A stretch of 64,000 nucleotides of DNA from positions 682,001-746,000 of the forward strand of contig NZ_CP050154.1 in assembly GCF_011617705.1 (NCBI RefSeq), written 5' to 3'. Positions 1 through 64,000 of this stretch are shown here, in pieces (positions within the stretch are counted from its first letter, which is position 1; each line of letters opens with the position of its first letter). Source of the stretch: Brevibacterium limosum (GTDB taxonomy: Bacteria; Actinomycetota; Actinomycetes; Actinomycetales; Brevibacteriaceae). A model generated the notes under the pieces. It saw only the letters and a list, made by a program, of their open reading frames with translations. It had not been told where the DNA came from and did not search any database. Both the position numbers and the translations under genes were made by a program.

Positions 1-2000
1 TCGCGGTCAAGGTCCTCCATCCGCACATCGCCAATGACGAGACCGCGCGGAAGCGTCTGGCCCGCGAAACCCGCACCTTGCGCAGGATCCGCCACCCTCG
101 GATCGCCGAGGTCCTCGACGCCGAACTCGAATCCGCGCAGCCGTTCATCATCACCGAATTCGTCGACGGGCAGACCCTGTCCGATGACGTCCGCGACAAC
201 GGCCCCTTCGCCGAGGATGAGCTCGTCCACTTCGGCCACGCTCTCCTCGACGCCCTCAACGCCGTCCACGATGCCGGCATCATCCACCGCGATCTCAAAC
301 CCGCGAACGTGATGATCATGGACGGTGAGCCCATGGTCATCGACTTCGGCATCGCCCAGGTCGCCGACGAAGTGCGCGTGACCGCGACGGGTCTGGTCAT
401 GGGCACACCCGGCTATCTGTCGCCGGAGATCGCCGACGGCAAGACCTCGAGTGAGAAGACCGACTGGTGGGGGTGGGCTGCGACGATGGCGTTCGCCGCC
501 ACCGGACGCAACCCCTACGGGTCCGGACCGCTGGAAGCGGTGCTCGGTCGGGTGGCGATGGGCAAATTCGATCTCGACGGGGCGCCGAAGAACTTCGCAC
601 CACTCATCGCCGCCTGTCTCGACCCGAAGCCCGAACGTCGCCCGTCGGGGCAGATGATCCTCGATGCGCTCGTCGACATCGAGTCCGGGCGGATGCCGCA
701 GCTCGGATCGGGTCCCAGCGGCGGGGCCGGTGCGGGTGGTCCGCAGCGGACACCGAGCGGAACCGCGGTCATGCCTGCCGTCGATGACGGCGCCGACGGC
801 CGTGGCGGTGCCGGGGCTGCCGGGGCGGCGCTGGGTGGTGCGGCTCTCGGTGGTGCGGCCGGTGCCGCCGCCGGATTCGGTGCGGCAGGGGCTGCCGGTC
901 ATGGCGGTCCTGCCGGTCATGGTGGTCAGCGCGGAGACTATCCGGCAACGGGCTACTCGGGAGCCGGTCCGTCCGGCGCCGGGCAGCCGCAGTACCCCGG
1001 TTCCAGCCGACCGACCAATCATGCCGGGTCCGGTCACGGTTCGGGGCCCGGGCAGGGACCGGGCTATGGTTCGGGGCGGATGCACGGACAGTCACCGCAG
1101 CAGGCGACCGCACCACCGATCAGCAATCCCAACGGCGGCATTCAGGCGGGTCCGGGATCCCCGATGGCCGGCGCCGACCTCGGCCGCTCCGGATTCGTCC
1201 AGCCCGGTCAGGGGCAGAACCTCGTCGGACCGGGCGGGTCCGGCGGACCGAATGGTCAGGTCGCTCAGGGACAGTGGGGCGGCCAAGCCGGTCACGGCGG
1301 CCAGCTCATGGGCCCCGGCGGCCAGCCGCTGCAGCCGGGCGGCCAGCCGCTGCAGCCGGGCGGCCAGCCGCTGCAGCCGGGCGGCCAGCCGTGGGCGCCG
1401 ATGGGCTACCGGCGAGTGCAGTCCGGTGGCTGGGTCGTCTTCGGACTCGTCGCTCTGGCCGTCGCCGTCATGCCTCTCGGTCCTCTGGTCATCTGTGTCG
1501 TCGCCCTGGTCTGGTCGGTGCTCGCTCGCACGGGCACACGTCTGGATCGGAAGGTCCAGCGCCACCGGTTCGACCGCGGAACGGACTCGGGGGGATTCTT
1601 CCGGGCGCTCGCCTCGGCGCCGGGGGCCGTGCTGGCCTCGATCCTGACCTCGGTGGCCTCGATCATCTTGCCGGCGATCGCGGCCGCCGCCGCGCTCGTG
1701 CTCACGCGACTCGACATCGCCGGGATCGTGCCCAGCGGTGCCTCCGAACAATGGTCGGTGTGGGCAGCGGGCGCCGCCGGTTCGCTGGTGCTGTGGGTCG
1801 GGCCGGGAGCCTCGAGCCTGCGCTTCGGCTCACGGCTGCTCGTGTCGGGAGCCACTCGCAATCAGCTCGGCCGCCTCGTCGCATTGGCCGTGATCGCGCT
1901 GCTCGTCATCCTTGCCGTCATGGTCATCCAGTCGGGGGCGGCCATGTCCTGGTGGCCGCTGACGGTGAACCCCTTCGACTACCTGCCCGGACCGGTGTGA
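1..2000 (+). CDS. Serine/threonine protein kinase, membrane anchored (5' partial)
   Basis: Hanks-type kinase that would phosphorylate Ser/Thr of target proteins at the inner face of the membrane. The reading frame is open from base 3, so the true start and glycine loop lie outside the window; the first residues AVKVL hold the subdomain II lysine. Further along are HRDLKPANV (catalytic loop), DFGIAQ (metal-binding loop) and GTPGYLSPE (activation segment/APE). After about residue 230 comes a long Gly/Ala/Pro/Gln-rich linker, including QPLQPGG repeats encoded by exact 21-bp DNA repeats. Three or four hydrophobic segments follow up to the C-terminus. Unlike mycobacterial PknB there is no PASTA domain. 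The C-terminal membrane bundle is unfamiliar. Family call is firm; substrate is unknown. Confidence 0.93.
   Translation, partial: AVKVLHPHIANDETARKRLARETRTLRRIRHPRIAEVLDAELESAQPFIITEFVDGQTLSDDVRDNGPFAEDELVHFGHALLDALNAVHDAGIIHRDLKPANVMIMDGEPMVIDFGIAQVADEVRVTATGLVMGTPGYLSPEIADGKTSSEKTDWWGWAATMAFAATGRNPYGSGPLEAVLGRVAMGKFDLDGAPKNFAPLIAACLDPKPERRPSGQMILDALVDIESGRMPQLGSGPSGGAGAGGPQRTPSGTAVMPAVDDGADGRGGAGAAGAALGGAALGGAAGAAAGFGAAGAAGHGGPAGHGGQRGDYPATGYSGAGPSGAGQPQYPGSSRPTNHAGSGHGSGPGQGPGYGSGRMHGQSPQQATAPPISNPNGGIQAGPGSPMAGADLGRSGFVQPGQGQNLVGPGGSGGPNGQVAQGQWGGQAGHGGQLMGPGGQPLQPGGQPLQPGGQPLQPGGQPWAPMGYRRVQSGGWVVFGLVALAVAVMPLGPLVICVVALVWSVLARTGTRLDRKVQRHRFDRGTDSGGFFRALASAPGAVLASILTSVASIILPAIAAAAALVLTRLDIAGIVPSGASEQWSVWAAGAAGSLVLWVGPGASSLRFGSRLLVSGATRNQLGRLVALAVIALLVILAVMVIQSGAAMSWWPLTVNPFDYLPGPV
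1318..1391 (+). repeat. Exact 21-bp tandem repeat inside the kinase linker
   Basis: Three identical 21-bp units starting GCGGCCAGCCGCTGCAGCCG begin at 1318, 1339 and 1360, followed by an 11-bp partial unit. They encode GGQPLQP repeats. Identity at third codon positions suggests recent slippage or unequal exchange, so copy number is probably variable between strains. Confidence 0.9.
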
Positions 2001-2115
2001 GCCGGCCCGCGCGAACGGACGGTGCGATCAGGGCGGTGTGAGCCGGCCCGGAAGGTGTGGACAGGGCGGTGTGCCCGGTTCGGACAGTGCGACCAGGACG
2101 GTATGCCCGGCCCGG
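1994..2115 (+). repeat. Degenerate direct repeats behind the kinase stop codon
   Basis: The motif GGTGTGAGCCGGCCCG, which includes the kinase stop TGA, recurs in diverging form at about 2035, 2068 and 2100, at 32-41 bp intervals. The spacer 2001-2296 otherwise shows no gene. Tandem duplication of the gene's 3' end is the likely origin. Confidence 0.6.
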
Positions 2116-2296
2116 TCGTCCCGAAACTGCCGAGGCCGAGGCGCAGGTAGTTGAACGTTGTAGTTGAACCTTGAATGTTTCTGGGAGTCGGCGAAGCACC
2201 TGTTTCGGTACAGTGGTGCCGTCGGGTCGCGGAAGCCGTCCCGCACCGTTCGGGCCTCAGCCCGCACCGATGTCAGACGATCCAACGTGAGGAACA

Positions 2297-3157
2297 ATGG
2301 CGAAGAACAACTCCGCGGACGACAAGCGGAACCGCGCACGCGAGAACGCCCGCCAGATCGCGGCGAATCAGGCGAAGAAGGAGAAGACCGCGAAGACGAT
2401 TCTGTACGTCGGCATCGCTGTCGTCGTCGTCGCGGTGCTGGCAGTGGTCGGTGTGCTGGTCTTCCAGCAGAGCAAGCCTGCTGTCAATCCCTCGAACTAT
2501 GTCTCCGACGGAATCACCGTGGGCAAGGACAACGCACTCGTGCAGCCGTTGCAGATGCCCGACGGTGAGGAATCGGATCTGCCGGCTCCGACCGAAGCGG
2601 GTGCGAAGAAGGGGGCCGCCACGGTCACCGTCTACCTCGACTTCCAGTGCCCCGGCTGCAAGGCCTTCGAGGAAGGCAACGCGAACATGCTGCGCAAACT
2701 CGCAGATGAGGGCTCGATCGTCGTCAACTACAAGCCGGTGTCGTTCCTCGACCGCATGTCCAGCGGCAACGAGTACTCGACCCGCGCTGCCAACCTCGCC
2801 GCCTGTGTCGTCGACAGCCAGCCCGAGGTCGCCGTCGACCTGTTCGACGCGCTCTTCGCTCAGCAGCCGGAGGAGGGCACCGAAGGCCGTACCGATGAGG
2901 AGCTGCTCAAGGTCGCCGAGGAGGCCGGTGTCGACACCTCGAAGAAGCTCAAGGCCGATCCCGAGCAGACCGTGAAGTCCTGCGTCACGGACCGGACCTT
3001 CGACAAGTTCGTCGAACAGTCGAGCCAGACCGCTCTGGACGACGGTGTCGAGGCCACCCCGTGGGTGCTCATCAACGGCAAGCACACCGACAAGACCAGC
3101 GACTCGCAGGCCCTGGCCACCGAGATCCTCAAGGCCACCGGAGAGTTCAAGGGCTGA
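2297..3157 (+). CDS. Membrane-anchored DsbA-like thiol-disulfide protein
   Basis: A 286-residue protein with a charged cytoplasmic N-terminus, one membrane span (about residues 35-57) and an extracellular thioredoxin-fold domain of the DsbA/DsbG type. The redox motif is CPGC (C118-C121) in the context DFQCPGCKAF, and a cis-Pro-like segment ATPWVLING lies near the C-terminus. By family it would oxidise or isomerise disulfides of exported proteins. The start is supported by GAGGAA seven bases upstream of ATG. It stands alone between the kinase and a double terminator, so it is probably monocistronic. Whether it acts as oxidase, isomerase or reductase cannot be told from sequence. Confidence 0.9.
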   Translation: MAKNNSADDKRNRARENARQIAANQAKKEKTAKTILYVGIAVVVVAVLAVVGVLVFQQSKPAVNPSNYVSDGITVGKDNALVQPLQMPDGEESDLPAPTEAGAKKGAATVTVYLDFQCPGCKAFEEGNANMLRKLADEGSIVVNYKPVSFLDRMSSGNEYSTRAANLAACVVDSQPEVAVDLFDALFAQQPEEGTEGRTDEELLKVAEEAGVDTSKKLKADPEQTVKSCVTDRTFDKFVEQSSQTALDDGVEATPWVLINGKHTDKTSDSQALATEILKATGEFKG

Positions 3158-3182
3158 TCGTCTGAGGCTCCCAGTCGGTGCT

Positions 3183-3268
3183 GGGGCAGTCCCGGGAGAG
3201 CCGGGGACTGCCCCGGGGCGGTGACGCAGGAGAGAAGGCCGGGCCCCGCCGAGGTGGGGCCCGGCCTT
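3183..3268 (+). terminator. Two successive terminator hairpins after the DsbA-like gene
   Basis: The first stem pairs 3183-3193 with 3204-3214 (11 bp). The second pairs 3235-3247 with 3256-3268 (13 bp perfect, AAGGCC...GGCCTT) with an 8-nt loop. The T-tract after the second is only two bases, as is common in GC-rich actinobacteria. Confidence 0.75.
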
Positions 3269-3415
3269 CGCCGTTCCGGCGAGGTAGGGGTGGTCCAGGC
3301 TGAGGCGGGGGGCCGCCTCGGTGAGGGGACCTGGAGGTCACGTCCCCTGCGGTTTTGTGGCCGGGCCCGGCCATGGACTACTATCGTGTAGGCGCGCACG
3401 CTCGGTGCGCACCAC

Positions 3416-3491
3416 GCCTCCTTAGCTCAGTTGGTAGAGCACCGCTCTTGTAAAGCGAAGGTCGTCAGTTCGAGTCTGACAGGGGGCTCCA
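3416..3491 (+). tRNA. tRNA-Thr (anticodon TGT)
   Basis: A cloverleaf can be drawn by eye: acceptor GCCTCCT pairs with AGGGGGC, the D-arm contains AGCTCAGTTGGTAGAGC, the anticodon loop CTTGTAA gives TGT at 3449-3451, and the T-arm contains GTTCGAGTC. Discriminator T at 3488 is followed by an encoded CCA (3489-3491). It decodes ACA/ACG threonine codons. A C-A mismatch closes the anticodon stem. Confidence 0.95.
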
Positions 3492-3496
3492 TCTGG

Positions 3497-3541
3497 GAAG
3501 GCCCCGCGATCCGCTGGAACGAGCGGAACGCGGGGCTTCTT
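3497..3541 (+). terminator. Terminator of tRNA-Thr
   Basis: GAAGGCCCCGCG at 3497-3508 pairs with CGCGGGGC at 3529-3536, with an inner TCCGCT/AGCGGA stem, followed by TTCTTCC. It lies six bases after the encoded CCA. The spacer 3542-3720 holds only a short inverted repeat (CTCGTTCAAG near 3579, CTTGAACGAG near 3635). Confidence 0.8.
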
Positions 3542-3720
3542 CCTGCTCGGGCCGCGTCCGCTCAAGGGCACAATTCTCTCGTTCAAGGCCTAACCCGCTT
3601 ATCGAAGAGCAGACGGCGCTATAACCGCGCCAGCGCTTGAACGAGGTCGGGGTGACGCTGAAGCGGCGACGGTGGAGATCGGTGAACGAGGTCGGAATCA
3701 GCGCTGCGGTGGACGACCAG

Positions 3721-5730
3721 CTACCCGTCCCCGTCGCGTCTGAACACGAGCATGAGGGATCGCATGCTCAGCACGAAGCCGCCGAAGAGCAGCACGAAGC
3801 CGAAGAACGAGTACAGGTGGATGTCCTTCGTCAGGAGCGGGCCCTCATCGCTGGTGATGAGCATGATCGCTCCCACCACCGCGGCCCCGGCGAGGACGGC
3901 GACAATGAGCTGCTGGAACAGGCTGGTGAGGAAGCTGCGATCTGAAGGGTTCTCGAGCACCCGCATGTTCATCGAGAACCGGCCCTGCTCGAGGTCCTCG
4001 GTGATCTTGTTGATCCGGCGCGGCATGCGGTCGATCATCGGCATCAGCTGCAGCGCCCGACGCTGGAGCTCATCGGTGATCTTCGTGCCCTTGAGCTTCG
4101 ACCTTACGAGCCTGTTGCCCTCCCGCCGGGACACGGCGACGACGTCGAAGTGCGGATCGATCGTCAGCAGCGCACCCTCCACGGAGGCCATCGCCCGGAA
4201 GGCGGCGCTGATCGGCGCCGGCACGGAGAAGCGGTGAGCGAGCACGAGATTGAACAGATCGTCGAAGAGCTTCTGCCCCTGTGACGCGCGGGCGCCGCCG
4301 TAGCGCAGCAGGAGTTCGCCGACGGCGCGTTCGACCTCCCGGTCGTCGAGTCCGTCGGGTCGTCCGAGGAGTTCGATGAGGGCATCGGTGGCACCGGCAC
4401 TGTCGTTCTGATCGATCGAATAGAGCATGAGGCCCAGAGACGTCTGCGTGGCCGGGTCGAGCCGACCGACGGCACCGAAGTCGAGAAGACCGAGTTTCCC
4501 GTCGGGAGTGATGAAGATGTTGCCGGCATGCAGATCGGCGTGGAAGATCCCGTCACCGATGATCTGCTCGAGCGTGGCTCCCAGCAGCGTGGTCGCCAAC
4601 CGGGACCGCTCGGCACCGCTGAGCTCGGTCAGCAGCGCCCCCGCCCGCGAAACCGGCTGACCGGGCAGTCGATCCATGACCAGCAGGCGTTCGCCGCTGA
4701 GCGCCGGATAGCCGTGCGGGACGGTGACGTCGAACTTACCCGACCGTGTGAGAGAGGCCTCGATGCTGGCCATATTGTCCAGCTCGATCCGGTAGTCGAG
4801 TTCCTCCTCGAGCGTGTTCGCGAAACCTGCGGCCAGTGACTGCACACCCAGATCCCGGCCCCAGGTCGTGGCCTTGTTCAGCCAGCCCGCCAACCGCAGG
4901 ATGATGTCGAGATCCTGAGTGACCTGATTGAGCGCCTTCGGCCGCTGCACCTTGACGATGACCTCCGTGCCGTCGAGCAGGGTCGCCTCATGGACCTGCG
5001 CCACCGAGGCGGCCGCCAGCGGCGTGGAGCCGATCCATGCGAACACCTCTCCGATCGGCCGACCGAGCCGCTCGGCGATGGCCGGTTCGATGACTGACCA
5101 GGGCTCAGGTGTGACCTGCGTCTGGAGGGTCTCGAGCTCACGGACGAACACCGGCGGGAGGATGTCTCTGCGGGTGGAGAGCATCTGTCCGAGCTTGACG
5201 AAGGTCACCCCCGCCTCGGCGAGGGATTCCTTGAGCGCTCGTGCGGTCTTGACGTCGCGACCCGGCGAATCCCCTCCGAAGCCGCGCAGCTGGGAGCCGA
5301 GCCCGTGTCGCACGGCAATGGACACGACCTGGGCATAGCGGCGGCCGCGGCGACGGCGGGACTTCCACCCGAAGAAGAGCGACTGCGGGCTCGGCAGGGA
5401 TCCGGTCGGAAAGGCCGCTTCGAGCATGACGAGGGCACCGACGCCCAGGGCGAAGATCCACCCGAGGGCGAGCACCATGAACAGCACCGCCACTCCGGGG
5501 GAGACGTCGAGCCCGGTGGTGTTCTGCCCGGTGCCGGCCCGGTAGAGATATTGGACGGTCACGGCCACGACGGCGCTCATGACGAGGCCGACGGCCAGTG
5601 TGCGCGGCCAGCCGGTGGGAACGCCGACGACGCGGCGGACCACGGTGGCAGCGAACCATGACTGGAGGAAGAGGAAGACGAGCGCAGCCAGGCTCACCAG
5701 CACGTATCCACCGACGTCCAGTGCTTCCAT
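3721..5730 (-). CDS. ABC1/UbiB/AarF-family atypical kinase with membrane segments
   Basis: A 669-residue protein. The N-terminal 110 residues hold three hydrophobic segments, the middle holds the ABC1/UbiB kinase-like domain, and the C-terminus has two further membrane spans. Family landmarks are visible: KLGQMLSTRRD (the KxGQ motif typical of UbiB), VIVKVQRP (ATP-binding lysine), HADLHAGNIF and LLDFGAVG (metal and catalytic loops). UbiB members support isoprenoid quinone biosynthesis; actinobacteria make menaquinone, so the exact role here is not known. It is transcribed as a single gene between tRNA-Thr (convergent) and a minus-strand MFS gene. Family assignment is firm; biochemical function is not. 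Confidence 0.9.
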   Translation of the reverse strand: MEALDVGGYVLVSLAALVFLFLQSWFAATVVRRVVGVPTGWPRTLAVGLVMSAVVAVTVQYLYRAGTGQNTTGLDVSPGVAVLFMVLALGWIFALGVGALVMLEAAFPTGSLPSPQSLFFGWKSRRRRGRRYAQVVSIAVRHGLGSQLRGFGGDSPGRDVKTARALKESLAEAGVTFVKLGQMLSTRRDILPPVFVRELETLQTQVTPEPWSVIEPAIAERLGRPIGEVFAWIGSTPLAAASVAQVHEATLLDGTEVIVKVQRPKALNQVTQDLDIILRLAGWLNKATTWGRDLGVQSLAAGFANTLEEELDYRIELDNMASIEASLTRSGKFDVTVPHGYPALSGERLLVMDRLPGQPVSRAGALLTELSGAERSRLATTLLGATLEQIIGDGIFHADLHAGNIFITPDGKLGLLDFGAVGRLDPATQTSLGLMLYSIDQNDSAGATDALIELLGRPDGLDDREVERAVGELLLRYGGARASQGQKLFDDLFNLVLAHRFSVPAPISAAFRAMASVEGALLTIDPHFDVVAVSRREGNRLVRSKLKGTKITDELQRRALQLMPMIDRMPRRINKITEDLEQGRFSMNMRVLENPSDRSFLTSLFQQLIVAVLAGAAVVGAIMLITSDEGPLLTKDIHLYSFFGFVLLFGGFVLSMRSLMLVFRRDGDG

Positions 5731-5877
5731 CGATGACTCTCCTGATCCTGTACGGGCTGTCAGCTTCGGGCGCTCAGCCGAACATCGTCGAATCGGTCAT
5801 CCCCAGCCTAGTCCGTCGGGGCACTCCGGGCGTGAGTGCGGCCCGTATGCTCGGAGACGTGAGGAGCCGGCTCGCAG

Positions 5878-7203
5878 TCAGCCGGTGTGCGGTGGGTCGA
5901 GGCGCCGCCTTCCGGGCAGGCCGACCTGGCGGGCCCAGATGAGGATCCACACCGCGCCGAGGAGGGCGAGCAGACCCGGGAAGAGCACCCCGAATCGCAG
6001 GGTGGTCACGGTGATGATGAGGGACAGCAGCGTCGGCCCGCCGAGTTTGCCGCCGTTGTTGAAGATCGCCCAGATGCCGAGGAAGCGGGGGCGACCGACC
6101 GCGGGGGAGAGGTCCGCCCCGATCGTCATATTCACCCCCGCCCCGAGGCCGTTGCCGAACGCCATGACCGCGGCGGCGATGACCATTCCGGCGAGATCCG
6201 GCTTCGCGACCATGATGATGAACCCGGTGCCGAAGATGGACAGGCACGCCACGAGGGTCGCCACCCGGCCGAGGTGGTCCTTGATATACGCGCCGAGGAA
6301 CATGACGATGAGCTCGAGCCCGGCACCGAAGGCGATGACGAGCGAGATCGATGACTTGTGCAGCCCGATCTCCACGCCCCAGAGCTGGACGACGACCGGT
6401 TGGGCGGCGCGGGCTGCCGCAAGCGCGATGATCGTGACGCCGGTGAGCACGACCGATTTCCAGCGCACGTCGAGAGGCGGGCGGCGATCTCTCCTCTTCC
6501 GTCGCCGAGGATGGGCCACGTCTCCGTGTGCGGGCTCGCTCGCCTCGGCGGGAGAAGAATCATCGGCGGGGGACGGATCGTGATCGTCCGCAGAGGAGGT
6601 CGGGGCCGCCTCACGGTGGGGGTGGTCGTCGAAGCCGGGGATCTGCGCGATCGGCAGAGCCATGATGACGATCGCGGAGACGGCGGTGAGCGCGGAGAAG
6701 ACGAACACGGACCAGATGGGGAAGACGAGCATGAGGCCGGCGCCGATCATCGGTCCGACGAGGTTGCCGACCCGCTGCGTGCCGCCGAGCGCGGTCATCG
6801 CCTTGGCGAGGTCGGCCGGTGGCATCACCTCGGCGACGACGGCCTGCCGGGCCAGGCTCCACACATCGGAGACCGGGCCGAAGACCATGAGCGCGAGCGT
6901 GTAGATGAGCAGCGAGTACGGCGAATCCCAGATGAAGGCGGCGACGATGGAGCCGAGAACGATGATCGCGGCGATCGTGGCCACGAACATCGCACGAAAA
7001 TCGCCGAGGCGGTCGATGAGTATCCCCGCCGGCACCGTGGCCATGAGCGACACGGCTCCCATGATGCCGACGATGGCAGCCGCGAACGCCTGCGTCGAAC
7101 CCAGCGAGAGTGCCCCGAGCACGAGGATCGGCATGATCGCGCCCAAGCCGACAGCGAAGAGCGCGAACGGCACGAGGACCGGCCACAGGATGGGTTTGAG
7201 CAC
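5878..7203 (-). CDS. MFS transporter
   Basis: A 441-residue, about 12-span carrier of the major facilitator superfamily. Two six-helix halves are separated by an acidic, Ser/Pro-rich cytoplasmic loop (roughly residues 205-245) ending in a basic stretch HPRRRKRRDRR. The loop between helices 2 and 3 reads DRLGDFRAM, matching the family motif A. The likely start is GTG (7203); no clear ribosome-binding site precedes it. It is divergent from the LtrA gene across a 116-bp spacer. The substrate is not recognisable; drug or small-metabolite efflux is possible. Confidence 0.85.
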   Translation of the reverse strand: MLKPILWPVLVPFALFAVGLGAIMPILVLGALSLGSTQAFAAAIVGIMGAVSLMATVPAGILIDRLGDFRAMFVATIAAIIVLGSIVAAFIWDSPYSLLIYTLALMVFGPVSDVWSLARQAVVAEVMPPADLAKAMTALGGTQRVGNLVGPMIGAGLMLVFPIWSVFVFSALTAVSAIVIMALPIAQIPGFDDHPHREAAPTSSADDHDPSPADDSSPAEASEPAHGDVAHPRRRKRRDRRPPLDVRWKSVVLTGVTIIALAAARAAQPVVVQLWGVEIGLHKSSISLVIAFGAGLELIVMFLGAYIKDHLGRVATLVACLSIFGTGFIIMVAKPDLAGMVIAAAVMAFGNGLGAGVNMTIGADLSPAVGRPRFLGIWAIFNNGGKLGGPTLLSLIITVTTLRFGVLFPGLLALLGAVWILIWARQVGLPGRRRLDPPHTG

Positions 7204-7319
7204 ATGGCAAGCTTAGTTGAGGTCCCGGCGGGACGTGCCGCAGTCGGCCGTGGCGGCGGGCGATCTGCGGTTCTCGGTCATAGACTGTTCGAACGCAGCG
7301 ACCGACCGTCTGGAGGGCC

Positions 7320-8627
7320 ATGGCCACGTCGAAGACGCCGAACGGCGACAGCGCACCGCACGGCGACAGCACATCGAAGACCGGCAGCGGACCGAACACC
7401 GGCAGCGCACCGCACGGCGACGGCGCACCGAACGCACTGTCCGCCCCGGCGCGCTTGCGTCTCAGTCCGATGCGCCCACGCGATCCCGACGAAGAGGGCC
7501 GGGCGGCGAGCACCCTCGAGCTCTTCTTCGATCTCGTCTTCGTCATCGCCGTCTCGATCGCGTCCTCACACCTGCATGACACGATCACGGCGGGCCGCCT
7601 CGGCGAGGGGGTGGTGAGCTATCTGCTCGTGTTCTTCGGGATCTGGTGGGCGTGGATGAACTTCACGTGGTTCGCGACGTCCTTCGACACCGATGACTGG
7701 CTCTACCGGCTGCTGACGATCGTGCAGATGGGCGGGGTGCTCATCCTCGCCGCGGGCATCGGGCCGGTCTTCGACGACGGCGACTTCCGACTGCTCATCG
7801 CCGGCTACGTTCTCATGCGCCTCATCATGATCTCCCAATGGCTGCGCGCCTCCCGCGGTGCCGGACGGGCACGGTGGACGACGATCGTCTACGCCTGTGG
7901 GATCGGCATCGCCCAGATTCTGTGGGTGGCGTGGCTGGCCATCGACGATCCCGTCTTCCGGGGTCTCGGCCTCGGTGTGCTCATCCTCGCCGAGGTGGCG
8001 GTGCCGGTCGTCGCGGAGACTCGCGGCACGACGCCGTGGCATCCGCATCACATCACCGAACGCTATGGCTGCTTCACGATCATCGTCCTCGGCGAGAGCC
8101 TCCTGGCCTCGGCGAACACGATCTTCGACGCGCTGGGCGAGGTCGAGGACATCGTCCCGCTGATCTCACTGGGCGTCCTCAGCCTCATCGTCACCGCCGC
8201 GATGTGGTGGATCTACTTCTGGCCGCCGCACCACCGGACGATCGGCAGCCTCGGCGGGTCGCTCAGGTACGGCTACGGCCACTACTTCATCTTCGCCGCC
8301 GCCGGTGCGTTCTCCGCCGGAGTCGGCATCGAAGCCGATTCCCAACTCGGTGCCAGCGCCCTCGACCCGGCGCTGGCCACCTTCACGGTCTCGGTGCCGA
8401 TTGCGGTGTTCGTCCTCGGAGTGTGGGTGCTCGCAATCCGCGCCAACGCAGATGCCGTCGTCAACACCGTCGTACCGGCCTGCGCGCTGCTCGTCCTCCT
8501 CGACCCGATCATCCCGGTGCCGACGTTCCTCACGACGTTCTTCATGGTCATCATCGTCATCACCCTCGTCGTGTTCCCGCCGAAGGACGAGAACGGCAAG
8601 ACCGGCGCCGAGGCGATCGTGCGGTGA
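7320..8627 (+). CDS. Low temperature requirement protein A (LtrA) family membrane protein
   Basis: A 435-residue multi-span membrane protein. The diagnostic LtrA start of the domain is seen at about residue 60 (STLELFFDLVFVIAV), followed by HITERYGCFTIIVLGES and WWIYFWPPHH, all typical of the family. LtrA was named from a Listeria cold-growth mutant; its molecular activity is unknown. The first 45 residues are a low-complexity stretch of NGDSAPHG-like repeats absent from most relatives. The start ATG follows GGAGGG by three bases. It is divergent from the MFS gene and followed after 63 bp by the M4 protease. Confidence 0.9.
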   Translation: MATSKTPNGDSAPHGDSTSKTGSGPNTGSAPHGDGAPNALSAPARLRLSPMRPRDPDEEGRAASTLELFFDLVFVIAVSIASSHLHDTITAGRLGEGVVSYLLVFFGIWWAWMNFTWFATSFDTDDWLYRLLTIVQMGGVLILAAGIGPVFDDGDFRLLIAGYVLMRLIMISQWLRASRGAGRARWTTIVYACGIGIAQILWVAWLAIDDPVFRGLGLGVLILAEVAVPVVAETRGTTPWHPHHITERYGCFTIIVLGESLLASANTIFDALGEVEDIVPLISLGVLSLIVTAAMWWIYFWPPHHRTIGSLGGSLRYGYGHYFIFAAAGAFSAGVGIEADSQLGASALDPALATFTVSVPIAVFVLGVWVLAIRANADAVVNTVVPACALLVLLDPIIPVPTFLTTFFMVIIVITLVVFPPKDENGKTGAEAIVR

Positions 8628-8690
8628 CCGTGCCCCGCAGAGGACCTCGCGGCCCTACCGCATCCGAGGTGAACGTGGGACGCTGGAGTC

Positions 8691-9797
8691 ATGACTTTCC
8701 ACAGCGTCGTCCCGCCCTACCTCCTCGATGCGATCGCCGAACGCGGCACCGAGCGTTTCCCGAAGGCCGCGGCCGCCGCGGCCAGCTGCCGGATGTCCGA
8801 TGAGAGCTGCCGGAACCTGCGCCTGGCGGGTCTGCGCTATACTCCGCCGGCCGACCTGCGCAAGGACGAAGACGAGCTGGCCGCACCCGCCCCTGCTGGA
8901 TTGCAACGACTCATCCACGACGCCGGGAACACCGAGGTGCTGCCAGGCACGCTCGTCCGCTCCGAGGGTGAGGAGCCCGTCAGCGATGAGCCGGTCAACG
9001 AGGCATACGACGGTCTCGGCGCTTCGTATGCGCTGTTCTCGGAAGTCTTCTCCCGCGACTCCCTCGACGGGCAGGGAATGCCGCTCATGGCCAGCGTCCA
9101 CTACGGCAAGGACTACGACAACGCGTTCTTCGACGGCCGGCTCATGGTCTTCGGCGACGGCGACGAGGAAGTGTTCACCGGGTTCACCGGTTCGCTGTCG
9201 ATCATCGGCCATGAACTCTCCCACGGCGTCATCAGCCACACCGCCGACCTCGAATACTTCGGCCAACCGGGAGCACTCAACGAGCACTGCGCCGATGTCT
9301 TCGGTGCGCTGACTCAGCAGCACGATGCCGGACAGGACGCCGAGGACGCCGACTGGCTCATCGGCGCCGGAATCTTCACCCCCGACGTGACCGGCCGCGC
9401 CCTGCGGTCGATGATCGAACCCGGCACGGCCTATGACGACGACGTCCTCGGCAAGGATCCGCAGCCGGCGCATATGGACGATTTCGTCACCACCGACTCC
9501 GACAACGGCGGGGTCCACCTCAACTCCGGGATCCCGAATCGTGCCTTCGCTCTCGCCGCGACCAGCGTCGGCGGTCCGGCCTGGGAGAGCGTCGGACAGG
9601 TCTGGTACGCGGTTCTCACGGGATCGGAGATCACGAAGGGCACCGACTTCCCAGAGTTCGCAGAACTCACCATCGCCGAGGCGGCCGACCAGTTCGGAGC
9701 CGGATCCGACGTTCACGATGCGATCGTGGCCGGGTGGGAGACGGTGGGAATCTCCCATGCCGGATCGGCGCGCGGAAACCAGGGGAGCAGCTGGTGA
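8691..9797 (+). CDS. M4-family neutral metalloprotease, protealysin type
   Basis: A 368-residue zinc metalloprotease. The N-terminus lacks a signal peptide and carries VVPPYLLDAI, the PPxL element of the short propeptide that marks protealysin-like M4 enzymes. Zinc ligands and catalytic residues are all present: HELSH (H174, E175, H178), E198 in NEHCADVFG (20 residues on, as in thermolysin), and H276 in GVHLNSG, equivalent to the transition-state histidine. The stop codon overlaps the GTG start of the next gene, an emfourin-like inhibitor. In Serratia the same protease-inhibitor pairing is known. The absence of a signal peptide suggests an intracellular or non-classically released enzyme. Confidence 0.93.
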   Translation: MTFHSVVPPYLLDAIAERGTERFPKAAAAAASCRMSDESCRNLRLAGLRYTPPADLRKDEDELAAPAPAGLQRLIHDAGNTEVLPGTLVRSEGEEPVSDEPVNEAYDGLGASYALFSEVFSRDSLDGQGMPLMASVHYGKDYDNAFFDGRLMVFGDGDEEVFTGFTGSLSIIGHELSHGVISHTADLEYFGQPGALNEHCADVFGALTQQHDAGQDAEDADWLIGAGIFTPDVTGRALRSMIEPGTAYDDDVLGKDPQPAHMDDFVTTDSDNGGVHLNSGIPNRAFALAATSVGGPAWESVGQVWYAVLTGSEITKGTDFPEFAELTIAEAADQFGAGSDVHDAIVAGWETVGISHAGSARGNQGSSW

Positions 9798-10114
9798 ACG
9801 AGCAGCCGGCCGAAGGGTTCGGGCGTCTGCTCGTCGAGCGCTCGGGCGGGATCGGCGGGATGCTGGTCGTCTGGGAAGTCGACATCGACGCGAGCACCCG
9901 GCGCGATGATCTCGGTCCGCGCATAGCCGAACTTCCCTGGTCCGACAGCGATGATGATGCGCAGCAGTCGCCGGGGGCCGACCGGTTCGCCTACCTCATC
10001 GAGAGCCGGTTCGGGCGCGTGCGCTTCGGTGAGAGCCAGATGCCGCCGGAGTGGAAGCAGCTGGTCGACGAAGTGCGCGACGTCGCCGAACCGCAGAGGC
10101 GACAACCCGGCTGA
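9794..10114 (+). CDS. Emfourin-like inhibitor of the M4 protease
   Basis: A 106-residue protein starting at GTG 9794, which overlaps the protease stop codon in GTGA and so is probably translationally coupled. The sequence is small and acidic, begins [13 protein letters not shown] and contains FAYLIESRF. Proteins of this kind next to protealysin-type genes are emfourins, slow tight-binding inhibitors of their cognate M4 enzyme. The reading frame stays open further upstream, but the overlap and the conserved core favour this start. The assignment rests on operon position, size and the N-terminal pattern rather than a search. Confidence 0.75.
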
Positions 10115-10131
10115 CCCCTATGCTGGACGTC

Positions 10132-11109
10132 ATGACCGACACGAACCAAGACCCGGGCAGCGAGGCTCGGCCGAAATCAGGCAATCGCACACGCAGCGGC
10201 ACCCAGCAGACTCCGGCCGATGCGAGGACGACGGCCGAGAAGAACGAACGTGACCTCGAGGCCGGGGTCCACACGGATCTCAGGGAGTCGATGACGTACG
10301 GGTCGTATCTCGACCTCGACCGGCTCCTCAGCGCCCAGCACCCCGTCAGCAGCCCCGAACATCACGACGAGCTGCTCTTCATCATCCAGCACCAGACCAC
10401 GGAACTGTGGTTCCGGCTCGTCATCCACGAACTCCTCGACGCCCGCCGACTCATCGCGCAGGATGAGCTGCAGACCGCGCTCAAGCGCATCGCCCGCGTC
10501 AAGCACATTCAGAAGACCCTGACCGAGCAGTGGTCCGTGCTCGCAACGCTGACGCCGAGCGAATACGTCGGGTTCCGCGATCAGCTCGGCCGTGCCTCCG
10601 GCTTCCAGTCCTGGCAGTACCGGGCCGTGGAGTTCCTGCTGGGCAACAAGAACCGGGCCATGCTCCCGGTCTTCGATGGAGAACCCGAGGCGCGAGCGGC
10701 TCTGGAGCAGTACCTGGAGGAACCGAGCATCTATGACGAGTTCCTCGCCTGCCTGGCCCGCCGCGGCCTTCCGGTGCCGCAGCGGCTCCTCGACCGGGAC
10801 AGATCGGTCGCCCATACCTTCGACGAGGAACTGTGCGATGTCTTCCGCATCATCTACGAGAACCCGCAGAAGTACTGGCAGGAGTACGAGAGCTGCGAAG
10901 AACTCGTCGACCTCGAGGAGAACTTCCACTTCTGGCGCTACCGGCACATGCGCACGGTGCTGCGGATCATCGGCATGAAACGCGGAACAGGCGGGTCCAG
11001 CGGAGTCGGATTCCTGCAGAAAGCGCTCGATCTGACGTTCTTTCCCGAACTCTTCGATATCCGCACCGGCATCGAGAACGGACCCGGCATCAGTCCCGAA
11101 GGGATCTGA
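10132..11109 (+). CDS. kynA: Tryptophan 2,3-dioxygenase
   Basis: A heme enzyme that opens the indole ring of L-tryptophan to N-formylkynurenine, the first step of the kynurenine route. Recognised from [33 protein letters not shown] (with the substrate/heme pocket residues), FREHL-like segment [15 protein letters not shown], and [16 protein letters not shown] with the proximal histidine region, then [11 protein letters not shown] near the end. An N-terminal extension of about 45 hydrophilic residues precedes the domain; ATG at 10120 is an alternative start. It follows the emfourin gene by 17 bp. No kynureninase gene is visible; the convergent hydrolase 9 bp downstream may supply the formamidase step. 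Confidence 0.95.
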
Positions 11110-11118
11110 GCGCCGTCC

Positions 11119-11883
11119 TCAACCGAGCAGCAGACTCTTCACCTGCGGGAAGAACGGGGATTCGGGGTCGATGACATCGGCATGGTTCGCTCCGGCCAAT
11201 TCGGTCAGGGAGGCGGGGAAGTCGCGGGAGAACCCGATGTCGACGGTGGCATCGGCATCCCCGTGGATCGAATGCACGTCGACGCGAGCCGGGATGAGCG
11301 CCGTCCGCGACCTGGGATCGTGACGCAGGTACGCCTCCAGGTCGTCCTCGGGGCGCACGCCCATATAGTCGAGGACCGCTCCGTCGCCGAGGTCTCCCTC
11401 GACTTCCCGCAGCAGATCGGTCACCGGCGCCAGAGGACGCAGGCGGATCCGCGGACCTTCCTCGGGCAGGTGCGAGGCCCAGGCGAGGACGAGGCAGCCA
11501 CCGGCCGAATGACCCGAGACGATCAGATTCTCCCTCGCCTGTCCGCTGACACCCCAGCGGGGCAGCTCGGCGCACACCGAATCGATGGCCGCAGTGACAT
11601 CGTCGAGCAGGAGCGGCTGACCGCCGAGCCTCCGATACTCGACGGAGGCGACGAGCACTCCCGACTCGGCCAAGGCTCGAGCCGACGGCCGGGCATGGGA
11701 CAGGTCGGTGCGGGGTCGGAAGTAGCCTCCGTGGACGAAGATCACCGTCGCCGAGGCGGTCGCCGGGTCACCATAGACCTCGACGAACTGCTCGGGGGAG
11801 TCCCCGTAGACGTGCCGGAACGCCGGGGCCATGGCCGCCCCGGCGGCAGAGAGCTCGGGAATGCGCACGGACTCGACACTCAT
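11119..11883 (-). CDS. Alpha/beta hydrolase, possible kynurenine formamidase
   Basis: A 254-residue alpha/beta-hydrolase. It has the oxyanion-hole motif HGGYFRPRTDLSH, the nucleophile elbow SGHSAGG, a likely acid in SIHGDADATV and a C-terminal histidine in GANHADVID. HGG plus GHSAGG is the pattern of carboxylesterase/arylformamidase (KynB-like) members. Position supports the latter: the gene ends 9 bp from the tryptophan dioxygenase gene on the opposite strand. Its ATG overlaps the stop of the SGNH hydrolase gene (ATGA), so the two are co-translated. A general esterase role remains equally possible on sequence alone. Confidence 0.8.
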   Translation of the reverse strand: MSVESVRIPELSAAGAAMAPAFRHVYGDSPEQFVEVYGDPATASATVIFVHGGYFRPRTDLSHARPSARALAESGVLVASVEYRRLGGQPLLLDDVTAAIDSVCAELPRWGVSGQARENLIVSGHSAGGCLVLAWASHLPEEGPRIRLRPLAPVTDLLREVEGDLGDGAVLDYMGVRPEDDLEAYLRHDPRSRTALIPARVDVHSIHGDADATVDIGFSRDFPASLTELAGANHADVIDPESPFFPQVKSLLLG

Positions 11884-12794
11884 CCTTCGGAGCCGTTCGG
11901 TTGTTTCACCCCGCCGGAGTCAGCCCCGCCGGCAGTGTTCGCCTCGCCGGCAGCGTCGGCCTCGCCGGCTTCCCGTGCACGGTCGACTTCGCGCGAGCGT
12001 TCGACGAGGTCACGGACGCGTGTGAGCTCCGGCAGCTTCGGGTCGAGGGTGTCACCGGAGGACTGCCCGCGCAGTCGGCGACCGACCCACGGGGCCAGGT
12101 ACTCACGGGCCCACCGCGACTCCTCGCTCATGACCTCACGGATCGCCCGCGTCGGACGTGCCGGAACGCCGAAGCCCTTGACCGGCAGCGAGCGACCGCT
12201 CTCCAGAGTGGCCAGAGCCTGCTCGGCGACGAGATGGTGTCCCTCCGCCGACAGGTGGATGCGGTCGGCGGCCCACATCTGCGCGGCGTAGAGCGAACGC
12301 AGCCCCCACAGATCGACCATATGGCAGCCGTGCCGCTGCGCAATCGACCACAGGTGGGCGTTGTAGATACCCACTCGAGGACGGACCGCGCGGATGAGCG
12401 GGGAGCTGAACTCGGTATCGAAGCCGTTGCACATGAGCACCTCGATGCCGGCCTCGCGCATGGCGATGACAGCACGTTCGAACTTCGCAGCCAGGGCATC
12501 GATATCGGCCTTCGGGCGCAGGCAGTCATTGCCCCCGGCGCACAGGCTCACCAGGTCCGGCTTCATCTCGAGCACCTGCGGCACCTGGTCATCGACGATG
12601 CGGTCGAGCAGACGGCCTCGGATGGCCAGATTGGCGTAGGACAGGTCGGGGCTGCCCACCGGCGACTCGGTGAGCATGAGCGCGAGCCGGTCGGCCCAGC
12701 CGCGGTACCGGTCCTCGGCGCGCGGATCGGAATCCATCAGCCCCTCACTGAACGAGTCTCCGATGGCGACGTAGGAGGTGATCGGCTCAAGCAT
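11880..12794 (-). CDS. SGNH/GDSL-family hydrolase
   Basis: A 304-residue lipase/esterase-like enzyme of the SGNH fold without a signal peptide. Block I GDSFSEGL carries the nucleophile serine, block III reads CAGGNDCLRP with the conserved asparagine, and block V DRIHLSAEGHH carries the Asp-His pair. The C-terminal 40 residues are an Ala/Glu/Gly-rich tail (AGEADAAGEANTAGG). ATG 12794 is preferred because GAAGGA lies seven bases upstream; the frame remains open to 12824. It is the first gene of a two-gene operon with the alpha/beta hydrolase. Substrate unknown. Confidence 0.88.
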   Translation of the reverse strand: MLEPITSYVAIGDSFSEGLMDSDPRAEDRYRGWADRLALMLTESPVGSPDLSYANLAIRGRLLDRIVDDQVPQVLEMKPDLVSLCAGGNDCLRPKADIDALAAKFERAVIAMREAGIEVLMCNGFDTEFSSPLIRAVRPRVGIYNAHLWSIAQRHGCHMVDLWGLRSLYAAQMWAADRIHLSAEGHHLVAEQALATLESGRSLPVKGFGVPARPTRAIREVMSEESRWAREYLAPWVGRRLRGQSSGDTLDPKLPELTRVRDLVERSREVDRAREAGEADAAGEANTAGGADSGGVKQPNGSEG

Positions 12795-12891
12795 CAGGGA
12801 TCCTTCTCTCTTCGGACGACTCATTCAGTGCTCTTCGGGCGACTCACCCAGACTATACGCCGAGCCTGACACGGCCCCCTCCGCCCCAGAA

Positions 12892-12947
12892 CTACCTGAC
12901 GGCGGCCCAGCTACCTCGCGCCAGGTTGCTGGGCCGCCGTCAGGTAG
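12892..12947. repeat. 56-nt dispersed palindrome, copy A
   Basis: Two 25-nt arms (starting CTACCTGACGGCGG and ending CCGCCGTCAGGTAG) flank a 6-nt loop CGCGCC, with a single T-T mismatch. Close relatives of identical length lie at 37639 and 39418. This copy sits in the 305-bp divergent spacer 12795-13099, which otherwise holds no gene and must contain promoters for both sides, so it is not simply a terminator. Flanks are pyrimidine-rich on the left and G-rich on the right, extending the symmetry. Confidence 0.9.
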
Positions 12948-13099
12948 TAATTGGGGAGGGGAATAGGGGAGAATCCGCCCCGCCGCAGGCTCTTCGCCAA
13001 CGCGTCGAACGGTCCCTGGTTCACATGGCGGAAACATCCAGTGGCGTAGACTCGACCCCGCAGCCAGACGTCGTCGCCGACCCCCTCGCTAGGAGCAGA

Positions 13100-14380
13100 A
13101 TGTATCGGTCAGTTCCGGTCCCCGCCGCCACAGATTTCGTCATCACGAATGCGCGGATCGTGCCCGTGGCCGATGCGTCCGGCAACCGCGCCGAGGCGAT
13201 CGAATCGGGCACGCTGACGGTCAGGGACGGCCGCATCACCGAGGTGGCCCCCGGCTCCGTCGACACCTCCTCCCTGACCGCGGACACCGAGGTCATCGAT
13301 GCCGGCGGACGCTGGGTCCTGCCCGGCTTCATCGAGGCCCACGGCCACCTCGGCGTGCATGAGGACGGCGAAGGCTGGTCCGGTGACGACACGAACGAGA
13401 TGACCGATCCCAACGGGGCGGGCCTGCGCGCGCTCGACAGCATCGACCCCACCGATCTCGGATTCAAGGATGCGCTGCGCGGGGGCGTCACCTCGGCGCT
13501 GATCAAACCCGGGTCCGGCAATCCCATCGGCGGTCGCACCGCCTTCCTCAAGACTTGGGGTCGGATCGTCGACGAGATGCTCGTGACGCAGGATCTGTCC
13601 GTGAAGTCCGCGCTCGGCGAGAACCCGAAACGCGTGTACGGGGAGAAGAAGGTCACCCCGTCGACGAGGATGGGCACCGTCAAGATCATCCGCGACGCCT
13701 TCGTCGAGGCACGGAACTACCAGGCCAAACGTGCCCGAGCGGAATCCGAGGGCTCCCCGTTCGACCGCGACCTGGTCAAGGAGACCCTGGCCGACGTCCT
13801 CGACGGCAAGCTCGCCTTCGACCAGCACTGTCACCGCGCCGATGACATCGCCACCGCCATCCGCCTGTCCGAGGAATTCGGGTACCGCCTGGTCATCAAC
13901 CACGGCACCGAGGGCCACAAGATCGCCGACTTCATCGCCGCCAAGGGCATCGACGTCATCCTCGGCCCCCTGATGACCTCACGGTCGAAGGTCGAGCTGC
14001 GCGACCGCACCCTGGCCACCGCGGCCTCCCTCGCCGAGGCGGGAGTGCGGATCGCGCTGACCACCGACCATCCGGTCATCCCGATCAACTTCCTCATCCA
14101 CGAAGCCTCGCTGGCCGTGAAGGAGGGACTCGACCCGATCGTCGCGATCGAAGCGCTGACGATCAACCCGGCCGCGATCTTCGGCCTCGACGACCGCCTC
14201 GGGTCCCTGGCCGTGGGTCGTGACGCCGATATCGTCATCTGGTCGGACGATCCGCTCGAACTGGACTCCCGCGCCGAGACCGTCTTCGTCTCCGGCCGCC
14301 GCGTCTTCGACTATGACGCCGCCGCAGGAACCGCGAACATCGCCGACCCACTCGGCCCGACACTCATCAGCGAGCCGTGA
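13100..14380 (+). CDS. Amidohydrolase (imidazolonepropionase-like)
   Basis: A 426-residue metal-dependent hydrolase of the amidohydrolase superfamily. It shows the N-terminal beta-sandwich part (ITNARIVPVAD...GRITEVAPG), the metal-binding HxH in EAHGHLG, downstream histidines in FDQHCHRADD and INHGTEG, and the catalytic aspartate in LTTDHPVIP. The C-terminus closes the sandwich (GRDADIVIWSDDPLE). ATG 13100 follows AGGAG by four bases; ATG 13025 would add 25 residues but has no ribosome-binding site. GTGA overlap links it to the ThrE exporter. Relatives include peptidases and imidazolonepropionase; the substrate cannot be read from sequence. Confidence 0.87.
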   Translation: MYRSVPVPAATDFVITNARIVPVADASGNRAEAIESGTLTVRDGRITEVAPGSVDTSSLTADTEVIDAGGRWVLPGFIEAHGHLGVHEDGEGWSGDDTNEMTDPNGAGLRALDSIDPTDLGFKDALRGGVTSALIKPGSGNPIGGRTAFLKTWGRIVDEMLVTQDLSVKSALGENPKRVYGEKKVTPSTRMGTVKIIRDAFVEARNYQAKRARAESEGSPFDRDLVKETLADVLDGKLAFDQHCHRADDIATAIRLSEEFGYRLVINHGTEGHKIADFIAAKGIDVILGPLMTSRSKVELRDRTLATAASLAEAGVRIALTTDHPVIPINFLIHEASLAVKEGLDPIVAIEALTINPAAIFGLDDRLGSLAVGRDADIVIWSDDPLELDSRAETVFVSGRRVFDYDAAAGTANIADPLGPTLISEP

Positions 14381-16362
14381 GCGACAGAGAACTCGAAGAC
14401 GCCACCACAGCCGAGGTTCGGGTCGAGGATCCGACCGAGCCGGGTCCCGTCCGTGGTTCGTCCCCGGCCCCGGTCGAGGGCGGCAACCCGGAGGCCGGGT
14501 CCCAGGCCCTGCGAGAGCTGCTCGAACGCACTCGCCTGCAGCGATTGGCCGAACTGCGGGAATCCTCACCGGAACCCAGGCCGGAGGACGTCGCGAAGGC
14601 CGCGGCGGCGAAGGCGGCGAAGCCCGAACGCAGCGTCGGGCGCTCGAAGCCCCGCGCCGACCACCTCGGCGCGTCTCAGCGCATTGCCCAGAGAGTCGCC
14701 CGGCGCACCGTCGGCAAACTCGTCTCGGGCACGACGGCGAACACACAGCCGGTGCCGATCGTCACTGCGCTCAAGGGCACTCCGTACCAGGCGCCCGTGC
14801 AGGCGACGGAGCCGAGCGAAGACGAAGCCCGGATGATCCTCGACCTCGCCGCCGATATCGCGGCGATGATGATGCGCGCCGGTGCCGGCACCAGCGATGT
14901 CGAGGTCTCCGTCATCGCCGCCTGCACCGCGTGCGGTCTGGCCACCGTCGAGGTCGATCTGACCTCGAACACTCTCGTCGTGCACTATTCGACCTCGGAC
15001 GGACGTCTGCTGACGGTGATGCGGGTCAACCGCGGTGAGTCCACGCATTTCGCGAAGCTCGCCTCGGTGCACAAGCTCGTCACCGACCTCGTCGACGGGC
15101 GTCTGGAATTCCACGAGGCACGCAGCCGTCTCGACGCGATTCGGACGCAGCGACGGCCGTTTCCCGAATGGTTCACCACCGGAGCCTGGGGTTTCATGGT
15201 CGGTGCCCTCGTCCTGCTGCTCGGGGGAGGCCCGATCGCGATTCCCCTGGGCATCACGATGGCCATCGTCGTGTTCCAGTTCGGCAAGCTGCTCGGGCGG
15301 ACCCACCTGCCGTCGTTCTTCATCACGGCGCTGCAGGCCGCCTCGGCGACGCTCATCGCCACCATCGCCGGCGACGTCGGCATCATCAGCTCTCCGCAGT
15401 ACCTCGTGGCTGCCGGAATCGTGCTGCTGCTGCCGACGCAGTCGCTGTATTCGGCGGTTCAGGACGCGCTGACGAACTTCCCGCTGACCGCGGCCGGACG
15501 GGTGGTCGGAGTGTTCATGACTCTGGCCGGCATCGTCTCCGGCATCGCCTTGGGCATCGTGTGCGGTCAGGCCATCGGGCTCAGCCATATCGAAGTGCTC
15601 GTGCCGAAGACGAGTCCGCATGTGGTCACGGCGATCCTGTCGATGGTCGCGGCGGCCGTGGTGTCGATGGCCGGCGCTGTGGCGATGTCGGCCAGGCGCC
15701 GGTTCATCCTGCCGGCGGCGCTCGTCGGCCTCGCCTCGCACATCACGATGATGTCGCTGACGCTGCTGGAGATCGACAATGTGCTCGCCAGCCTGCTGGC
15801 GGCCACCGTCACCGGTTTCCTGTCGCGGCCTCTGGCGCTGCGGCTGGGCGCACCGGCGATCGTGCTCATGATTCCCGGCATCTACACCCTGCTGCAGGGG
15901 CTGTCGATCTTCACCGCCGTCTATCAGATCGCTTCGGATTCGGAGAATGTCACGTTCGCCGTGGGCCTGTCCTCACTGTTCACTGCGATCCTGGCGAATG
16001 CGGCCCTGGCCGTCGGCGCTGTGCTCGGCAGCTATCTGGCGCTGCCGTTGAAGAACCTCAAGAGCCAGAGTTCGGCCGAGGAGAAGGTCGAGTCGGTGCG
16101 CAGCGGCGAGACCTCGACCGCCGTCATCGACTCGGTGCAGCCGGGAGGCGCGAAGACCCAGTCGAGCGGGCCCGGAGGATCTGGAGCCTCGAGCGCGACC
16201 GGGGCCTCGGGGGCGATCGGCACCTCGACCTCGACCGGTGCCTCGGGTGCGATCGGTACCTCGACCTCGACCGGTGCCTCGGGTGTGTCGGCCTCGTCTG
16301 GCGCATCGGGCTCGGCAGAGATGGGGAAGCTGTCGACGGATACCGGCCCGATTCAGTCCTGA
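14377..16362 (+). CDS. Threonine/serine exporter family protein (ThrE)
   Basis: A 661-residue membrane protein. An N-terminal cytoplasmic region of about 140 residues rich in Arg/Ala/Pro precedes the conserved ThrE cytosolic domain ([22 protein letters not shown]), then ten or so membrane spans in two blocks. ThrE of Corynebacterium exports L-threonine and L-serine by proton antiport. The last 90 residues are Gly/Ala/Ser/Thr-rich with a duplicated 36-bp unit (16213-16248, 16249-16284) encoding [15 protein letters not shown] start overlaps the amidohydrolase stop. The 3' end overlaps the convergent ung gene by 10 bp. Confidence 0.9.
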
Positions 16363-17054
16363 TCCGGCAGGGCCCAATCGATCGGTTCGATGCCCTTCTG
16401 AGCGAGCAATTCATTCGTGCGTGAGAACGGGCGGGAGCCGAAGAAGCCCCGTCGGGCCGACAACGGAGACGGATGCGCGGATTCGATGAGGGCCACCTCG
16501 GCGGTTCCCGAAGTCAGCAGGGGAGCGAGATTGCGGGCATCGCGGCCCCAGAGGATGGCGACGAGCGGCTGATCGCGTTCGATCAGCGCGGTGATCGCCC
16601 GTTCCGTGATCTCCTCCCAGCCCTTGCCGCGGTGGGACGCGGGCTCACCGGGGGCGACTGTGAGGGCACGGTTGAGCAGCATGACTCCCTGACGTGACCA
16701 GGCGCGCAGGTCCCCGTGCTGGGCAGGCGGGATGCCGAGGTCGGATTCGAGTTCCTTAAAGATATTGCCCAGTGACCTCGGCAGGGGGCGGACATCGGGG
16801 TCGACGGCGAACGACAGGCCGATGGCGTGGCCGGGCGTCGGATAGGGATCCTGGCCGACGATGAGGACCTTCACCTGTTCGAGCGGTTCGGCGAAGGCCC
16901 GGAACACGAAGTCCCCGGTGGGCAGGTATCGGCGACCGGCGGCGATCTCATCGCGGAGGAAGTCGCCCATCGAGTGGATGCGCTCCTCCACTCCGGTCAG
17001 GGCGTTCGCCCAGTCGGGGGACATGATCTCGGTCAGCGGAGGCGTCGACGTCAT
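16353..17054 (-). CDS. ung: Uracil-DNA glycosylase
   Basis: Family 1 uracil-DNA glycosylase, 233 residues, which removes uracil from DNA as the first step of base-excision repair. The catalytic water-activating motif is [12 protein letters not shown] (D69) and the DNA-intercalation motif is [18 protein letters not shown] (H194). [18 protein letters not shown], which binds uracil, is also intact. Start chosen as ATG 17054; GTG 17060 is two codons upstream and neither has a good ribosome-binding site. It overlaps the 3' end of the ThrE gene by 10 bp on the opposite strand, so transcription may collide there. Confidence 0.95.
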
Positions 17055-17171
17055 GGGCACGAGTGTAGCGAGGACGAGGACAGTTGGGTCACCTGCCCGG
17101 GAATGGACGGAGCAGGAACGGCGGTGCTGTCGCCAGCTGAGGGTAACGGGGGCGGGAAGCCGCCACGGACG

Positions 17172-17235
17172 GGATTGTTGGGTCGATCCACGGTGGTTTC
17201 GTCACTGATATCACCGTGGATCGACCCGACAATCC
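17172..17235. repeat. Long inverted repeat between ung and an aldehyde dehydrogenase gene
   Basis: A 24-nt arm (17172-17195, starting GGATTGTTGGGTCGATCCAC) pairs with 17212-17235 with one wobble position and a 16-nt loop. It lies in the 437-bp divergent spacer 17061-17497. No T-tract follows, and both neighbours start away from it, so it does not look like an ordinary terminator. The rest of the spacer has degenerate GCCTCGGC repeats and the promoter of the downstream gene, with no convincing small gene. Confidence 0.85.
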
Positions 17236-17497
17236 TCCATCCGCCGCGCAGAGGAGGGAGGGGCGAGCGTTGCGAACCCCTGCACCGCCTCGGCGAGGGC
17301 ACACGAGAACCTCGGCACCACCTCGGGGGAAGAGGTCGATAACGTCGGCACCGCCCCGCCTCGGCAAGGGGCCCTGCGCGGATGTGCACGAAGTGCAGAT
17401 CGGGTGTGCGCGATCGCCTATCGAACGGGTGTATTGCCGTTCAGCGCCACGCGTTATGCTCGGCCTAAGGAGTTCATCGTTGAACGAAAGGACCGAA

Positions 17498-18964
17498 ATG
17501 TCGGAATTCCCAGAGGCCAAGAATTGGAAGATGCTCATCGGCGGAGAATGGGTCGACGCCGCTGACGGCGACACCACCGATGTCATCACCCCGATCGACC
17601 GCAATGTCGTCATCGCCACGGTGCCCAACGGCAAGGAGGCCGACGCCGACCGCGCCGTCAAGGCCGCACGGAAGGCTTTCCCGGAGTGGGCCGCCCTGCC
17701 GTTCAAGGAACGCCAGAAGAAGCTTCTGGCCTGCGCCGATGCGCTCGAAGCCGCGTCGGAAGAGCTCGCCCAGCTGACCGCGCTCGACACCGGAAACGCG
17801 ATCCGCACCCAGGCACGCCCGGAGACGATCACACTGGCCGACCTGTTCCGCTACATGGGCGGGGTCGCCGGTGAGGTCAAGGGCAACACCCTGCCCGCCG
17901 GAGACAAGCAGCTCCAATACACCAAGCGCGTGCCGCTCGGCGTCGTCGCCGGCATCCTGCCGTGGAACTCGCCGCTGATGATCGCCGCCTTCAAGACCCC
18001 TGCGGCGATCGCCGCCGGCAACACGATCGTCCTCAAGTGCGCTGAGGATGCGCCGCTGACGATCCTGAAGATGGCCGAGATCATCGCCGACATCCTGCCC
18101 GCCGGCGTGCTCAACGTCGTCACCGGCAAGGGCTCGGTCATCGGTGAGGCCCTCAACGTCCACGCGGACGTCGACAAGGTCTCGTTCACCGGTTCGACCA
18201 GCGTCGGCCGTCACGTCGCCGAGGTGGCCGGCGGTCGTCTCGCGCATTCGTCGATGGAGCTCGGCGGCAAGAGCCCGAACATCATCTTCCCGGACTCGAA
18301 CGACGACGACACTCTCGAGCAGGTGCTTCTGTCGACCCGCTTCGCCCGCCAGGGACAGTCCTGCACCATGGGTTCGCGGCTGTTCCTCCACGAGGACATC
18401 TACGACGACTTCCTGTCCAAGCTCGTCGACGCGGTCTCGAAGATGAAGGTCGGCGACCCCCGAGACGAGTCCACCGACATCGGCTGCATCATCAACCAGA
18501 AGCAGTACGACCAGGTCGCCAGCTACATCGAGATGGGCAAGTCGATGGACGGCGTCGAGATCGCCTACGACGGCTCCGATTCGCTGACGGTCGGCGAACC
18601 CGGCTTCTACCACGCACCCGTGATCTTCTCGAAGGCGAAGAACGACTGGCAGACCAGCCGCGAGGAGATCTTCGGCCCCGTCCTCTCGGTCATCCCGTGG
18701 AAGGACATCGACGAGGTCATCGACTTGGCCAACGATTCCGACTTCGGCCTCGCGGCCTTCGTCTTCACCAAGGACGTCGACGCGGCCCTGACCATGGCCA
18801 ACCGCATCGAATCCGGCTGGGTGCAGGTCAACCAGGGCGGCGGCCAGCTGGCCGGCCAGTCCTACGGCGGCATGAAGACCTCCGGCTTCGGCCGCGAAGC
18901 CTCGCTCGAGGGCATGCTCGAGGGCTTCACTCAGATCAAGCAGGTCAACATCCGCATCCGCTGA
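17498..18964 (+). CDS. NAD(P)-dependent aldehyde dehydrogenase
   Basis: A 488-residue ALDH that oxidises an aldehyde to its acid. The nucleophile C289 lies in GQSCTMGSRL, the general base E254 in ELGGKSPNIIF, the cofactor loop in FTGSTSVGRHVA, and the N-anchor in LPWNSPLM. Start ATG 17498 follows GAAAGGA by six bases. The gene stands alone, with a long spacer before and 187 bp after. Similar enzymes act on betaine aldehyde, aromatic or semialdehyde substrates; specificity cannot be inferred. Confidence 0.92.
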   Translation: MSEFPEAKNWKMLIGGEWVDAADGDTTDVITPIDRNVVIATVPNGKEADADRAVKAARKAFPEWAALPFKERQKKLLACADALEAASEELAQLTALDTGNAIRTQARPETITLADLFRYMGGVAGEVKGNTLPAGDKQLQYTKRVPLGVVAGILPWNSPLMIAAFKTPAAIAAGNTIVLKCAEDAPLTILKMAEIIADILPAGVLNVVTGKGSVIGEALNVHADVDKVSFTGSTSVGRHVAEVAGGRLAHSSMELGGKSPNIIFPDSNDDDTLEQVLLSTRFARQGQSCTMGSRLFLHEDIYDDFLSKLVDAVSKMKVGDPRDESTDIGCIINQKQYDQVASYIEMGKSMDGVEIAYDGSDSLTVGEPGFYHAPVIFSKAKNDWQTSREEIFGPVLSVIPWKDIDEVIDLANDSDFGLAAFVFTKDVDAALTMANRIESGWVQVNQGGGQLAGQSYGGMKTSGFGREASLEGMLEGFTQIKQVNIRIR

Positions 18965-19151
18965 TCCGGATTCCCTCCCACTCACCCCGTCGTCACGGTC
19001 ACCGATTCGGTGCCGCGCGGCGGGGTGATGCGGTTGGCTGCGGCGGTTCAGGGACCGACCTCACAGTCGCAGCGGCGCGCCGGAAATTTCGGTCCCGCCG
19101 ATCGGGCGATAATATAGATGCACAGACACCTCTCGAAGGAGCACAACCTCT

Positions 19152-19418
19152 ATGCCGCCGAATGACGACACCTCAGAACTGAGCGAGCTTGAGGTGGCCG
19201 TTTTGGAGTTCGAGCGGCGGTGGTGGAAATACGGAGGCGCCAAGGACCACGCGATCCGTGAGCGCTTCGACATGTCGGCCACCAGCTACTTCCAGATTCT
19301 GAACTCGCTTCTCGACAACCCTGCAGCTCTGGCCAGCGACCCCATGCTGGTCAAGCGCCTTCGCCGGATCCGCAGCACGCGGCAGAGCGAACGCGCCCAA
19401 GCCCGCGTCTCGAGGTAG
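19152..19418 (+). CDS. DUF3263 family small protein
   Basis: An 88-residue protein of a family found mainly in actinobacteria. Typical features are the acidic N-terminus ELSELEVAVLEFERRWWK, the central AIRERFDMSATSYFQILN, which looks like a helix-turn-helix, and the basic tail. The function is not known; a DNA-binding role is only an inference from the helical pattern. AAGGAG lies ten bases before ATG. It is followed after two bases by the LytR_C gene, and this gene order recurs in related genomes (recalled, not checked). Confidence 0.85.
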   Translation: MPPNDDTSELSELEVAVLEFERRWWKYGGAKDHAIRERFDMSATSYFQILNSLLDNPAALASDPMLVKRLRRIRSTRQSERAQARVSR

Positions 19419-19420
19419 AC

Positions 19421-19984
19421 ATGACCGACGAATTCGACGAGATCGAGCCCGGCCGGCGCAGCGGTGCCCATCGACAGGAGTCCGCAGCGTCGTCGAATAT
19501 CGGTGCCATCTCGCTGGTCATCGTGCTCGCGCTGGTCGCGGTCCTGCTCGTCGTGGCCGCCATCAACATCATCTTCTCCTCGATGGGCAACCCTGAGTCG
19601 AAGATCGCCGACCCACCGGCCTCCGAGTCGGCATCGGCTGAACCCTCACCGAGCGAGAGCGAAGTCAGCGTCGCAGACGACTCGATCACCGTCGATGTCC
19701 TCAACGGATCCGGCGTCTCCGGTGCTGCGAAGAAGTTCTCCGAAGCGGTCGAGGAGAAGGGGTGGAAGCTCGGCCAGGTCGGCAACTACTCGACGAACCT
19801 CACGGATTCGACCGTGTACTACAACGGCGAGGAGAACGCCTCGCAGGCGAAGCTCGTGGCCGAATCGCTGGGCGTCTCGGCCACGGAGGCCTCCACGGAC
19901 TTCGAAGCCGACATCACCGTCGTCATCTGCTCGGACATCGCCGATCGCGGACCCGAACCCAGCGAAGGCGGGGACTCGGAGTGA
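19421..19984 (+). CDS. LytR C-terminal domain membrane protein
   Basis: A 187-residue protein with a short cytoplasmic N-terminus, one membrane span (about residues 26-50), a Ser/Glu-rich stalk and an extracellular LytR_C domain (ITVDVLNGSGVSGAAKKF...). The domain is named from LytR-CpsA-Psr wall-polymer ligases but here stands without the catalytic LCP part, so a regulatory or scaffold role in the envelope is plausible rather than shown. It begins two bases after the DUF3263 stop, indicating co-transcription. Confidence 0.88.
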   Translation: MTDEFDEIEPGRRSGAHRQESAASSNIGAISLVIVLALVAVLLVVAAINIIFSSMGNPESKIADPPASESASAEPSPSESEVSVADDSITVDVLNGSGVSGAAKKFSEAVEEKGWKLGQVGNYSTNLTDSTVYYNGEENASQAKLVAESLGVSATEASTDFEADITVVICSDIADRGPEPSEGGDSE

Positions 19985-20448
19985 TTCGAGCCGCGGTTGT
20001 GCGGCAGCGCGACTGAGTCGGCGGCAGCGGCTCGGCCTCGGCCGCCGCGGTTGCCGGGAGCTCATGGATCGGCGGCCCGGCCCGGGTTCGGTCGCCGCCA
20101 TTGCGGTGGGGTCATGACTCGGCGGGCCGCCTCGGCGAATTTCTGACCGAACGGTCTGATTTCGCTCGCGACAATCCCCGCTGTGAACAGGGAAGAAACC
20201 CTCAGATAACGAATCTATAACAGTATTGAACCGCTCTAGGCGGGATGCGTGCCTGCGGTAGAGTTGCAACAGCTAGGCAAGCACAGCACCTTGTGTTCTA
20301 ATCGTGCTTCACCGAGATTATTCTCTAGAGGTCAATGAGAGAAGTCGCGGGGTCAGTTGAGTTTTACTAGCTTCCGCATCCCAGACGGGGTCATCTGATC
20401 GCGGCTGTGATGCGGGATTTCAATGGCACTGCACTGTATGGAGAAGTA
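19985..20448 (+). other. Spacer with AT-richer leader of the cold-shock gene
   Basis: No gene is supported here. The first 150 bp are GC-rich with short CCGCGGTTG-type repeats and one GCCTCGGCGA copy (20129). From about 20150 the composition drops in GC, up to the ATG at 20449. A long AT-rich 5' untranslated leader is usual for cspA-type genes, where it folds differently in the cold. I could not assign -35/-10 boxes with confidence. Confidence 0.55.
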
Positions 20449-20652
20449 ATGGCACAAGGTACCGTCAAGTGGTTCAACGCTGAAAAGGGCTACGGATTCA
20501 TCACCCTCGAAGGCGAAAACCAGGACGTGTTCGTTCACTGGAGCGCAATCCAGATGGATGGCTACCGCTCTCTCGAAGAGGGCCAGCAGGTTCAGTTCGA
20601 AGTTGGAGAAGGACAAAAGGGTCCTCAGGCGGAGTCCGTCACCCTCCTCTGA
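20449..20652 (+). CDS. Cold-shock protein (CspA family)
   Basis: A 67-residue single-domain cold-shock protein that binds single-stranded nucleic acid and acts as RNA chaperone. The RNP1 motif is KGYGFITLE and RNP2-like is [12 protein letters not shown] at 20449 matches the family N-terminus [10 protein letters not shown] and has GGAGAAG four bases upstream; the in-frame ATG at 20407 would add an unrelated peptide. A strong terminator follows 88 bp downstream. Serine/tryptophan in HWSAI instead of HFSAI is common in actinobacteria. Confidence 0.96.
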
Positions 20653-20739
20653 GACTGGCTGCTATCAGCACAGTTTTCTGATCCGCTGCGGTGGGTTGTC
20701 GGAATGTCCTGCGGGTCGACCGGCGTCAACCGCACGGGG

Positions 20740-20774
20740 AAAGCGCCGAGCAGGCAACTGCTCGGCGCTTTTCA
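20740..20774 (+). terminator. Intrinsic terminator of the cold-shock gene
   Basis: A perfect 14-bp stem AAAGCGCCGAGCAG / CTGCTCGGCGCTTT with a GCAA tetraloop, followed by TTC. It is the textbook form and probably also stops antisense transcription. Confidence 0.92.
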
Positions 20775-21167
20775 GTGCCCTCGGGCGGGGTAGGCTGCCC
20801 ACGGGCGGTAAGCCACGGGATCGTGGCCCATTTGACGCCTGCGACTTGCTGGTCATGGATCAACCGACGTAATTGACCACCTTGTTTCGTAATGCTCACT
20901 TTCCTCGGTGTGTTTTTCAGAGAAGACAGTACCGAATGCCGAAAGTGCGGACGGGGAGGCCTCTGGAGTCGACCTGCGGGTCGCGGTCGGAGTCTGTTCG
21001 CAGGCTTGGGGCGCGAGCCGAGGGCAGGATCTGAGGCCCGCACCATCCCGGGCGCGCCGCCTGCGCCAGTCGTTTCGCCCTGGGCCGAACTGTCCTGTGC
21101 GCCGTCACCGTGCGCCGAGAACTCGCGGATCGCAGCGGTCCACGCCCGTCATGGCGGGCGACGAATA
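20775..21167. other. Gene-free stretch upstream of groEL
   Basis: About 390 bp between the cold-shock terminator and the CIRCE element. Open frames of up to 100 codons exist on both strands but none shows a recognisable domain, a good start site or neighbour logic, and I do not call a gene. A short hairpin CGCCCG/CGGGCG lies at about 21144-21160. Confidence 0.5.
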
Positions 21168-21197
21168 TTTGCACTCGCATGGGTAGAGTGCTAAATC
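21168..21197 (+). promoter_or_regulatory. CIRCE operator overlapping the groEL promoter
   Basis: TTTGCACTC-N9-GAGTGCTAA (21168-21194) differs from the CIRCE consensus TTAGCACTC-N9-GAGTGCTAA at one base of the left arm. The same DNA reads as a promoter: -35 TTGCAC (21169-21174), 17-bp spacer, -10 TAAATC (21192-21197). HrcA binding here would block RNA polymerase directly, giving heat induction of groEL. hrcA itself is not in the window. Confidence 0.9.
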
Positions 21198-21344
21198 TAG
21201 TACTGGTGAAAACCGACGGGTTCCCACCAGTCGTCTCGAGAGCGTGGTCCATATGTGGAATGGAACATGCGGACACACTCTCTGCCGTCGCGGGCGTTGA
21301 CGACTGCTCTGGATTCCCACTCCACTCCATCAGGGAGGATCTAA

Positions 21345-22994
<1,650 letters not shown>

Positions 22995-23015
22995 TAGTCC
23001 CCGCTCGTTCGATCG

Positions 23016-23053
23016 GCCGTGCCGGTGCCCGCAAGGGCGCCGGCACGGCTTTT
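23016..23053 (+). terminator. Intrinsic terminator of groEL
   Basis: A 15-bp stem GCCGTGCCGGTGCCC / GGGCGCCGGCACGGC (one G-T wobble) with a GCAA loop, followed by TTTTC. Confidence 0.93.
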
Positions 23054-23084
23054 CTCATGCTCGCTTTCCCGGTCGTGTTTCCGT

Positions 23085-23150
23085 CGTTCCCGGGCAGAGC
23101 GTCTCGCATTCCCGGGCAGAGGGTCCCGCATTCCCGGGCCGAGCGCCCGG
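23085..23150 (+). repeat. 22-bp tandem repeat in the spacer after groEL
   Basis: Three imperfect 22-bp units, CATTCCCGGGCAGAGSGTCY-like, occupy 23085-23106, 23107-23128 and 23129-23150, with a decayed unit on each side. Each unit contains CCCGGG. There is no spacer between units, so this is not CRISPR-like. Confidence 0.8.
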
Positions 23151-23225
23151 CATTCTCGAATTCTCTCGCCGAGGCTGCTCACCGAACCGTTGTTCAGCCG
23201 CCTGCGCTCCGCATAGGCTGGGTCT

Positions 23226-23609
23226 ATGACCTTCACCGGCACCGATGCCTGCGGAAACAGTCCGAAGAACGTCTTCGTCGCAACGTTCGAAGAGAATCTC
23301 TTCAACGGGGACGGAGATGCCCTCGCCGAGGCGGTCGCTGACGACTGCGTCCTCCAGATCGTTCACCCGACCGACGTCGAAACCCACACGGGTCGCGAAG
23401 GCGTCCTCGAGGCGCTGCTGAAGCTGTCCGCTCATTCGCCCGAGGTCGGACACCTCGAAGCAGCGATCACCCACGGCAAGGCTGCGGCCGCGTGGGGGTA
23501 CTGGCAGGCCGAGGCGGACGGCGACGATCTGCGGCACTTCTCGCACACGATGTGGTTCACCACGCACAGAGCGCAGGACTTCGGACAGATCCGGATCTTC
23601 CAGGTCTGA
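23226..23609 (+). CDS. NTF2-like (SnoaL-type) small protein
   Basis: A 127-residue protein with the pattern of the NTF2-like cone fold: an N-terminal helix FVATFEENLFNGDGDALAEA, VADDCVLQIVHPT, then a GREGVLEALLKL helix and three strands ending FGQIRIFQV. Members range from enzymes to binding proteins, and no catalytic dyad can be named here. It is a single gene between the groEL repeat spacer and a convergent DUF1707 gene 9 bp away. Confidence 0.72.
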   Translation: MTFTGTDACGNSPKNVFVATFEENLFNGDGDALAEAVADDCVLQIVHPTDVETHTGREGVLEALLKLSAHSPEVGHLEAAITHGKAAAAWGYWQAEADGDDLRHFSHTMWFTTHRAQDFGQIRIFQV

Positions 23610-23618
23610 GCCGAACCC

Positions 23619-24386
23619 TCAGTCCCACGGGTTGTCACGGTGATGACGGCGCTGCGCCCTGCGCCGGTTCCGATCATCCCGGCGTGAGATCTGCCCGGGG
23701 GAGAACGGCGGGTGGGGCGGGTGCGGCGGCTGCAGCCCCGTACCGAAATCGGATTCGAAATCGCGTTCTTGCGGTTCGCCCTGCTCGAGCTGTCGTTTGG
23801 CTTCAGCATCGCCGAGGTGGGCCCGAGCCCGGCGAGTCAGCTCCTTCTTCCGGTTGCGGATGATCTCGTCCTTGTGCGCGATGCGCCCCAATCCGCCTAA
23901 GAGCATGGGGACGATGACGAAGATCGGCCAGAAGAAGATGAACTCACCGCGCGCGATCGACATGACCGCCCAGATCGCGAGCGTGATCCCGACAGGACCT
24001 GCGACGGCGCCGAGCAACGACCTGCGCACCCGATCCCGGTAGTACCTCTGCGCCGCAGCATCGATCTGCTCGGGAGTGATCGGCACCCGGTCGTCCTCGA
24101 GACGTGCCAGAGCCTGCGCGCGCCCCGCCTCGTCGAGCCTGCCCGGTTCGACATCGGTGGGATCGGTGAGGACGAGATCCTCGATCAGCGCTGGGACTTC
24201 ACCGAGCGTCTTGATCTTCGCGGCCGCCTCGGTGCGCTCATCGAACTCCTCCACATCGAGCTGCCCGAGGGCATAGCCCTCCGAGAGGACATCACTGACG
24301 ATCGCGCGATCGGCATCAGAGGCTCGGACCTGCCCATACGACCGCGGATCTGTGCTGAACCGCGACCAGAGGGGACTGGCGTTCAT
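23619..24386 (-). CDS. DUF1707/2TM-domain membrane protein
   Basis: A 255-residue protein. The N-terminal 60 residues match DUF1707 (VRASDADRAIVSDVLSEGYA, LDVEEFDERTEAA), a small actinobacterial domain often linked to SHOCT-like oligomerisation. Residues 110-175 contain two membrane spans (2TM pattern), and the C-terminus is basic and His/Pro-rich. ATG 24386 is preferred because DUF1707 begins right after it; the frame is open further upstream without domain support. It is divergent from the TSUP carrier gene. Function unknown. Confidence 0.82.
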   Translation of the reverse strand: MNASPLWSRFSTDPRSYGQVRASDADRAIVSDVLSEGYALGQLDVEEFDERTEAAAKIKTLGEVPALIEDLVLTDPTDVEPGRLDEAGRAQALARLEDDRVPITPEQIDAAAQRYYRDRVRRSLLGAVAGPVGITLAIWAVMSIARGEFIFFWPIFVIVPMLLGGLGRIAHKDEIIRNRKKELTRRARAHLGDAEAKRQLEQGEPQERDFESDFGTGLQPPHPPHPPFSPGQISRRDDRNRRRAQRRHHRDNPWD

Positions 24387-24462
24387 GGTGAATACTCTAA
24401 CCCCGCGGTCAGTGGTGAGACTGAGCGTCAGCCGGGAATCGGGCTGAGCTAAACTCGACCGG

Positions 24463-25212
24463 GTGGAACCCGTCGTCGTGCTCATCCTCTTCGCCGTGTT
24501 CCTCGGTGCATTGTCCCAGCGCGTCACCGGGATGGGATTCGGCCTGGTCAGCGGCCCGTTCCTCGTCCTCCTCCTCGACCCGTTCAGCGGAGTCATCCTC
24601 GTCAACATCTGCGGAATCGTCGCCTCCTTCTCCGTCTTCGTCCGCACCTTCGCCGAGGTGGAATGGCCTCCGTTCCGCCACCTTGCCCTGGGTGCGGTGA
24701 TCGGAACGATCCCCGGCGCGCTCCTCTCGTCATCGATGCCCACCCCACCCCTGCAGATTCTCATCGGTGCGCTCATCGTCATCTCCCTCATCAGCTCACT
24801 GACCTTGGGGAAGCTGGGGCGGGCGATACCCGCGAACCTCGGCACCAGGCTGACGGCCGGGCTCTTCTCCGGGGCGATGTCGGCGGCAGCGGGAGCCGGG
24901 GGACCGGCAGTCAGCGCCTACGCTGTGCTGACGAACTGGGAGCAGCGGTCGTTCGCGGCCACCCTGCAGCCGTTCCTGGTCGTCGGGACCGCCTCGGCGG
25001 TGGTGATGAAGGTGATCATCAACGGAGGGACCTGGCCGCATCTGGAGGTCGGGGTCTGGATCGGGCTCGGAGCCGTCCTCCTGGCCGGGCTCGTCGGCGG
25101 TGATTGGCTCTCCCGTCACATCGATGCGGCGATCGCGCGGATCGGGATGCTCGTCCTCGCTTTCGGCGGAGGAATCGCGGCCTTGGTCAAAGGCGTCGTG
25201 GGACTGGTCTGA
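24463..25212 (+). CDS. TauE/SafE (TSUP) family permease
   Basis: A 249-residue membrane protein with about eight spans and the two repeated TSUP halves: GALSQRVTGMGFGLVSGP and SGAMSAAAGAGGPAVSAY. Members export sulfite, sulfoacetate or related organosulfur anions; the substrate here is open. The start is GTG 24463, 76 bp from the divergent DUF1707 gene. No sulfur-metabolism genes are adjacent. Confidence 0.85.
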   Translation: MEPVVVLILFAVFLGALSQRVTGMGFGLVSGPFLVLLLDPFSGVILVNICGIVASFSVFVRTFAEVEWPPFRHLALGAVIGTIPGALLSSSMPTPPLQILIGALIVISLISSLTLGKLGRAIPANLGTRLTAGLFSGAMSAAAGAGGPAVSAYAVLTNWEQRSFAATLQPFLVVGTASAVVMKVIINGGTWPHLEVGVWIGLGAVLLAGLVGGDWLSRHIDAAIARIGMLVLAFGGGIAALVKGVVGLV

Positions 25213-25314
25213 ACGAGCTTCGGGACTGAGCGGATATGGGGCACAGGTTCAGACGCCTGTCAGTTTCATCGGGCATACTGTTCGAGGACAAAGCTAGCCT
25301 GGGAGGCATGGATC

Positions 25315-26136
25315 GTGACCGAAGTATTTCTGTTGCTGCTCGTTGTTCTCGGGGCCGTTTTCTTCATCGGTCACCGCAAGGAGAAGCAGCGGCAGCGGGA
25401 ATTGCACGCCGCCGAACTTCAGCAGGTGAAGAAGACTGCTGAAGAGGACGTCACCTCATTCGGTGAGGAAGTCGCCGAACTCGATGTCATCACCGCCGGT
25501 GTCGACCTCGACACTGGCGGTGCGCAGGACTACAAGCAGGCACTCGACTCGTACGACGTCGCCAAGGAGACCCTCGAGAAGGTCTCCGAACCCACTGACA
25601 TCCGCCACGTCACCGAGGCGCTCGAAGACGGCCGTTACGCCGCCAAGTGCGTTCGCGCCCGGGTCGAAGGCAAACCGCTTCCCGTGCGTCGCCCGCCCTG
25701 CTTCTTCAACCCTCAGCACGGCCCCTCCGTCGAAGACATCGACTGGGCTCCGGCCGGCGGTCAGCTGCGTCCGGTGCCGGTATGCGCAGCCGACGCCGAG
25801 CGTGTTGCGGTCGGCGCCGATCCGCTGGTGCGCAAGGTCGTCACCGGCGACGGACACACCCGTCGCGCCTACTGGGAGGCCGGACCGGCCTACGCCGAAT
25901 ACAACCGCGGCTACTTCAACTCCTATGCAGGCTCCGGTCTGCTGCCCGGCGTCCTCATGGGTGCCATGCTCTTCGGCGGAATGGGCGGCGGCTGGGACGG
26001 CGCCTACGGAGGCGACATGGGCGACGCCGGCGGAGACGCCGGTGGAGACATGGGCGGCGGTGACGGCGGCGGCTTCTTCGGCGGCGACGGCGGTGACGGC
26101 GGAGGCCTGTTCGACGGCTTCGGTGACCTGTTCTGA
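25315..26136 (+). CDS. Membrane-anchored protein with Gly-rich tail, family not recognised
   Basis: A 273-residue protein. Residues 2-19 form a membrane anchor, followed by a charged segment KEKQRQRELHAAELQQ and a helical domain (to about 120) with EDGRYAAKCVRARVEGK. A cysteine-containing module PPCFFNPQHGPS...VPVCAADAERVA sits in the middle, and the last 70 residues are GGDMGGGDGGGF-like glycine repeats. The gene starts at GTG with GGGAGG eight bases upstream and overlaps the next ATG by one base. Similar proteins with a cysteine pair and Gly-rich end occur in actinobacteria; no function is claimed. The Gly tail could be a flexible, possibly secreted or phase-separating segment. Confidence 0.75.
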   Translation: MTEVFLLLLVVLGAVFFIGHRKEKQRQRELHAAELQQVKKTAEEDVTSFGEEVAELDVITAGVDLDTGGAQDYKQALDSYDVAKETLEKVSEPTDIRHVTEALEDGRYAAKCVRARVEGKPLPVRRPPCFFNPQHGPSVEDIDWAPAGGQLRPVPVCAADAERVAVGADPLVRKVVTGDGHTRRAYWEAGPAYAEYNRGYFNSYAGSGLLPGVLMGAMLFGGMGGGWDGAYGGDMGDAGGDAGGDMGGGDGGGFFGGDGGDGGGLFDGFGDLF

Positions 26137-26354
26137 TGGAGACGATCGAGATCCGCGGCGAGTCGATCAGGCTCGGCCAGCTGCTCAAACTCCATGGAGT
26201 CGCCGAACACGGCGCTATGGCCAAAGACATGATCGCCGACGGTGAGGTCAGCGTCAACGGTGAGGTCGAGACCCGCCGCGGTGCCACGATCCGTCACGGC
26301 GACCGCGTCGAAGCCCTCGGCGAAGTCATCGAGGTGGCTGCCGAACAGGACTGA
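26136..26354 (+). CDS. S4-domain RNA-binding protein
   Basis: A 72-residue stand-alone S4 domain of the YaaA/RlbA type (IRLGQLLKLHGVAEHGAMAK, EVSVNGEVETRRGA, GDRVEALGE). S4 domains bind structured RNA such as rRNA. ATG shares its first base with the upstream stop (TGATG), so it is translationally coupled to the Gly-tailed membrane protein, an odd pairing. Confidence 0.88.
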   Translation: METIEIRGESIRLGQLLKLHGVAEHGAMAKDMIADGEVSVNGEVETRRGATIRHGDRVEALGEVIEVAAEQD

Positions 26355-26428
26355 CAGCTCTGCCGTCTGAACCGACTGCCGGTCCGGCAAGCAGAACTGT
26401 ACAGACAGAGCTGACAGCTTCATATGCG

Positions 26429-26462
26429 CATGGAGGGCGTCCCCGCGGGGACGCCCTCCATG
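26429..26462. terminator. Bidirectional hairpin between convergent genes
   Basis: A perfect 16-bp inverted repeat CATGGAGGGCGTCCCC / GGGGACGCCCTCCATG around GC. It lies between the S4 gene (plus) and pspAB (minus). T-tracts are weak on both sides. The adjacent stretch 26488-26545 has four CTGCAG-centred short repeats, the last containing the pspAB stop. Confidence 0.75.
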
Positions 26463-26537
26463 GCTCTGTTCGGATGGAGATTGCTCACTGCAGCTGGATT
26501 TCCCACTGCAGCGGGGCGCCTACTGCAGCGCGATCGC

Positions 26538-27137
26538 CTACTGCAGCTCGGGGGCACCGGGGGTGTCGTTCATGCCCGGGGCATCCCACAGTGCCGACCA
26601 GTTCGAGGTGTCCTCTTCGAACGGCAGCTCACCGGAGAGGACGCCCTTGACCTGAATCTCCAAGGGGTTGTCCCGCTGCTTCGGACCCGACTGGACGAAC
26701 GGGTAGAAGGTCCCGCGCTTGTACTGGTAGACCAGCGCCATCCGACGCCCGTCGGGATGGACGAAGTACACGGTCGTGCACAGCAGCATCGTGTCGAAGC
26801 CCTGGCTGACCAGCGCCGAGTTCACGGCATGGATGTTCGTGACGAGATTGACCACCTCGGCGTTCGCATCTGCCACGACCTGCCAGGTGAACCCATAGCC
26901 GTCGTTCTCCTGCCGCACCGAAGCTGCCGGGTCGGAGCCGATGAGGGCGACGCTTTCGGACTCGGCCGACTGGAACGCGGCTCCCTCGACCTGACGGAAA
27001 GCGACCGCCCCGACGCCTGTGGGGGTGAAGCCGGTCGCGGCCTGCAGAGTCAGTGCGGCCGGGGGCAGGGCGAACAGGTCGTCGAGGTTGGCCCGTTTCG
27101 GTTTGGATCGACCGAGCAGTGCGTCGAAGAATCCCAT
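26538..27137 (-). CDS. pspAB: PspA-associated protein PspAB
   Basis: A 199-residue cytoplasmic protein matching the actinobacterial PspAB family: start MGFFDALLGRSKPKRANLDD, middle GYGFTWQVV, TVYFVHPDGRRMALVYQYKR, and end FEEDTSNWSALWDAPGMN. It is the last gene of pspA-pspAA-htpX-pspAB, 46 bp after htpX. The exact role is unknown; conservation with PspA and HtpX links it to membrane-damage responses. Confidence 0.88.
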   Translation of the reverse strand: MGFFDALLGRSKPKRANLDDLFALPPAALTLQAATGFTPTGVGAVAFRQVEGAAFQSAESESVALIGSDPAASVRQENDGYGFTWQVVADANAEVVNLVTNIHAVNSALVSQGFDTMLLCTTVYFVHPDGRRMALVYQYKRGTFYPFVQSGPKQRDNPLEIQVKGVLSGELPFEEDTSNWSALWDAPGMNDTPGAPELQ

Positions 27138-27183
27138 GGAGCTCCTAATTCGGTGGTGCGCAGTTCAAGGATGCGGTGGATGC

Positions 27184-28095
27184 TCACTCGGGGCGAGAGA
27201 GCTGACCGGAGATCTTCGCCAGCTGGTCCAGGCGTTTCTCGAGTGAAGGGTGGGTGGAGAAGAGCTGACCGAAGGCGGCCTTTCCGCTGATGGCGGGGAT
27301 GAGCGCCAGATGGTTCGCCGAGGCGGACGACCGCAGGTCCTTCTCCGGGATCTTGGCCATATCCCCGCTCAGCTTCGTCAGTGCCGATGCCAGCGTCGAC
27401 GGAGCACCGGTGAGGATGGCTGCGGCGCGGTCGGCGGCAAGCTCACGATACCGGGAGAGGGCACGGATGAGGACGAACGACAGACCGTAGACGACGGCTC
27501 CGACGAGGATGAAGAGCAGCTGGATCGGGACGCCGTTGTTATTGTTGTTCGACCGTCCGAAGCTCATGTAGTACCCGGCGCGCATCATGAGTGCAGCGAC
27601 CACACCGGTGACGCCGGCGACGGTCATCACGGTCACGTCGCGGTGGGCGACGTGGGAGAGCTCGTGGGCGAGGACGACCTCGACCTCATCGCGGTCGAGC
27701 TTCTCGAGCAGACCGCGGGTCACGCACACCACCGAGCGCTCGGGGGAGCGGCCGGTGGCGAATGCGTTGGGAATCGAGGAGTTCGACACGGCCACCCGCG
27801 GCTTGGTCGAATCTGAAAGCTGGCAGAGTCGGTCGATGATCGTGTGCAGCTCCGGAGCCTCCTCGGGGGTGACCTCCCTGCCGCCCATGGCTCGCATGGC
27901 GATCTTGTCGGAGAAGTACCACTGGAAGAAGAACGCACCGGCGCTGACGACGACGGCGAAGATCACGCCGGGGATGCTCTGACCGAACATCCACCAGATC
28001 GCGAGGATGAGGATGACGTAGATGAGCCCGTTGAGGAAGATCGTCCATCCCATCCGCATGGTCAGTCCGTTGTCTTTGACGAAGCGATTCTTCAT
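27184..28095 (-). CDS. htpX: Membrane zinc protease HtpX (M48)
   Basis: A 303-residue integral membrane metalloprotease that degrades misfolded membrane proteins. Two spans lie at residues 15-55, the zinc site HELSH is in VVLAHELSHVAHRD, the third ligand region reads YRELAADRAAA, and two further spans lie between them. The N-terminus MKNRFVKDNGLTMRM is family-like; GAGAGGAA precedes ATG 28095. It belongs to the psp operon, an arrangement typical of actinobacteria, so membrane stress probably co-induces it with PspA. Confidence 0.95.
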   Translation of the reverse strand: MKNRFVKDNGLTMRMGWTIFLNGLIYVILILAIWWMFGQSIPGVIFAVVVSAGAFFFQWYFSDKIAMRAMGGREVTPEEAPELHTIIDRLCQLSDSTKPRVAVSNSSIPNAFATGRSPERSVVCVTRGLLEKLDRDEVEVVLAHELSHVAHRDVTVMTVAGVTGVVAALMMRAGYYMSFGRSNNNNNGVPIQLLFILVGAVVYGLSFVLIRALSRYRELAADRAAAILTGAPSTLASALTKLSGDMAKIPEKDLRSSASANHLALIPAISGKAAFGQLFSTHPSLEKRLDQLAKISGQLSRPE

Positions 28096-28180
28096 CGTCG
28101 TTCCTCTCTGGGTGTGGCAGAACCGGCCCACCGTCTCAAGCGAAGACAATGGGCCGGGTGCATATGGGTGCTCAGTGGTT

Positions 28181-28465
28181 TCAGGCCGGGTCCGGGATGA
28201 AGCCCTCGCCGGTGAGCAGTTCGGCGATCTCGGCCAAGGTGGCGTCGACGAATGGGATGACGACATCGGAGGATCCGAGGTAGTCATCGGCGACCGGCTG
28301 CCCGTTGGCCGTGACGTAGTCGTGCAGGGAGGTCAGCGCGGTGCGAACGGCCTCCTCGTTTCCGGCATTGACGGCGTCCTCGACCTGGTTGTCGAACTTC
28401 TGCAACAGGTCCTGGTCGACGTGGGCGACGTCGAACTGTCCTTCGCCCATGATGCGGATGATCAT
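28181..28465 (-). CDS. pspAA: PspA-associated protein PspAA
   Basis: A 94-residue protein of the PspAA family (MIIRIMGEGQFDV, LDEVDNQ-like segment LQKFDNQVEDAV, ending EGFIPDPA). Its ATG overlaps the pspA stop (ATGA), so the two are co-translated and probably interact. Function beyond the Psp association is unknown. Confidence 0.9.
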   Translation of the reverse strand: MIIRIMGEGQFDVAHVDQDLLQKFDNQVEDAVNAGNEEAVRTALTSLHDYVTANGQPVADDYLGSSDVVIPFVDATLAEIAELLTGEGFIPDPA

Positions 28466-29211
28466 TGCTGGTCCTCACCTTCGAGCGACTTCTGGTCCTG
28501 TTTCTCGGACCCCGCAGGCAGGGACTCGCGCATCCGCTGGAGTTCCATCTCCACGTCATTGTCGCTGGAGAGGGAGTCGAGCTGGGCGGTGATGTCGTCC
28601 TTCTGGGTTCCCGTGACATCATCGAGGGCTCCGGATGCGAGAAGCTCGTCGACGGCACCGGCACGCGCCTGCAGAGACGCGGTCTTGTCCTCGGCGCGCT
28701 GGACCGCAAGTCCGACGTCGCCGAGCTCTTCCGAGATGCCCGAAAACGCCTCGCCGATCTTCGTCTGTGCGTCGGCGGCGTTGTAGGTGGCCTTGAGCGT
28801 CTCCTTCTTCGTGCGGAAGGCATCGACTTTGGCCTGGAGGCGCTGCGAGGCGAGAGTGAGCTTCTGCTCCTCACCCTGGAGTCCTTCGTGCTGGGACTGC
28901 AGGTCGGTGATCTGCTGGGTCAGCCCGGACTTGCGGGTCAGAGCCTCGCGGGCGAGGTCCTCGCGGCCGATCTGCATGGCTTTCTCGGCCTGACCGGAGA
29001 GCTTGTTCTGCTGCTGTTCGAGCTGATTCATCTGCAGCTCGAGACGCTTCCGGCTGGTGGCGACATCGGCAACACCACGACGGACCTTCTGCAGCAGCTC
29101 CAGCTGCTTCTGGTACGAATAATCAAGGGTTTCGTTGGGGTTCTCGGCCTTGTCCAGAGCTTTGTTGGCCTTGGCACCGAAGATCGTCGCGATCCGTTGG
29201 AAGATACTCAT
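28462..29211 (-). CDS. pspA: PspA/IM30 phage-shock protein
   Basis: A 249-residue ESCRT-III-like protein that coats and stabilises damaged membrane. It starts MSIFQRIATIFGAKAN (amphipathic helix a) and continues as long coiled-coil helices to about residue 220, with a Ser/Glu/Gln-rich acidic tail. ATG 29211 is chosen since family members begin at this helix; the frame runs 26 codons further upstream without support. It is the first gene of the psp operon. Confidence 0.95.
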   Translation of the reverse strand: MSIFQRIATIFGAKANKALDKAENPNETLDYSYQKQLELLQKVRRGVADVATSRKRLELQMNQLEQQQNKLSGQAEKAMQIGREDLAREALTRKSGLTQQITDLQSQHEGLQGEEQKLTLASQRLQAKVDAFRTKKETLKATYNAADAQTKIGEAFSGISEELGDVGLAVQRAEDKTASLQARAGAVDELLASGALDDVTGTQKDDITAQLDSLSSDNDVEMELQRMRESLPAGSEKQDQKSLEGEDQQ

Positions 29212-29389
29212 CCGTAGTCGACTCCTGCATTGGTTTGACCCGACGCTGCCAACCCGATCCACCCCGGTCCGGAGATTCTTGGCCAACACCGCCGCGAACT
29301 ATCGCTCTCAAGTCTACTGAGAAAGGCTGATAGTTTGCCAGACGCCCACTACGAGAACGAACAGACCCCCGCCGCGGAATCTCGGGGGC

Positions 29390-29677
29390 TCAGGGAGCGA
29401 AGAGACGCGAGTTCGCCGCCTCGACCTCGGAGTACTGTCGGGCCGCCGTGTGGAGTGCGCCGTGGACGGAGTTGAGCGACTCCATGAGCTGCTTCTGCGC
29501 GCGCTCCCACTGATTGACCACGGCCTGGAAGTTCTGTGCTGCGCTGCCGCGCCAGCATTCCTGGAGCGCGAGCAGATTGCGCATCATCGTGTCGGACTCG
29601 GACACGAGGTTGCGGGAGGTGTTCGCGGCGGCTGTGGCGGCGGATTGGACGCGTTCGGCGTCGACTTCGAAACTCAT
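29390..29677 (-). CDS. WXG100-family protein
   Basis: A 95-residue helical hairpin of the ESAT-6-like family. The turn motif is W42-R-G44 (ECWRGSAAQNF), and the C-terminal helix ends QYSEVEAANSRLF, with a YxxxE-like secretion signal. AGGAG lies before ATG 29677. WXG100 proteins are usually ESX/type VII substrates, but no EccC-like ATPase is in the window, so it is an orphan here. It sits between the mprAB-pepD terminator and the psp operon. A weak CCCCCG/CGGGGG hairpin (29366-29388) adjoins its stop. Confidence 0.9.
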   Translation of the reverse strand: MSFEVDAERVQSAATAAANTSRNLVSESDTMMRNLLALQECWRGSAAQNFQAVVNQWERAQKQLMESLNSVHGALHTAARQYSEVEAANSRLFAP

Positions 29678-29770
29678 GATCACTCCTCTTGGTCGAAAAC
29701 GACCCGCCGCGGTCGGGCGAGACGAGATCAGTGTCGACGGTGCTGCCCGAGGAGTGGAAGAGCACGGAAA

Positions 29771-29805
29771 GAGGGTGTGGACAGCGTTCGGCTGTCCACA
29801 CCCTC
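29771..29805 (-). terminator. Terminator of the mprAB-pepD operon
   Basis: A perfect 15-bp stem GAGGGTGTGGACAGC / GCTGTCCACACCCTC with a 5-nt loop. On the minus strand it is followed by TTTCC. It lies 54 bp after the protease stop. Confidence 0.9.
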
Positions 29806-29858
29806 CAGGTGGCCCAGTCGCGGCAGCATCCTCAGGTTCGGACGCTTGAGTCGCGGAG

Positions 29859-31991
29859 CTACTGCAGCACGAGCGTGACGTCGAGCTTCTGCTCCTGCCC
29901 GCCGCGGACCACGGTGACCTCGACCGGAGTGTTCACCGGCTGAGCGCGGACGAGGGCACGCAGGGCGATGGCGTTGTTCACCTTGGTTCCGGCCACCTCG
30001 ATGATGTCGTCTCCGTCCTTGACGCCGCCCTTGGCCGCCGGGGATCCGCCTGCCACGGACTGCACCTTGGCGCTGCCCCGGCTGATCCCGCCGCTGTTGA
30101 TGTGACCGTCGGTGAGCGTGATGCCGAGGAACGGATGCTGCGCCTTGCCGGAGGAGATGAGCTGATCGGCGATCATCACGGCCTGATTCGCGGGGATCGC
30201 GAAGCCGATGCCGATCGATCCGGACTGTCCGCCCTCACCCTGGCTCAGCGATGCCGCCGCCGAGTTCACGCCGATGAACTCGCCGTCACCGTTGACCAGC
30301 GGTCCACCCGAGTTGCCCGGGTTGATCGCGGCATCCGTCTGGATGGCGTTCGTGATCGTCATCTCCTTCTCCTGCGAGGAGGCGTCCTCGCCGATGTTCT
30401 CCGTCGACACGGGACGGTCGAGTGCGGAGACGATGCCGGTGGTCACGGTGTTGGCCAGACCGAGCGGATTGCCCAGAGCCATCACCGGATCGCCCACGGT
30501 CAGCTTCTTCGAATCACCGATGACCAGCGGTTTCACGCTGTCGGGAACCTGTTCGAGCTTGATGACGGCGATATCGGTCGAGGGATCGCGGCCGACGATC
30601 TTCGCCTCCGTCGTCTCACCGTTCTTCATCGTCACCGCGATCTCGCCGTCGGGGGTGTCCGCAGGTGCGACGACGTGGTTGTTCGTGATGACGTGGCCCT
30701 GATCGTCGTACAGCGCACCCGAGCCGAGGCCCTGCACCTGGCCGCGGGTGCCGACCTGGATCGACATCACACTGTCCGAGGTCTTCTCCGCCACCTGCGT
30801 CCAGTCCGGAGTCTCGATCGTCTGCTCGGCGACCTTGCGCGGTTCGTCATTCTGCAGTGCCGAGAGCGCATAGTTCCCGCCGAACGCCAGGGCCCCACCG
30901 AGGAGGGCGGACACGAGCGCGATCGCGACCGTCGCGCCCCAACCGGGTCCCTTCTTCTCTCGCCGAGGCGGCTGCTGAGCTCCGTACGGTCCGAACCCGT
31001 CCGGCCCGACTGGGCCGCCGGGACCACCGGGGCCGGGTTGGGATCCGACGGCTGCGAATCCCGAGGAATAGGGATCTGATCCGGGGGCTGCCGAATAGGA
31101 GTCGGAGCCGGTCGGTTGGCCCGGACCGTTGTGCTGGCCGGGACCATTCTGCTGGTCCGGAGCGTTCGGGTAGCCGGGATCACTCGGGTGGCCAAGGCCA
31201 TTCGGGTGGCCAGGGCTGTTCGGGTGACTGGGGCCATATGGATAGCCGGCGGAACCTGTCTGCTGGGAGCTCGACCCGCTCTGATAGCCGCCAGCACCGG
31301 CTGCAGCTGCTCCGGCTCCGGAGGCAGAAGCGCCTGTGCCGTACTGAGCGTTGTTGTTCTGACCCGGATACGCCTGCGGCCCACCCTGTTGGGCCACACC
31401 GTACGGGGAATGGTGCGGAGGCTGGTTCTGCTGGACGTCCGGCTGACCAGGCTGCGGTTGGTTGCCGTAGCTGCCCTGGGCGCTCTGGTGTCCCTGGTAG
31501 CCCGGCTGACCTCCCTGCTGTTGGCTGCCCGACTGATACGGAGAGGACGGCTGCCCGCCTGCCTGATACGGCGACGGCTGCTGGGGTCGGGCCTGCTGGC
31601 CGCCAGGTTGGCCCGGCTGGCCATGCTGCCCGTCCGATCGTTCGCCGTAGTGTCCTCCTCCCTGCTGCCCACCGGGATGGGAGGGGGCGGGCTGCGGGGA
31701 GGGGGAGCCGCCTCGGTGAGGGGATGCGTCCACAGGGTTCTGCGTTTGAGTCGACGGAACGTCGGGGCGTCTCTCGGGCGGGGCGACGGGTGGGCTGACC
31801 CGAGCAGGGCCGCTGGACTGGGACGGGAAGGTGCGCGGGACCTCGGCACCGGATCCGCGGTAGCCTCCGGCCGATGGGCTGCGACGGCCCCCGGCGGAAC
31901 CGCTGTCCTGATCCGCTGACGTGCGCGGAGACTGATCGTCCGGTCCGGAGCTGCGGGACACCTCACCCGGATGGTCGTTGTTCTCGTTCAT
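29859..31991 (-). CDS. HtrA-type serine protease with PDZ domain, PepD-like
   Basis: A 710-residue envelope protease/chaperone. About 330 cytoplasmic residues rich in Gln/Gly/Pro/Tyr precede one membrane span and an extracellular trypsin-like domain with H439 (ITNNHVVAP), D473 (STDIAVIKL) and S561 (GNSGGPLVNG). One PDZ domain ends the protein. ATG overlaps the stop of the sensor kinase (ATGA). The order regulator-kinase-HtrA equals mprA-mprB-pepD of mycobacteria, where PepD degrades misfolded extracytoplasmic proteins. The very long low-complexity N-terminus is larger than in PepD and could interact with cytoplasmic partners. Confidence 0.93.
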   Translation of the reverse strand: MNENNDHPGEVSRSSGPDDQSPRTSADQDSGSAGGRRSPSAGGYRGSGAEVPRTFPSQSSGPARVSPPVAPPERRPDVPSTQTQNPVDASPHRGGSPSPQPAPSHPGGQQGGGHYGERSDGQHGQPGQPGGQQARPQQPSPYQAGGQPSSPYQSGSQQQGGQPGYQGHQSAQGSYGNQPQPGQPDVQQNQPPHHSPYGVAQQGGPQAYPGQNNNAQYGTGASASGAGAAAAGAGGYQSGSSSQQTGSAGYPYGPSHPNSPGHPNGLGHPSDPGYPNAPDQQNGPGQHNGPGQPTGSDSYSAAPGSDPYSSGFAAVGSQPGPGGPGGPVGPDGFGPYGAQQPPRREKKGPGWGATVAIALVSALLGGALAFGGNYALSALQNDEPRKVAEQTIETPDWTQVAEKTSDSVMSIQVGTRGQVQGLGSGALYDDQGHVITNNHVVAPADTPDGEIAVTMKNGETTEAKIVGRDPSTDIAVIKLEQVPDSVKPLVIGDSKKLTVGDPVMALGNPLGLANTVTTGIVSALDRPVSTENIGEDASSQEKEMTITNAIQTDAAINPGNSGGPLVNGDGEFIGVNSAAASLSQGEGGQSGSIGIGFAIPANQAVMIADQLISSGKAQHPFLGITLTDGHINSGGISRGSAKVQSVAGGSPAAKGGVKDGDDIIEVAGTKVNNAIALRALVRAQPVNTPVEVTVVRGGQEQKLDVTLVLQ

Positions 31992-33937
31992 CGCTCGTCC
32001 TTTCGTGTGTCCGCAGCGGTTTCGCCGTTTTCAGAGATGGGCAGGTCGATGCGGAACGTTGCACCGCCGCCCGGAGTTTCGTGGACGGAGATCGAACCAT
32101 GGTGGTTCTCCACGATCGCCTTGACGATCGACAGCCCGAGGCCCGATCCGCCGGTGTCCCGGGTCCGGGAGACGTCGAGACGGTAGAAGCGCTCGAAGAT
32201 GCGCGGGACCACCTCGGGGTCGATTCCGTCGCCGTGGTCCCTGACCTCGAAGCGGACCCGACCGTTGGGGAATCCGCGCAGAGACTCATCGACCGTGATC
32301 GATCCGGCCGCCGTGACATCGGGGACGATGTTCGCCGGCTCGGAGCTTTGGGGCCGATCCTCGGACTGCAGGTCGGGTTGTGGTCCGGTCTGCGGTCCCG
32401 TCTGTGCAGCGGTGTGCGAGTCTGCCTGTTCTTCGGCCTGCGGTCCGGTCTGGGGGTTCGGCTGGGTGTCGGCTTGGTCGCTTCCGGCAGAGTCGCCTCG
32501 GCGGAAGATGCGGACCCCACCGGTGACGAATCCGCGCTCACGCGGTTTGTCCTTCGCCCCGTTCTTCGCCCCGTTGCGGCCGTTCTGACCTCGGGCGCCG
32601 CCTTCACGGATCTCGCCGGTGTCAGCGGAATCGGGATCGACCGACTCGGGCAGACCGACGACGCCGACGGCGAATTCGATCGCCGTGTGCTCAGGCGTGT
32701 GGCGTACGGCGTTGCCGGCGAGGTTGACGATGACCTGTCGGATCTTCGACTCGGAACCGCGGATCATCGGCACCGGCTGCGCATCCTCGCCGTCGAGTCC
32801 GATGAAGCTGATATCGCGGTCCGGGGCCTGCGCCGCGGCATCGGCGGCGGCATCGCGGACGACCTTGTGCAGGTCGATCGGACCGATCTCGGCGGCCCGC
32901 TGCTCATCGAGGCGGGCGAGGACCACGAGATCGTCGACGAGGACGCCCATGCGTTTGGCCTCGGACTCCATCCGCTCCATCGCATTCCCGATATCCTCGG
33001 ACTTCGTGATCGCACCCTGCCGGTACAGCTCCGCATAACCGCGGATCGTCACCAGCGGGGTCCGCAGCTCGTGGGAGGCATCGGAGACGAACTGGCGGAT
33101 GCGCTTCTCCGAGCGGGTCTGTCCGTCGAAGGAGTCCTCGATGCGTCCGAGCATGGTGTTCAGCGCCGCCGACAGACGACCGAGCTCGGTGTTGCGCGGA
33201 TAACTGGGCACGCGTTGGGACAGGTCGCCGGCGGCGATGCGGGAGGCGGTCTTCTCGATATCGCGCAGCGGTCGGAACGTGTTGTTGATCGCCCAGTAGC
33301 CGACGCCGGCGACCATCGCCAGGGCCAGCAGACCGATGCCGATCATCGTGTTCCGGGCCCGCTCGTTGATGTTGTCGACCTCGCGGTCGAAGGGCACCGC
33401 AATGGACACGAGCACGTCGGTGTTCTTGACCTTCATCGCCCGCGCTCGCCACTTCGAACTCGTCCCGGCGACGGTGAAGGGCTCGCCGCCGCGGGCATAG
33501 ACTTCCTGCTCATCGACCTTCGGCAGGATCGGACGGTTCTGCGGCTCCGGGGCGACGGGATCGCGGATCGGATCACCGTTCGTGTCGTAGAACTGCACAT
33601 AGAAGCCTCCCGGCAGGAGGCTCTTGAGCTGATCCCAGGAATTCGAATCGATCGTCGTCGACGACGGCGCATCCTCGCCGCTGTCGGCACCCTCCCCCGA
33701 TTGGAGTTCGGCCTGTTGGAACACATCCTGGTAGGCCTGCTTCGCCAGGGTCTCGGAGGCGCTGATGAGACGTTCATCGGTGCGCTGGACGAGGCTGTCG
33801 CGCAGGTTCTCCAACACCCAAGCGCTCGTCCCCGTGAGGACGAGCAGCATGAGCAGCATCATGATGGCCAGCAGCTTGGTGGTCAGAGACCATTCTTCCC
33901 AGAAGCCGGGACGGGAGGGACGGGATTCTATTGCCAC
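31988..33937 (-). CDS. MprB-like sensor histidine kinase with large ATPase-domain insertion
   Basis: A 649-residue two-component kinase: span at about 20-42, extracellular sensor to about 195, second span, HAMP, HisKA with phospho-acceptor H289 (SDASHELRTPLVTIRGY), then HATPase. The N-box N409 lies in NLAGNAVRHTP, but the G1 box DHGDG only begins at D567. About 158 residues separate them instead of roughly 30 in ordinary kinases. The extra segment is Gln/Pro/Gly/Asn/Ser-rich with QTGPQ repeats. The rest of the ATPase domain (VRDHGDGID, GSGLGLSIV, GGGATFRIDLP) is intact, so activity is likely retained. It sits between its regulator and the HtrA gene. Confidence 0.93.
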   Translation of the reverse strand: MAIESRPSRPGFWEEWSLTTKLLAIMMLLMLLVLTGTSAWVLENLRDSLVQRTDERLISASETLAKQAYQDVFQQAELQSGEGADSGEDAPSSTTIDSNSWDQLKSLLPGGFYVQFYDTNGDPIRDPVAPEPQNRPILPKVDEQEVYARGGEPFTVAGTSSKWRARAMKVKNTDVLVSIAVPFDREVDNINERARNTMIGIGLLALAMVAGVGYWAINNTFRPLRDIEKTASRIAAGDLSQRVPSYPRNTELGRLSAALNTMLGRIEDSFDGQTRSEKRIRQFVSDASHELRTPLVTIRGYAELYRQGAITKSEDIGNAMERMESEAKRMGVLVDDLVVLARLDEQRAAEIGPIDLHKVVRDAAADAAAQAPDRDISFIGLDGEDAQPVPMIRGSESKIRQVIVNLAGNAVRHTPEHTAIEFAVGVVGLPESVDPDSADTGEIREGGARGQNGRNGAKNGAKDKPRERGFVTGGVRIFRRGDSAGSDQADTQPNPQTGPQAEEQADSHTAAQTGPQTGPQPDLQSEDRPQSSEPANIVPDVTAAGSITVDESLRGFPNGRVRFEVRDHGDGIDPEVVPRIFERFYRLDVSRTRDTGGSGLGLSIVKAIVENHHGSISVHETPGGGATFRIDLPISENGETAADTRKDER

Positions 33938-33967
33938 GTATGTAATCTATCGTCCTTGCATGGACGA

Positions 33968-34726
33968 CTACTTGGATTCCGGTGTGCGCAGCATGTAGCC
34001 GACCCCGCGCTTGGTCTGGATCATCGGGGTCCACTCCATCTCGACGGGGTGACCGGCGGCATCCGTCTCCGGGGTGACGTCGATCTTGCGGCGCAGGTAG
34101 GAGATATAGGACTCGACGATCCCGGTGTCGCCGCCGAAGTCGTATTCCCACACATGGTCGAGGATCTGCGACTTCGAGAGCACACGGTTCGTATTCAGCA
34201 TGAGGTAGCGCAGCAGCTTGAATTCGGTGGGGGAGAGGTCGATGAGGATGCCGGAGCGGCGGACCTCATGCGTGTCGTCGTCGAGTTCGAGGTCGCCCGC
34301 CACGATGACGGCGTTCTCCTCGTCCTCGAGATTGCGGGTGCGGCGGAGGACGGCGCGGATGCGGGCGACGACCTCTTCGAGGCTGAAGGGCTTCGTCACA
34401 TAGTCATCGCCGCCGACAGTCAGTCCGGTGATCTTGTCCGAGGTGTCGTCACGGGCGGTGAGGAACACGACGGGTGCGTTCATGCCGATCTGGCGCAGAC
34501 GGCGGGTGACGGTGAAGCCGTCCATGTCCGGGAGCATGACGTCGAGGACGAGCAGATCGATTTCGGTCTGCTCGGCCAGTCGGAGCGCCTCGGCGCCGTT
34601 GGCGGCGGAGACGACGTCGAAACCGGCGAAGCGGAGACTGGTGGACAGGAGTTCGCGGATATTGGGCTCATCATCGACAACGAGCAGTGTGGCTTCGATG
34701 TCGGTGTCGTTCTGCGCTGTAGTCAT
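33968..34726 (-). CDS. OmpR-family response regulator, MprA-like
   Basis: A 252-residue regulator. The receiver domain has DDEPNIREL (acidic pocket), phospho-acceptor Asp in LLVLDVMLPDMDGF, FLTARDD and TKPF; the winged helix reads LSPTEFKLLRYLM and VESYISYLRRKID. It is followed 30 bp later by the sensor kinase and then the HtrA gene. By analogy with MprAB it would respond to envelope stress and might activate its own operon. Two CTCAGGAA direct repeats (34806, 34846) lie upstream of it in the 212-bp spacer and could be binding sites. Confidence 0.93.
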   Translation of the reverse strand: MTTAQNDTDIEATLLVVDDEPNIRELLSTSLRFAGFDVVSAANGAEALRLAEQTEIDLLVLDVMLPDMDGFTVTRRLRQIGMNAPVVFLTARDDTSDKITGLTVGGDDYVTKPFSLEEVVARIRAVLRRTRNLEDEENAVIVAGDLELDDDTHEVRRSGILIDLSPTEFKLLRYLMLNTNRVLSKSQILDHVWEYDFGGDTGIVESYISYLRRKIDVTPETDAAGHPVEMEWTPMIQTKRGVGYMLRTPESK

Positions 34727-34938
34727 GAAACCAGTCTGAGACCCATTTCTGGGAGTGTGCTGAAGATTACCTGGATGCGAATGTGATGTGGGTCACTCGA
34801 AAACTCTCAGGAAAGTCCTTTTGGACCCCTGATCGGGCATTCGTACTCAGGAACGAAAGCCGGATTTCAGTGAAATATGTGGCTGCGATCAGTTTGTGCT
34901 CAGAAATGCTCGCCGAGGCGGGCGTGAGTGGGTTCTGC

Positions 34939-35739
34939 TCAGCGTGGGCGGTTTGATTGTCTTCGTCCTCCCCGCGGCGTGCGAGGGCCGGGAGGCATCG
35001 GGAAGATGGTGTACGACCGAGATGTCGGATCCTCCTGGATCTCGCGCGGCGGGCGGAGATCGAAGAGCTGCTGGGTGACGGCGAAGCGTTGAACTCTTTC
35101 AGGACGACGACGGTCATAGACCACCTGGCCGCGCGTCCCGGCCAGCGACGGCCTCTGCTGGACGAGGTGACGCGCCCACCGCTCTCGCCCCCTGTCGTCG
35201 ACGAAATGAACCACGGTCAGGCTCGGGCCCCTCGTATGCGCTTCGGACCAGTAGTCGATGACACTGCCTTCGGTCAGGCCCAAGTGCGGATACGGGGGAC
35301 GACTGAGGATCGGGTGGCGGGCCCTGCGGAAGGCGAGCAGGGAGACGGCGATGAGTCCGACGCCGGCGGCAATCGAAACCACCCACCAGGCCGGAGCTGC
35401 GTCGGTCATGGCTGGCGCGAAGCCGAGGCCGAGCCCACCGCCGGCCCCGAAGGCTGCCAGTTGATATCGGAAGAATCGAGACAGGCTGCCGCCGGTGCGG
35501 ATGCGGCCGAGTGCCGCACGCACGAGTAGAAAGCTGACGGCCATAGAGACGGTGGCCACGATAACGGCGAGGGTGCCGAAGAGGAGTTTCTGGCTGAGCG
35601 GTTCCGCAGGGCCGGTGGGGAGGAAGATCAATACTGAGGTGGCGAAACCCGACGTCAGTGTGATCGACATGGTGATGATGCCTGCAAGGCCGGCGGCGAG
35701 CTTGCGTCCGGCGCTGATGCGCAGCGGCTCAAGTGACAT
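34939..35739 (-). CDS. Putative membrane protein, four spans, function unknown
   Basis: A 266-residue protein. Four hydrophobic segments occupy residues 12-145 (including ITLTSGFATSVLIFLP and WWVVSIAAGVGLIAVSLLAF). A soluble domain follows with GSVIDYWSEAHTRGPSLTVV and GTRGQVVYDRRRPERVQRF, a pattern reminiscent of DUF3592-like domains. The last 40 residues are Pro/Arg-rich. It is followed by no obvious partner; the CGNR gene starts 15 bp upstream in the same direction, so they may share a transcript. Confidence 0.65.
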   Translation of the reverse strand: MSLEPLRISAGRKLAAGLAGIITMSITLTSGFATSVLIFLPTGPAEPLSQKLLFGTLAVIVATVSMAVSFLLVRAALGRIRTGGSLSRFFRYQLAAFGAGGGLGLGFAPAMTDAAPAWWVVSIAAGVGLIAVSLLAFRRARHPILSRPPYPHLGLTEGSVIDYWSEAHTRGPSLTVVHFVDDRGRERWARHLVQQRPSLAGTRGQVVYDRRRPERVQRFAVTQQLFDLRPPREIQEDPTSRSYTIFPMPPGPRTPRGGRRQSNRPR

Positions 35740-35754
35740 GGTCGGGTCCTCGGG

Positions 35755-36354
35755 TCAGTCGTGGGAATCGGCGTCGGAGTGGCGGGCGCGGAAGGCCGCG
35801 ACGTGCGTGCGGGTCGCACAGCTGCCCGTATCGCAGAAGCGCTTCGAACGGTTGCGGCTGAAGTCGGCGAGGTAGGCGCGGCAGTCCTCGGCGGCGCAGC
35901 GGCCGAGTCGGTCGAGGTCCCCGGAGCGGATGAGGTCGATGAGGACGAGGGCGACATCGGCGGCCACGCGGTCGGCCAGGCTGGCTTGAGCGCCGGTGGC
36001 GTGCAGGTGCCAATCCCAATGGTCGTGTTTGACCAATTGCGGTACGGAGCCCGAGTCACTGAGTGTGAGATTGATCTCATCGACGACTGCGATCGTGCCC
36101 GCTTCGAACTCGTCATCGGTCTCAGCGTCGATGCTCGAGTCCAGGGCTGCAGCGAATCGTCGGCGCAGTTTCAGGGTCTCGTCGACGTCGTTTCTGGTGG
36201 CGGTCAAGGGGCCGGAGAAGTCGTGTCGGGCCGCGAATTCGCGGAGTTTCGCGGTTGTCGTCAGTTCATCGCCGCCGTCGGTGATGTCGCCGGAGGTGTT
36301 GAGGAGATCGACGAGCATCGTGAGGTTCGCGCGAATGTCGTAGGTGAAGGCCAT
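35755..36354 (-). CDS. CGNR zinc-finger/ABATE-domain regulator
   Basis: A 199-residue protein. The N-terminal stress-binding ABATE-like domain (LVDLLNT, LREFAARHDF) is followed by a C-terminal CGNR-type zinc finger with cysteines in GRCAAEDCRAYLADF and RFCDTGSCATRTHVAAF. The family motif CGNR reads CATR here. ATG 36354 begins the domain; the frame is open upstream but lacks support. It is divergent from an EamA transporter across 323 bp that contains a symmetric operator-like site, suggesting that it controls that exporter. Confidence 0.87.
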   Translation of the reverse strand: MAFTYDIRANLTMLVDLLNTSGDITDGGDELTTTAKLREFAARHDFSGPLTATRNDVDETLKLRRRFAAALDSSIDAETDDEFEAGTIAVVDEINLTLSDSGSVPQLVKHDHWDWHLHATGAQASLADRVAADVALVLIDLIRSGDLDRLGRCAAEDCRAYLADFSRNRSKRFCDTGSCATRTHVAAFRARHSDADSHD

Positions 36355-36397
36355 GGCGGGAACCATTCTGCCACAGGATGTAAGGACCAAAATGCAC

Positions 36398-36431
36398 TTG
36401 ACCCATTTCAATTTCAGGGTCGATACTGAAA
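36398..36431 (+). promoter_or_regulatory. Promoter with overlapping inverted repeat before the EamA gene
   Basis: -35 TTGACC (36398-36403), 18-bp spacer, -10 GATACT (36422-36427). An inverted repeat TTTCAG-N8-CTGAAA (36412-36431) covers the -10 box. It lies 45-76 bp upstream of the CGNR start and about 250 bp upstream of the EamA start. The remaining spacer 36432-36677 has two GCCTCGGCGA copies (36530, 36563) and an AGGAGG before the EamA gene. Confidence 0.5.
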
Positions 36432-36677
36432 CCGGACATTCCACAGGACCCGCTGAGGTCCTGCACAACCCGAAGACGCGCAGGCACGGCAGAACGACGA
36501 AACGGTCACGCCGATGTCGACGTCGGACCGCCTCGGCGAGGGGAACTGGCGATCGTCGGGCCGCCTCGGCGAGGTCATGATCCGGCACCGCACCATCAAC
36601 TCAACACCGCACCACTGCCTCGGCGGACATCTGTCCCCGAGCACCACTCGACGTTTCACCACATCAGGAGGTCAGGA

Positions 36678-37646
36678 ATGAATCGCACCGTCATCGCAGG
36701 GTTCCTGCTCACTCTTGCCTCCGCGTTCTTCTTCGCGGTGTCGGGGCCGATCGCGAAGACGATGTACGCGATCGGGTGGACGCCGGGCGCGGTGGTGCTC
36801 ATCCGCCTGGCCGGTTCCGCCATCCTGCTGCTCATCCCCACCCTCATCGCCCTGCGCGGACGCTGGGGCGAAGTGCTCACGCACTGGCGGACCGTCGTCA
36901 CCTACGGCCTGGTCTCGATGGCCGGTGTCCAGGGGTTCTACTTCGTCGCCGTCGAACACCTCACCGTGGCCGTGGCGCTGCTGCTGGAGATGACCGCGCC
37001 GATGCTCATCGTCTTCTGGATCTGGGCCCGGACGCGGACTCGGCCGGCGACCGTGACGTTCGTCGGTGTTGTGGTCTCGATGATCGGTCTCCTGCTCGTG
37101 CTCAACCTGCGCGGGTCGTCGATCAGCATTTTCGGCGTGGTCATGGCCATGGCCGCCGCAGTGTGCCTGGCCAGCTACTTCCTCGTCTCTGCGAAGGACA
37201 CGATCACGATCCCGCCGGTCGCTCTGACCGGTCTGGGCATGGGCATCGGGGCGCTGGCGATGTCGGTCATCGTGCTCGCCGGCGTCATGCCGTGGAACGC
37301 GGTGACTGCTGACGTCGACTTCGGCGGGGTGTCGATGTCGTGGGTCGTGCCGATGGCGATGATCGTCGTCTTCACCGTCGGTGCGTACATCACCGGCATC
37401 CTCGGTCTGCGCTATGTCGGGGCGACCGTCGGATCGTTCGTCAACCTCGTCGAGGTCCCGTTCTCCGTCATCGTCGCCTGGCTGGTCCTCTTCGAAATGC
37501 CCGCCCCGATCCAGCTCTTCGGCGGAGTCTTCATCCTCGGCGGCGTCGGCTTCATCAAGTGGGGCGAGTCCCGCCTGGCTCGTCGCGTCGCCCGCCGTGA
37601 GGTCGTCGCCAAATCGAGCGCCGACTCCTCCCTTATTACTACCTGA
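36678..37646 (+). CDS. EamA/DMT-family transporter
   Basis: A 322-residue ten-span carrier with two EamA repeats (ASAFFFAVSGPIAKTMYAIG in the first; VVMAMAAAVCLASYFLVSA beginning the second). DMT carriers of this size usually export amino acids or related metabolites. AGGAGG lies ahead of ATG. The terminal residues ITT and the stop TGA lie inside palindrome copy B, so the repeat has replaced or extended the original C-terminus. The gene is divergent from the CGNR regulator. Confidence 0.9.
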   Translation: MNRTVIAGFLLTLASAFFFAVSGPIAKTMYAIGWTPGAVVLIRLAGSAILLLIPTLIALRGRWGEVLTHWRTVVTYGLVSMAGVQGFYFVAVEHLTVAVALLLEMTAPMLIVFWIWARTRTRPATVTFVGVVVSMIGLLLVLNLRGSSISIFGVVMAMAAAVCLASYFLVSAKDTITIPPVALTGLGMGIGALAMSVIVLAGVMPWNAVTADVDFGGVSMSWVVPMAMIVVFTVGAYITGILGLRYVGATVGSFVNLVEVPFSVIVAWLVLFEMPAPIQLFGGVFILGGVGFIKWGESRLARRVARREVVAKSSADSSLITT

Positions 37647-37694
37647 CGGCGGCGCAGCAACCTAGCGCGAGGTTGCTGGGCCCCCGTCAGGTAG
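37639..37694. repeat. 56-nt dispersed palindrome, copy B
   Basis: Arms 37639-37663 and 37670-37694 around the loop AGCGCG, with two mismatches. It contains the EamA stop codon (37644-37646) and lies 12 bp from the stop of the convergent XPB helicase gene, so it probably also works as a bidirectional terminator. Confidence 0.9.
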
Positions 37695-37705
37695 CTCGGG
37701 AGGGG

Positions 37706-39340
37706 TCAGCGGACTTCGATGCTGTAGCTGTAGCCCTGCTCGGTGAGGAAACGGCGGCGCTGAGCGGCGAAGTGCTCGTCGATCGTATCGGCGGCGACGA
37801 CGGTGTAGAACGTGGCCGAGCCCTGATCTTCCTTCGGCCGCAGAATCCGTCCCAGCCGCTGCGCCTCCTCCTGCCGGGACCCGAAGGCTCCGGAGACCTG
37901 AATCGCCACCGAGGCGGCCGGCAGGTCCACGGAGAAGTTCGCGACCTTCGAGACCACGAGGACCGGAATCTGTCCGGACCGGAACTCGCGGAAGAGCTCC
38001 TGGCGCACCGATTCGGGGGTCTGCCCGGTGAGCACGGGCGCACCGAGCTCGGCCCCGATCTCCTCGAGCTGGTCGAGATACTGCCCGATGACGAGGATCT
38101 GCGCATCCGGATGATCGGCGACGAGCTCGGAGACGATCGGCAGCTTCGCATCGGACGTCGCCGCCAACCGGTACCGGTCCTCACCGTCGGCGCGGGCATA
38201 CGCGGTTCGGGTGCCGCCATCGAGCCGGACCCGCACTTCATGGCAGGCGGCCGAAGCGATGTAGCCGAGGCGTTCGAGTTCCTTCCACGGCACCTCGTAC
38301 TGTTTGGGGCCGATGAGGGAGAAGACCTCGTCTTCGCGTCCGTCCTCACGCACAAGGGTCGCAGTCAGCCCGAGGCGACGACGAGCCTGGAGGCTCGCGG
38401 TCAGCCGGAAGATCGGTGCCGGCAGCAGGTGCACCTCGTCATAGATGACCAGGCCCCAGTCCTTGGCGTCGAGGAGTTCGAGGTGGAGGTACGAGCCCTT
38501 CCTCCGGGTGGTCAGAACCTGGTAGGTGGCGATGGTGATCGGGCGGATCTCCTTCGTCGATCCCGAATATTCGCCGACCTCGTCTTCGGTCAGGCTGGTG
38601 CGGCGCAGGATCTCGTCCTTCCACTGCTTCGCCGACACCGAGTTCGTCACGAGGATGAGTGTCGTCGTCTGCACCCGTGACATGGTGGCCACGCCGACGA
38701 TCGTCTTCCCGGCGCCGCACGGCAGAACCACGACCCCGGACTCACCGGACAGCGACTGGTCGATGGCCTGCTTCTGATAGTCGCGCAGATGCCACTGACC
38801 GCCGTGGGCATCATCGGACAGGGCGATCTCGTGGGCCTCGCCGTCGACGTAACCGGCATGATCGGAGACCGGGTGACCCAGCTGCAGCAGCGCGTGTTTG
38901 AGTTCGCCGCGTTCGGAGGGATGGACGAGGACGGATTCGTCGTCGATGCGTTTGCCGAACTTGCCGACGAGGTCGGGCTGACCGACGAGGTCATCGAGCA
39001 GTCCCGTCTCCGTCGAGGTCAGGGTCAGTCCGTGGATCGGATGGTCGATGAGGGTGAGCACACCGAAGCGGTCCATGATGTCGACGATGTCGACGAGGAG
39101 CTCATGCGGGACCGGGTACTTCGCGAATTCGAGGAGCACATCGACGACGGATTCGGCATCATGGCCGCTGGCGCGTGCGTTCCACAGTCCCAGCGGAGTG
39201 ATCTCGTAGGTGTGGATGTACTCCGGAGTCCGTGACAGCTGCGCGAACGGAGCGATCGCCACGGCCGCCTCGACGGCCAGGGGATGTCCCGATTCCAGCA
39301 GCACAGTCCGGTCGGACTGCACGATCAACGGACCATTCAT
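37706..39340 (-). CDS. XPB-type DNA repair helicase
   Basis: A 544-residue SF2 helicase of the bacterial XPB group, a 3'-5' DNA translocase. An N-terminal recognition-like domain (about residues 1-170) is followed by motif I VVLPCGAGKTIVG, motif Ia-III including IYDEVHLLPAP (DEVH box), then LTATLVREDG, and C-terminal motif VI LGRILRPKEDQ. GGGAAG precedes ATG 39340. Upstream on the same strand is a helicase-associated protein, the same pairing as Rv0861c/Rv0862c in Mycobacterium tuberculosis. A role in excision repair or transcription-coupled processes is likely. Confidence 0.95.
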   Translation of the reverse strand: MNGPLIVQSDRTVLLESGHPLAVEAAVAIAPFAQLSRTPEYIHTYEITPLGLWNARASGHDAESVVDVLLEFAKYPVPHELLVDIVDIMDRFGVLTLIDHPIHGLTLTSTETGLLDDLVGQPDLVGKFGKRIDDESVLVHPSERGELKHALLQLGHPVSDHAGYVDGEAHEIALSDDAHGGQWHLRDYQKQAIDQSLSGESGVVVLPCGAGKTIVGVATMSRVQTTTLILVTNSVSAKQWKDEILRRTSLTEDEVGEYSGSTKEIRPITIATYQVLTTRRKGSYLHLELLDAKDWGLVIYDEVHLLPAPIFRLTASLQARRRLGLTATLVREDGREDEVFSLIGPKQYEVPWKELERLGYIASAACHEVRVRLDGGTRTAYARADGEDRYRLAATSDAKLPIVSELVADHPDAQILVIGQYLDQLEEIGAELGAPVLTGQTPESVRQELFREFRSGQIPVLVVSKVANFSVDLPAASVAIQVSGAFGSRQEEAQRLGRILRPKEDQGSATFYTVVAADTIDEHFAAQRRRFLTEQGYSYSIEVR

Positions 39341-39417
39341 TCAGAACTTCCCTTCCCGAAGTGTGATGACACCAGAGGACACAACACGTCGGCATCCCCG
39401 ATTGTTCCCGCTCCGAG

Positions 39418-39473
39418 CTACCTGACGGGGGCTCAGATACCTGGCGCCAGGTTGCTGGGACGCCGTCGGGTAG
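39418..39473. repeat. 56-nt dispersed palindrome, copy C
   Basis: Arms 39418-39442 and 39449-39473 around GGCGCC; the left arm has drifted while the right arm keeps AGGTTGCTGG and CCGTCGGGTAG. It lies between the helicase-associated gene and the XPB gene, which share a strand, so here it interrupts an operon-like pair. Confidence 0.88.
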
Positions 39474-39476
39474 CAA

Positions 39477-41621
39477 TCAGGGGGCGGGGTCGACGGAGAC
39501 GATGCGGGCGACGGCCAGTGAGGCCTCGGCTCCGGTGGTGGTGACGGTTCCGCGGACGCGGCCGGCGTTGAGGGTGGCCGGCAGCATCTCGATCGTCCGT
39601 TCCTTCCCCTGCGAATCAGCGATCCGGATGAGCACGCGGCGCTTCGCCTCCGCGGCCTCCCGCAGCCGGTCCATATGCCCCAAAGGCTCATCCGTGCTCA
39701 CCTGCGCGGCCGCCGCGGCCGGTGCCGAACGCAGGATCCGCATGTACTCGCCGAGGTGGCTGTCACTGACCCGCGGACGCCGCCGCACGCTGACCTCGGG
39801 TTCCGACTCGGTGATCACCCGACGCCTGCGCACCGGTCCGCCCGCCGAATGCAGCAGCGCATGATGATCACCGGCCTCGAGCAGGTGCATCGTCCGCTCC
39901 GGCCCGAGCTGAGAGATCGCCACCGTCGGGGCCAGACGTTCGAGACCGGCCGGCATCATCGCCTGATCGGAGAGGATGACATCGAGGTCGACCGGATCGT
40001 CGACGATGAGCACCGCCCGGGCTCCGGCTACACGCACTCGCCGCAGCTTCGAAGCCGTGTTCTGCACGAGGAACTCCAGCGTCGACGGCAGCTCTTCGAC
40101 ACTGATCTCAGCGAGTTCGGCCAGAGCCTCCTCCGGGGTGAGACCGGCCTGCATGGTGTCTTCGATGGTCTCTGCGTCGATGCGATAGACGGTGCCCTGA
40201 CCACGCGCCTCGACGACGGCGTACCTGCGCAGGACATGGTGGACCCGCGGTTCGATCGGGCCCGTCGCCACAGCCGTGAGATCGGACTGGATGAGCACCG
40301 AATCGACCTCGGCCCCGAGCCCTTCGCTGACCGCGGCGATGACATCCCCGGGCACGGTCAGTGCCTCCACGGCCACCCCCAGCGGCAGGATGGAGGGATC
40401 CTGTTCGGCATGCTCGGCCATCGTCCGATCCAGACCGGAGGCCAGGCGGAGACCGAACCGGCTCGGTCCGAAATGATCCGGCTGCTGCAGAGGGGTCGTC
40501 GCCAGCCCCAGGGTGACGCAGGTGTGAAGCACGGCTTCGGTCATCGCGAACTCATGGGCCGGCAGCAGCGGGTGCCGTCGCAGCACCTCGGCATGGATCC
40601 AGCCTGCCGACCGCGCCGTACCCAGACCGATGTCATGGAGGACGGACAGGACAGCGCGGCGCAGCAGCGGCATCGCCGGCACCGAGAGGCCGTAGCCCTT
40701 GAACAGGGACTTCTTCGGGGTCGCGAGCACGGTGAGGCGTTCGTTCTCGCTCGCCCCCGCCGCCAGCTGAGTGACATCGAGCAGCTCGCGCAGCCATGCT
40801 CCGACCAGAGCCGCCCACAGTTCGGCACGATCACCGGCGAGGACGGAATCGGCGTCATCGGCGGCCGTCCACTGCGGATCGAGCGCATCGTCGAGGACCC
40901 CGATGAGGTGCAGCGACTTCGCGGCCAGCAGCAGAGTGATCGACTGCTCGAGATTGAGATCGAGAGTGCGAGCGAGCCGGGAGACATCCCGTTTGGAGAT
41001 GCCGCCGCTGGTCAGTCGGGAGATCGGGAAGACGGCGAGCTCATCGACGAGCCCACGCAGGGACGAGATCACCTCGGCCACGGCGGCCTGTTCGCTGTTG
41101 TGGATGAGCGGCTGGCTGATCGTGGCCGTGCTCGAATCGATCACGGATTCATCGATCTGCCACGGATGGGCCCGGGAGGATTCGGCCGCCGAGGTCGGCA
41201 GCAAGGTGATGGCCTCGGACTGGATCCGCCAGACCGGGCAGTCAGAGAGCAGGTTGCCGCCGGCTGATCCGTCACCCGTCCCCGAATTCCCGGATCCGCC
41301 CCCGCCTGCGGGCCATGCCAGGCCGAGGTCGCGCAGTCGGGGCAGGGCCGCCTCGGCGAGGGCGGGATCGATATGCGGATTGCCGGCGACCTCGATGTCG
41401 GGCGTCGTCCGGGCCGCCTTGGCCAAGGAGACGAAGACCTCGAGGGTGCGCGCATCGAGGGCTTCGATGCCGCGGGAGACCCCGATGCGTGAAGACGCGG
41501 CCGCGGCCAGGGCCGCCATCGTCGGGGACTCGGGTTGGAGGAGGTCGCGTCGAGTCCGGACGAAGGACTCGAAGTCGGCATCTGCACTGTGGGACAGCCA
41601 CTGGCTGAAGGTCATTGACAT
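39477..41621 (-). CDS. Helicase-associated domain protein, XPB partner
   Basis: A 714-residue protein containing a helicase C-terminal-like region (Helicase_C_3 type; EFLVQNTASKLRRVRVAG..., DDPVDLDVILSD) but no Walker motifs. The N-terminus (MSMTFSQWLSHSADADFESF) and central winged-helix-like segments match Rv0862c-type proteins encoded next to bacterial XPB. It may regulate or anchor XPB. Residues 105-125 form a Gly/Ser-rich linker GGGGSGNSGTGDGSAGGN. The start may be ATG 41621 or 41615; no clear ribosome-binding site is seen. Confidence 0.85.
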   Translation of the reverse strand: MSMTFSQWLSHSADADFESFVRTRRDLLQPESPTMAALAAAASSRIGVSRGIEALDARTLEVFVSLAKAARTTPDIEVAGNPHIDPALAEAALPRLRDLGLAWPAGGGGSGNSGTGDGSAGGNLLSDCPVWRIQSEAITLLPTSAAESSRAHPWQIDESVIDSSTATISQPLIHNSEQAAVAEVISSLRGLVDELAVFPISRLTSGGISKRDVSRLARTLDLNLEQSITLLLAAKSLHLIGVLDDALDPQWTAADDADSVLAGDRAELWAALVGAWLRELLDVTQLAAGASENERLTVLATPKKSLFKGYGLSVPAMPLLRRAVLSVLHDIGLGTARSAGWIHAEVLRRHPLLPAHEFAMTEAVLHTCVTLGLATTPLQQPDHFGPSRFGLRLASGLDRTMAEHAEQDPSILPLGVAVEALTVPGDVIAAVSEGLGAEVDSVLIQSDLTAVATGPIEPRVHHVLRRYAVVEARGQGTVYRIDAETIEDTMQAGLTPEEALAELAEISVEELPSTLEFLVQNTASKLRRVRVAGARAVLIVDDPVDLDVILSDQAMMPAGLERLAPTVAISQLGPERTMHLLEAGDHHALLHSAGGPVRRRRVITESEPEVSVRRRPRVSDSHLGEYMRILRSAPAAAAAQVSTDEPLGHMDRLREAAEAKRRVLIRIADSQGKERTIEMLPATLNAGRVRGTVTTTGAEASLAVARIVSVDPAP

Positions 41622-41694
41622 CGCAGATCAGTCTATCGCGAGGGGTACAATGGAGGGGCAGATCAGGATGAGAGAACGGACGGAAGGACGCGCA

Positions 41695-41925
41695 TTGTCA
41701 GCCACTCGAGTCGACACGACCATCGTCGTCACAGCGGTTGCCGCCGCAGCCATCGGGGCGCTCGGCCTCATCGGCGTCCTCGGTCAGGCCTGGATGGGAC
41801 TGACCCCCAGTCCGCTGCTGACCTACCTGCCCATGATCCTCGTGCCCATCGCCATCATCCTCGCCTGCGTGGCCATGATCCGAGCAGCCATCCGACGCAG
41901 ACAGACCGGGGTGGGCCACCGCTGA
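41695..41925 (+). CDS. Small two-span membrane protein
   Basis: A protein of about 76 residues with two hydrophobic spans (VVTAVAAAAIGALGLIGVLG; LLTYLPMILVPIAIILACV) and a basic tail RRRQTGVGHR. TTG 41695 is preferred, since GGAAGGA lies seven bases upstream; ATG 41650 or 41668 would add up to 15 charged residues. It is divergent from the helicase-associated gene. No family is recognised. Confidence 0.7.
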   Translation: MSATRVDTTIVVTAVAAAAIGALGLIGVLGQAWMGLTPSPLLTYLPMILVPIAIILACVAMIRAAIRRRQTGVGHR

Positions 41926-41930
41926 AAACA

Positions 41931-41971
41931 TCACTCATGCCGCCCGCCGGTGCGGGGACGGGCATGAGTGA
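41931..41971 (+). terminator. Hairpin after the small membrane protein gene
   Basis: TCACTCATGCC pairs with GGCATGAGTGA (11 bp) and an inner CCCGC/GCGGG stem continues it. No T-tract. The rest of the spacer to 42299 holds no convincing gene, only one GCCTCGGCGA copy (42011) and the ribosome-binding site of the next gene. Confidence 0.65.
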
Positions 41972-42299
41972 CACCCGCACAGGGTGATCCAGACGGTGCC
42001 GATCCCCACCTCGCCGAGGCGACCGACTGCCCGCCCGTGCCCGTGATCTTCGCCACCGATCGGGCGCTCGCCGACAACGCACTCACCGCCTGCACGGACA
42101 CAACGGACCGAGGCAGGGCAGAGCAGGGTAGGGCAGGGACCACATCGCCTGCACGATCACGGCCGCTCACAGGCGGCGGCCTTCACAGACTGCTCCGGCT
42201 GCGGAATCGGATCCCGTGGCCGACCGACACACAGCCCGCACCAGCGGGCACCGAACGTTGAGCCCGCCACTGCGGGTACGACCAGACAGAAAGGACATC

Positions 42300-42680
42300 A
42301 TGCCCACCGGACGCGTGAAATGGTTCGATGCCGAGAAGGGCTTCGGCTTCGTCATCGCCGAGGACGGCTCGCAGGCCTTCCTCCATTCCTCCGTGCTGCC
42401 CGAAGGGGTCGACGTCACCAAGGGCACCCGACTCGAATACGACGTCGTCGATTCCCGCCGCGGAGCGCAGGTGCTCAAGGCCCGCCCCCTGACCTCTCCG
42501 GGCAAGGTGGCCAAGGCCCGCCGACGTCCGGCCGTGGACATGGCAGTTATGGTTGAAGATGTCATCAAAGTATTGGATGACCTCAACAACGGACTGCAGC
42601 ATGGCCGCTACCCGGATCCGACGCATGGGAACAAGGTGGCCAGCCTGCTGCGGGCGATTGCCGACGATTTGGAGTCCTGA
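42300..42680 (+). CDS. Cold-shock-domain protein with C-terminal extension
   Basis: A 126-residue protein. Residues 1-65 are a cold-shock domain with KGFGFVIAED (RNP1) and QAFLHSSVL (RNP2). Residues 75-126 form a helical extension (VDMAVMVEDVIKVLDDLNNG, NKVASLLRAIADDLE). This two-part form corresponds to mycobacterial CspB (Rv0871-like). AAAGGA precedes ATG 42300. The stop shares one base with the DUF3027 start. Confidence 0.93.
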   Translation: MPTGRVKWFDAEKGFGFVIAEDGSQAFLHSSVLPEGVDVTKGTRLEYDVVDSRRGAQVLKARPLTSPGKVAKARRRPAVDMAVMVEDVIKVLDDLNNGLQHGRYPDPTHGNKVASLLRAIADDLES

Positions 42681-43645
42681 TGTCATCACTGTTCAGTGAT
42701 TGGCTGGCCCGGCAGACCGCCGCGCCCGCTGCCGCAAGCGACGTCGAGCAGACCACCGGTGGAGACGGTGCCGTGCAGGCCTCGACCGCCGGTGAGGTCG
42801 AGCCGACCGCAGCTGGAAGTGCAGCGTCGACCGGCGACGGCACGGCCGCCTCGGCGAAGGGATCGAAGACCGGCCGCGGACGGTCAGGCACGGAGAAGGT
42901 CGTCCTCGACACCCAGCTGGCCGCGGCGATCGACATCGCCCGCACCGCCATCGCCGAGGTGGCCGGCAGCGCCGTCGTCGGCGAACACCTGGGAACGGTG
43001 GCGGAGGCGACCCGCCTGGTCACCCACTACTTCGTGTGCACCGACCCGACCTACCGAGGTTGGCGGTGGGTGGCCGTGCTCGCCCGCGCCCCGCGTGCGA
43101 AGAAGGTCACGGTCTGCGAGACCGCGCTGCTGCCCGGCCCCGACGCCCTCGTCGCCCCCGAATGGGTGCCGTGGGAGGAGCGACTCGAACCCGGCGATCT
43201 GGGTCCGCGCGATACCCTGCCGAAGCTCGACCGGGATCCGAACCTGCAGCCGGGCTTCCAGCAGACCGAGGACAATTCGGCGGACAACGTCGACCAGATC
43301 CCGAACTTCGAGTTCGGTCTCGGCCGCGAACGCGTGCTCTCCTCCGACGGGCTGAGTGAGGCCGCGGCCCGGTGGGCGGACTCCGATGCCGGACCCGACG
43401 GTGAGTTCGCCGCACGCGCGGCCGGACACTGCGGCAGCTGCGGATACCTCATGCCGATCGCCGGATCGCTGCGCCAGAAGTTCGGAGTCTGCGCCAATGC
43501 GTGGTCACCGTTCGACGGTCGCGTGGTCGGACTCGAATCCGGGTGCGGTGCGCATTCGGAGACCGATGTGAGACGCCCGAACAACGAGCCGGCCGAGGCC
43601 GTCGTCGACGACTTCTCCGGCGAGCTCGAGTTCCAGGAGGGCTGA
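42680..43645 (+). CDS. DUF3027 family protein
   Basis: A 321-residue protein of an actinobacterial family. The conserved part starts at about residue 75 (LDTQLAAAIDIARTAIAEVA, TDPTYRGWRWVAVLARAPR, APEWVPWEERLEPGDLGPRD), and a cysteine cluster GHCGSCGYLMPIAGSLRQKF...GVCANAWSPFDG near the C-terminus looks like a zinc site. The first 70 residues are low complexity. It is coupled to the cold-shock gene by TGATG. Function unknown; the cysteine module suggests a nucleic-acid or protein-binding role. Confidence 0.88.
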   Translation: MSSLFSDWLARQTAAPAAASDVEQTTGGDGAVQASTAGEVEPTAAGSAASTGDGTAASAKGSKTGRGRSGTEKVVLDTQLAAAIDIARTAIAEVAGSAVVGEHLGTVAEATRLVTHYFVCTDPTYRGWRWVAVLARAPRAKKVTVCETALLPGPDALVAPEWVPWEERLEPGDLGPRDTLPKLDRDPNLQPGFQQTEDNSADNVDQIPNFEFGLGRERVLSSDGLSEAAARWADSDAGPDGEFAARAAGHCGSCGYLMPIAGSLRQKFGVCANAWSPFDGRVVGLESGCGAHSETDVRRPNNEPAEAVVDDFSGELEFQEG

Positions 43646-43653
43646 CTCACTCG

Positions 43654-44931
43654 ATGTCCCAGATGTTCCGGTCGTTGTCGGAGCCGAACTACCGGCACTG
43701 GTTCGCCGGTGCCCTGATCTCCAACACCGGGACATGGATGCAGCGCACGGCGCAGGACTGGATCGTCCTGACCATGCTCACGGACAACAACGCTTCGGCG
43801 CTGGGCATCACCATGGCCCTGCAGCTGGGCCCGCAGCTGATCATGTTCCCGTTCGCGGGCAACCTCGTCGACAAGTTCGACAAGCGACGCCTGCTCATGG
43901 TCACTCAGGCGCTGCTGGGATTCATCGGACTCGTCCTCTTCGTCCTCACCATCACCGACGTCATCGTCCTGTGGCACGTCTACGTGCTCGCGTTCACGCT
44001 CGGAATGCTCACGACGCTGGACAACCCGTCGCGGCAGGCATTTGTCTCCGAACTCGTCGGTGAGAAGCTGCTGCCGAACGCGGTCAGTCTCAACTCGGCC
44101 TCCTTCAACGGCGCCCGCATGATCGGCCCCGCCGTCGCCGGTGTCCTCACCGCCCTCATCGGACCCGGCCCCGTCTTCCTCATCAGCGGTCTCGGCTTCG
44201 CGGCGACTCTGACGGTGCTCATCCGCCTCGACAAGTCGAAGCTGCATCCCTCCGGTCGGCGCGGCAAGGGCGGAGTCCTCGGGGGACTGAAGTACCTGCG
44301 CAGGCGCCCGGACATCACGATCGTCCTCGTCGTGCTGTTCATCATCGCGACCTTCGGATTCAACTTCAACATCTACACCGCGACGATGGCGAAGATCGAA
44401 TTCGGCAAGGACGCCAGCGGCTTCGGTCTGCTCAACTCCGTCATGGCCATCGGCTCGGTCACGGGGGCGCTCGCCTCGGCACGGCGGGAGAAGCCCCGGC
44501 TGCGGTTCATCTTCGGAGCCGCCGGCGGATTCGGTGTGGCCGTCGGAGTGGCATCGCTGATGCCGAACTACTACCTCTTCGCCGCCTCCCTCATGTTCGT
44601 CGGCTTCTCCTCGCTGACGATGATGACCTCGGCGAACGCCTATGTGCAGACGACCACGGCCGCGAACTACCGCGGCCGGGTGATGGCGATCTACGCGGCC
44701 GTCGTCATGGGCGGCACCCCCATCGGCGCACCCCTGGCCGGGTGGGTCGCCGATCTCTTCGGGCCGCGGATGGCGCTGGTCGTGGGAAGCGCCTCGGGGA
44801 TCATCGCCTTCGCCGTCGGACTGACGTGGATGATCATGGCCAAGGACCTGCGCCTCCACCGGGATCCGAAATCGCGCATCCGCCTGCACGTGAGCTATCA
44901 CGGTCGGCCTCCGGGCGGCAGCGGACACTGA
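43654..44931 (+). CDS. MFS transporter, EntS-like
   Basis: A 425-residue MFS carrier beginning MSQMFRSLSEPNYRHWFAGA, with GNTGTWMQRTAQDW-like first loop and motif A NLVDKFDKRRLLM between spans 2 and 3. This N-terminus is typical of the enterobactin-exporter/DHA3 branch. AGGAGG lies 13 bases ahead of ATG 43654, rather far; the frame is open upstream. It follows DUF3027 by 8 bp, so co-transcription is likely. Confidence 0.9.
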   Translation: MSQMFRSLSEPNYRHWFAGALISNTGTWMQRTAQDWIVLTMLTDNNASALGITMALQLGPQLIMFPFAGNLVDKFDKRRLLMVTQALLGFIGLVLFVLTITDVIVLWHVYVLAFTLGMLTTLDNPSRQAFVSELVGEKLLPNAVSLNSASFNGARMIGPAVAGVLTALIGPGPVFLISGLGFAATLTVLIRLDKSKLHPSGRRGKGGVLGGLKYLRRRPDITIVLVVLFIIATFGFNFNIYTATMAKIEFGKDASGFGLLNSVMAIGSVTGALASARREKPRLRFIFGAAGGFGVAVGVASLMPNYYLFAASLMFVGFSSLTMMTSANAYVQTTTAANYRGRVMAIYAAVVMGGTPIGAPLAGWVADLFGPRMALVVGSASGIIAFAVGLTWMIMAKDLRLHRDPKSRIRLHVSYHGRPPGGSGH

Positions 44932-45017
44932 CGGGCTCGAGCGGGCAGGACAACTGTCCGCAGGTGGGAGCTCGACCTGGAGCAGTGTCGGGCGGAAGCC
45001 GGCGCTTGGCAGGGGTT

Positions 45018-45092
45018 GGCACTCGGTTGGGGCGATTTTCGGCAAGGGGCGGCACTCGGTTTGGGCGATTTTCGGCAAGGGGCGGCACTCGG
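45018..45092 (+). repeat. 33-bp tandem repeat before the DUF456 gene
   Basis: Units 45018-45050 and 45051-45083 share 32 of 33 bases (core GGGCGATTTTCGGCAAGGGG), with a third partial unit to 45092. They lie in the 245-bp spacer between the MFS and DUF456 genes, upstream of the latter's likely promoter. Confidence 0.88.
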
Positions 45093-45176
45093 CGGGCCCG
45101 GAGGTTCGTGTCATAGAATTTCGATCGACCGCCTCGGCGACGGATTCGAGGGTCGAGCAAGGGAAACGGACGAACT

Positions 45177-45674
45177 GTGACAACTGACATCATCACCTCG
45201 GTGCTGGTCGGCCTGGCGATCCTTGTCGGCTGCCTGGGCATCATCGTGCCGGTGCTGCCCGGATCGATCCTCATCGCCATTGCGGTGCTCATCTGGGCGA
45301 TCATCATCGGCGGGCCGACCGCGTGGATCATCTTCGCCATCGTCGCTGTGTTCGTCGCGGCCGGGATGAGTGCCTCGCTCGTGCTCACCGGCCGCAGACT
45401 CAAGTCCATGCAGGTGCCGAACTCCTCGGTGCTGCTGGGCGGGGTGCTCGCGGTCATCGGCTTCTTCGTCATTCCGGTGCTCGGCCTGCCGATCGGTTTC
45501 GTCGCCGGCCTCTACCTCGCCGAATACTCCCGCCTCAAGGACGGCAAGACGGCGTGGAATTCCAGCTGGGAGTCGATCAAAGCGATCGGCCTGGGTGCCG
45601 GTATCGAATTCATCCTCGCCATGCTCGCCGGCATCACCTTCGGCATCGGCGTGCTCATCCACTTCTTCGCCTGA
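45177..45674 (+). CDS. DUF456 family membrane protein
   Basis: A 165-residue membrane protein with four to five spans and a glycine-zipper-like pattern: LVGLAILVGCLGIIVPVLPG (the conserved VPxLPG), FFVIPVLGLPIGFVAGLYLAEY and AGITFGIGVLIHFF. DUF456 proteins are widespread and uncharacterised. The start is GTG 45177. It stands alone. Confidence 0.9.
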   Translation: MTTDIITSVLVGLAILVGCLGIIVPVLPGSILIAIAVLIWAIIIGGPTAWIIFAIVAVFVAAGMSASLVLTGRRLKSMQVPNSSVLLGGVLAVIGFFVIPVLGLPIGFVAGLYLAEYSRLKDGKTAWNSSWESIKAIGLGAGIEFILAMLAGITFGIGVLIHFFA

Positions 45675-46256
45675 GGGCACTTCACTGCCTGAGGGAAGTC
45701 CTTGGTGGAGCGAGCTACGGGCGAGAACTTCTTGGCCTGCGGGCGCGGAGCGACGGGCGAGAACTCCGTGGCCGGAGCCGAGGAGGGGCGGGGCGCGCGC
45801 ATCCCTCACCGTTCGTGGCAGCCCGTACCCGGAGCGGCTGCTCCTATAGGTACTGACGCATCCGTCACCCATAGCGGCAAAACACCTCGGTGAATCGGGG
45901 TGTTGTGCCGCGACAGGTGAGCGATGCTCATTGTGGTCGGCGGGAGGGCAGGGCATCCCGCACCGTCGGTGGCGAATCAACCCGTTCCCGAAGGCTTTCC
46001 GAAGGTCGTGTGCGCCCGCGGAGAGCGGTCCGCACCTGCTGAGCCAACAGGCGAGGAGTGGGCTGTCCGGCGAGGAATGGGCCGACGGGCAAGGAGTGAG
46101 CCGACGGGCAGGAGGTGGGCTGCCCGGCGAGGACCGGGACGTCGCAGTGCCCGCACATACACGCAGTGCCATAACACCCCGGTGCAACGGGAGGTTATGG
46201 CACTGCGTGGAGGACGCGGACGGTCGACGCGCCGCGAGCCGAGCTACCTGGTCGAA
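45675..46256. repeat. 582-bp gene-free spacer with two related hairpins and degenerate repeats
   Basis: No gene supported. Hairpin 1 (45858-45927): GCATC-TCACC outer arms and inner GCGGCAAAACACC / GGTGTTGTGCCGC. Hairpin 2 (46160-46209): perfect 16-bp arms CACGCAGTGCCATAAC / GTTATGGCACTGCGTG. Both loops share AACACC-Y-CGGTG-M-A-W-CGGG. Between and before them lie degenerate 19-28-bp direct repeats of GGGCGAGAACT (near 45720 and 45760) and GGCGAGGAGTGGGC types (46048-46135). Confidence 0.75.
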
Positions 46257-49905
<3,649 letters not shown>

Positions 49906-50168
49906 GCAGTCCGTTGTGAGTACCGCCGGGGTGAGCCGATGGGCGCGCCGATCGAGCCGTCAGGCAGCGGCCCGCGACAAGCGTGAGCCGGGGCAGCTCC
50001 TCGACTCACGAGTTTGGCTTAACGCACGATAGGATTGGGACAGATCGCAACGGCCGCGAACGGGTTCGCCTGTGCGGGGCGGGGCAGGGTCGCGACGACC
50101 CGAAATGGTGACAGCGCCTGAAACGGTCGAAACGACCTGAAGACGAAGAGTGGAGTGGCTGGTCAGAA

Positions 50169-50855
50169 GTGAACGACCTCATTGATACAACCGAGATGTA
50201 CCTCAAATCGATCATCGAGCTCGAAGAACAGTCGATCGTGCCCTTGCGTGCCCGCATCGCCGAGCGTCTGGATCATTCCGGGCCCACGGTGTCACAGACC
50301 GTGGCGCGGATGGAACGCGACGGACTGCTCCATGTCGGCAACGACCGTCATCTCGAGCTCACCCCGGAGGGCCGCCGGATCGCCACCGATGTCATGCGCA
50401 AGCACCGTCTGGCCGAGCGGCTCCTCTCCGACGTCGTCGGACTCGAGTGGGAGCTCGTCCATGATGAGGCCTGCCGGTGGGAGCATGTGATGAGCGAGCA
50501 GGTCGAGCGCAAGCTCGTGAAGCTGCTGCCCGAGACCTCCTCCGGACCCTACGGCAACCCGATCCCCGGCCTCGACGTCATCGGCGGTGACGCCGCGAAG
50601 AACACTGAGGTCATCGACCTCGCGACGGCAGTCGGCCGGGACGGTGCGAAGAAGCTGACGATCGCATGGTTGGCCGAACCGCTGCAGGTCGATATCCACC
50701 TGCTTCAGCAGTTCCAAGTCGCCGGTGTCCTGCCGGAGAGCGAAGTCGAGATCTCTCGCAACGGTGAATACATCACTGTGCAGGTGCCCGGTGCGCAGGA
50801 CGTACTCGATCTGCCGATCGAGACCGCCTCGCATGTCTTCGCCTACCGGAGCTGA
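50169..50855 (+). CDS. DtxR/IdeR-family metal-dependent repressor
   Basis: A 228-residue metalloregulator. The winged helix (residues 1-70; LIDTTEMYLKSIIELEEQ, SGPTVSQTVARMERDGL) is followed by the dimerisation/metal domain and an SH3-like C-terminus. All DtxR metal ligands appear: Met in TTEMYL, His and Glu in RKHRLAERL, and His, Cys, Glu, His in VHDEACRWEHVM. It therefore should bind Fe2+ or Mn2+. The gene starts at GTG 50169; the 263-bp upstream spacer has no evident iron box. Confidence 0.93.
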   Translation: MNDLIDTTEMYLKSIIELEEQSIVPLRARIAERLDHSGPTVSQTVARMERDGLLHVGNDRHLELTPEGRRIATDVMRKHRLAERLLSDVVGLEWELVHDEACRWEHVMSEQVERKLVKLLPETSSGPYGNPIPGLDVIGGDAAKNTEVIDLATAVGRDGAKKLTIAWLAEPLQVDIHLLQQFQVAGVLPESEVEISRNGEYITVQVPGAQDVLDLPIETASHVFAYRS

Positions 50856-50873
50856 GACGCACAGAAGTCTCTG

Positions 50874-50948
50874 CTCGATAACGGCGAGGCCGTGGCTCGG
50901 TAACGGTAACGACGCGTCTGTGGCTCGATAACGGCGAGGCCGTTTTTC
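50874..50948 (+). repeat. Duplicated 21-bp element ending in a terminator
   Basis: GCTCGATAACGGCGAGGCCG recurs exactly at 50874 and 50924, 50 bp apart. In the second copy AACGGC-GAG-GCCGTT is followed by five T in total, forming the terminator of the DtxR gene (50931-50948). Four GTAAC copies surround it (50901, 50907, 50951, 50973). Confidence 0.8.
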
Positions 50949-51023
50949 GGTAACGACAAGGCCGAGCAGTGGTAACGAAGGGGCAGGTACCCCAGGCTCG
51001 ATTTGTTATAAATCAGTGTGATC

Positions 51024-51060
51024 CGTGACCCAGGGAGTGGTTCTCCACCCCTGGGTCACG
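51024..51060 (+). terminator. Strong hairpin in the NlpC/P60 upstream region
   Basis: CGTGACCCAGGG pairs with CCCTGGGTCACG (12 bp), extended by GTGG/CCAC with one bulge around TTCT. It is followed by TCGTATAACG, without a T-tract. It separates the DtxR unit from the NlpC/P60 promoter region. Confidence 0.7.
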
Positions 51061-51154
51061 TCGTATAACGAGAAAATGTTACGGAATCTCTAAGCGATTT
51101 TGAGCCTCTGACCTGCAATTTTATGGAAAACATCACGGGTTCCTTCCGACGGTT

Positions 51155-51191
51155 GTGACAAAAACGTGACAATCGGTCACCGATTGGTTAC
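51155..51191 (+). promoter_or_regulatory. Phased GTNAC direct-repeat array upstream of the NlpC/P60 gene
   Basis: GTGAC (51155), GTGAC (51166), GTCAC (51176) and GTTAC (51187) follow at 11, 10 and 11 bp, that is, on one face of the helix. A 15-bp palindrome AATCGGTCACCGATT (51171-51185) overlaps. Such tandem half-sites suit an OmpR-type regulator; MtrA, which controls wall hydrolases in actinobacteria, is the obvious candidate. The leader from here to 51316 shows no riboswitch I can recognise. Confidence 0.55.
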
Positions 51192-51316
51192 AGTTATTGA
51201 GGTCGTTGACGCAATGACGACTTCACAACGAGATCCGAGCGCCACGCTCGCTGTGAGATACCAAGGACCGTTAGTGGCGGTTGGCCCGGAAAGCCAATAG
51301 GGACGAGAGGGAAAAC

Positions 51317-52144
51317 GTGGCAACTAAGCAGCATGGCCGCCGCGCCGCAGATGCCAAGGTCAAGACTCCATTGACCGAACTCACTGAACTTCTGAACGCC
51401 AACTCAGGCGTCTTCGGCCGTCGTGCAGCAGTTGTCGCTGCCAGCGGTGGTCTGCTGACCGCCGCAGTGATGCCGGCCGCCGGCCAGGGAGCCGACGACC
51501 AGAGCAAGGTCTCAGCAGAAGCCGAGACCACCCAGAAGGTCGACTTCGAGAACCAGACCGTCACCATCGGTGACGACTCGAACAGCAAGAAGGAAGATGA
51601 GGGCGACAAGAAGTCCGATTCCTTCGGTGTCGAGAGCAAGGCCATCACCGCCGAGGCTGCTCCGAAGCCCGAGCCGAAGCCTGAGCCTTCCGAGACCTCC
51701 ACCCCCGCCTCCACCGGATCCGATGACACCGCCAACAGCGGCTCATCCGACTCGGGCAAGAGCGATTCCGAAGACTCCGGCTCCGACGCCGGATCGATCG
51801 ACGGCTCCAAGGCCGAGCAGGTCCTCGCCTGGGCGGCCAAGGGCGTCGGAACCCCCTACGTCATGGGCGGAACCAGCCAGAGCGGCTGGGACTGCTCCGG
51901 CTACACCTCGTGGGTCTACAGCCACGTCGGCGTGAACCTGCCCCGCACCTCCGGTGCCCAGAAAGGCGCAGGCCAGGTCGTCTCGCAGTCCGAAGCCAAG
52001 CCCGGTGACCTCGTCTGGCATCCCGGCCACGTCGGCATCTACGCCGGCGGCGGACAGATGTACGATGCCGGTTCGCCGAGCTCGGGAACTTCGAAGCGCA
52101 GCTACAGCTGGATGGGCAACGTCACCTTCATCCGCGTGCTCTGA
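51317..52144 (+). CDS. Exported NlpC/P60 peptidoglycan endopeptidase
   Basis: A 275-residue cell-wall hydrolase. The start is GTG 51317 with GAGAGGG six bases upstream. A twin-arginine-like or long Sec signal lies at residues 40-65 (GRRAAVVAASGGLLTAAVMPAAG), then a disordered Lys/Pro/Glu/Ser linker of about 100 residues, then the NlpC/P60 domain with C193 (GWDCSGYTSWVY) and H238 (GHVGIYAGGG). The enzyme should cut D-Glu-mesoDAP-type bonds in stem peptides. An intrinsic terminator follows immediately. The elaborate upstream region points to tight control. Confidence 0.93.
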   Translation: MATKQHGRRAADAKVKTPLTELTELLNANSGVFGRRAAVVAASGGLLTAAVMPAAGQGADDQSKVSAEAETTQKVDFENQTVTIGDDSNSKKEDEGDKKSDSFGVESKAITAEAAPKPEPKPEPSETSTPASTGSDDTANSGSSDSGKSDSEDSGSDAGSIDGSKAEQVLAWAAKGVGTPYVMGGTSQSGWDCSGYTSWVYSHVGVNLPRTSGAQKGAGQVVSQSEAKPGDLVWHPGHVGIYAGGGQMYDAGSPSSGTSKRSYSWMGNVTFIRVL

Positions 52145-52153
52145 TCTTCACCG

Positions 52154-52206
52154 AAAAGCTCCCCGCACGGCTCGACGGTCCTCGAGTCGTCCGGGGAGCT
52201 TTTGTC
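52154..52206 (+). terminator. Intrinsic terminator of the NlpC/P60 gene
   Basis: AAAAGCTCCCCG (52154-52165) pairs with CGGGGAGCTTTT (52192-52203), followed by GTCTG. The base of the stem provides its own T-tract. Confidence 0.92.
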
Positions 52207-52398
52207 TGCCCGGAAGCAGCGACATGCTTCCCAACCGCCCGCGTGCCTCTATCCGATTCGATGAACGGCAGCCGAAGTTTCCGTGACGCGAGCCGTATGA
52301 ATTGGGTCACGGGCGCGCGCGGCGTTACTCTGGAGAGGATTGAGTTCCATGAACGGTGGGCGCCGGACGGCGCCGACCGCTGATTCGAAGGAAAGCAG

Positions 52399-52575
52399 AT
52401 GGGGCATAGTCGAATAATTCGAATAGCCGCTCCAGTCTCTGGCGCGGAGTACATATCTGTCTCCGTGCCCTCTTTTCCAGGCGTCGTGCCCATGAGCACG
52501 GCGCCTTTTGTGTTCCCTGGGGCCGGGGCAGCCGGTTTCGGCCCAGAAGAGAAGAAGATGAGGGGCGAGATATGA
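52399..52575 (+). CDS. Possible 58-residue leader ORF coupled to the HNH gene
   Basis: ATG 52399 has GAAGGAAAGC five bases upstream and the frame ends in TGA overlapping the HNH start (ATGA). The peptide (MGHSRIIRIAAPVSG..., ending EEKKMRGEI) has no known family. Against a real gene: a terminator-like hairpin lies inside it (52479-52506). It could be a leader peptide controlling read-through, or chance. Confidence 0.3.
   Translation: MGHSRIIRIAAPVSGAEYISVSVPSFPGVVPMSTAPFVFPGAGAAGFGPEEKKMRGEI
52479..52509 (+). terminator. Terminator-like hairpin in the HNH leader
   Basis: AGGCGTCGTGC pairs with GCACGGCGCCT (11 bp, one wobble) around CCATGA, followed by TTTG. Since it lies 63 bp upstream of the HNH start, it would act as an attenuator or end a short upstream transcript. 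The remaining spacer 52207-52398 shows nothing else. Confidence 0.6.
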
Positions 52576-53072
52576 AGACTCTCGTGCTGAACGCCGGTTA
52601 CGAACCGCTGTCGATCGTTCCGTTCACACGCGCCGTGGTGCTCGTGCTGACCGGGAAGGCGACAGTGCTGGCCGCAGAGGACATTCCGGTGAGATCCGAG
52701 CACATGAGTCTCGATCAGCCCTCCGTCATCCTGCTCACCCGCTATGTGCGCCCACCGAGCAACCGTCGCGTCTCGCTCTCTCGCCGCGGAGTCCTCCGCC
52801 GTGACGGCCACCGGTGCGCCTACTGCTCCAAGCCGGCGTACACGGTCGACCATGTTGTCCCACGTTCCCGCGGGGGAGCGAACACATGGGAGAACCTCGT
52901 CGCCTGCTGCCGCGAATGCAACAACCGCAAAGGCAACCGCACCCTCGGCGAGATCGGATGGAAGCTCAGCTCCCTCCCCCAGGAGCCCCGCCTGGGGCAG
53001 CTGTGGATGCGCGGGATCGACAAACCCGTCGAGAAGTGGCGGCCATTCCTCGAATACTCCAGCGCCGCCTGA
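52572..53072 (+). CDS. HNH endonuclease-domain protein
   Basis: A 166-residue protein of the actinobacterial type that begins MKTLVLNAGYEPLSIVPF. The HNH motif is YTVDHVVPRSRGG with N in ANTWENLVACCRECNNRKG, and zinc cysteines CAYC and CREC frame it. Proteins of this type are conserved and chromosomal rather than mobile; the DNA or RNA target is unknown. AGGGGCGAGAT precedes ATG. Confidence 0.9.
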   Translation: MKTLVLNAGYEPLSIVPFTRAVVLVLTGKATVLAAEDIPVRSEHMSLDQPSVILLTRYVRPPSNRRVSLSRRGVLRRDGHRCAYCSKPAYTVDHVVPRSRGGANTWENLVACCRECNNRKGNRTLGEIGWKLSSLPQEPRLGQLWMRGIDKPVEKWRPFLEYSSAA

Positions 53073-53217
53073 AAACGCGGCATCGTCCCAGATAAGGGAC
53101 GGTGTTGTCCAAATGCTGGTGCAATTCGGATAACGATGTGACATAGGTGAAGTTCTCATCGTCAATGTGATTTAGGGTGGACGAAACAGAAGTTCGCTTC
53201 GACCCAAGGAGCTTGCG

Positions 53218-54282
53218 ATGAGTGAGCAGGATCGCCCCCAGAACGCCGACCCGGCCCCGGCCGGTGAGCCCGAGGCCGTCATCGTCGGAATCGACGGTTC
53301 GCCGCCGAGCCGCAACGCCCTGGCCTGGGCGATTCAAGAAGCGCGTTCCCTGGACCGTCCGATCCGCCTCGTCGGTGCCTACACGATCCCGAGCGTGGCC
53401 GCGGCCGCAATCGATGTGTCCTATGTGCCCATCGACGACAGTTCGATCCGTGCGGCCGTGACGAACACGCTCAAGGAGGCAGCCGCCGAGGTCAAGGCCG
53501 CCGGCGTTCCCGTCGAGGCCGTCATCGAAATCGGTGATGCCGCCGGTGTGCTCATCGACGAATCGAAATCCGGCTGCCTCACCGTCGTCGGCTCCCGTGG
53601 CCGCGGCGGGTTCGCCGGTCGTCTCCTCGGCACGGTCTCGAGCGCCCTGCCGGCGCACTCGGCCTGTCCGACGGTCGTCGTCCCCGCATGCTGGGAAAAC
53701 CAGGCCGAACGCCCCGCGCACCCGACCTCGTCGCGACCGATCCGGCAGGACGGCATCGAGGTCGAAACCCATAATCCCAATGCCGAGGCGATCGAAGGCC
53801 TGCGCTTCGACAGGAAGGTCGTCGTCGGCGTCGACTCCCTCGGCGCCGAGTCTCCGGCACTGTGGAAGGCCGCCCGACTGGCCGTGCGTCGAGGCTCACC
53901 GCTGCACATCGTCGCCGTCATCACCACGACGGTCATCGGACCCGAATGGCTGCCGAGCACCGCCGATCTCGAGCGGCTCGTCAATGAGGGAGCGGACAAA
54001 CTCGTTGTCGCCAAACAGCGTCTGGCCGAGGAATTCCCGGCTCTCGACGTCACGTGGACGCTCTTCGACGGTCAGCCCGCTGAGGTGCTCGTCCGGGCCT
54101 CTGACACAGCCGAGGTGCTCGTCATCGGATCGCGCGGACGCGGCGGGTTCGCCGGCCTTCTGCTCGGTTCGACGTCGCAGTCGGTGCTGCCGTACTCGCA
54201 GTGCCCGACGATGGTCGTGCGCGTCACCCGCGATCACGGTCGCCGCAGACAGCACGAGACCCCGGCCGAGCCGGGGCTCTAG
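53218..54282 (+). CDS. Tandem universal stress protein (UspA)
   Basis: A 354-residue protein with two Usp domains. Each carries the ATP-binding G-x2-G-x9-G(S/T) pattern: GSRGRGGFAGRLLGTVSS and GSRGRGGFAGLLLGSTSQS, with IVGIDGSPPS and VVGVDSLGAES at the N-terminus of each. Two-domain ATP-binding Usps in mycobacteria act in dormancy and stress. AAGGAG lies before ATG 53218. A strong hairpin follows. Confidence 0.93.
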   Translation: MSEQDRPQNADPAPAGEPEAVIVGIDGSPPSRNALAWAIQEARSLDRPIRLVGAYTIPSVAAAAIDVSYVPIDDSSIRAAVTNTLKEAAAEVKAAGVPVEAVIEIGDAAGVLIDESKSGCLTVVGSRGRGGFAGRLLGTVSSALPAHSACPTVVVPACWENQAERPAHPTSSRPIRQDGIEVETHNPNAEAIEGLRFDRKVVVGVDSLGAESPALWKAARLAVRRGSPLHIVAVITTTVIGPEWLPSTADLERLVNEGADKLVVAKQRLAEEFPALDVTWTLFDGQPAEVLVRASDTAEVLVIGSRGRGGFAGLLLGSTSQSVLPYSQCPTMVVRVTRDHGRRRQHETPAEPGL

Positions 54283-54306
54283 AGACCATAGGCTCAGCAC
54301 GAACCG

Positions 54307-54343
54307 ACCGAGGCGGCCGATCAATTCGATCGGCCGCCTCGGT
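54307..54343. terminator. Bidirectional terminator between uspA-like gene and tRNA-Arg
   Basis: A perfect 16-bp stem ACCGAGGCGGCCGATC / GATCGGCCGCCTCGGT with a 5-nt loop AATTC. Its right arm contains GCCTCGGTGA, a one-base variant of the abundant 10-mer. Confidence 0.85.
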
Positions 54344-54377
54344 GATGGTGGCTCATGACGAAACCAGCAAGTGATTC

Positions 54378-54453
54378 TGGCGCCCCCGGGCAGATTCGAA
54401 CTGCCGACACCCGCTTTAGGAGAGCGGTGCTCTATCCCCTGAGCTACGGGGGC
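54378..54453 (-). tRNA. tRNA-Arg (anticodon CCT)
   Basis: On the minus strand the acceptor GCCCCCG pairs with CGGGGGC, the D-arm has AGCTCAGGGGATAGAGC, the anticodon loop CTCCTAA gives CCT in stem CCGCT/AGCGG, and the T-arm has GTTCGAATC. The discriminator is G and CCA is encoded (54378-54380). It reads AGG, a rare codon in GC-rich genomes. Confidence 0.95.
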
Positions 54454-54560
54454 CAGGTGGTCGTCCCCAACCACGATCACCCAGTGTAGCGTAGAAGAAA
54501 CCTCACTGTTCCACGGTGTGCCAGCACCTATTACGGACAGTTTCTCGTTAGGGTCGAATT

Positions 54561-57500
54561 GTGTCGGATTCCGTTAGAGACGAACAGTTCAAAGAACTCG
54601 GAGATGTCTTCGCCGAGTGGAAGAAGCAGGCCGCCCATCTGGGCGGTCGCGACACCATGCTTCATTTCCGGGACTCACGTGACGGCAGCATCGACCTCTC
54701 CGGCGCCCACCCCTCCGGCCTGGCACAGCTGCTGGCCGGTCGCGCCACCCGACTCTCCAGCCTCATCCGCGACCACGACATCCTCGCCGATGCGCGCCGA
54801 CGTGCGAAATCCATCCGGTCGAAGGCCGAACAGCTCGACAACGAACGCGGCATCCGCACCGCTCACCTGGCGATCGGATTCGCCTCGTGGACGGAGAAGG
54901 ACGCAAAGTTCAAGTTCAACGCGCCCGTCGTCATGCGCCACATCGCGCTGGTGCCCCGCGGTTCCCGCGTCGAAGACTACGAGATCGTGCTCGACAACGA
55001 GATCGCGATCAACCCGGCACTCGTCCAACACCTGCGTGAGGAATACGACCTCGAGGTGCCCGTCGACGAATGGGTCGACGCGACCGGGGGACCGCACGGC
55101 TTCGACCCGGGCCCGGCCCTCGACCGACTGCGTGATCTGGGCCAGAGTGTGCCCGGTCTGCGGATCAACCACCGCCTGATCATCTCGACGTTCGCGAACA
55201 TCGCGAACCCGTTCTCCACCGACTACCTGCCCACCCAGCACCCCGTTCTGCGCGCGCTGGCCGGCGACGAAGACGTCCGCGCTCAACTCGGCGGACCCTC
55301 CTATGTGCCGCAGCCTGGCGTCCTCCCCGACGAGAAGGTCGCCGCGGCCGAGAAGGCCGAAGCCGAGCAGAACCGTGCCGAAGCCAAGAGAGTCGCCGGC
55401 GCCGTCGCTGGGACGGATGCCGACGGCGCATCGACGTCGGCTGAGTCCGACGGAGATGCACCTGAAGCCGAGACCGGCACCGGGGCCGCGGCCGATGACA
55501 AGGGCGCGACGACGTCGGGCGAGGCCGATCCCGAAGCCGGTGCCGATACCGTTTCCGCGGAAGCGAACGCCGATGCGGATGATGACGAGGACTTCGGTCA
55601 GCCGACCGTGCCGATCACCGACGAACCACTCGATCCGGCGAAGCCGATCGCCGGTGGCGAATCGGCGGGCGACAGAACGGCTGCAGGCGAGACGAGTGCG
55701 CCGGCGGCTGACGCCGCCGCTGCGGACAAGAGCGAACCCACCACCGAGCCCGACACAGACCCTGACGCGCACGCCGATGCAGCGCCCGCTGCCCAGGCCG
55801 ACGGCGACGACGTCGTCCCTGCTGCACTCCAGGAACCGATCACCCCGCTTCCGGACCGGAAGCCGCAGGAAGAGTTCCTCGTCATCGACGTCGACGGTGA
55901 CCAGCAGGCAGTCGTCGACGCAGCCGTCTCCGGCCACTCCGTCGTCGTCGACACCCCACCCGGAACCGGCGCGACCCAGGTCGCCGTCGCCGTGGCCACC
56001 ACTCTGGCCCACACCGGCAAGAGCGTGCTCTTCCTCGCACAGACCTCCGATGCGCTCGACGATTTCTCCACCCGCCTCGGCGAGGTCGGGCTCTCCGATT
56101 TCGCCGTCGACACCCGTGCGGGGTCGGAGGACATCCGCAAGCAGCTCGTCGGTCTCATCGCCTCGGCAGAGAAGTCCGAACGCCCGGACCTCTCCCACCT
56201 GCTGACCGAGCTCAACGAGCAGCGTGCGACCCTGGCCGACCATGTCTCCTCCCTGCACCGCAGGCGCGAGCCGTGGGACGTCTCCGTCTACGAGACCATG
56301 CAGCACCTCGCCGAGCTGACCTCCGGTGACAACTCCCCGCAGACACCGGTGCGCTTCGACGACGACATCCTCGGCGCCAGCGAAGACCGCCGGAATGTGC
56401 TGCGCGGCAAGCTCGGCGAACTCGCGTCACTCGGCGCCTTCACCCTCGACGTCGAAGACACCGTCTGGTTCGGTGCCGACCTCAAATCCGTCGAAGAGGC
56501 CGAAGCCGCACGCACGGTGGCCGAACGCATCGGTCGGATGATCCCCGACCTCATCGCCGCGACCGAACCGGTCCTGCAGAAGGCGAAGCTCAACCCGCGT
56601 CGCAATGTCGACGACTGGGCCCGTGCCATCCGCGTGCTTCTGCGTGTGCGCAAGACGCTGGACAGCTTCGCTCCCGACATCTACGACCATCGCCTCGACG
56701 ACCTCATCGCCGCCACCGGCACCCCCGGATACCGTGCCGAGGTCGGTGTCGAGATGGGCATGATGCAGCGCCGTCGACTGAAGAAGTCGGCCGCTGAGTT
56801 CCTCCGCCCCGGCGCCGAGGTGGCTGACCTCCACGACGCCCTCATCGACGTCCGCGCGCAGCGAGTCATCCTCTCCGACCTCGCCGGCCACGACGGCCGC
56901 CCGCAGATTCCGCGCGGCGTCCTCGAAGCCGATGAGATCCTCCAGAGCGTCGAAGCCGATATGGCCAAGCTCTCCCCGATCCTCGAGACCACCCCCGACG
57001 GCGGGGACCTCGGATCGATGCTCATCGAGGAACTCCAGGCGCGGGCCGAAGCGATGGGCAGCGACTCTGAGAACCTCGCCGAACTGCCCGAACGCTCCCG
57101 CCTGCAGCGGGAACTCGACGGCGAAGGCCTCGGCGACCTCATGGCCGATCTGCGCCGTCGCAAGGTCGACGAAACACTCGTCGGCCCCGAGTTCGACCTC
57201 GCCTATTGGGCCTCCGTGCTGCAGACCATGGCCGGTGAAGACCCCGCGATCGGCCGCCACGACGGTGCCGCCCTCCACCAGGTCGCCGAAGGCTTCCGCG
57301 AGAACGACCGCGCCTTCGTCGCCGCCGGTGCCTCCCGCCTGCGCTATAACCATGCGCAGGCATGGAAGCGCGGAATCGACTCCGACCCCATCGCCGCCGG
57401 AGTCATCAAACAGGAGCTGCTGTCGAAGCACACCTCGACCAAGCGGATCTCCACCCAGGCACCGGACCTGCTCACGACTTTGGCCCCGGTGTGGATGGGC

Positions 57501-59444
57501 AGCCCGTACACGGTGCCCGAACTCTTCTCCGCACTGCCGCTCTTCGACGCGGTCGTCATCGCCGATGCCGGCCGCCTCTCGGTCGCCGACGTCGTCCCCG
57601 GAATCACCCGTGCCCGCCAGGTCATCTCCCTCGGCGACTCCCGGCTGCTCGGACCGCGCCCGTTCTCGATCGCGGTCGATCGCTTCGGCATGGACGATGG
57701 GAATCATCCGCGGTCGGTGCAGGACCGCCTCGGCGAGTTCCTGCCGCGGATGCGGCTGTCGAATTCCTACCGGCTGTCCCCGGTCGGGCTCATCGACCTG
57801 GCCAATCGGCACTTCTACGATTCGACGATCTCGACGCTGCCGACCGCGCACACGGGTGAGGGCAGCGGCCTCGAATTCTCCTATGTCGCCGACGGCCGGG
57901 GGCCCACGGACATCGGCACGGGCCGGGTCGAGAGCCCCGACGCCGAGGTCAAACGAGTCGTCGATCTCGTGCTCAAACACGCGCGGAACCGGTCGCGGGA
58001 ATCTCTGGCCGTCGTCGCGCTCACCCCGCATCACGCTCAGCGGGTGGCCACCGCCATCTCGCGGACGATGAAGGACCTGCCCTATGTGGCGGCGTTCTTC
58101 AACGATTCGACGAAGGAGCCCTTCGTCGTCACCGACGCCGAACGCGTCCAGGGCATGTCACGCGACGCCGTGATCTTCACCCTCGGCTACGGCCGGACCG
58201 TCCACGGCCGCGTCATCCACGACTTCGGCCCGCTGTCCGGAGCCGACGGTCGACGCATCCTCGCGGCCACGATGACGCGAGCCCGGAAGCGGCTGACCCT
58301 GGTCTCGAGCATCGAGGCCGAGGACTTCGACCGCAGCAAGCTCAACGGGGGAGCGGTCATGCTGCCGCGCCTGCTCGAGGAGATCGCGACCGGCGGCGTC
58401 CACCAGCCCGGACCGCACGGCGAGATCTACGATCCGCTGTTCAACGACATCGCCGACCGGTTGCTGCAGCTCGGCGTCGTCGCTCACGAGCATTACAACG
58501 GAATCGACCTGGCCGTGGCGAACTCGACCGAGGACGAACACGGAATGATCATCGCCGTTGCCGGTGACGGTCCCGAATACGCCTCGATGCGCAGCCTGCG
58601 CCAACGCGACCGGGTGCTTCCCGAACAGTTGAACCGCCGTGGGTGGAAGTTCATGCGCGTGTGGTCGACCGACGCGTTCGTCGATCCGCAGACCGAGACC
58701 GAGAAGATCTTCGAAGCCTGGCGTTCCACCGTGGAGACGATGAGCCCGCAGGCCGTGCTCAATGCGGCGCGTGCCGCCTCGGTGGTCGTCGGCCGCACCG
58801 GCAGCCGACCGAAGCTCGTGCCCGGTCTGCCGATGCACAAATACTCCGCCGAAGGCCTCGACGAGATGATCGACTGGATCCAGTCGGATGCGGTCGTGCG
58901 CGGTGACGGTGAGATCAAGGATCTGCTGCGCACCGCGCTGGCGCAGAAGGGCAGCTCGACCCGGGGCGATTCCCAGCTGCAGGCCGCGGTCGACCGCTAC
59001 CGTGAACGCCACGCACAGGCGAAGAAGGTCACCGGCTCCGAGGTGTTCATCCCACGCTCTAACTCGACCGGGCCCGTGGAAGACGACATCCTGCCGACCT
59101 TCGACACCGGTAAGATCCGTGCCGATGAGCTCCGGTCCGCCGGACTCGTCCAGACCGCCAGCAATGACCAGGTCCCCGAGGCGGCCGATGCCTCCGGCGA
59201 CACCGTTTCGGTCGGTGCGGAGTCCGGTCGCGCCCGTGACGCCGGTGCTGGTGATGGTTCGGCTGCCGGCGCAGCGGCGTCGGACGACGTCGAAGCCGCC
59301 GGAGCAGCTGGGGCGGAGTCCGAGGACTCGGGTTCGGCCGACGCGGACTCGGCCGGGGCGGAGTCAGCCGAGACGAACTCGGCCGGGACAGAGTCAGATG
59401 GGGCCGCCTCGGCGAAGTCGGGGTCGAAGAACGACGATGCCTGA
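54561..59444 (+). CDS. Giant SF1-helicase/nuclease-like protein with degenerate catalytic motifs
   Basis: A 1627-residue protein. Residues 1-250 form an N-terminal domain (FKELGDVFAEWKKQAAHLGG..., DUF4011-like), 260-440 an acidic Ala/Asp/Glu/Thr linker, 440-1280 an SF1 helicase-like core, 1290-1410 a domain resembling the MTES_1575 REase fold, and the last 110 residues an acidic Ala/Ser/Gly tail. The P-loop reads PPGTGATQ (A471 where Lys is expected), the Walker B region VVIADAGRL (D1002-A1003 instead of Asp-Glu), and the nuclease-like site keeps D1316 (GIDLAV) but has A1334 in IAVAGDG where IExDG is usual. Motif VI TRAR (1239-1242) persists. The start is GTG 54561. It looks like a conserved-architecture pseudoenzyme; function unknown. 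Confidence 0.8.
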   Translation: MSDSVRDEQFKELGDVFAEWKKQAAHLGGRDTMLHFRDSRDGSIDLSGAHPSGLAQLLAGRATRLSSLIRDHDILADARRRAKSIRSKAEQLDNERGIRTAHLAIGFASWTEKDAKFKFNAPVVMRHIALVPRGSRVEDYEIVLDNEIAINPALVQHLREEYDLEVPVDEWVDATGGPHGFDPGPALDRLRDLGQSVPGLRINHRLIISTFANIANPFSTDYLPTQHPVLRALAGDEDVRAQLGGPSYVPQPGVLPDEKVAAAEKAEAEQNRAEAKRVAGAVAGTDADGASTSAESDGDAPEAETGTGAAADDKGATTSGEADPEAGADTVSAEANADADDDEDFGQPTVPITDEPLDPAKPIAGGESAGDRTAAGETSAPAADAAAADKSEPTTEPDTDPDAHADAAPAAQADGDDVVPAALQEPITPLPDRKPQEEFLVIDVDGDQQAVVDAAVSGHSVVVDTPPGTGATQVAVAVATTLAHTGKSVLFLAQTSDALDDFSTRLGEVGLSDFAVDTRAGSEDIRKQLVGLIASAEKSERPDLSHLLTELNEQRATLADHVSSLHRRREPWDVSVYETMQHLAELTSGDNSPQTPVRFDDDILGASEDRRNVLRGKLGELASLGAFTLDVEDTVWFGADLKSVEEAEAARTVAERIGRMIPDLIAATEPVLQKAKLNPRRNVDDWARAIRVLLRVRKTLDSFAPDIYDHRLDDLIAATGTPGYRAEVGVEMGMMQRRRLKKSAAEFLRPGAEVADLHDALIDVRAQRVILSDLAGHDGRPQIPRGVLEADEILQSVEADMAKLSPILETTPDGGDLGSMLIEELQARAEAMGSDSENLAELPERSRLQRELDGEGLGDLMADLRRRKVDETLVGPEFDLAYWASVLQTMAGEDPAIGRHDGAALHQVAEGFRENDRAFVAAGASRLRYNHAQAWKRGIDSDPIAAGVIKQELLSKHTSTKRISTQAPDLLTTLAPVWMGSPYTVPELFSALPLFDAVVIADAGRLSVADVVPGITRARQVISLGDSRLLGPRPFSIAVDRFGMDDGNHPRSVQDRLGEFLPRMRLSNSYRLSPVGLIDLANRHFYDSTISTLPTAHTGEGSGLEFSYVADGRGPTDIGTGRVESPDAEVKRVVDLVLKHARNRSRESLAVVALTPHHAQRVATAISRTMKDLPYVAAFFNDSTKEPFVVTDAERVQGMSRDAVIFTLGYGRTVHGRVIHDFGPLSGADGRRILAATMTRARKRLTLVSSIEAEDFDRSKLNGGAVMLPRLLEEIATGGVHQPGPHGEIYDPLFNDIADRLLQLGVVAHEHYNGIDLAVANSTEDEHGMIIAVAGDGPEYASMRSLRQRDRVLPEQLNRRGWKFMRVWSTDAFVDPQTETEKIFEAWRSTVETMSPQAVLNAARAASVVVGRTGSRPKLVPGLPMHKYSAEGLDEMIDWIQSDAVVRGDGEIKDLLRTALAQKGSSTRGDSQLQAAVDRYRERHAQAKKVTGSEVFIPRSNSTGPVEDDILPTFDTGKIRADELRSAGLVQTASNDQVPEAADASGDTVSVGAESGRARDAGAGDGSAAGAAASDDVEAAGAAGAESEDSGSADADSAGAESAETNSAGTESDGAASAKSGSKNDDA

Positions 59445-59742
59445 TCGGCTCACCGGCGCTGAGGATGCTGATCGCGACCGCGATCGAGTCGATCCCAGCG
59501 TGGGCGAGGTCGGCAGTGATCCTGAGGGTGCGGCGCACATCGGCGATGGTGCCGAGACCAGCACTGATCCTGAGGGTGCAGGACACATCGAGAACGATGC
59601 TGAGTCCGATGAGTCTCGGCAGGCCCGGATCGAAGCGGCGAAGCGCCGATACCGCGCCACTCTGCGCAACGAAGCCGACACCGGTGGCGGCGGCTTCAGC
59701 GAGGACTACTACCGTTCGCAGAAGCCTCCGCACTGGTCATAG
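59437..59742 (+). CDS. Small acidic protein coupled to the giant helicase-like gene
   Basis: A 101-residue protein whose ATG lies 8 bp inside the end of the previous gene, so translation is coupled. The first 55 residues are acidic with two DPEGAxHIxxxAE repeats; the rest is basic helical (SRQARIEAAKRRYRATLRN) and ends GGFSEDYYRSQKPPHWS, which has the look of a conserved binding peptide. Family not recognised. The coupling suggests a stoichiometric partner of the large protein. Confidence 0.7.
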   Translation: MPDRLTGAEDADRDRDRVDPSVGEVGSDPEGAAHIGDGAETSTDPEGAGHIENDAESDESRQARIEAAKRRYRATLRNEADTGGGGFSEDYYRSQKPPHWS

Positions 59743-59806
59743 CCTTCGAACTGGTCTTGGTAGCCGCCCGACCGGGTCCTAGCGTTCGACGGGTTTCAGG
59801 CATGAG

Positions 59807-59841
59807 GAAGGCCCGCCCTCCGGAGAGAGCGGGCCTTCTTC
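59807..59841. terminator. Bidirectional terminator before mscL
   Basis: GAAGGCCCGC (59807-59816) pairs with GCGGGCCTTC (59829-59838), followed by TTC. It lies between convergent genes. Confidence 0.85.
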
Positions 59842-59856
59842 ATAATCGGCCGGTGG

Positions 59857-60318
59857 TCAGTGCCGCGGAGGCTGGTTCGGATCGACCGGCCCGTCGGTAG
59901 CAGGACCCTCGGCGGGACCGGCAGGCGAGGCAACCTGGTTGCGCAGGATCTCGCGGATGTCGCCGAGCAGATCCTCGGTGGTCGGAGGGACTTCTTCCTC
60001 GGGAGCTCCGCGCTTGCGCAGCTCGTTGAGCTTGTTCATCGGGACGATGATGATGAAGTAGACGATGGCGGCCACGATGAGGAAGTTGATGGCCGCAGTG
60101 ATGACCGCACCGATATCAAGGGTGGCCTCCGGCACGCCTTCCTTGAGCGGGATGGAAAGAGCCGGGCCCTCGGCGCCGCCGACGGCGGCGATGAGCGGGT
60201 TGATGATCTTGTCAGAGAATGCGGTGACGATGGCGGTGAATGCGCCGCCGATGATGACCGCAGTTGCGAGTTCGACGACATTCCCCTGGAGAATGAAGTC
60301 TCTGAATCCCTTCAGCAT
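59857..60318 (-). CDS. mscL: Large-conductance mechanosensitive channel
   Basis: A 153-residue homopentameric channel that opens under membrane tension to release solutes. N-terminal MLKGFRDFILQGNVVELATA and the first span AVIIGGAFTAIVTAFSDKI are typical, the second span is FLIVAAIVYFIIIVPMNKL, followed by the cytoplasmic helix and a Pro/Gly-rich tail longer than usual. The 262-bp spacer upstream (60319-60580) shows no gene. Confidence 0.97.
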   Translation of the reverse strand: MLKGFRDFILQGNVVELATAVIIGGAFTAIVTAFSDKIINPLIAAVGGAEGPALSIPLKEGVPEATLDIGAVITAAINFLIVAAIVYFIIIVPMNKLNELRKRGAPEEEVPPTTEDLLGDIREILRNQVASPAGPAEGPATDGPVDPNQPPRH

Positions 60319-60580
60319 TAGAGAAACCCTTTCGGTGTATGTTCACTGAAATGCGGTTGATGAATAGCTCAATTACGATCCAATAGTACACATGGGTAAC
60401 ACATTGTCAGCAGGATTGTTCTGCGAGTCTGATCATGGGGTCGATGATCCGGGGCCCCGGAATGCATTGCTGAATGCTGGCTCGGAGGGTGCAGAAGCGT
60501 CCGTGCACAACGGCTCAGCAGGGATGATGGTCCGCCGATGACAGGGAGCGATGGGGCTGATAGCCAGCCGAGCATGCGGA

Positions 60581-61210
60581 TCAGCGAGGAAGAATGGCAA
60601 AGCTGATGGGAAGCCCGGCGAACTCGGCGACGCGGCCGGCATCCTCGGCGGAGAGGATCACGGATACAAGTTGGCCTGACTCCGCGGCAATTCCTTCGGG
60701 TTTGTCGACAAGGCGAGCGATCGTCACCTTTTCGACGACGACTTCCGATCCGCCGTCGGGAAGTGACGAGAAGAGACGGATCTTCTGTCCCGGTTGGAGC
60801 AACGCCGTCGAGGCGTCATCGGCCAGACGGATCGGCATGAGCAGGTCACGGCTGCCCTTCGGCAGAGCCTGCTGATCGAGCACGACCGCCGAGGTCAGCG
60901 GTGATCCCTTCGACAACCCCGCCGAGGTGGCCCGACCCCTCACCTCTTCAACGGAGGTGAATGCCTTGTCGGGGACCAGGTCGGTAGGAAACTGAGTGAG
61001 GGTGAGGTGCTGAGCTCGGAGTTCTGTACCAGGAGCCAGGTCCGATTTCGCGACGACGATCGCCGTACCCGCGCTGGTCGGGGTGAGCATCCAAACGACC
61101 AGAGCACAGGCACACGCAAGGCAGACGGCGGCGAGAAGGCGCTGAGGTCGGATGCGAGACGGCCGTGCCCAGCCCGAAGACGAGGTGCGGATGCGGTGGA
61201 AGATGCCCAT
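60581..61210 (-). CDS. SAF-domain membrane protein (CpaB/RcpC-like)
   Basis: A 209-residue protein with a basic N-terminus, one span (about residues 25-45) and an extracellular SAF domain (AIVVAKSDLAPGTELRAQHL, ATSAGLSKGSPLTSAVV) as in Flp pilus assembly protein CpaB. No other pilus genes are present, so a pilus role is not supported here; related SAF proteins occur next to FmdB genes in actinobacteria. ATG 61210 is chosen over 61231. Confidence 0.8.
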   Translation of the reverse strand: MGIFHRIRTSSSGWARPSRIRPQRLLAAVCLACACALVVWMLTPTSAGTAIVVAKSDLAPGTELRAQHLTLTQFPTDLVPDKAFTSVEEVRGRATSAGLSKGSPLTSAVVLDQQALPKGSRDLLMPIRLADDASTALLQPGQKIRLFSSLPDGGSEVVVEKVTIARLVDKPEGIAAESGQLVSVILSAEDAGRVAEFAGLPISFAILPR

Positions 61211-61393
61211 GCACCGAGCCTGCGACGGCATTTGGTGAGCGGCAAGGACGCGGAAGTCGCCTGTGGACAGTTCGTGCTGTCCACAGGCGATCGGCGTTTG
61301 AGTGATGCGGAGGTCAGCTTGCGGCTGGAGCCGGTCGGGTGGCGGTCGGGGTGGGTCAGCTCGCGGCCCGAGTCGGCCAGCTCGGTGCTGGGG

Positions 61394-61717
61394 TCAGCTC
61401 GCGGCTGGGGTGCTCGCTGCCGAGGAGCTGTTCGATGAAGAGCTCGACGAGGAGGAGCTGGAGGAATCCGTCGACGACGAACTTGAGGACTCCTTCGACG
61501 AGGAGTCGGAACTCGACGAGCTGACGGTGCTCGAATTGGCCGAGCGGGAGTCGGTGGCGTAGAAGCCGGATCCCTTGAAGCTGATGCCCACAGCGCCGAA
61601 GACCTTCTTCAGGCGGCCCTGGCATTCCGGGCAGACGGTGAGCGAGTCATCGCTGAAGTCCTGATGAATATCAAAGGCGTGACCACAGCTCTTGCAGGCG
61701 TAGGAGTAGACGGGCAT
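61394..61717 (-). CDS. FmdB-family zinc-ribbon protein, Ruc-like
   Basis: A 107-residue protein. The zinc ribbon has four cysteines C8, C11 (YACKSCGHAF) and C29, C32 (TVCPECQGRL), then KKVFGAVGISFKGSGFYATD. The remaining 55 residues are nearly pure serine with a few acidic and Asn/Ala residues. The mycobacterial relative Rv0991c (Ruc) is a redox-regulated chaperone with a disordered tail, encoded next to 5-formyl-THF cyclo-ligase as here. GAAAGG lies six bases before ATG 61717. The poly-Ser tail may be variable in length. Confidence 0.87.
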   Translation of the reverse strand: MPVYSYACKSCGHAFDIHQDFSDDSLTVCPECQGRLKKVFGAVGISFKGSGFYATDSRSANSSTVSSSSSDSSSKESSSSSSTDSSSSSSSSSSSNSSSAASTPAAS

Positions 61718-61840
61718 TCGAGACCTTTCTTCGACGACAAGATTATAGTGCACGTCGGAACCTCCCTGGAGCACCGGTCCGGGATATGCACAAGGTTATC
61801 CACATATCAACACGCGCGAGTGGGTGCTGATTCCCGACGA

Positions 61841-62554
61841 TCAGGCCGTGAAGATGTGAGTTCCGTCTTCGGTGACGGCCGCTGGAATGCGCAGATCCCA
61901 GTCCTCGGCGACGAGGCCCGTCAGATCGAGCTCCTCGGCGAAGCACACTCCGAGGACACGAGGCCCCGAACCAAGAGACGCCGAACCAAGAGGCGCCGCC
62001 CCGTGAGGGCCGAAGGTCCTGTCGTAGAATCCACCGCCGTTGCCCAACCGGGCGCCATCGGCACCGAAGCCCAGGGCGGGGACGAGGATGAGGTCGAGAC
62101 CGACCGCGGGGGAGAGCAGCTGAGCGGCGGAGAGCAGCGTGTGATCCCGGGCCGGTTCGCGGATTCCCCATCTGCCCCACGGCTTCAGGCGGGCCATCGA
62201 ACCGGTGACCTGGCCGAACATCAAGGGCTCGCCGACCGTCGTGACGACCGGCAGATAGACGGTGCCGCCTGCTGCGAGAAACCGGTCGAGCGCCGGGTCG
62301 AGGTCCGGCTCTCCGGGCAGAGCCGCATAAGCAAGGAGGGAGCGGACCGGCGCTTCCCGGATGACACTCCACGCGGCAGCGGCCACGGCGTCCGCAGGTG
62401 AGGTTGAAGTCGGGGTCGCGTCGGCCGGGGTGACCTGCGGCGATGTCGTCGCCACGGACGACGATGAGGCGGGAGACGCCTCGGCGAGGGAGCGGTCGGC
62501 ACGAGCGGCGCGGATGCGGGACCTCAGCTGCGCCTTCGAAGTTTCTGGTTCCAC
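61841..62554 (-). CDS. 5-formyltetrahydrofolate cyclo-ligase
   Basis: A 237-residue enzyme that converts 5-formyl-THF to 5,10-methenyl-THF with ATP. N-terminal KAQLRSRIRAARADR, substrate segment EPDLDPALDRFLAAGG, and the ATP motif LGNGGGFYDR are present. A Ser/Thr/Ala/Pro-rich insertion of about 25 residues (near 22-48) follows the first helix. GTG 62554 is a likely start; no ribosome-binding site is visible, and it is 45 bp from divergent galU, so a leaderless message is possible. Confidence 0.9.
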   Translation of the reverse strand: MEPETSKAQLRSRIRAARADRSLAEASPASSSSVATTSPQVTPADATPTSTSPADAVAAAAWSVIREAPVRSLLAYAALPGEPDLDPALDRFLAAGGTVYLPVVTTVGEPLMFGQVTGSMARLKPWGRWGIREPARDHTLLSAAQLLSPAVGLDLILVPALGFGADGARLGNGGGFYDRTFGPHGAAPLGSASLGSGPRVLGVCFAEELDLTGLVAEDWDLRIPAAVTEDGTHIFTA

Positions 62555-62599
62555 GCATTTCAGACTAACCGGGGTCGGCGGATTAGTTAAGATGACTTC

Positions 62600-63502
62600 A
62601 TGAGTGATGAAGCGCAGCGCACCGTTCGCAAGGCCGTGATCCCCGTCGCCGGTCTCGGAACTCGGTTCCTCCCCGCCACGAAAGCCACCCCCAAAGAGAT
62701 GCTGCCCGTCGTCGACAAGCCGGCGATCCAGTACGTCATCGAGGAAGCCGTCGACGCCGGTCTGCAGGACGTTCTCATGATCACCGGCCGGAACAAGCGG
62801 CCGCTGGAGGATCACTTCGACCGGGTCGACGGGCTCGAGGCGGCGCTCGCGCAGAAGGGCGACGACAAGAAGCTCGCCGCTGTGCGCCATCCGTCGGAAC
62901 TCGCTGATATCCACTATGTGCGCCAGGGAGATCCGAAGGGTCTCGGTCACGCCGTGCTCAAGGGGCGTCAGCATGTGGGCAATGAGCCGTTCGCGGTGCT
63001 TCTCGGCGATGACCTCATCGACGAGCGCAGCCCGATCCTGCCGAAGATGATCGAGGTCGCAGAGAAGACCGGCGGCAGCGTCGTCGCACTCATGGAGGTC
63101 CCGCCGGAGGCGATCCACCTCTACGGCTGCGCGGCCGTCGAGACCACCTCCGATGATGAGGTCGTCAGGGTCACCGATCTCGTCGAGAAACCTGCCACCG
63201 AGGATGCTCCCTCGAACCTCGCCATCATCGGCCGCTACGTGCTGGCTCCGGAGATCTTCGACGTCCTCGAGACCACGAAGCCGGGACGCGGCAACGAAAT
63301 CCAGCTCACCGATGCCCTTCAGGAGCTCGCCGGGGATGACGACGGCCACGGCGTCTACGGTGTCGTGTTCAAGGGTGCGCGCTACGACACGGGTGACAAG
63401 CTCGACTACCTCAAGGCGGTTGTGCAGATCGCCTGCGACCGTGACGACCTCGGCGACGATCTCAAGGCGTGGCTGCGCGACTTCGTGCCGACGCTGGACT
63501 GA
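62600..63502 (+). CDS. galU: UTP-glucose-1-phosphate uridylyltransferase
   Basis: A 300-residue nucleotidyltransferase producing UDP-glucose for wall and capsule glycans. Motifs: VAGLGTRFLPATKATPKEML (nucleotide loop), VDKPAIQYVIEEAV, GLGHAVLKGR, LLGDDLIDE (metal Asp pair), and GRGNEIQLTDALQ. It is the plus-strand partner of the cyclo-ligase gene, as in mycobacteria (Rv0992c/Rv0993). Confidence 0.97.
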   Translation: MSDEAQRTVRKAVIPVAGLGTRFLPATKATPKEMLPVVDKPAIQYVIEEAVDAGLQDVLMITGRNKRPLEDHFDRVDGLEAALAQKGDDKKLAAVRHPSELADIHYVRQGDPKGLGHAVLKGRQHVGNEPFAVLLGDDLIDERSPILPKMIEVAEKTGGSVVALMEVPPEAIHLYGCAAVETTSDDEVVRVTDLVEKPATEDAPSNLAIIGRYVLAPEIFDVLETTKPGRGNEIQLTDALQELAGDDDGHGVYGVVFKGARYDTGDKLDYLKAVVQIACDRDDLGDDLKAWLRDFVPTLD

Positions 63503-63567
63503 GCTGACTTCTCTGGTGCGGCCCGTCTGGGCAGACCGACATCGAACCCGAGAGCGAGGGCAGCCGC

Positions 63568-64000
63568 GTGTGGCCTGTCATCCTGACTGATCGACAGTCC
63601 GATATCGTGCTGCGACCGCTGCGCCGCCGCGACGAAGAGGCCTGGCGAGAAGTCCGTCGATTCAACCGCGACTGGTTGCGTCCGTGGGATGCGACTCTGC
63701 CCGCACCCGGCCAGGAGCTGCCGGGGTTCCGCACGATGGTGCGGATGCAGGACAAGCAGGCCAAGCGGGGACAGACCGTGCCGTTCGCCATCGACGTCGA
63801 CGGGAGCTTCCGCGGCCAGATCACCGTGTCGGGACTGAGCTGGGGCTCGATCCTGTCCGGGCAGATCGGGTACTGGATCGACTCGCGCGTAGCCGGGCGC
63901 GGAATCACCCCGATCGCCGTGGCCATGGCCGCCGACCACTGTTTCTTCGCCCTCGGTCTCCACCGCATCGAGATCAACATCCGCCCGGAGAACACTGCGA
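63568..64000 (+). CDS. GNAT acetyltransferase, RimJ/RimL type (3' partial)
   Basis: The first 144 residues of a GNAT protein that would acetylate a protein N-terminus or small amine with acetyl-CoA. IVLRPLRRRDEEAWREVRRF starts the fold, and the acetyl-CoA motif A reads IGYWIDSRVAGRGITP, with the pattern R-x2-G-R-G. GTG 63568 with GAGGG nine bases upstream is the likely start. Together with galU and the cyclo-ligase it matches the rimJ position in mycobacteria. The gene continues beyond the window. Confidence 0.88.
   Translation, partial: MWPVILTDRQSDIVLRPLRRRDEEAWREVRRFNRDWLRPWDATLPAPGQELPGFRTMVRMQDKQAKRGQTVPFAIDVDGSFRGQITVSGLSWGSILSGQIGYWIDSRVAGRGITPIAVAMAADHCFFALGLHRIEINIRPENTA

Follow-up and report, generated by a model that had tools for sequence, protein, structure and literature searches.

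A giant helicase-nuclease-like gene of Brevibacterium limosum probably encodes a vertically inherited core pseudohelicase, descended from an anti-phage-type enzyme and serving as a scaffold that does not hydrolyse ATP. Because four motor positions and the nuclease glutamate are gone, we consider the usual kind of enzyme unlikely; the conserved sequence, locus, and associated C-terminal tail suggest a scaffold for DNA or protein binding, with no hydrolysis involved. The gene lies in a 64,000-nucleotide stretch (the window) of a genome represented by one 4.25-Mb contig. Its locus offers a natural series from live through motor-dead to motor-and-nuclease-dead proteins, all in long open frames, which makes a non-catalytic role of defence-type proteins testable. 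It also carries a warning that defence helicase labels drawn from profile similarity can hide core pseudoenzymes, and it draws attention to a small protein of actinobacteria whose end is PPH(W/H) and which has no Pfam model.

Domain layout and motif states

The large frame (54561 to 59444, + strand) starts with GTG and is open throughout its 1,627 codons (1,627 aa). A DUF4011 domain (residues 27 to 158; 54639 to 55034, + strand; Pfam PF13195, 44.1 bits, cut-off 22.2) and an MTES_1575 (Vsr-like) nuclease domain (residues 1300 to 1386; 58458 to 58718, + strand; Pfam PF18741, 53 bits, cut-off 38.2) both score above their Pfam cut-offs and flank an SF1 core, which makes the protein a member of the DUF4011/MTES_1575 family. 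SF1 helicase Pfam models matched it below cut-off only (best four, 18.5 to 19.7 bits), and a search of solved structures with the large protein returned weak UPF1/NAM7-type matches only (best E value, 0.011). The nearest protein, at 99% identity, belongs to Brevibacterium sp. CFH 10365. No viral relatives turned up in one scan of viral contigs, for which P0179 was the query.

We read the motifs in alignment against the live reference motifs PPGTGKSQT, FDVVVFDEAS, GDERQLPP, and AVESDG. The remnant Walker A motif is PPGTGATQ (residues 466 to 473; 55956 to 55979, + strand; residues 462 to 475 are VVDTPPGTGATQVA), with A471 at the lysine position, as an earlier reading of this DNA from sequence only had reported. 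ADAG likewise stands at residues 1001 to 1004 (57561 to 57572, + strand), where DEAS is expected and where the sequence-only reading had noted the absence of DEAS or DEAG. The alanine it singled out, A1003, is the ordinary alanine of DEAS; the real Walker B changes are D1001A and E1002D. Motif III is GDSRLLGP (residues 1025 to 1032; 57633 to 57656, + strand), with L1029 at the glutamine position, and so the protein lacks every residue by which we recognize an active SF1 helicase (Walker A Lys, Walker B Asp-Glu, and motif III Gln). The nuclease signature from I1331 to G1337 is IAVAGDG, with A1334 at the glutamate position as previously claimed; of the Asp and Glu of ID..VExDG that mark an active MTES_1575 nuclease, D1316 is present and the glutamate is replaced. 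That this glutamate is catalytic is probable from the alignment and the relationship to Vsr. Motif VI, TRAR (residues 1239 to 1242; 58275 to 58286, + strand), is retained, and the earlier statement that it persists over 1,627 intact codons is correct. The wider claim that every catalytic residue is gone holds for the lysine, the Asp-Glu pair, the glutamine, and the nuclease glutamate, but not for D1316, D1336, T472, and the arginines of motifs IV and VI, all of which remain. The basic residues of motif Ia are also gone (AEKRAAID in live relatives, AQTSDALD in the window protein); the usual kind of single-stranded DNA (ssDNA) binding may have gone with them, which would weaken a simple ssDNA-clamp reading.

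These residue changes are not chance, because they are near-fixed among the 121 closest proteins (P0001 to P0121). Position 471 is Ala in 120 of them (gap, 1), and positions 1001, 1002, and 1029 are Ala, Asp, and Leu, respectively, in all 121. Position 1334 is Ala in 105, Ser in 9, Glu in 6, and a gap in 1, so that fixation across the clade, raised as a question by the sequence-only reading, applies to A471 and in part to A1334. An intact Walker lysine elsewhere in the fold, which that reading had named as a finding that would overturn it, was sought and rejected: no shifted lysine shared by the group was seen. The Microbacteriaceae form has a lysine before the loop (VVKTLPGTGG), where Brevibacterium has an aspartate.

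Chromosomal locus and selection

The gene occupies a housekeeping neighbourhood that is kept across families of Actinomycetes and is no defence island. Upstream lies tRNA-Arg(CCT) (54378 to 54453, − strand), also found in 27 of 60 stretches fetched from genomes of the order. Downstream, all on the − strand, are mscL (59857 to 60318; an MscL homologue is present in 41 of the 60), a gene for a SAF-domain protein (60581 to 61231), and an open reading frame (61841 to 63349) whose residues 321 to 494 match the Pfam model of 5-formyltetrahydrofolate (5-FTHF) cyclo-ligase. MscL, SAF, or 5-FTHF ligase was present in 55 of the 60 stretches, and MscL accompanies 11 of 13 relatives drawn from the class at large. 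Among 35 loci there is no close conserved upstream partner gene; the recurrent upstream families of open reading frames of at least 120 aa lie some 5 to 6 kb off, at 6 of the 35 loci each. The gene is present in all 57 Brevibacterium genomes searched, and in each the matched stretch is free of stops. Two of these genomes (G332:C1:415001-416248 and G335:C16:70932-72161) also contain a second, distant relative (28% identity).

Purifying selection on the dead domains was evident from 13 comparisons inside the nuclease-dead clade (dN/dS by the Nei-Gojobori method, own script). Ratios were 0.048 to 0.161 for the core (residues 431 to 1400), 0.050 to 0.178 for the first motor half, 0.020 to 0.136 for the second, and 0.040 to 0.169 for the nuclease domain. 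The fast-evolving acidic low-complexity linker (residues 231 to 430; 55251 to 55850, + strand) gave 0.22 to 0.48 and the tail 0.16 to 0.32. As a baseline, neighbouring genes gave 0.077 to 0.188 (MscL) and 0.046 to 0.145 (Usp) in eight relatives and 0.046 to 0.118 (DtxR) in seven; the core of the large protein gave 0.048 to 0.152 in the same eight. The dead domains are constrained like ordinary working genes, and the sequence-only reading, which had proposed this check and argued for selection on a non-enzymatic role over decay, is upheld by both the ratios and the stop-free genomes; homologues that are mostly frameshifted, its own sign of decay, were not what the 57 genomes contained. In five more distant Brevibacteriaceae, the core ratio was 0.39 to 0.52 at dS of 0.69 to 1.01, where saturation makes it unsafe. 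The 5-FTHF frame was rejected as a baseline: it combined low dS with high dN (ratio, 0.52 to 2.41), and most of it lies outside the Pfam match.

Live and dead orthologues across Actinomycetes

Motor loss is not private to Brevibacterium; Micrococcaceae, Microbacteriaceae, and other families share it, and live orthologues occupy the same locus. We aligned 74 proteins (the window protein plus P0116 to P0188), among them proteins of Brevibacterium, Saxibacter, Arthrobacter, Psychromicrobium, and Glaciihabitans, and none of the 72 that hold the position has the Walker lysine. At the nuclease position, 66 of the aligned proteins have Glu, 6 have Asp, and 1 has Asn; the single Ala is that of the window protein.

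The 60 stretches of the order were chosen among the matches listed and so do not constitute a random sample; all but L088 encode an orthologue, giving 59. Nine of the 59 keep the Walker lysine, and all nine also keep the Asp-Glu pair; eight have the motif III glutamine, and the ninth (L064) has Leu there. Live orthologues include those of Angustibacter sp. Root456 (L070, P0189) and Phycicoccus sp. Soil802 (L068, P0280), and among 120 matches listed for a live query, PPGTGK(S/T) was present in 113, DEAS in 117, and a VExDG-type end in 117. The Asp-Glu pair is found in none of the 50 orthologues without the lysine, of which 2 have the Glu alone, 12 the Asp alone at 1001, and 3 the motif III glutamine. 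The nuclease position is Glu in eight and Asp in one of the lysine-keeping orthologues; in the lysine-less ones it is Glu in 29, Asp in 4, and another residue in 17. Position 1336 is Asp in all 59.

A class-wide draw of 20 further stretches yielded 13 with a clear relative, 3 with a weak one, and 4 with none; 1 of the 13 clear relatives is live (L097) and 12 lack the lysine. Family f35, of another order, is lysine-less, with PG(T/S)GRTQ and EDAG, EDAA, or DDAA. The live L097 (family f39, also of another order) has no MscL, SAF, or 5-FTHF match in its stretch, a hint of a mobile live form. Eight members of families f8, f13, and f3 (L072 to L075, L077, L078, L079, and L089) have lost the P-loop outline and the nuclease glutamate, yet their frames are long and open and their stretches also hold MscL; no motor feature would then be universally needed. 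Four lysine-less members (L062, L063, L065, and L105) of the mostly live family f17 provide a place to study motor loss. In 23 PDC-S37-type relatives (L002 to L021, L024, L029, and L030), read by eye, the nuclease glutamate is Leu or Met in 19. In these 19 both the P-loop and DEAS are intact, so that the losses run the opposite way; for the remaining four, the fetched stretch did not include the P-loop part.

With motif columns removed, quick tree searches on 67 and on 40 rows placed dead groups at more than one point, namely as f35, as a subgroup within the live family f17, and as the large clade to which Brevibacterium belongs. Parsimony required at least 4 (67 rows) or 3 (40 rows) changes of the lysine and at least 8 (67 rows) of the nuclease state (Glu or Asp versus other). 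A tree with a single dead clade was not rejected (40 rows; AU test P = 0.097). At least one motor loss took place, and several are likely, although the latter is not proven. Within Brevibacterium, loss of the nuclease glutamate is confined to the linens/casei clade, and it has also occurred in some other lineages. Because the linens/casei clade is nested inside the motor-dead group, its nuclease loss is apparently the later one. Motor and nuclease losses, which the sequence-only reading had treated as one pattern, are both real, but they are two separate events.

A small acidic protein and its C-terminal module

The coupled small acidic protein previously noted is indeed present: it has 101 aa (59437 to 59742, + strand; 24 D/E and 13 K/R), and its ATG overlaps the stop of the large gene (59442 to 59444) by 8 bases. 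It has no Pfam match. Its C-terminal module, which ends in SEDYYRSQKPPHWS, is conserved and is fused to the large protein in some relatives. Another frame (59465 to 59782), considered as a partner, has 18 K/R versus 3 D/E, looks spurious, and was rejected. By whole-protein search, the small protein was found in 44 of 57 Brevibacterium genomes, and 3 of the 13 misses (G006, G086, and G170) show the tail by motif. Its dN/dS was 0.16 to 0.43 (8 comparisons), less constrained than the large core.

We scanned for the tail as (R/K/V/E)PPH(W/Y/F/H) at most 12 residues from a stop, on the same strand and at most 1 kb downstream. The scan was positive at 51 of 72 loci, compared with 40 of 1,500 random windows of the same loci (true sites included). 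At most of the 51 loci, the end is no more than about 350 bases from the large gene; at six f35 loci the distance is 0.7 to 0.94 kb. Seven of the remaining 21 loci (L036, L037, L072, L078, L079, L082, and L093) have a looser or more distant copy, and at 11 loci (L042 to L048, L068, L077, L085, and L090) the module is the C-terminus of the large protein itself. The recurrent link thus extends to 69 of 72 loci, with the module either downstream or fused; L097, L098, and L109 have none. That the module is fused in several families speaks for a function shared with the large protein.

The small gene also has an existence of its own at the mscL locus. A tail model matched 111 of 148 class genomes (E value up to 0.05), and PDC-S37 matched 85 (E value up to 0.001); MscL was present in 10 of 16 stretches picked for having no adjoining large gene, which included other orders. 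The adjacency of the small and large genes may therefore be in part ancestral gene order. The small proteins form an actinobacterial family that Pfam does not model; their C-terminus reads (T/S)xDDxDxGWGE...PPH(W/H), and their genes are often neighbours of mscL.

Alternative explanations

Retention as an anti-phage effector or sensor, in which binding of phage DNA would be turned into a conformational signal without ATP hydrolysis, strikes us as rather unlikely. It would account for the best profile relatives being defence proteins: the PADLOC phage-defence candidate PDC-S37 (440.4 bits over three stretches, the best at 696 to 1354 of 1,550; the PADLOC table gives no cut-off), ProA (NF058533, 406.1 bits), and Hhe (NF042953, 248.4 bits). 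A DUF4011 gene is, moreover, described as a core flank of a defence hotspot in every Pseudomonas aeruginosa isolate in the excerpted text of PMC10250203. The ProA and Hhe scores, however, are far below the curated NCBI cut-offs of 1,500 and 2,000, and presence in all 57 genomes of the genus searched, at a housekeeping locus, is unlike the patchy occurrence of defence genes. Less likely again is activity through non-canonical residues, with ATP held by the GTGxTQ loop and D1002 and cleavage by D1316/D1336. Of the 50 dead orthologues, 37 have Thr and 1 has Ser at position 472; position 1336 is Asp in all 59 orthologues fetched; and the nuclease glutamate, being Leu or Met in 19 of the 23 PDC-S37-type relatives read, may be dispensable. 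Yet in the window's clade the four motor positions were lost together, and the lysine has been replaced by 13 different residues among the dead orthologues, unlike what one alternative chemistry would leave.

A role as regulator or decoy, directed at a live paralogue that the cell also encodes, would fit genomes such as G005 and G024, which have PDC-S37-type genes with a live-looking motor beside the core gene. We regard it as very improbable here, given that in the window's own genome the PDC-S37 profile matches only the large gene (three matches inside it; three of five first-look candidates scored) and that only 2 of 57 Brevibacterium genomes have a second relative. Simple decay of a defence gene we find scarcely credible: the lost catalytic residues and the faster linker and tail (dN/dS, 0.16 to 0.48) are what it would predict, but the absence of stops in the matched stretch of all 57 genomes and neighbour-like ratios of 0.02 to 0.18 in the dead domains contradict it.

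The preferred reading, a core pseudohelicase serving as a scaffold, would run as follows. The gene would have been inherited vertically at its core locus as part of the DUF4011–SF1 helicase–MTES_1575 nuclease family, to which the anti-phage proteins ProA and Hhe and the candidate PDC-S37 also belong. An ancestor of the lineage would have lost ATP hydrolysis with the Walker A Lys, the Walker B Asp-Glu, and the motif III Gln, and yet have kept its locus, its long open frame, and motif VI; the linens/casei clade of Brevibacterium would then have lost the nuclease glutamate. By analogy with known pseudohelicases, the protein may function without catalysis as a scaffold binding nucleic acid or protein, in the manner of the inactivated AddB/RecC helicase domains that scan DNA, and the PPHW-type module may be a tail by which it docks onto some other component of the cell. 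More tentatively, and with doubt outweighing confidence, an anti-phage-type helicase-nuclease could have been domesticated stepwise at one Actinomycetes locus into a purely structural core protein, losing the motor first and the nuclease afterwards in some lineages, and linked to a conserved cellular target by its detachable tail, whether fused or made as a separate small protein: a RecC-like scaffold that arose independently from the Hhe/ProA branch.

Comparison with known systems

The closest comparison is with the live core-locus orthologues, such as P0189 (L070) and P0280 (L068), which share the architecture and the mscL neighbourhood and differ in that GK(S/T), DEAS, GDxxQL, and VExDG are intact in them. 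The live orthologues L066 to L071, L090, and L091 matched the window protein at 507 to 765 bits, and the PDC-S37 profile scored 837 bits with P0189 and 830 bits with P0280. PDC-S37, ProA, and Hhe have the SF1 core and MTES_1575 region in common with the window protein, which differs in being shorter than the ProA and Hhe models, motor-dead, and fixed at a core locus. The MTES_1575 nuclease domain itself is presented, in the portion of PMC3710099 that treats it, as Vsr-like and as occurring in giant proteins believed to recognize invading DNA without modification genes.

Helicases without catalysis have precedents. The inactivated SF1 helicase domains of AddB and RecC recognize Chi as scanners, according to the excerpt of PMC4824097, and so exemplify an SF1 fold that serves as a DNA scanner without catalytic motifs; they belong to a UvrD-like SF1 branch and act in complex with live motors, and we liken them to the window protein by analogy, claiming no sequence relation. 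The excerpt of PMC7644769 treats only the helicase-like domain of RecC and gave no support for an inactive nuclease fold there. Deinococcus radiodurans PriA is described as a pseudohelicase that has lost its ATPase and kept DNA and protein binding (PMC4504706, in part), and it is likewise a core helicase gene; it differs in being another helicase with a known pathway, and a nuclease domain is unmentioned in that part of the source. In the literature searched, part of it as excerpts, we found no published description of a core-locus motor-dead branch with a detachable tail. The helicase-nuclease family itself is already known; the apparently new part is its constrained, core-locus, motor-dead branch, kept across several families, with a detachable tail.
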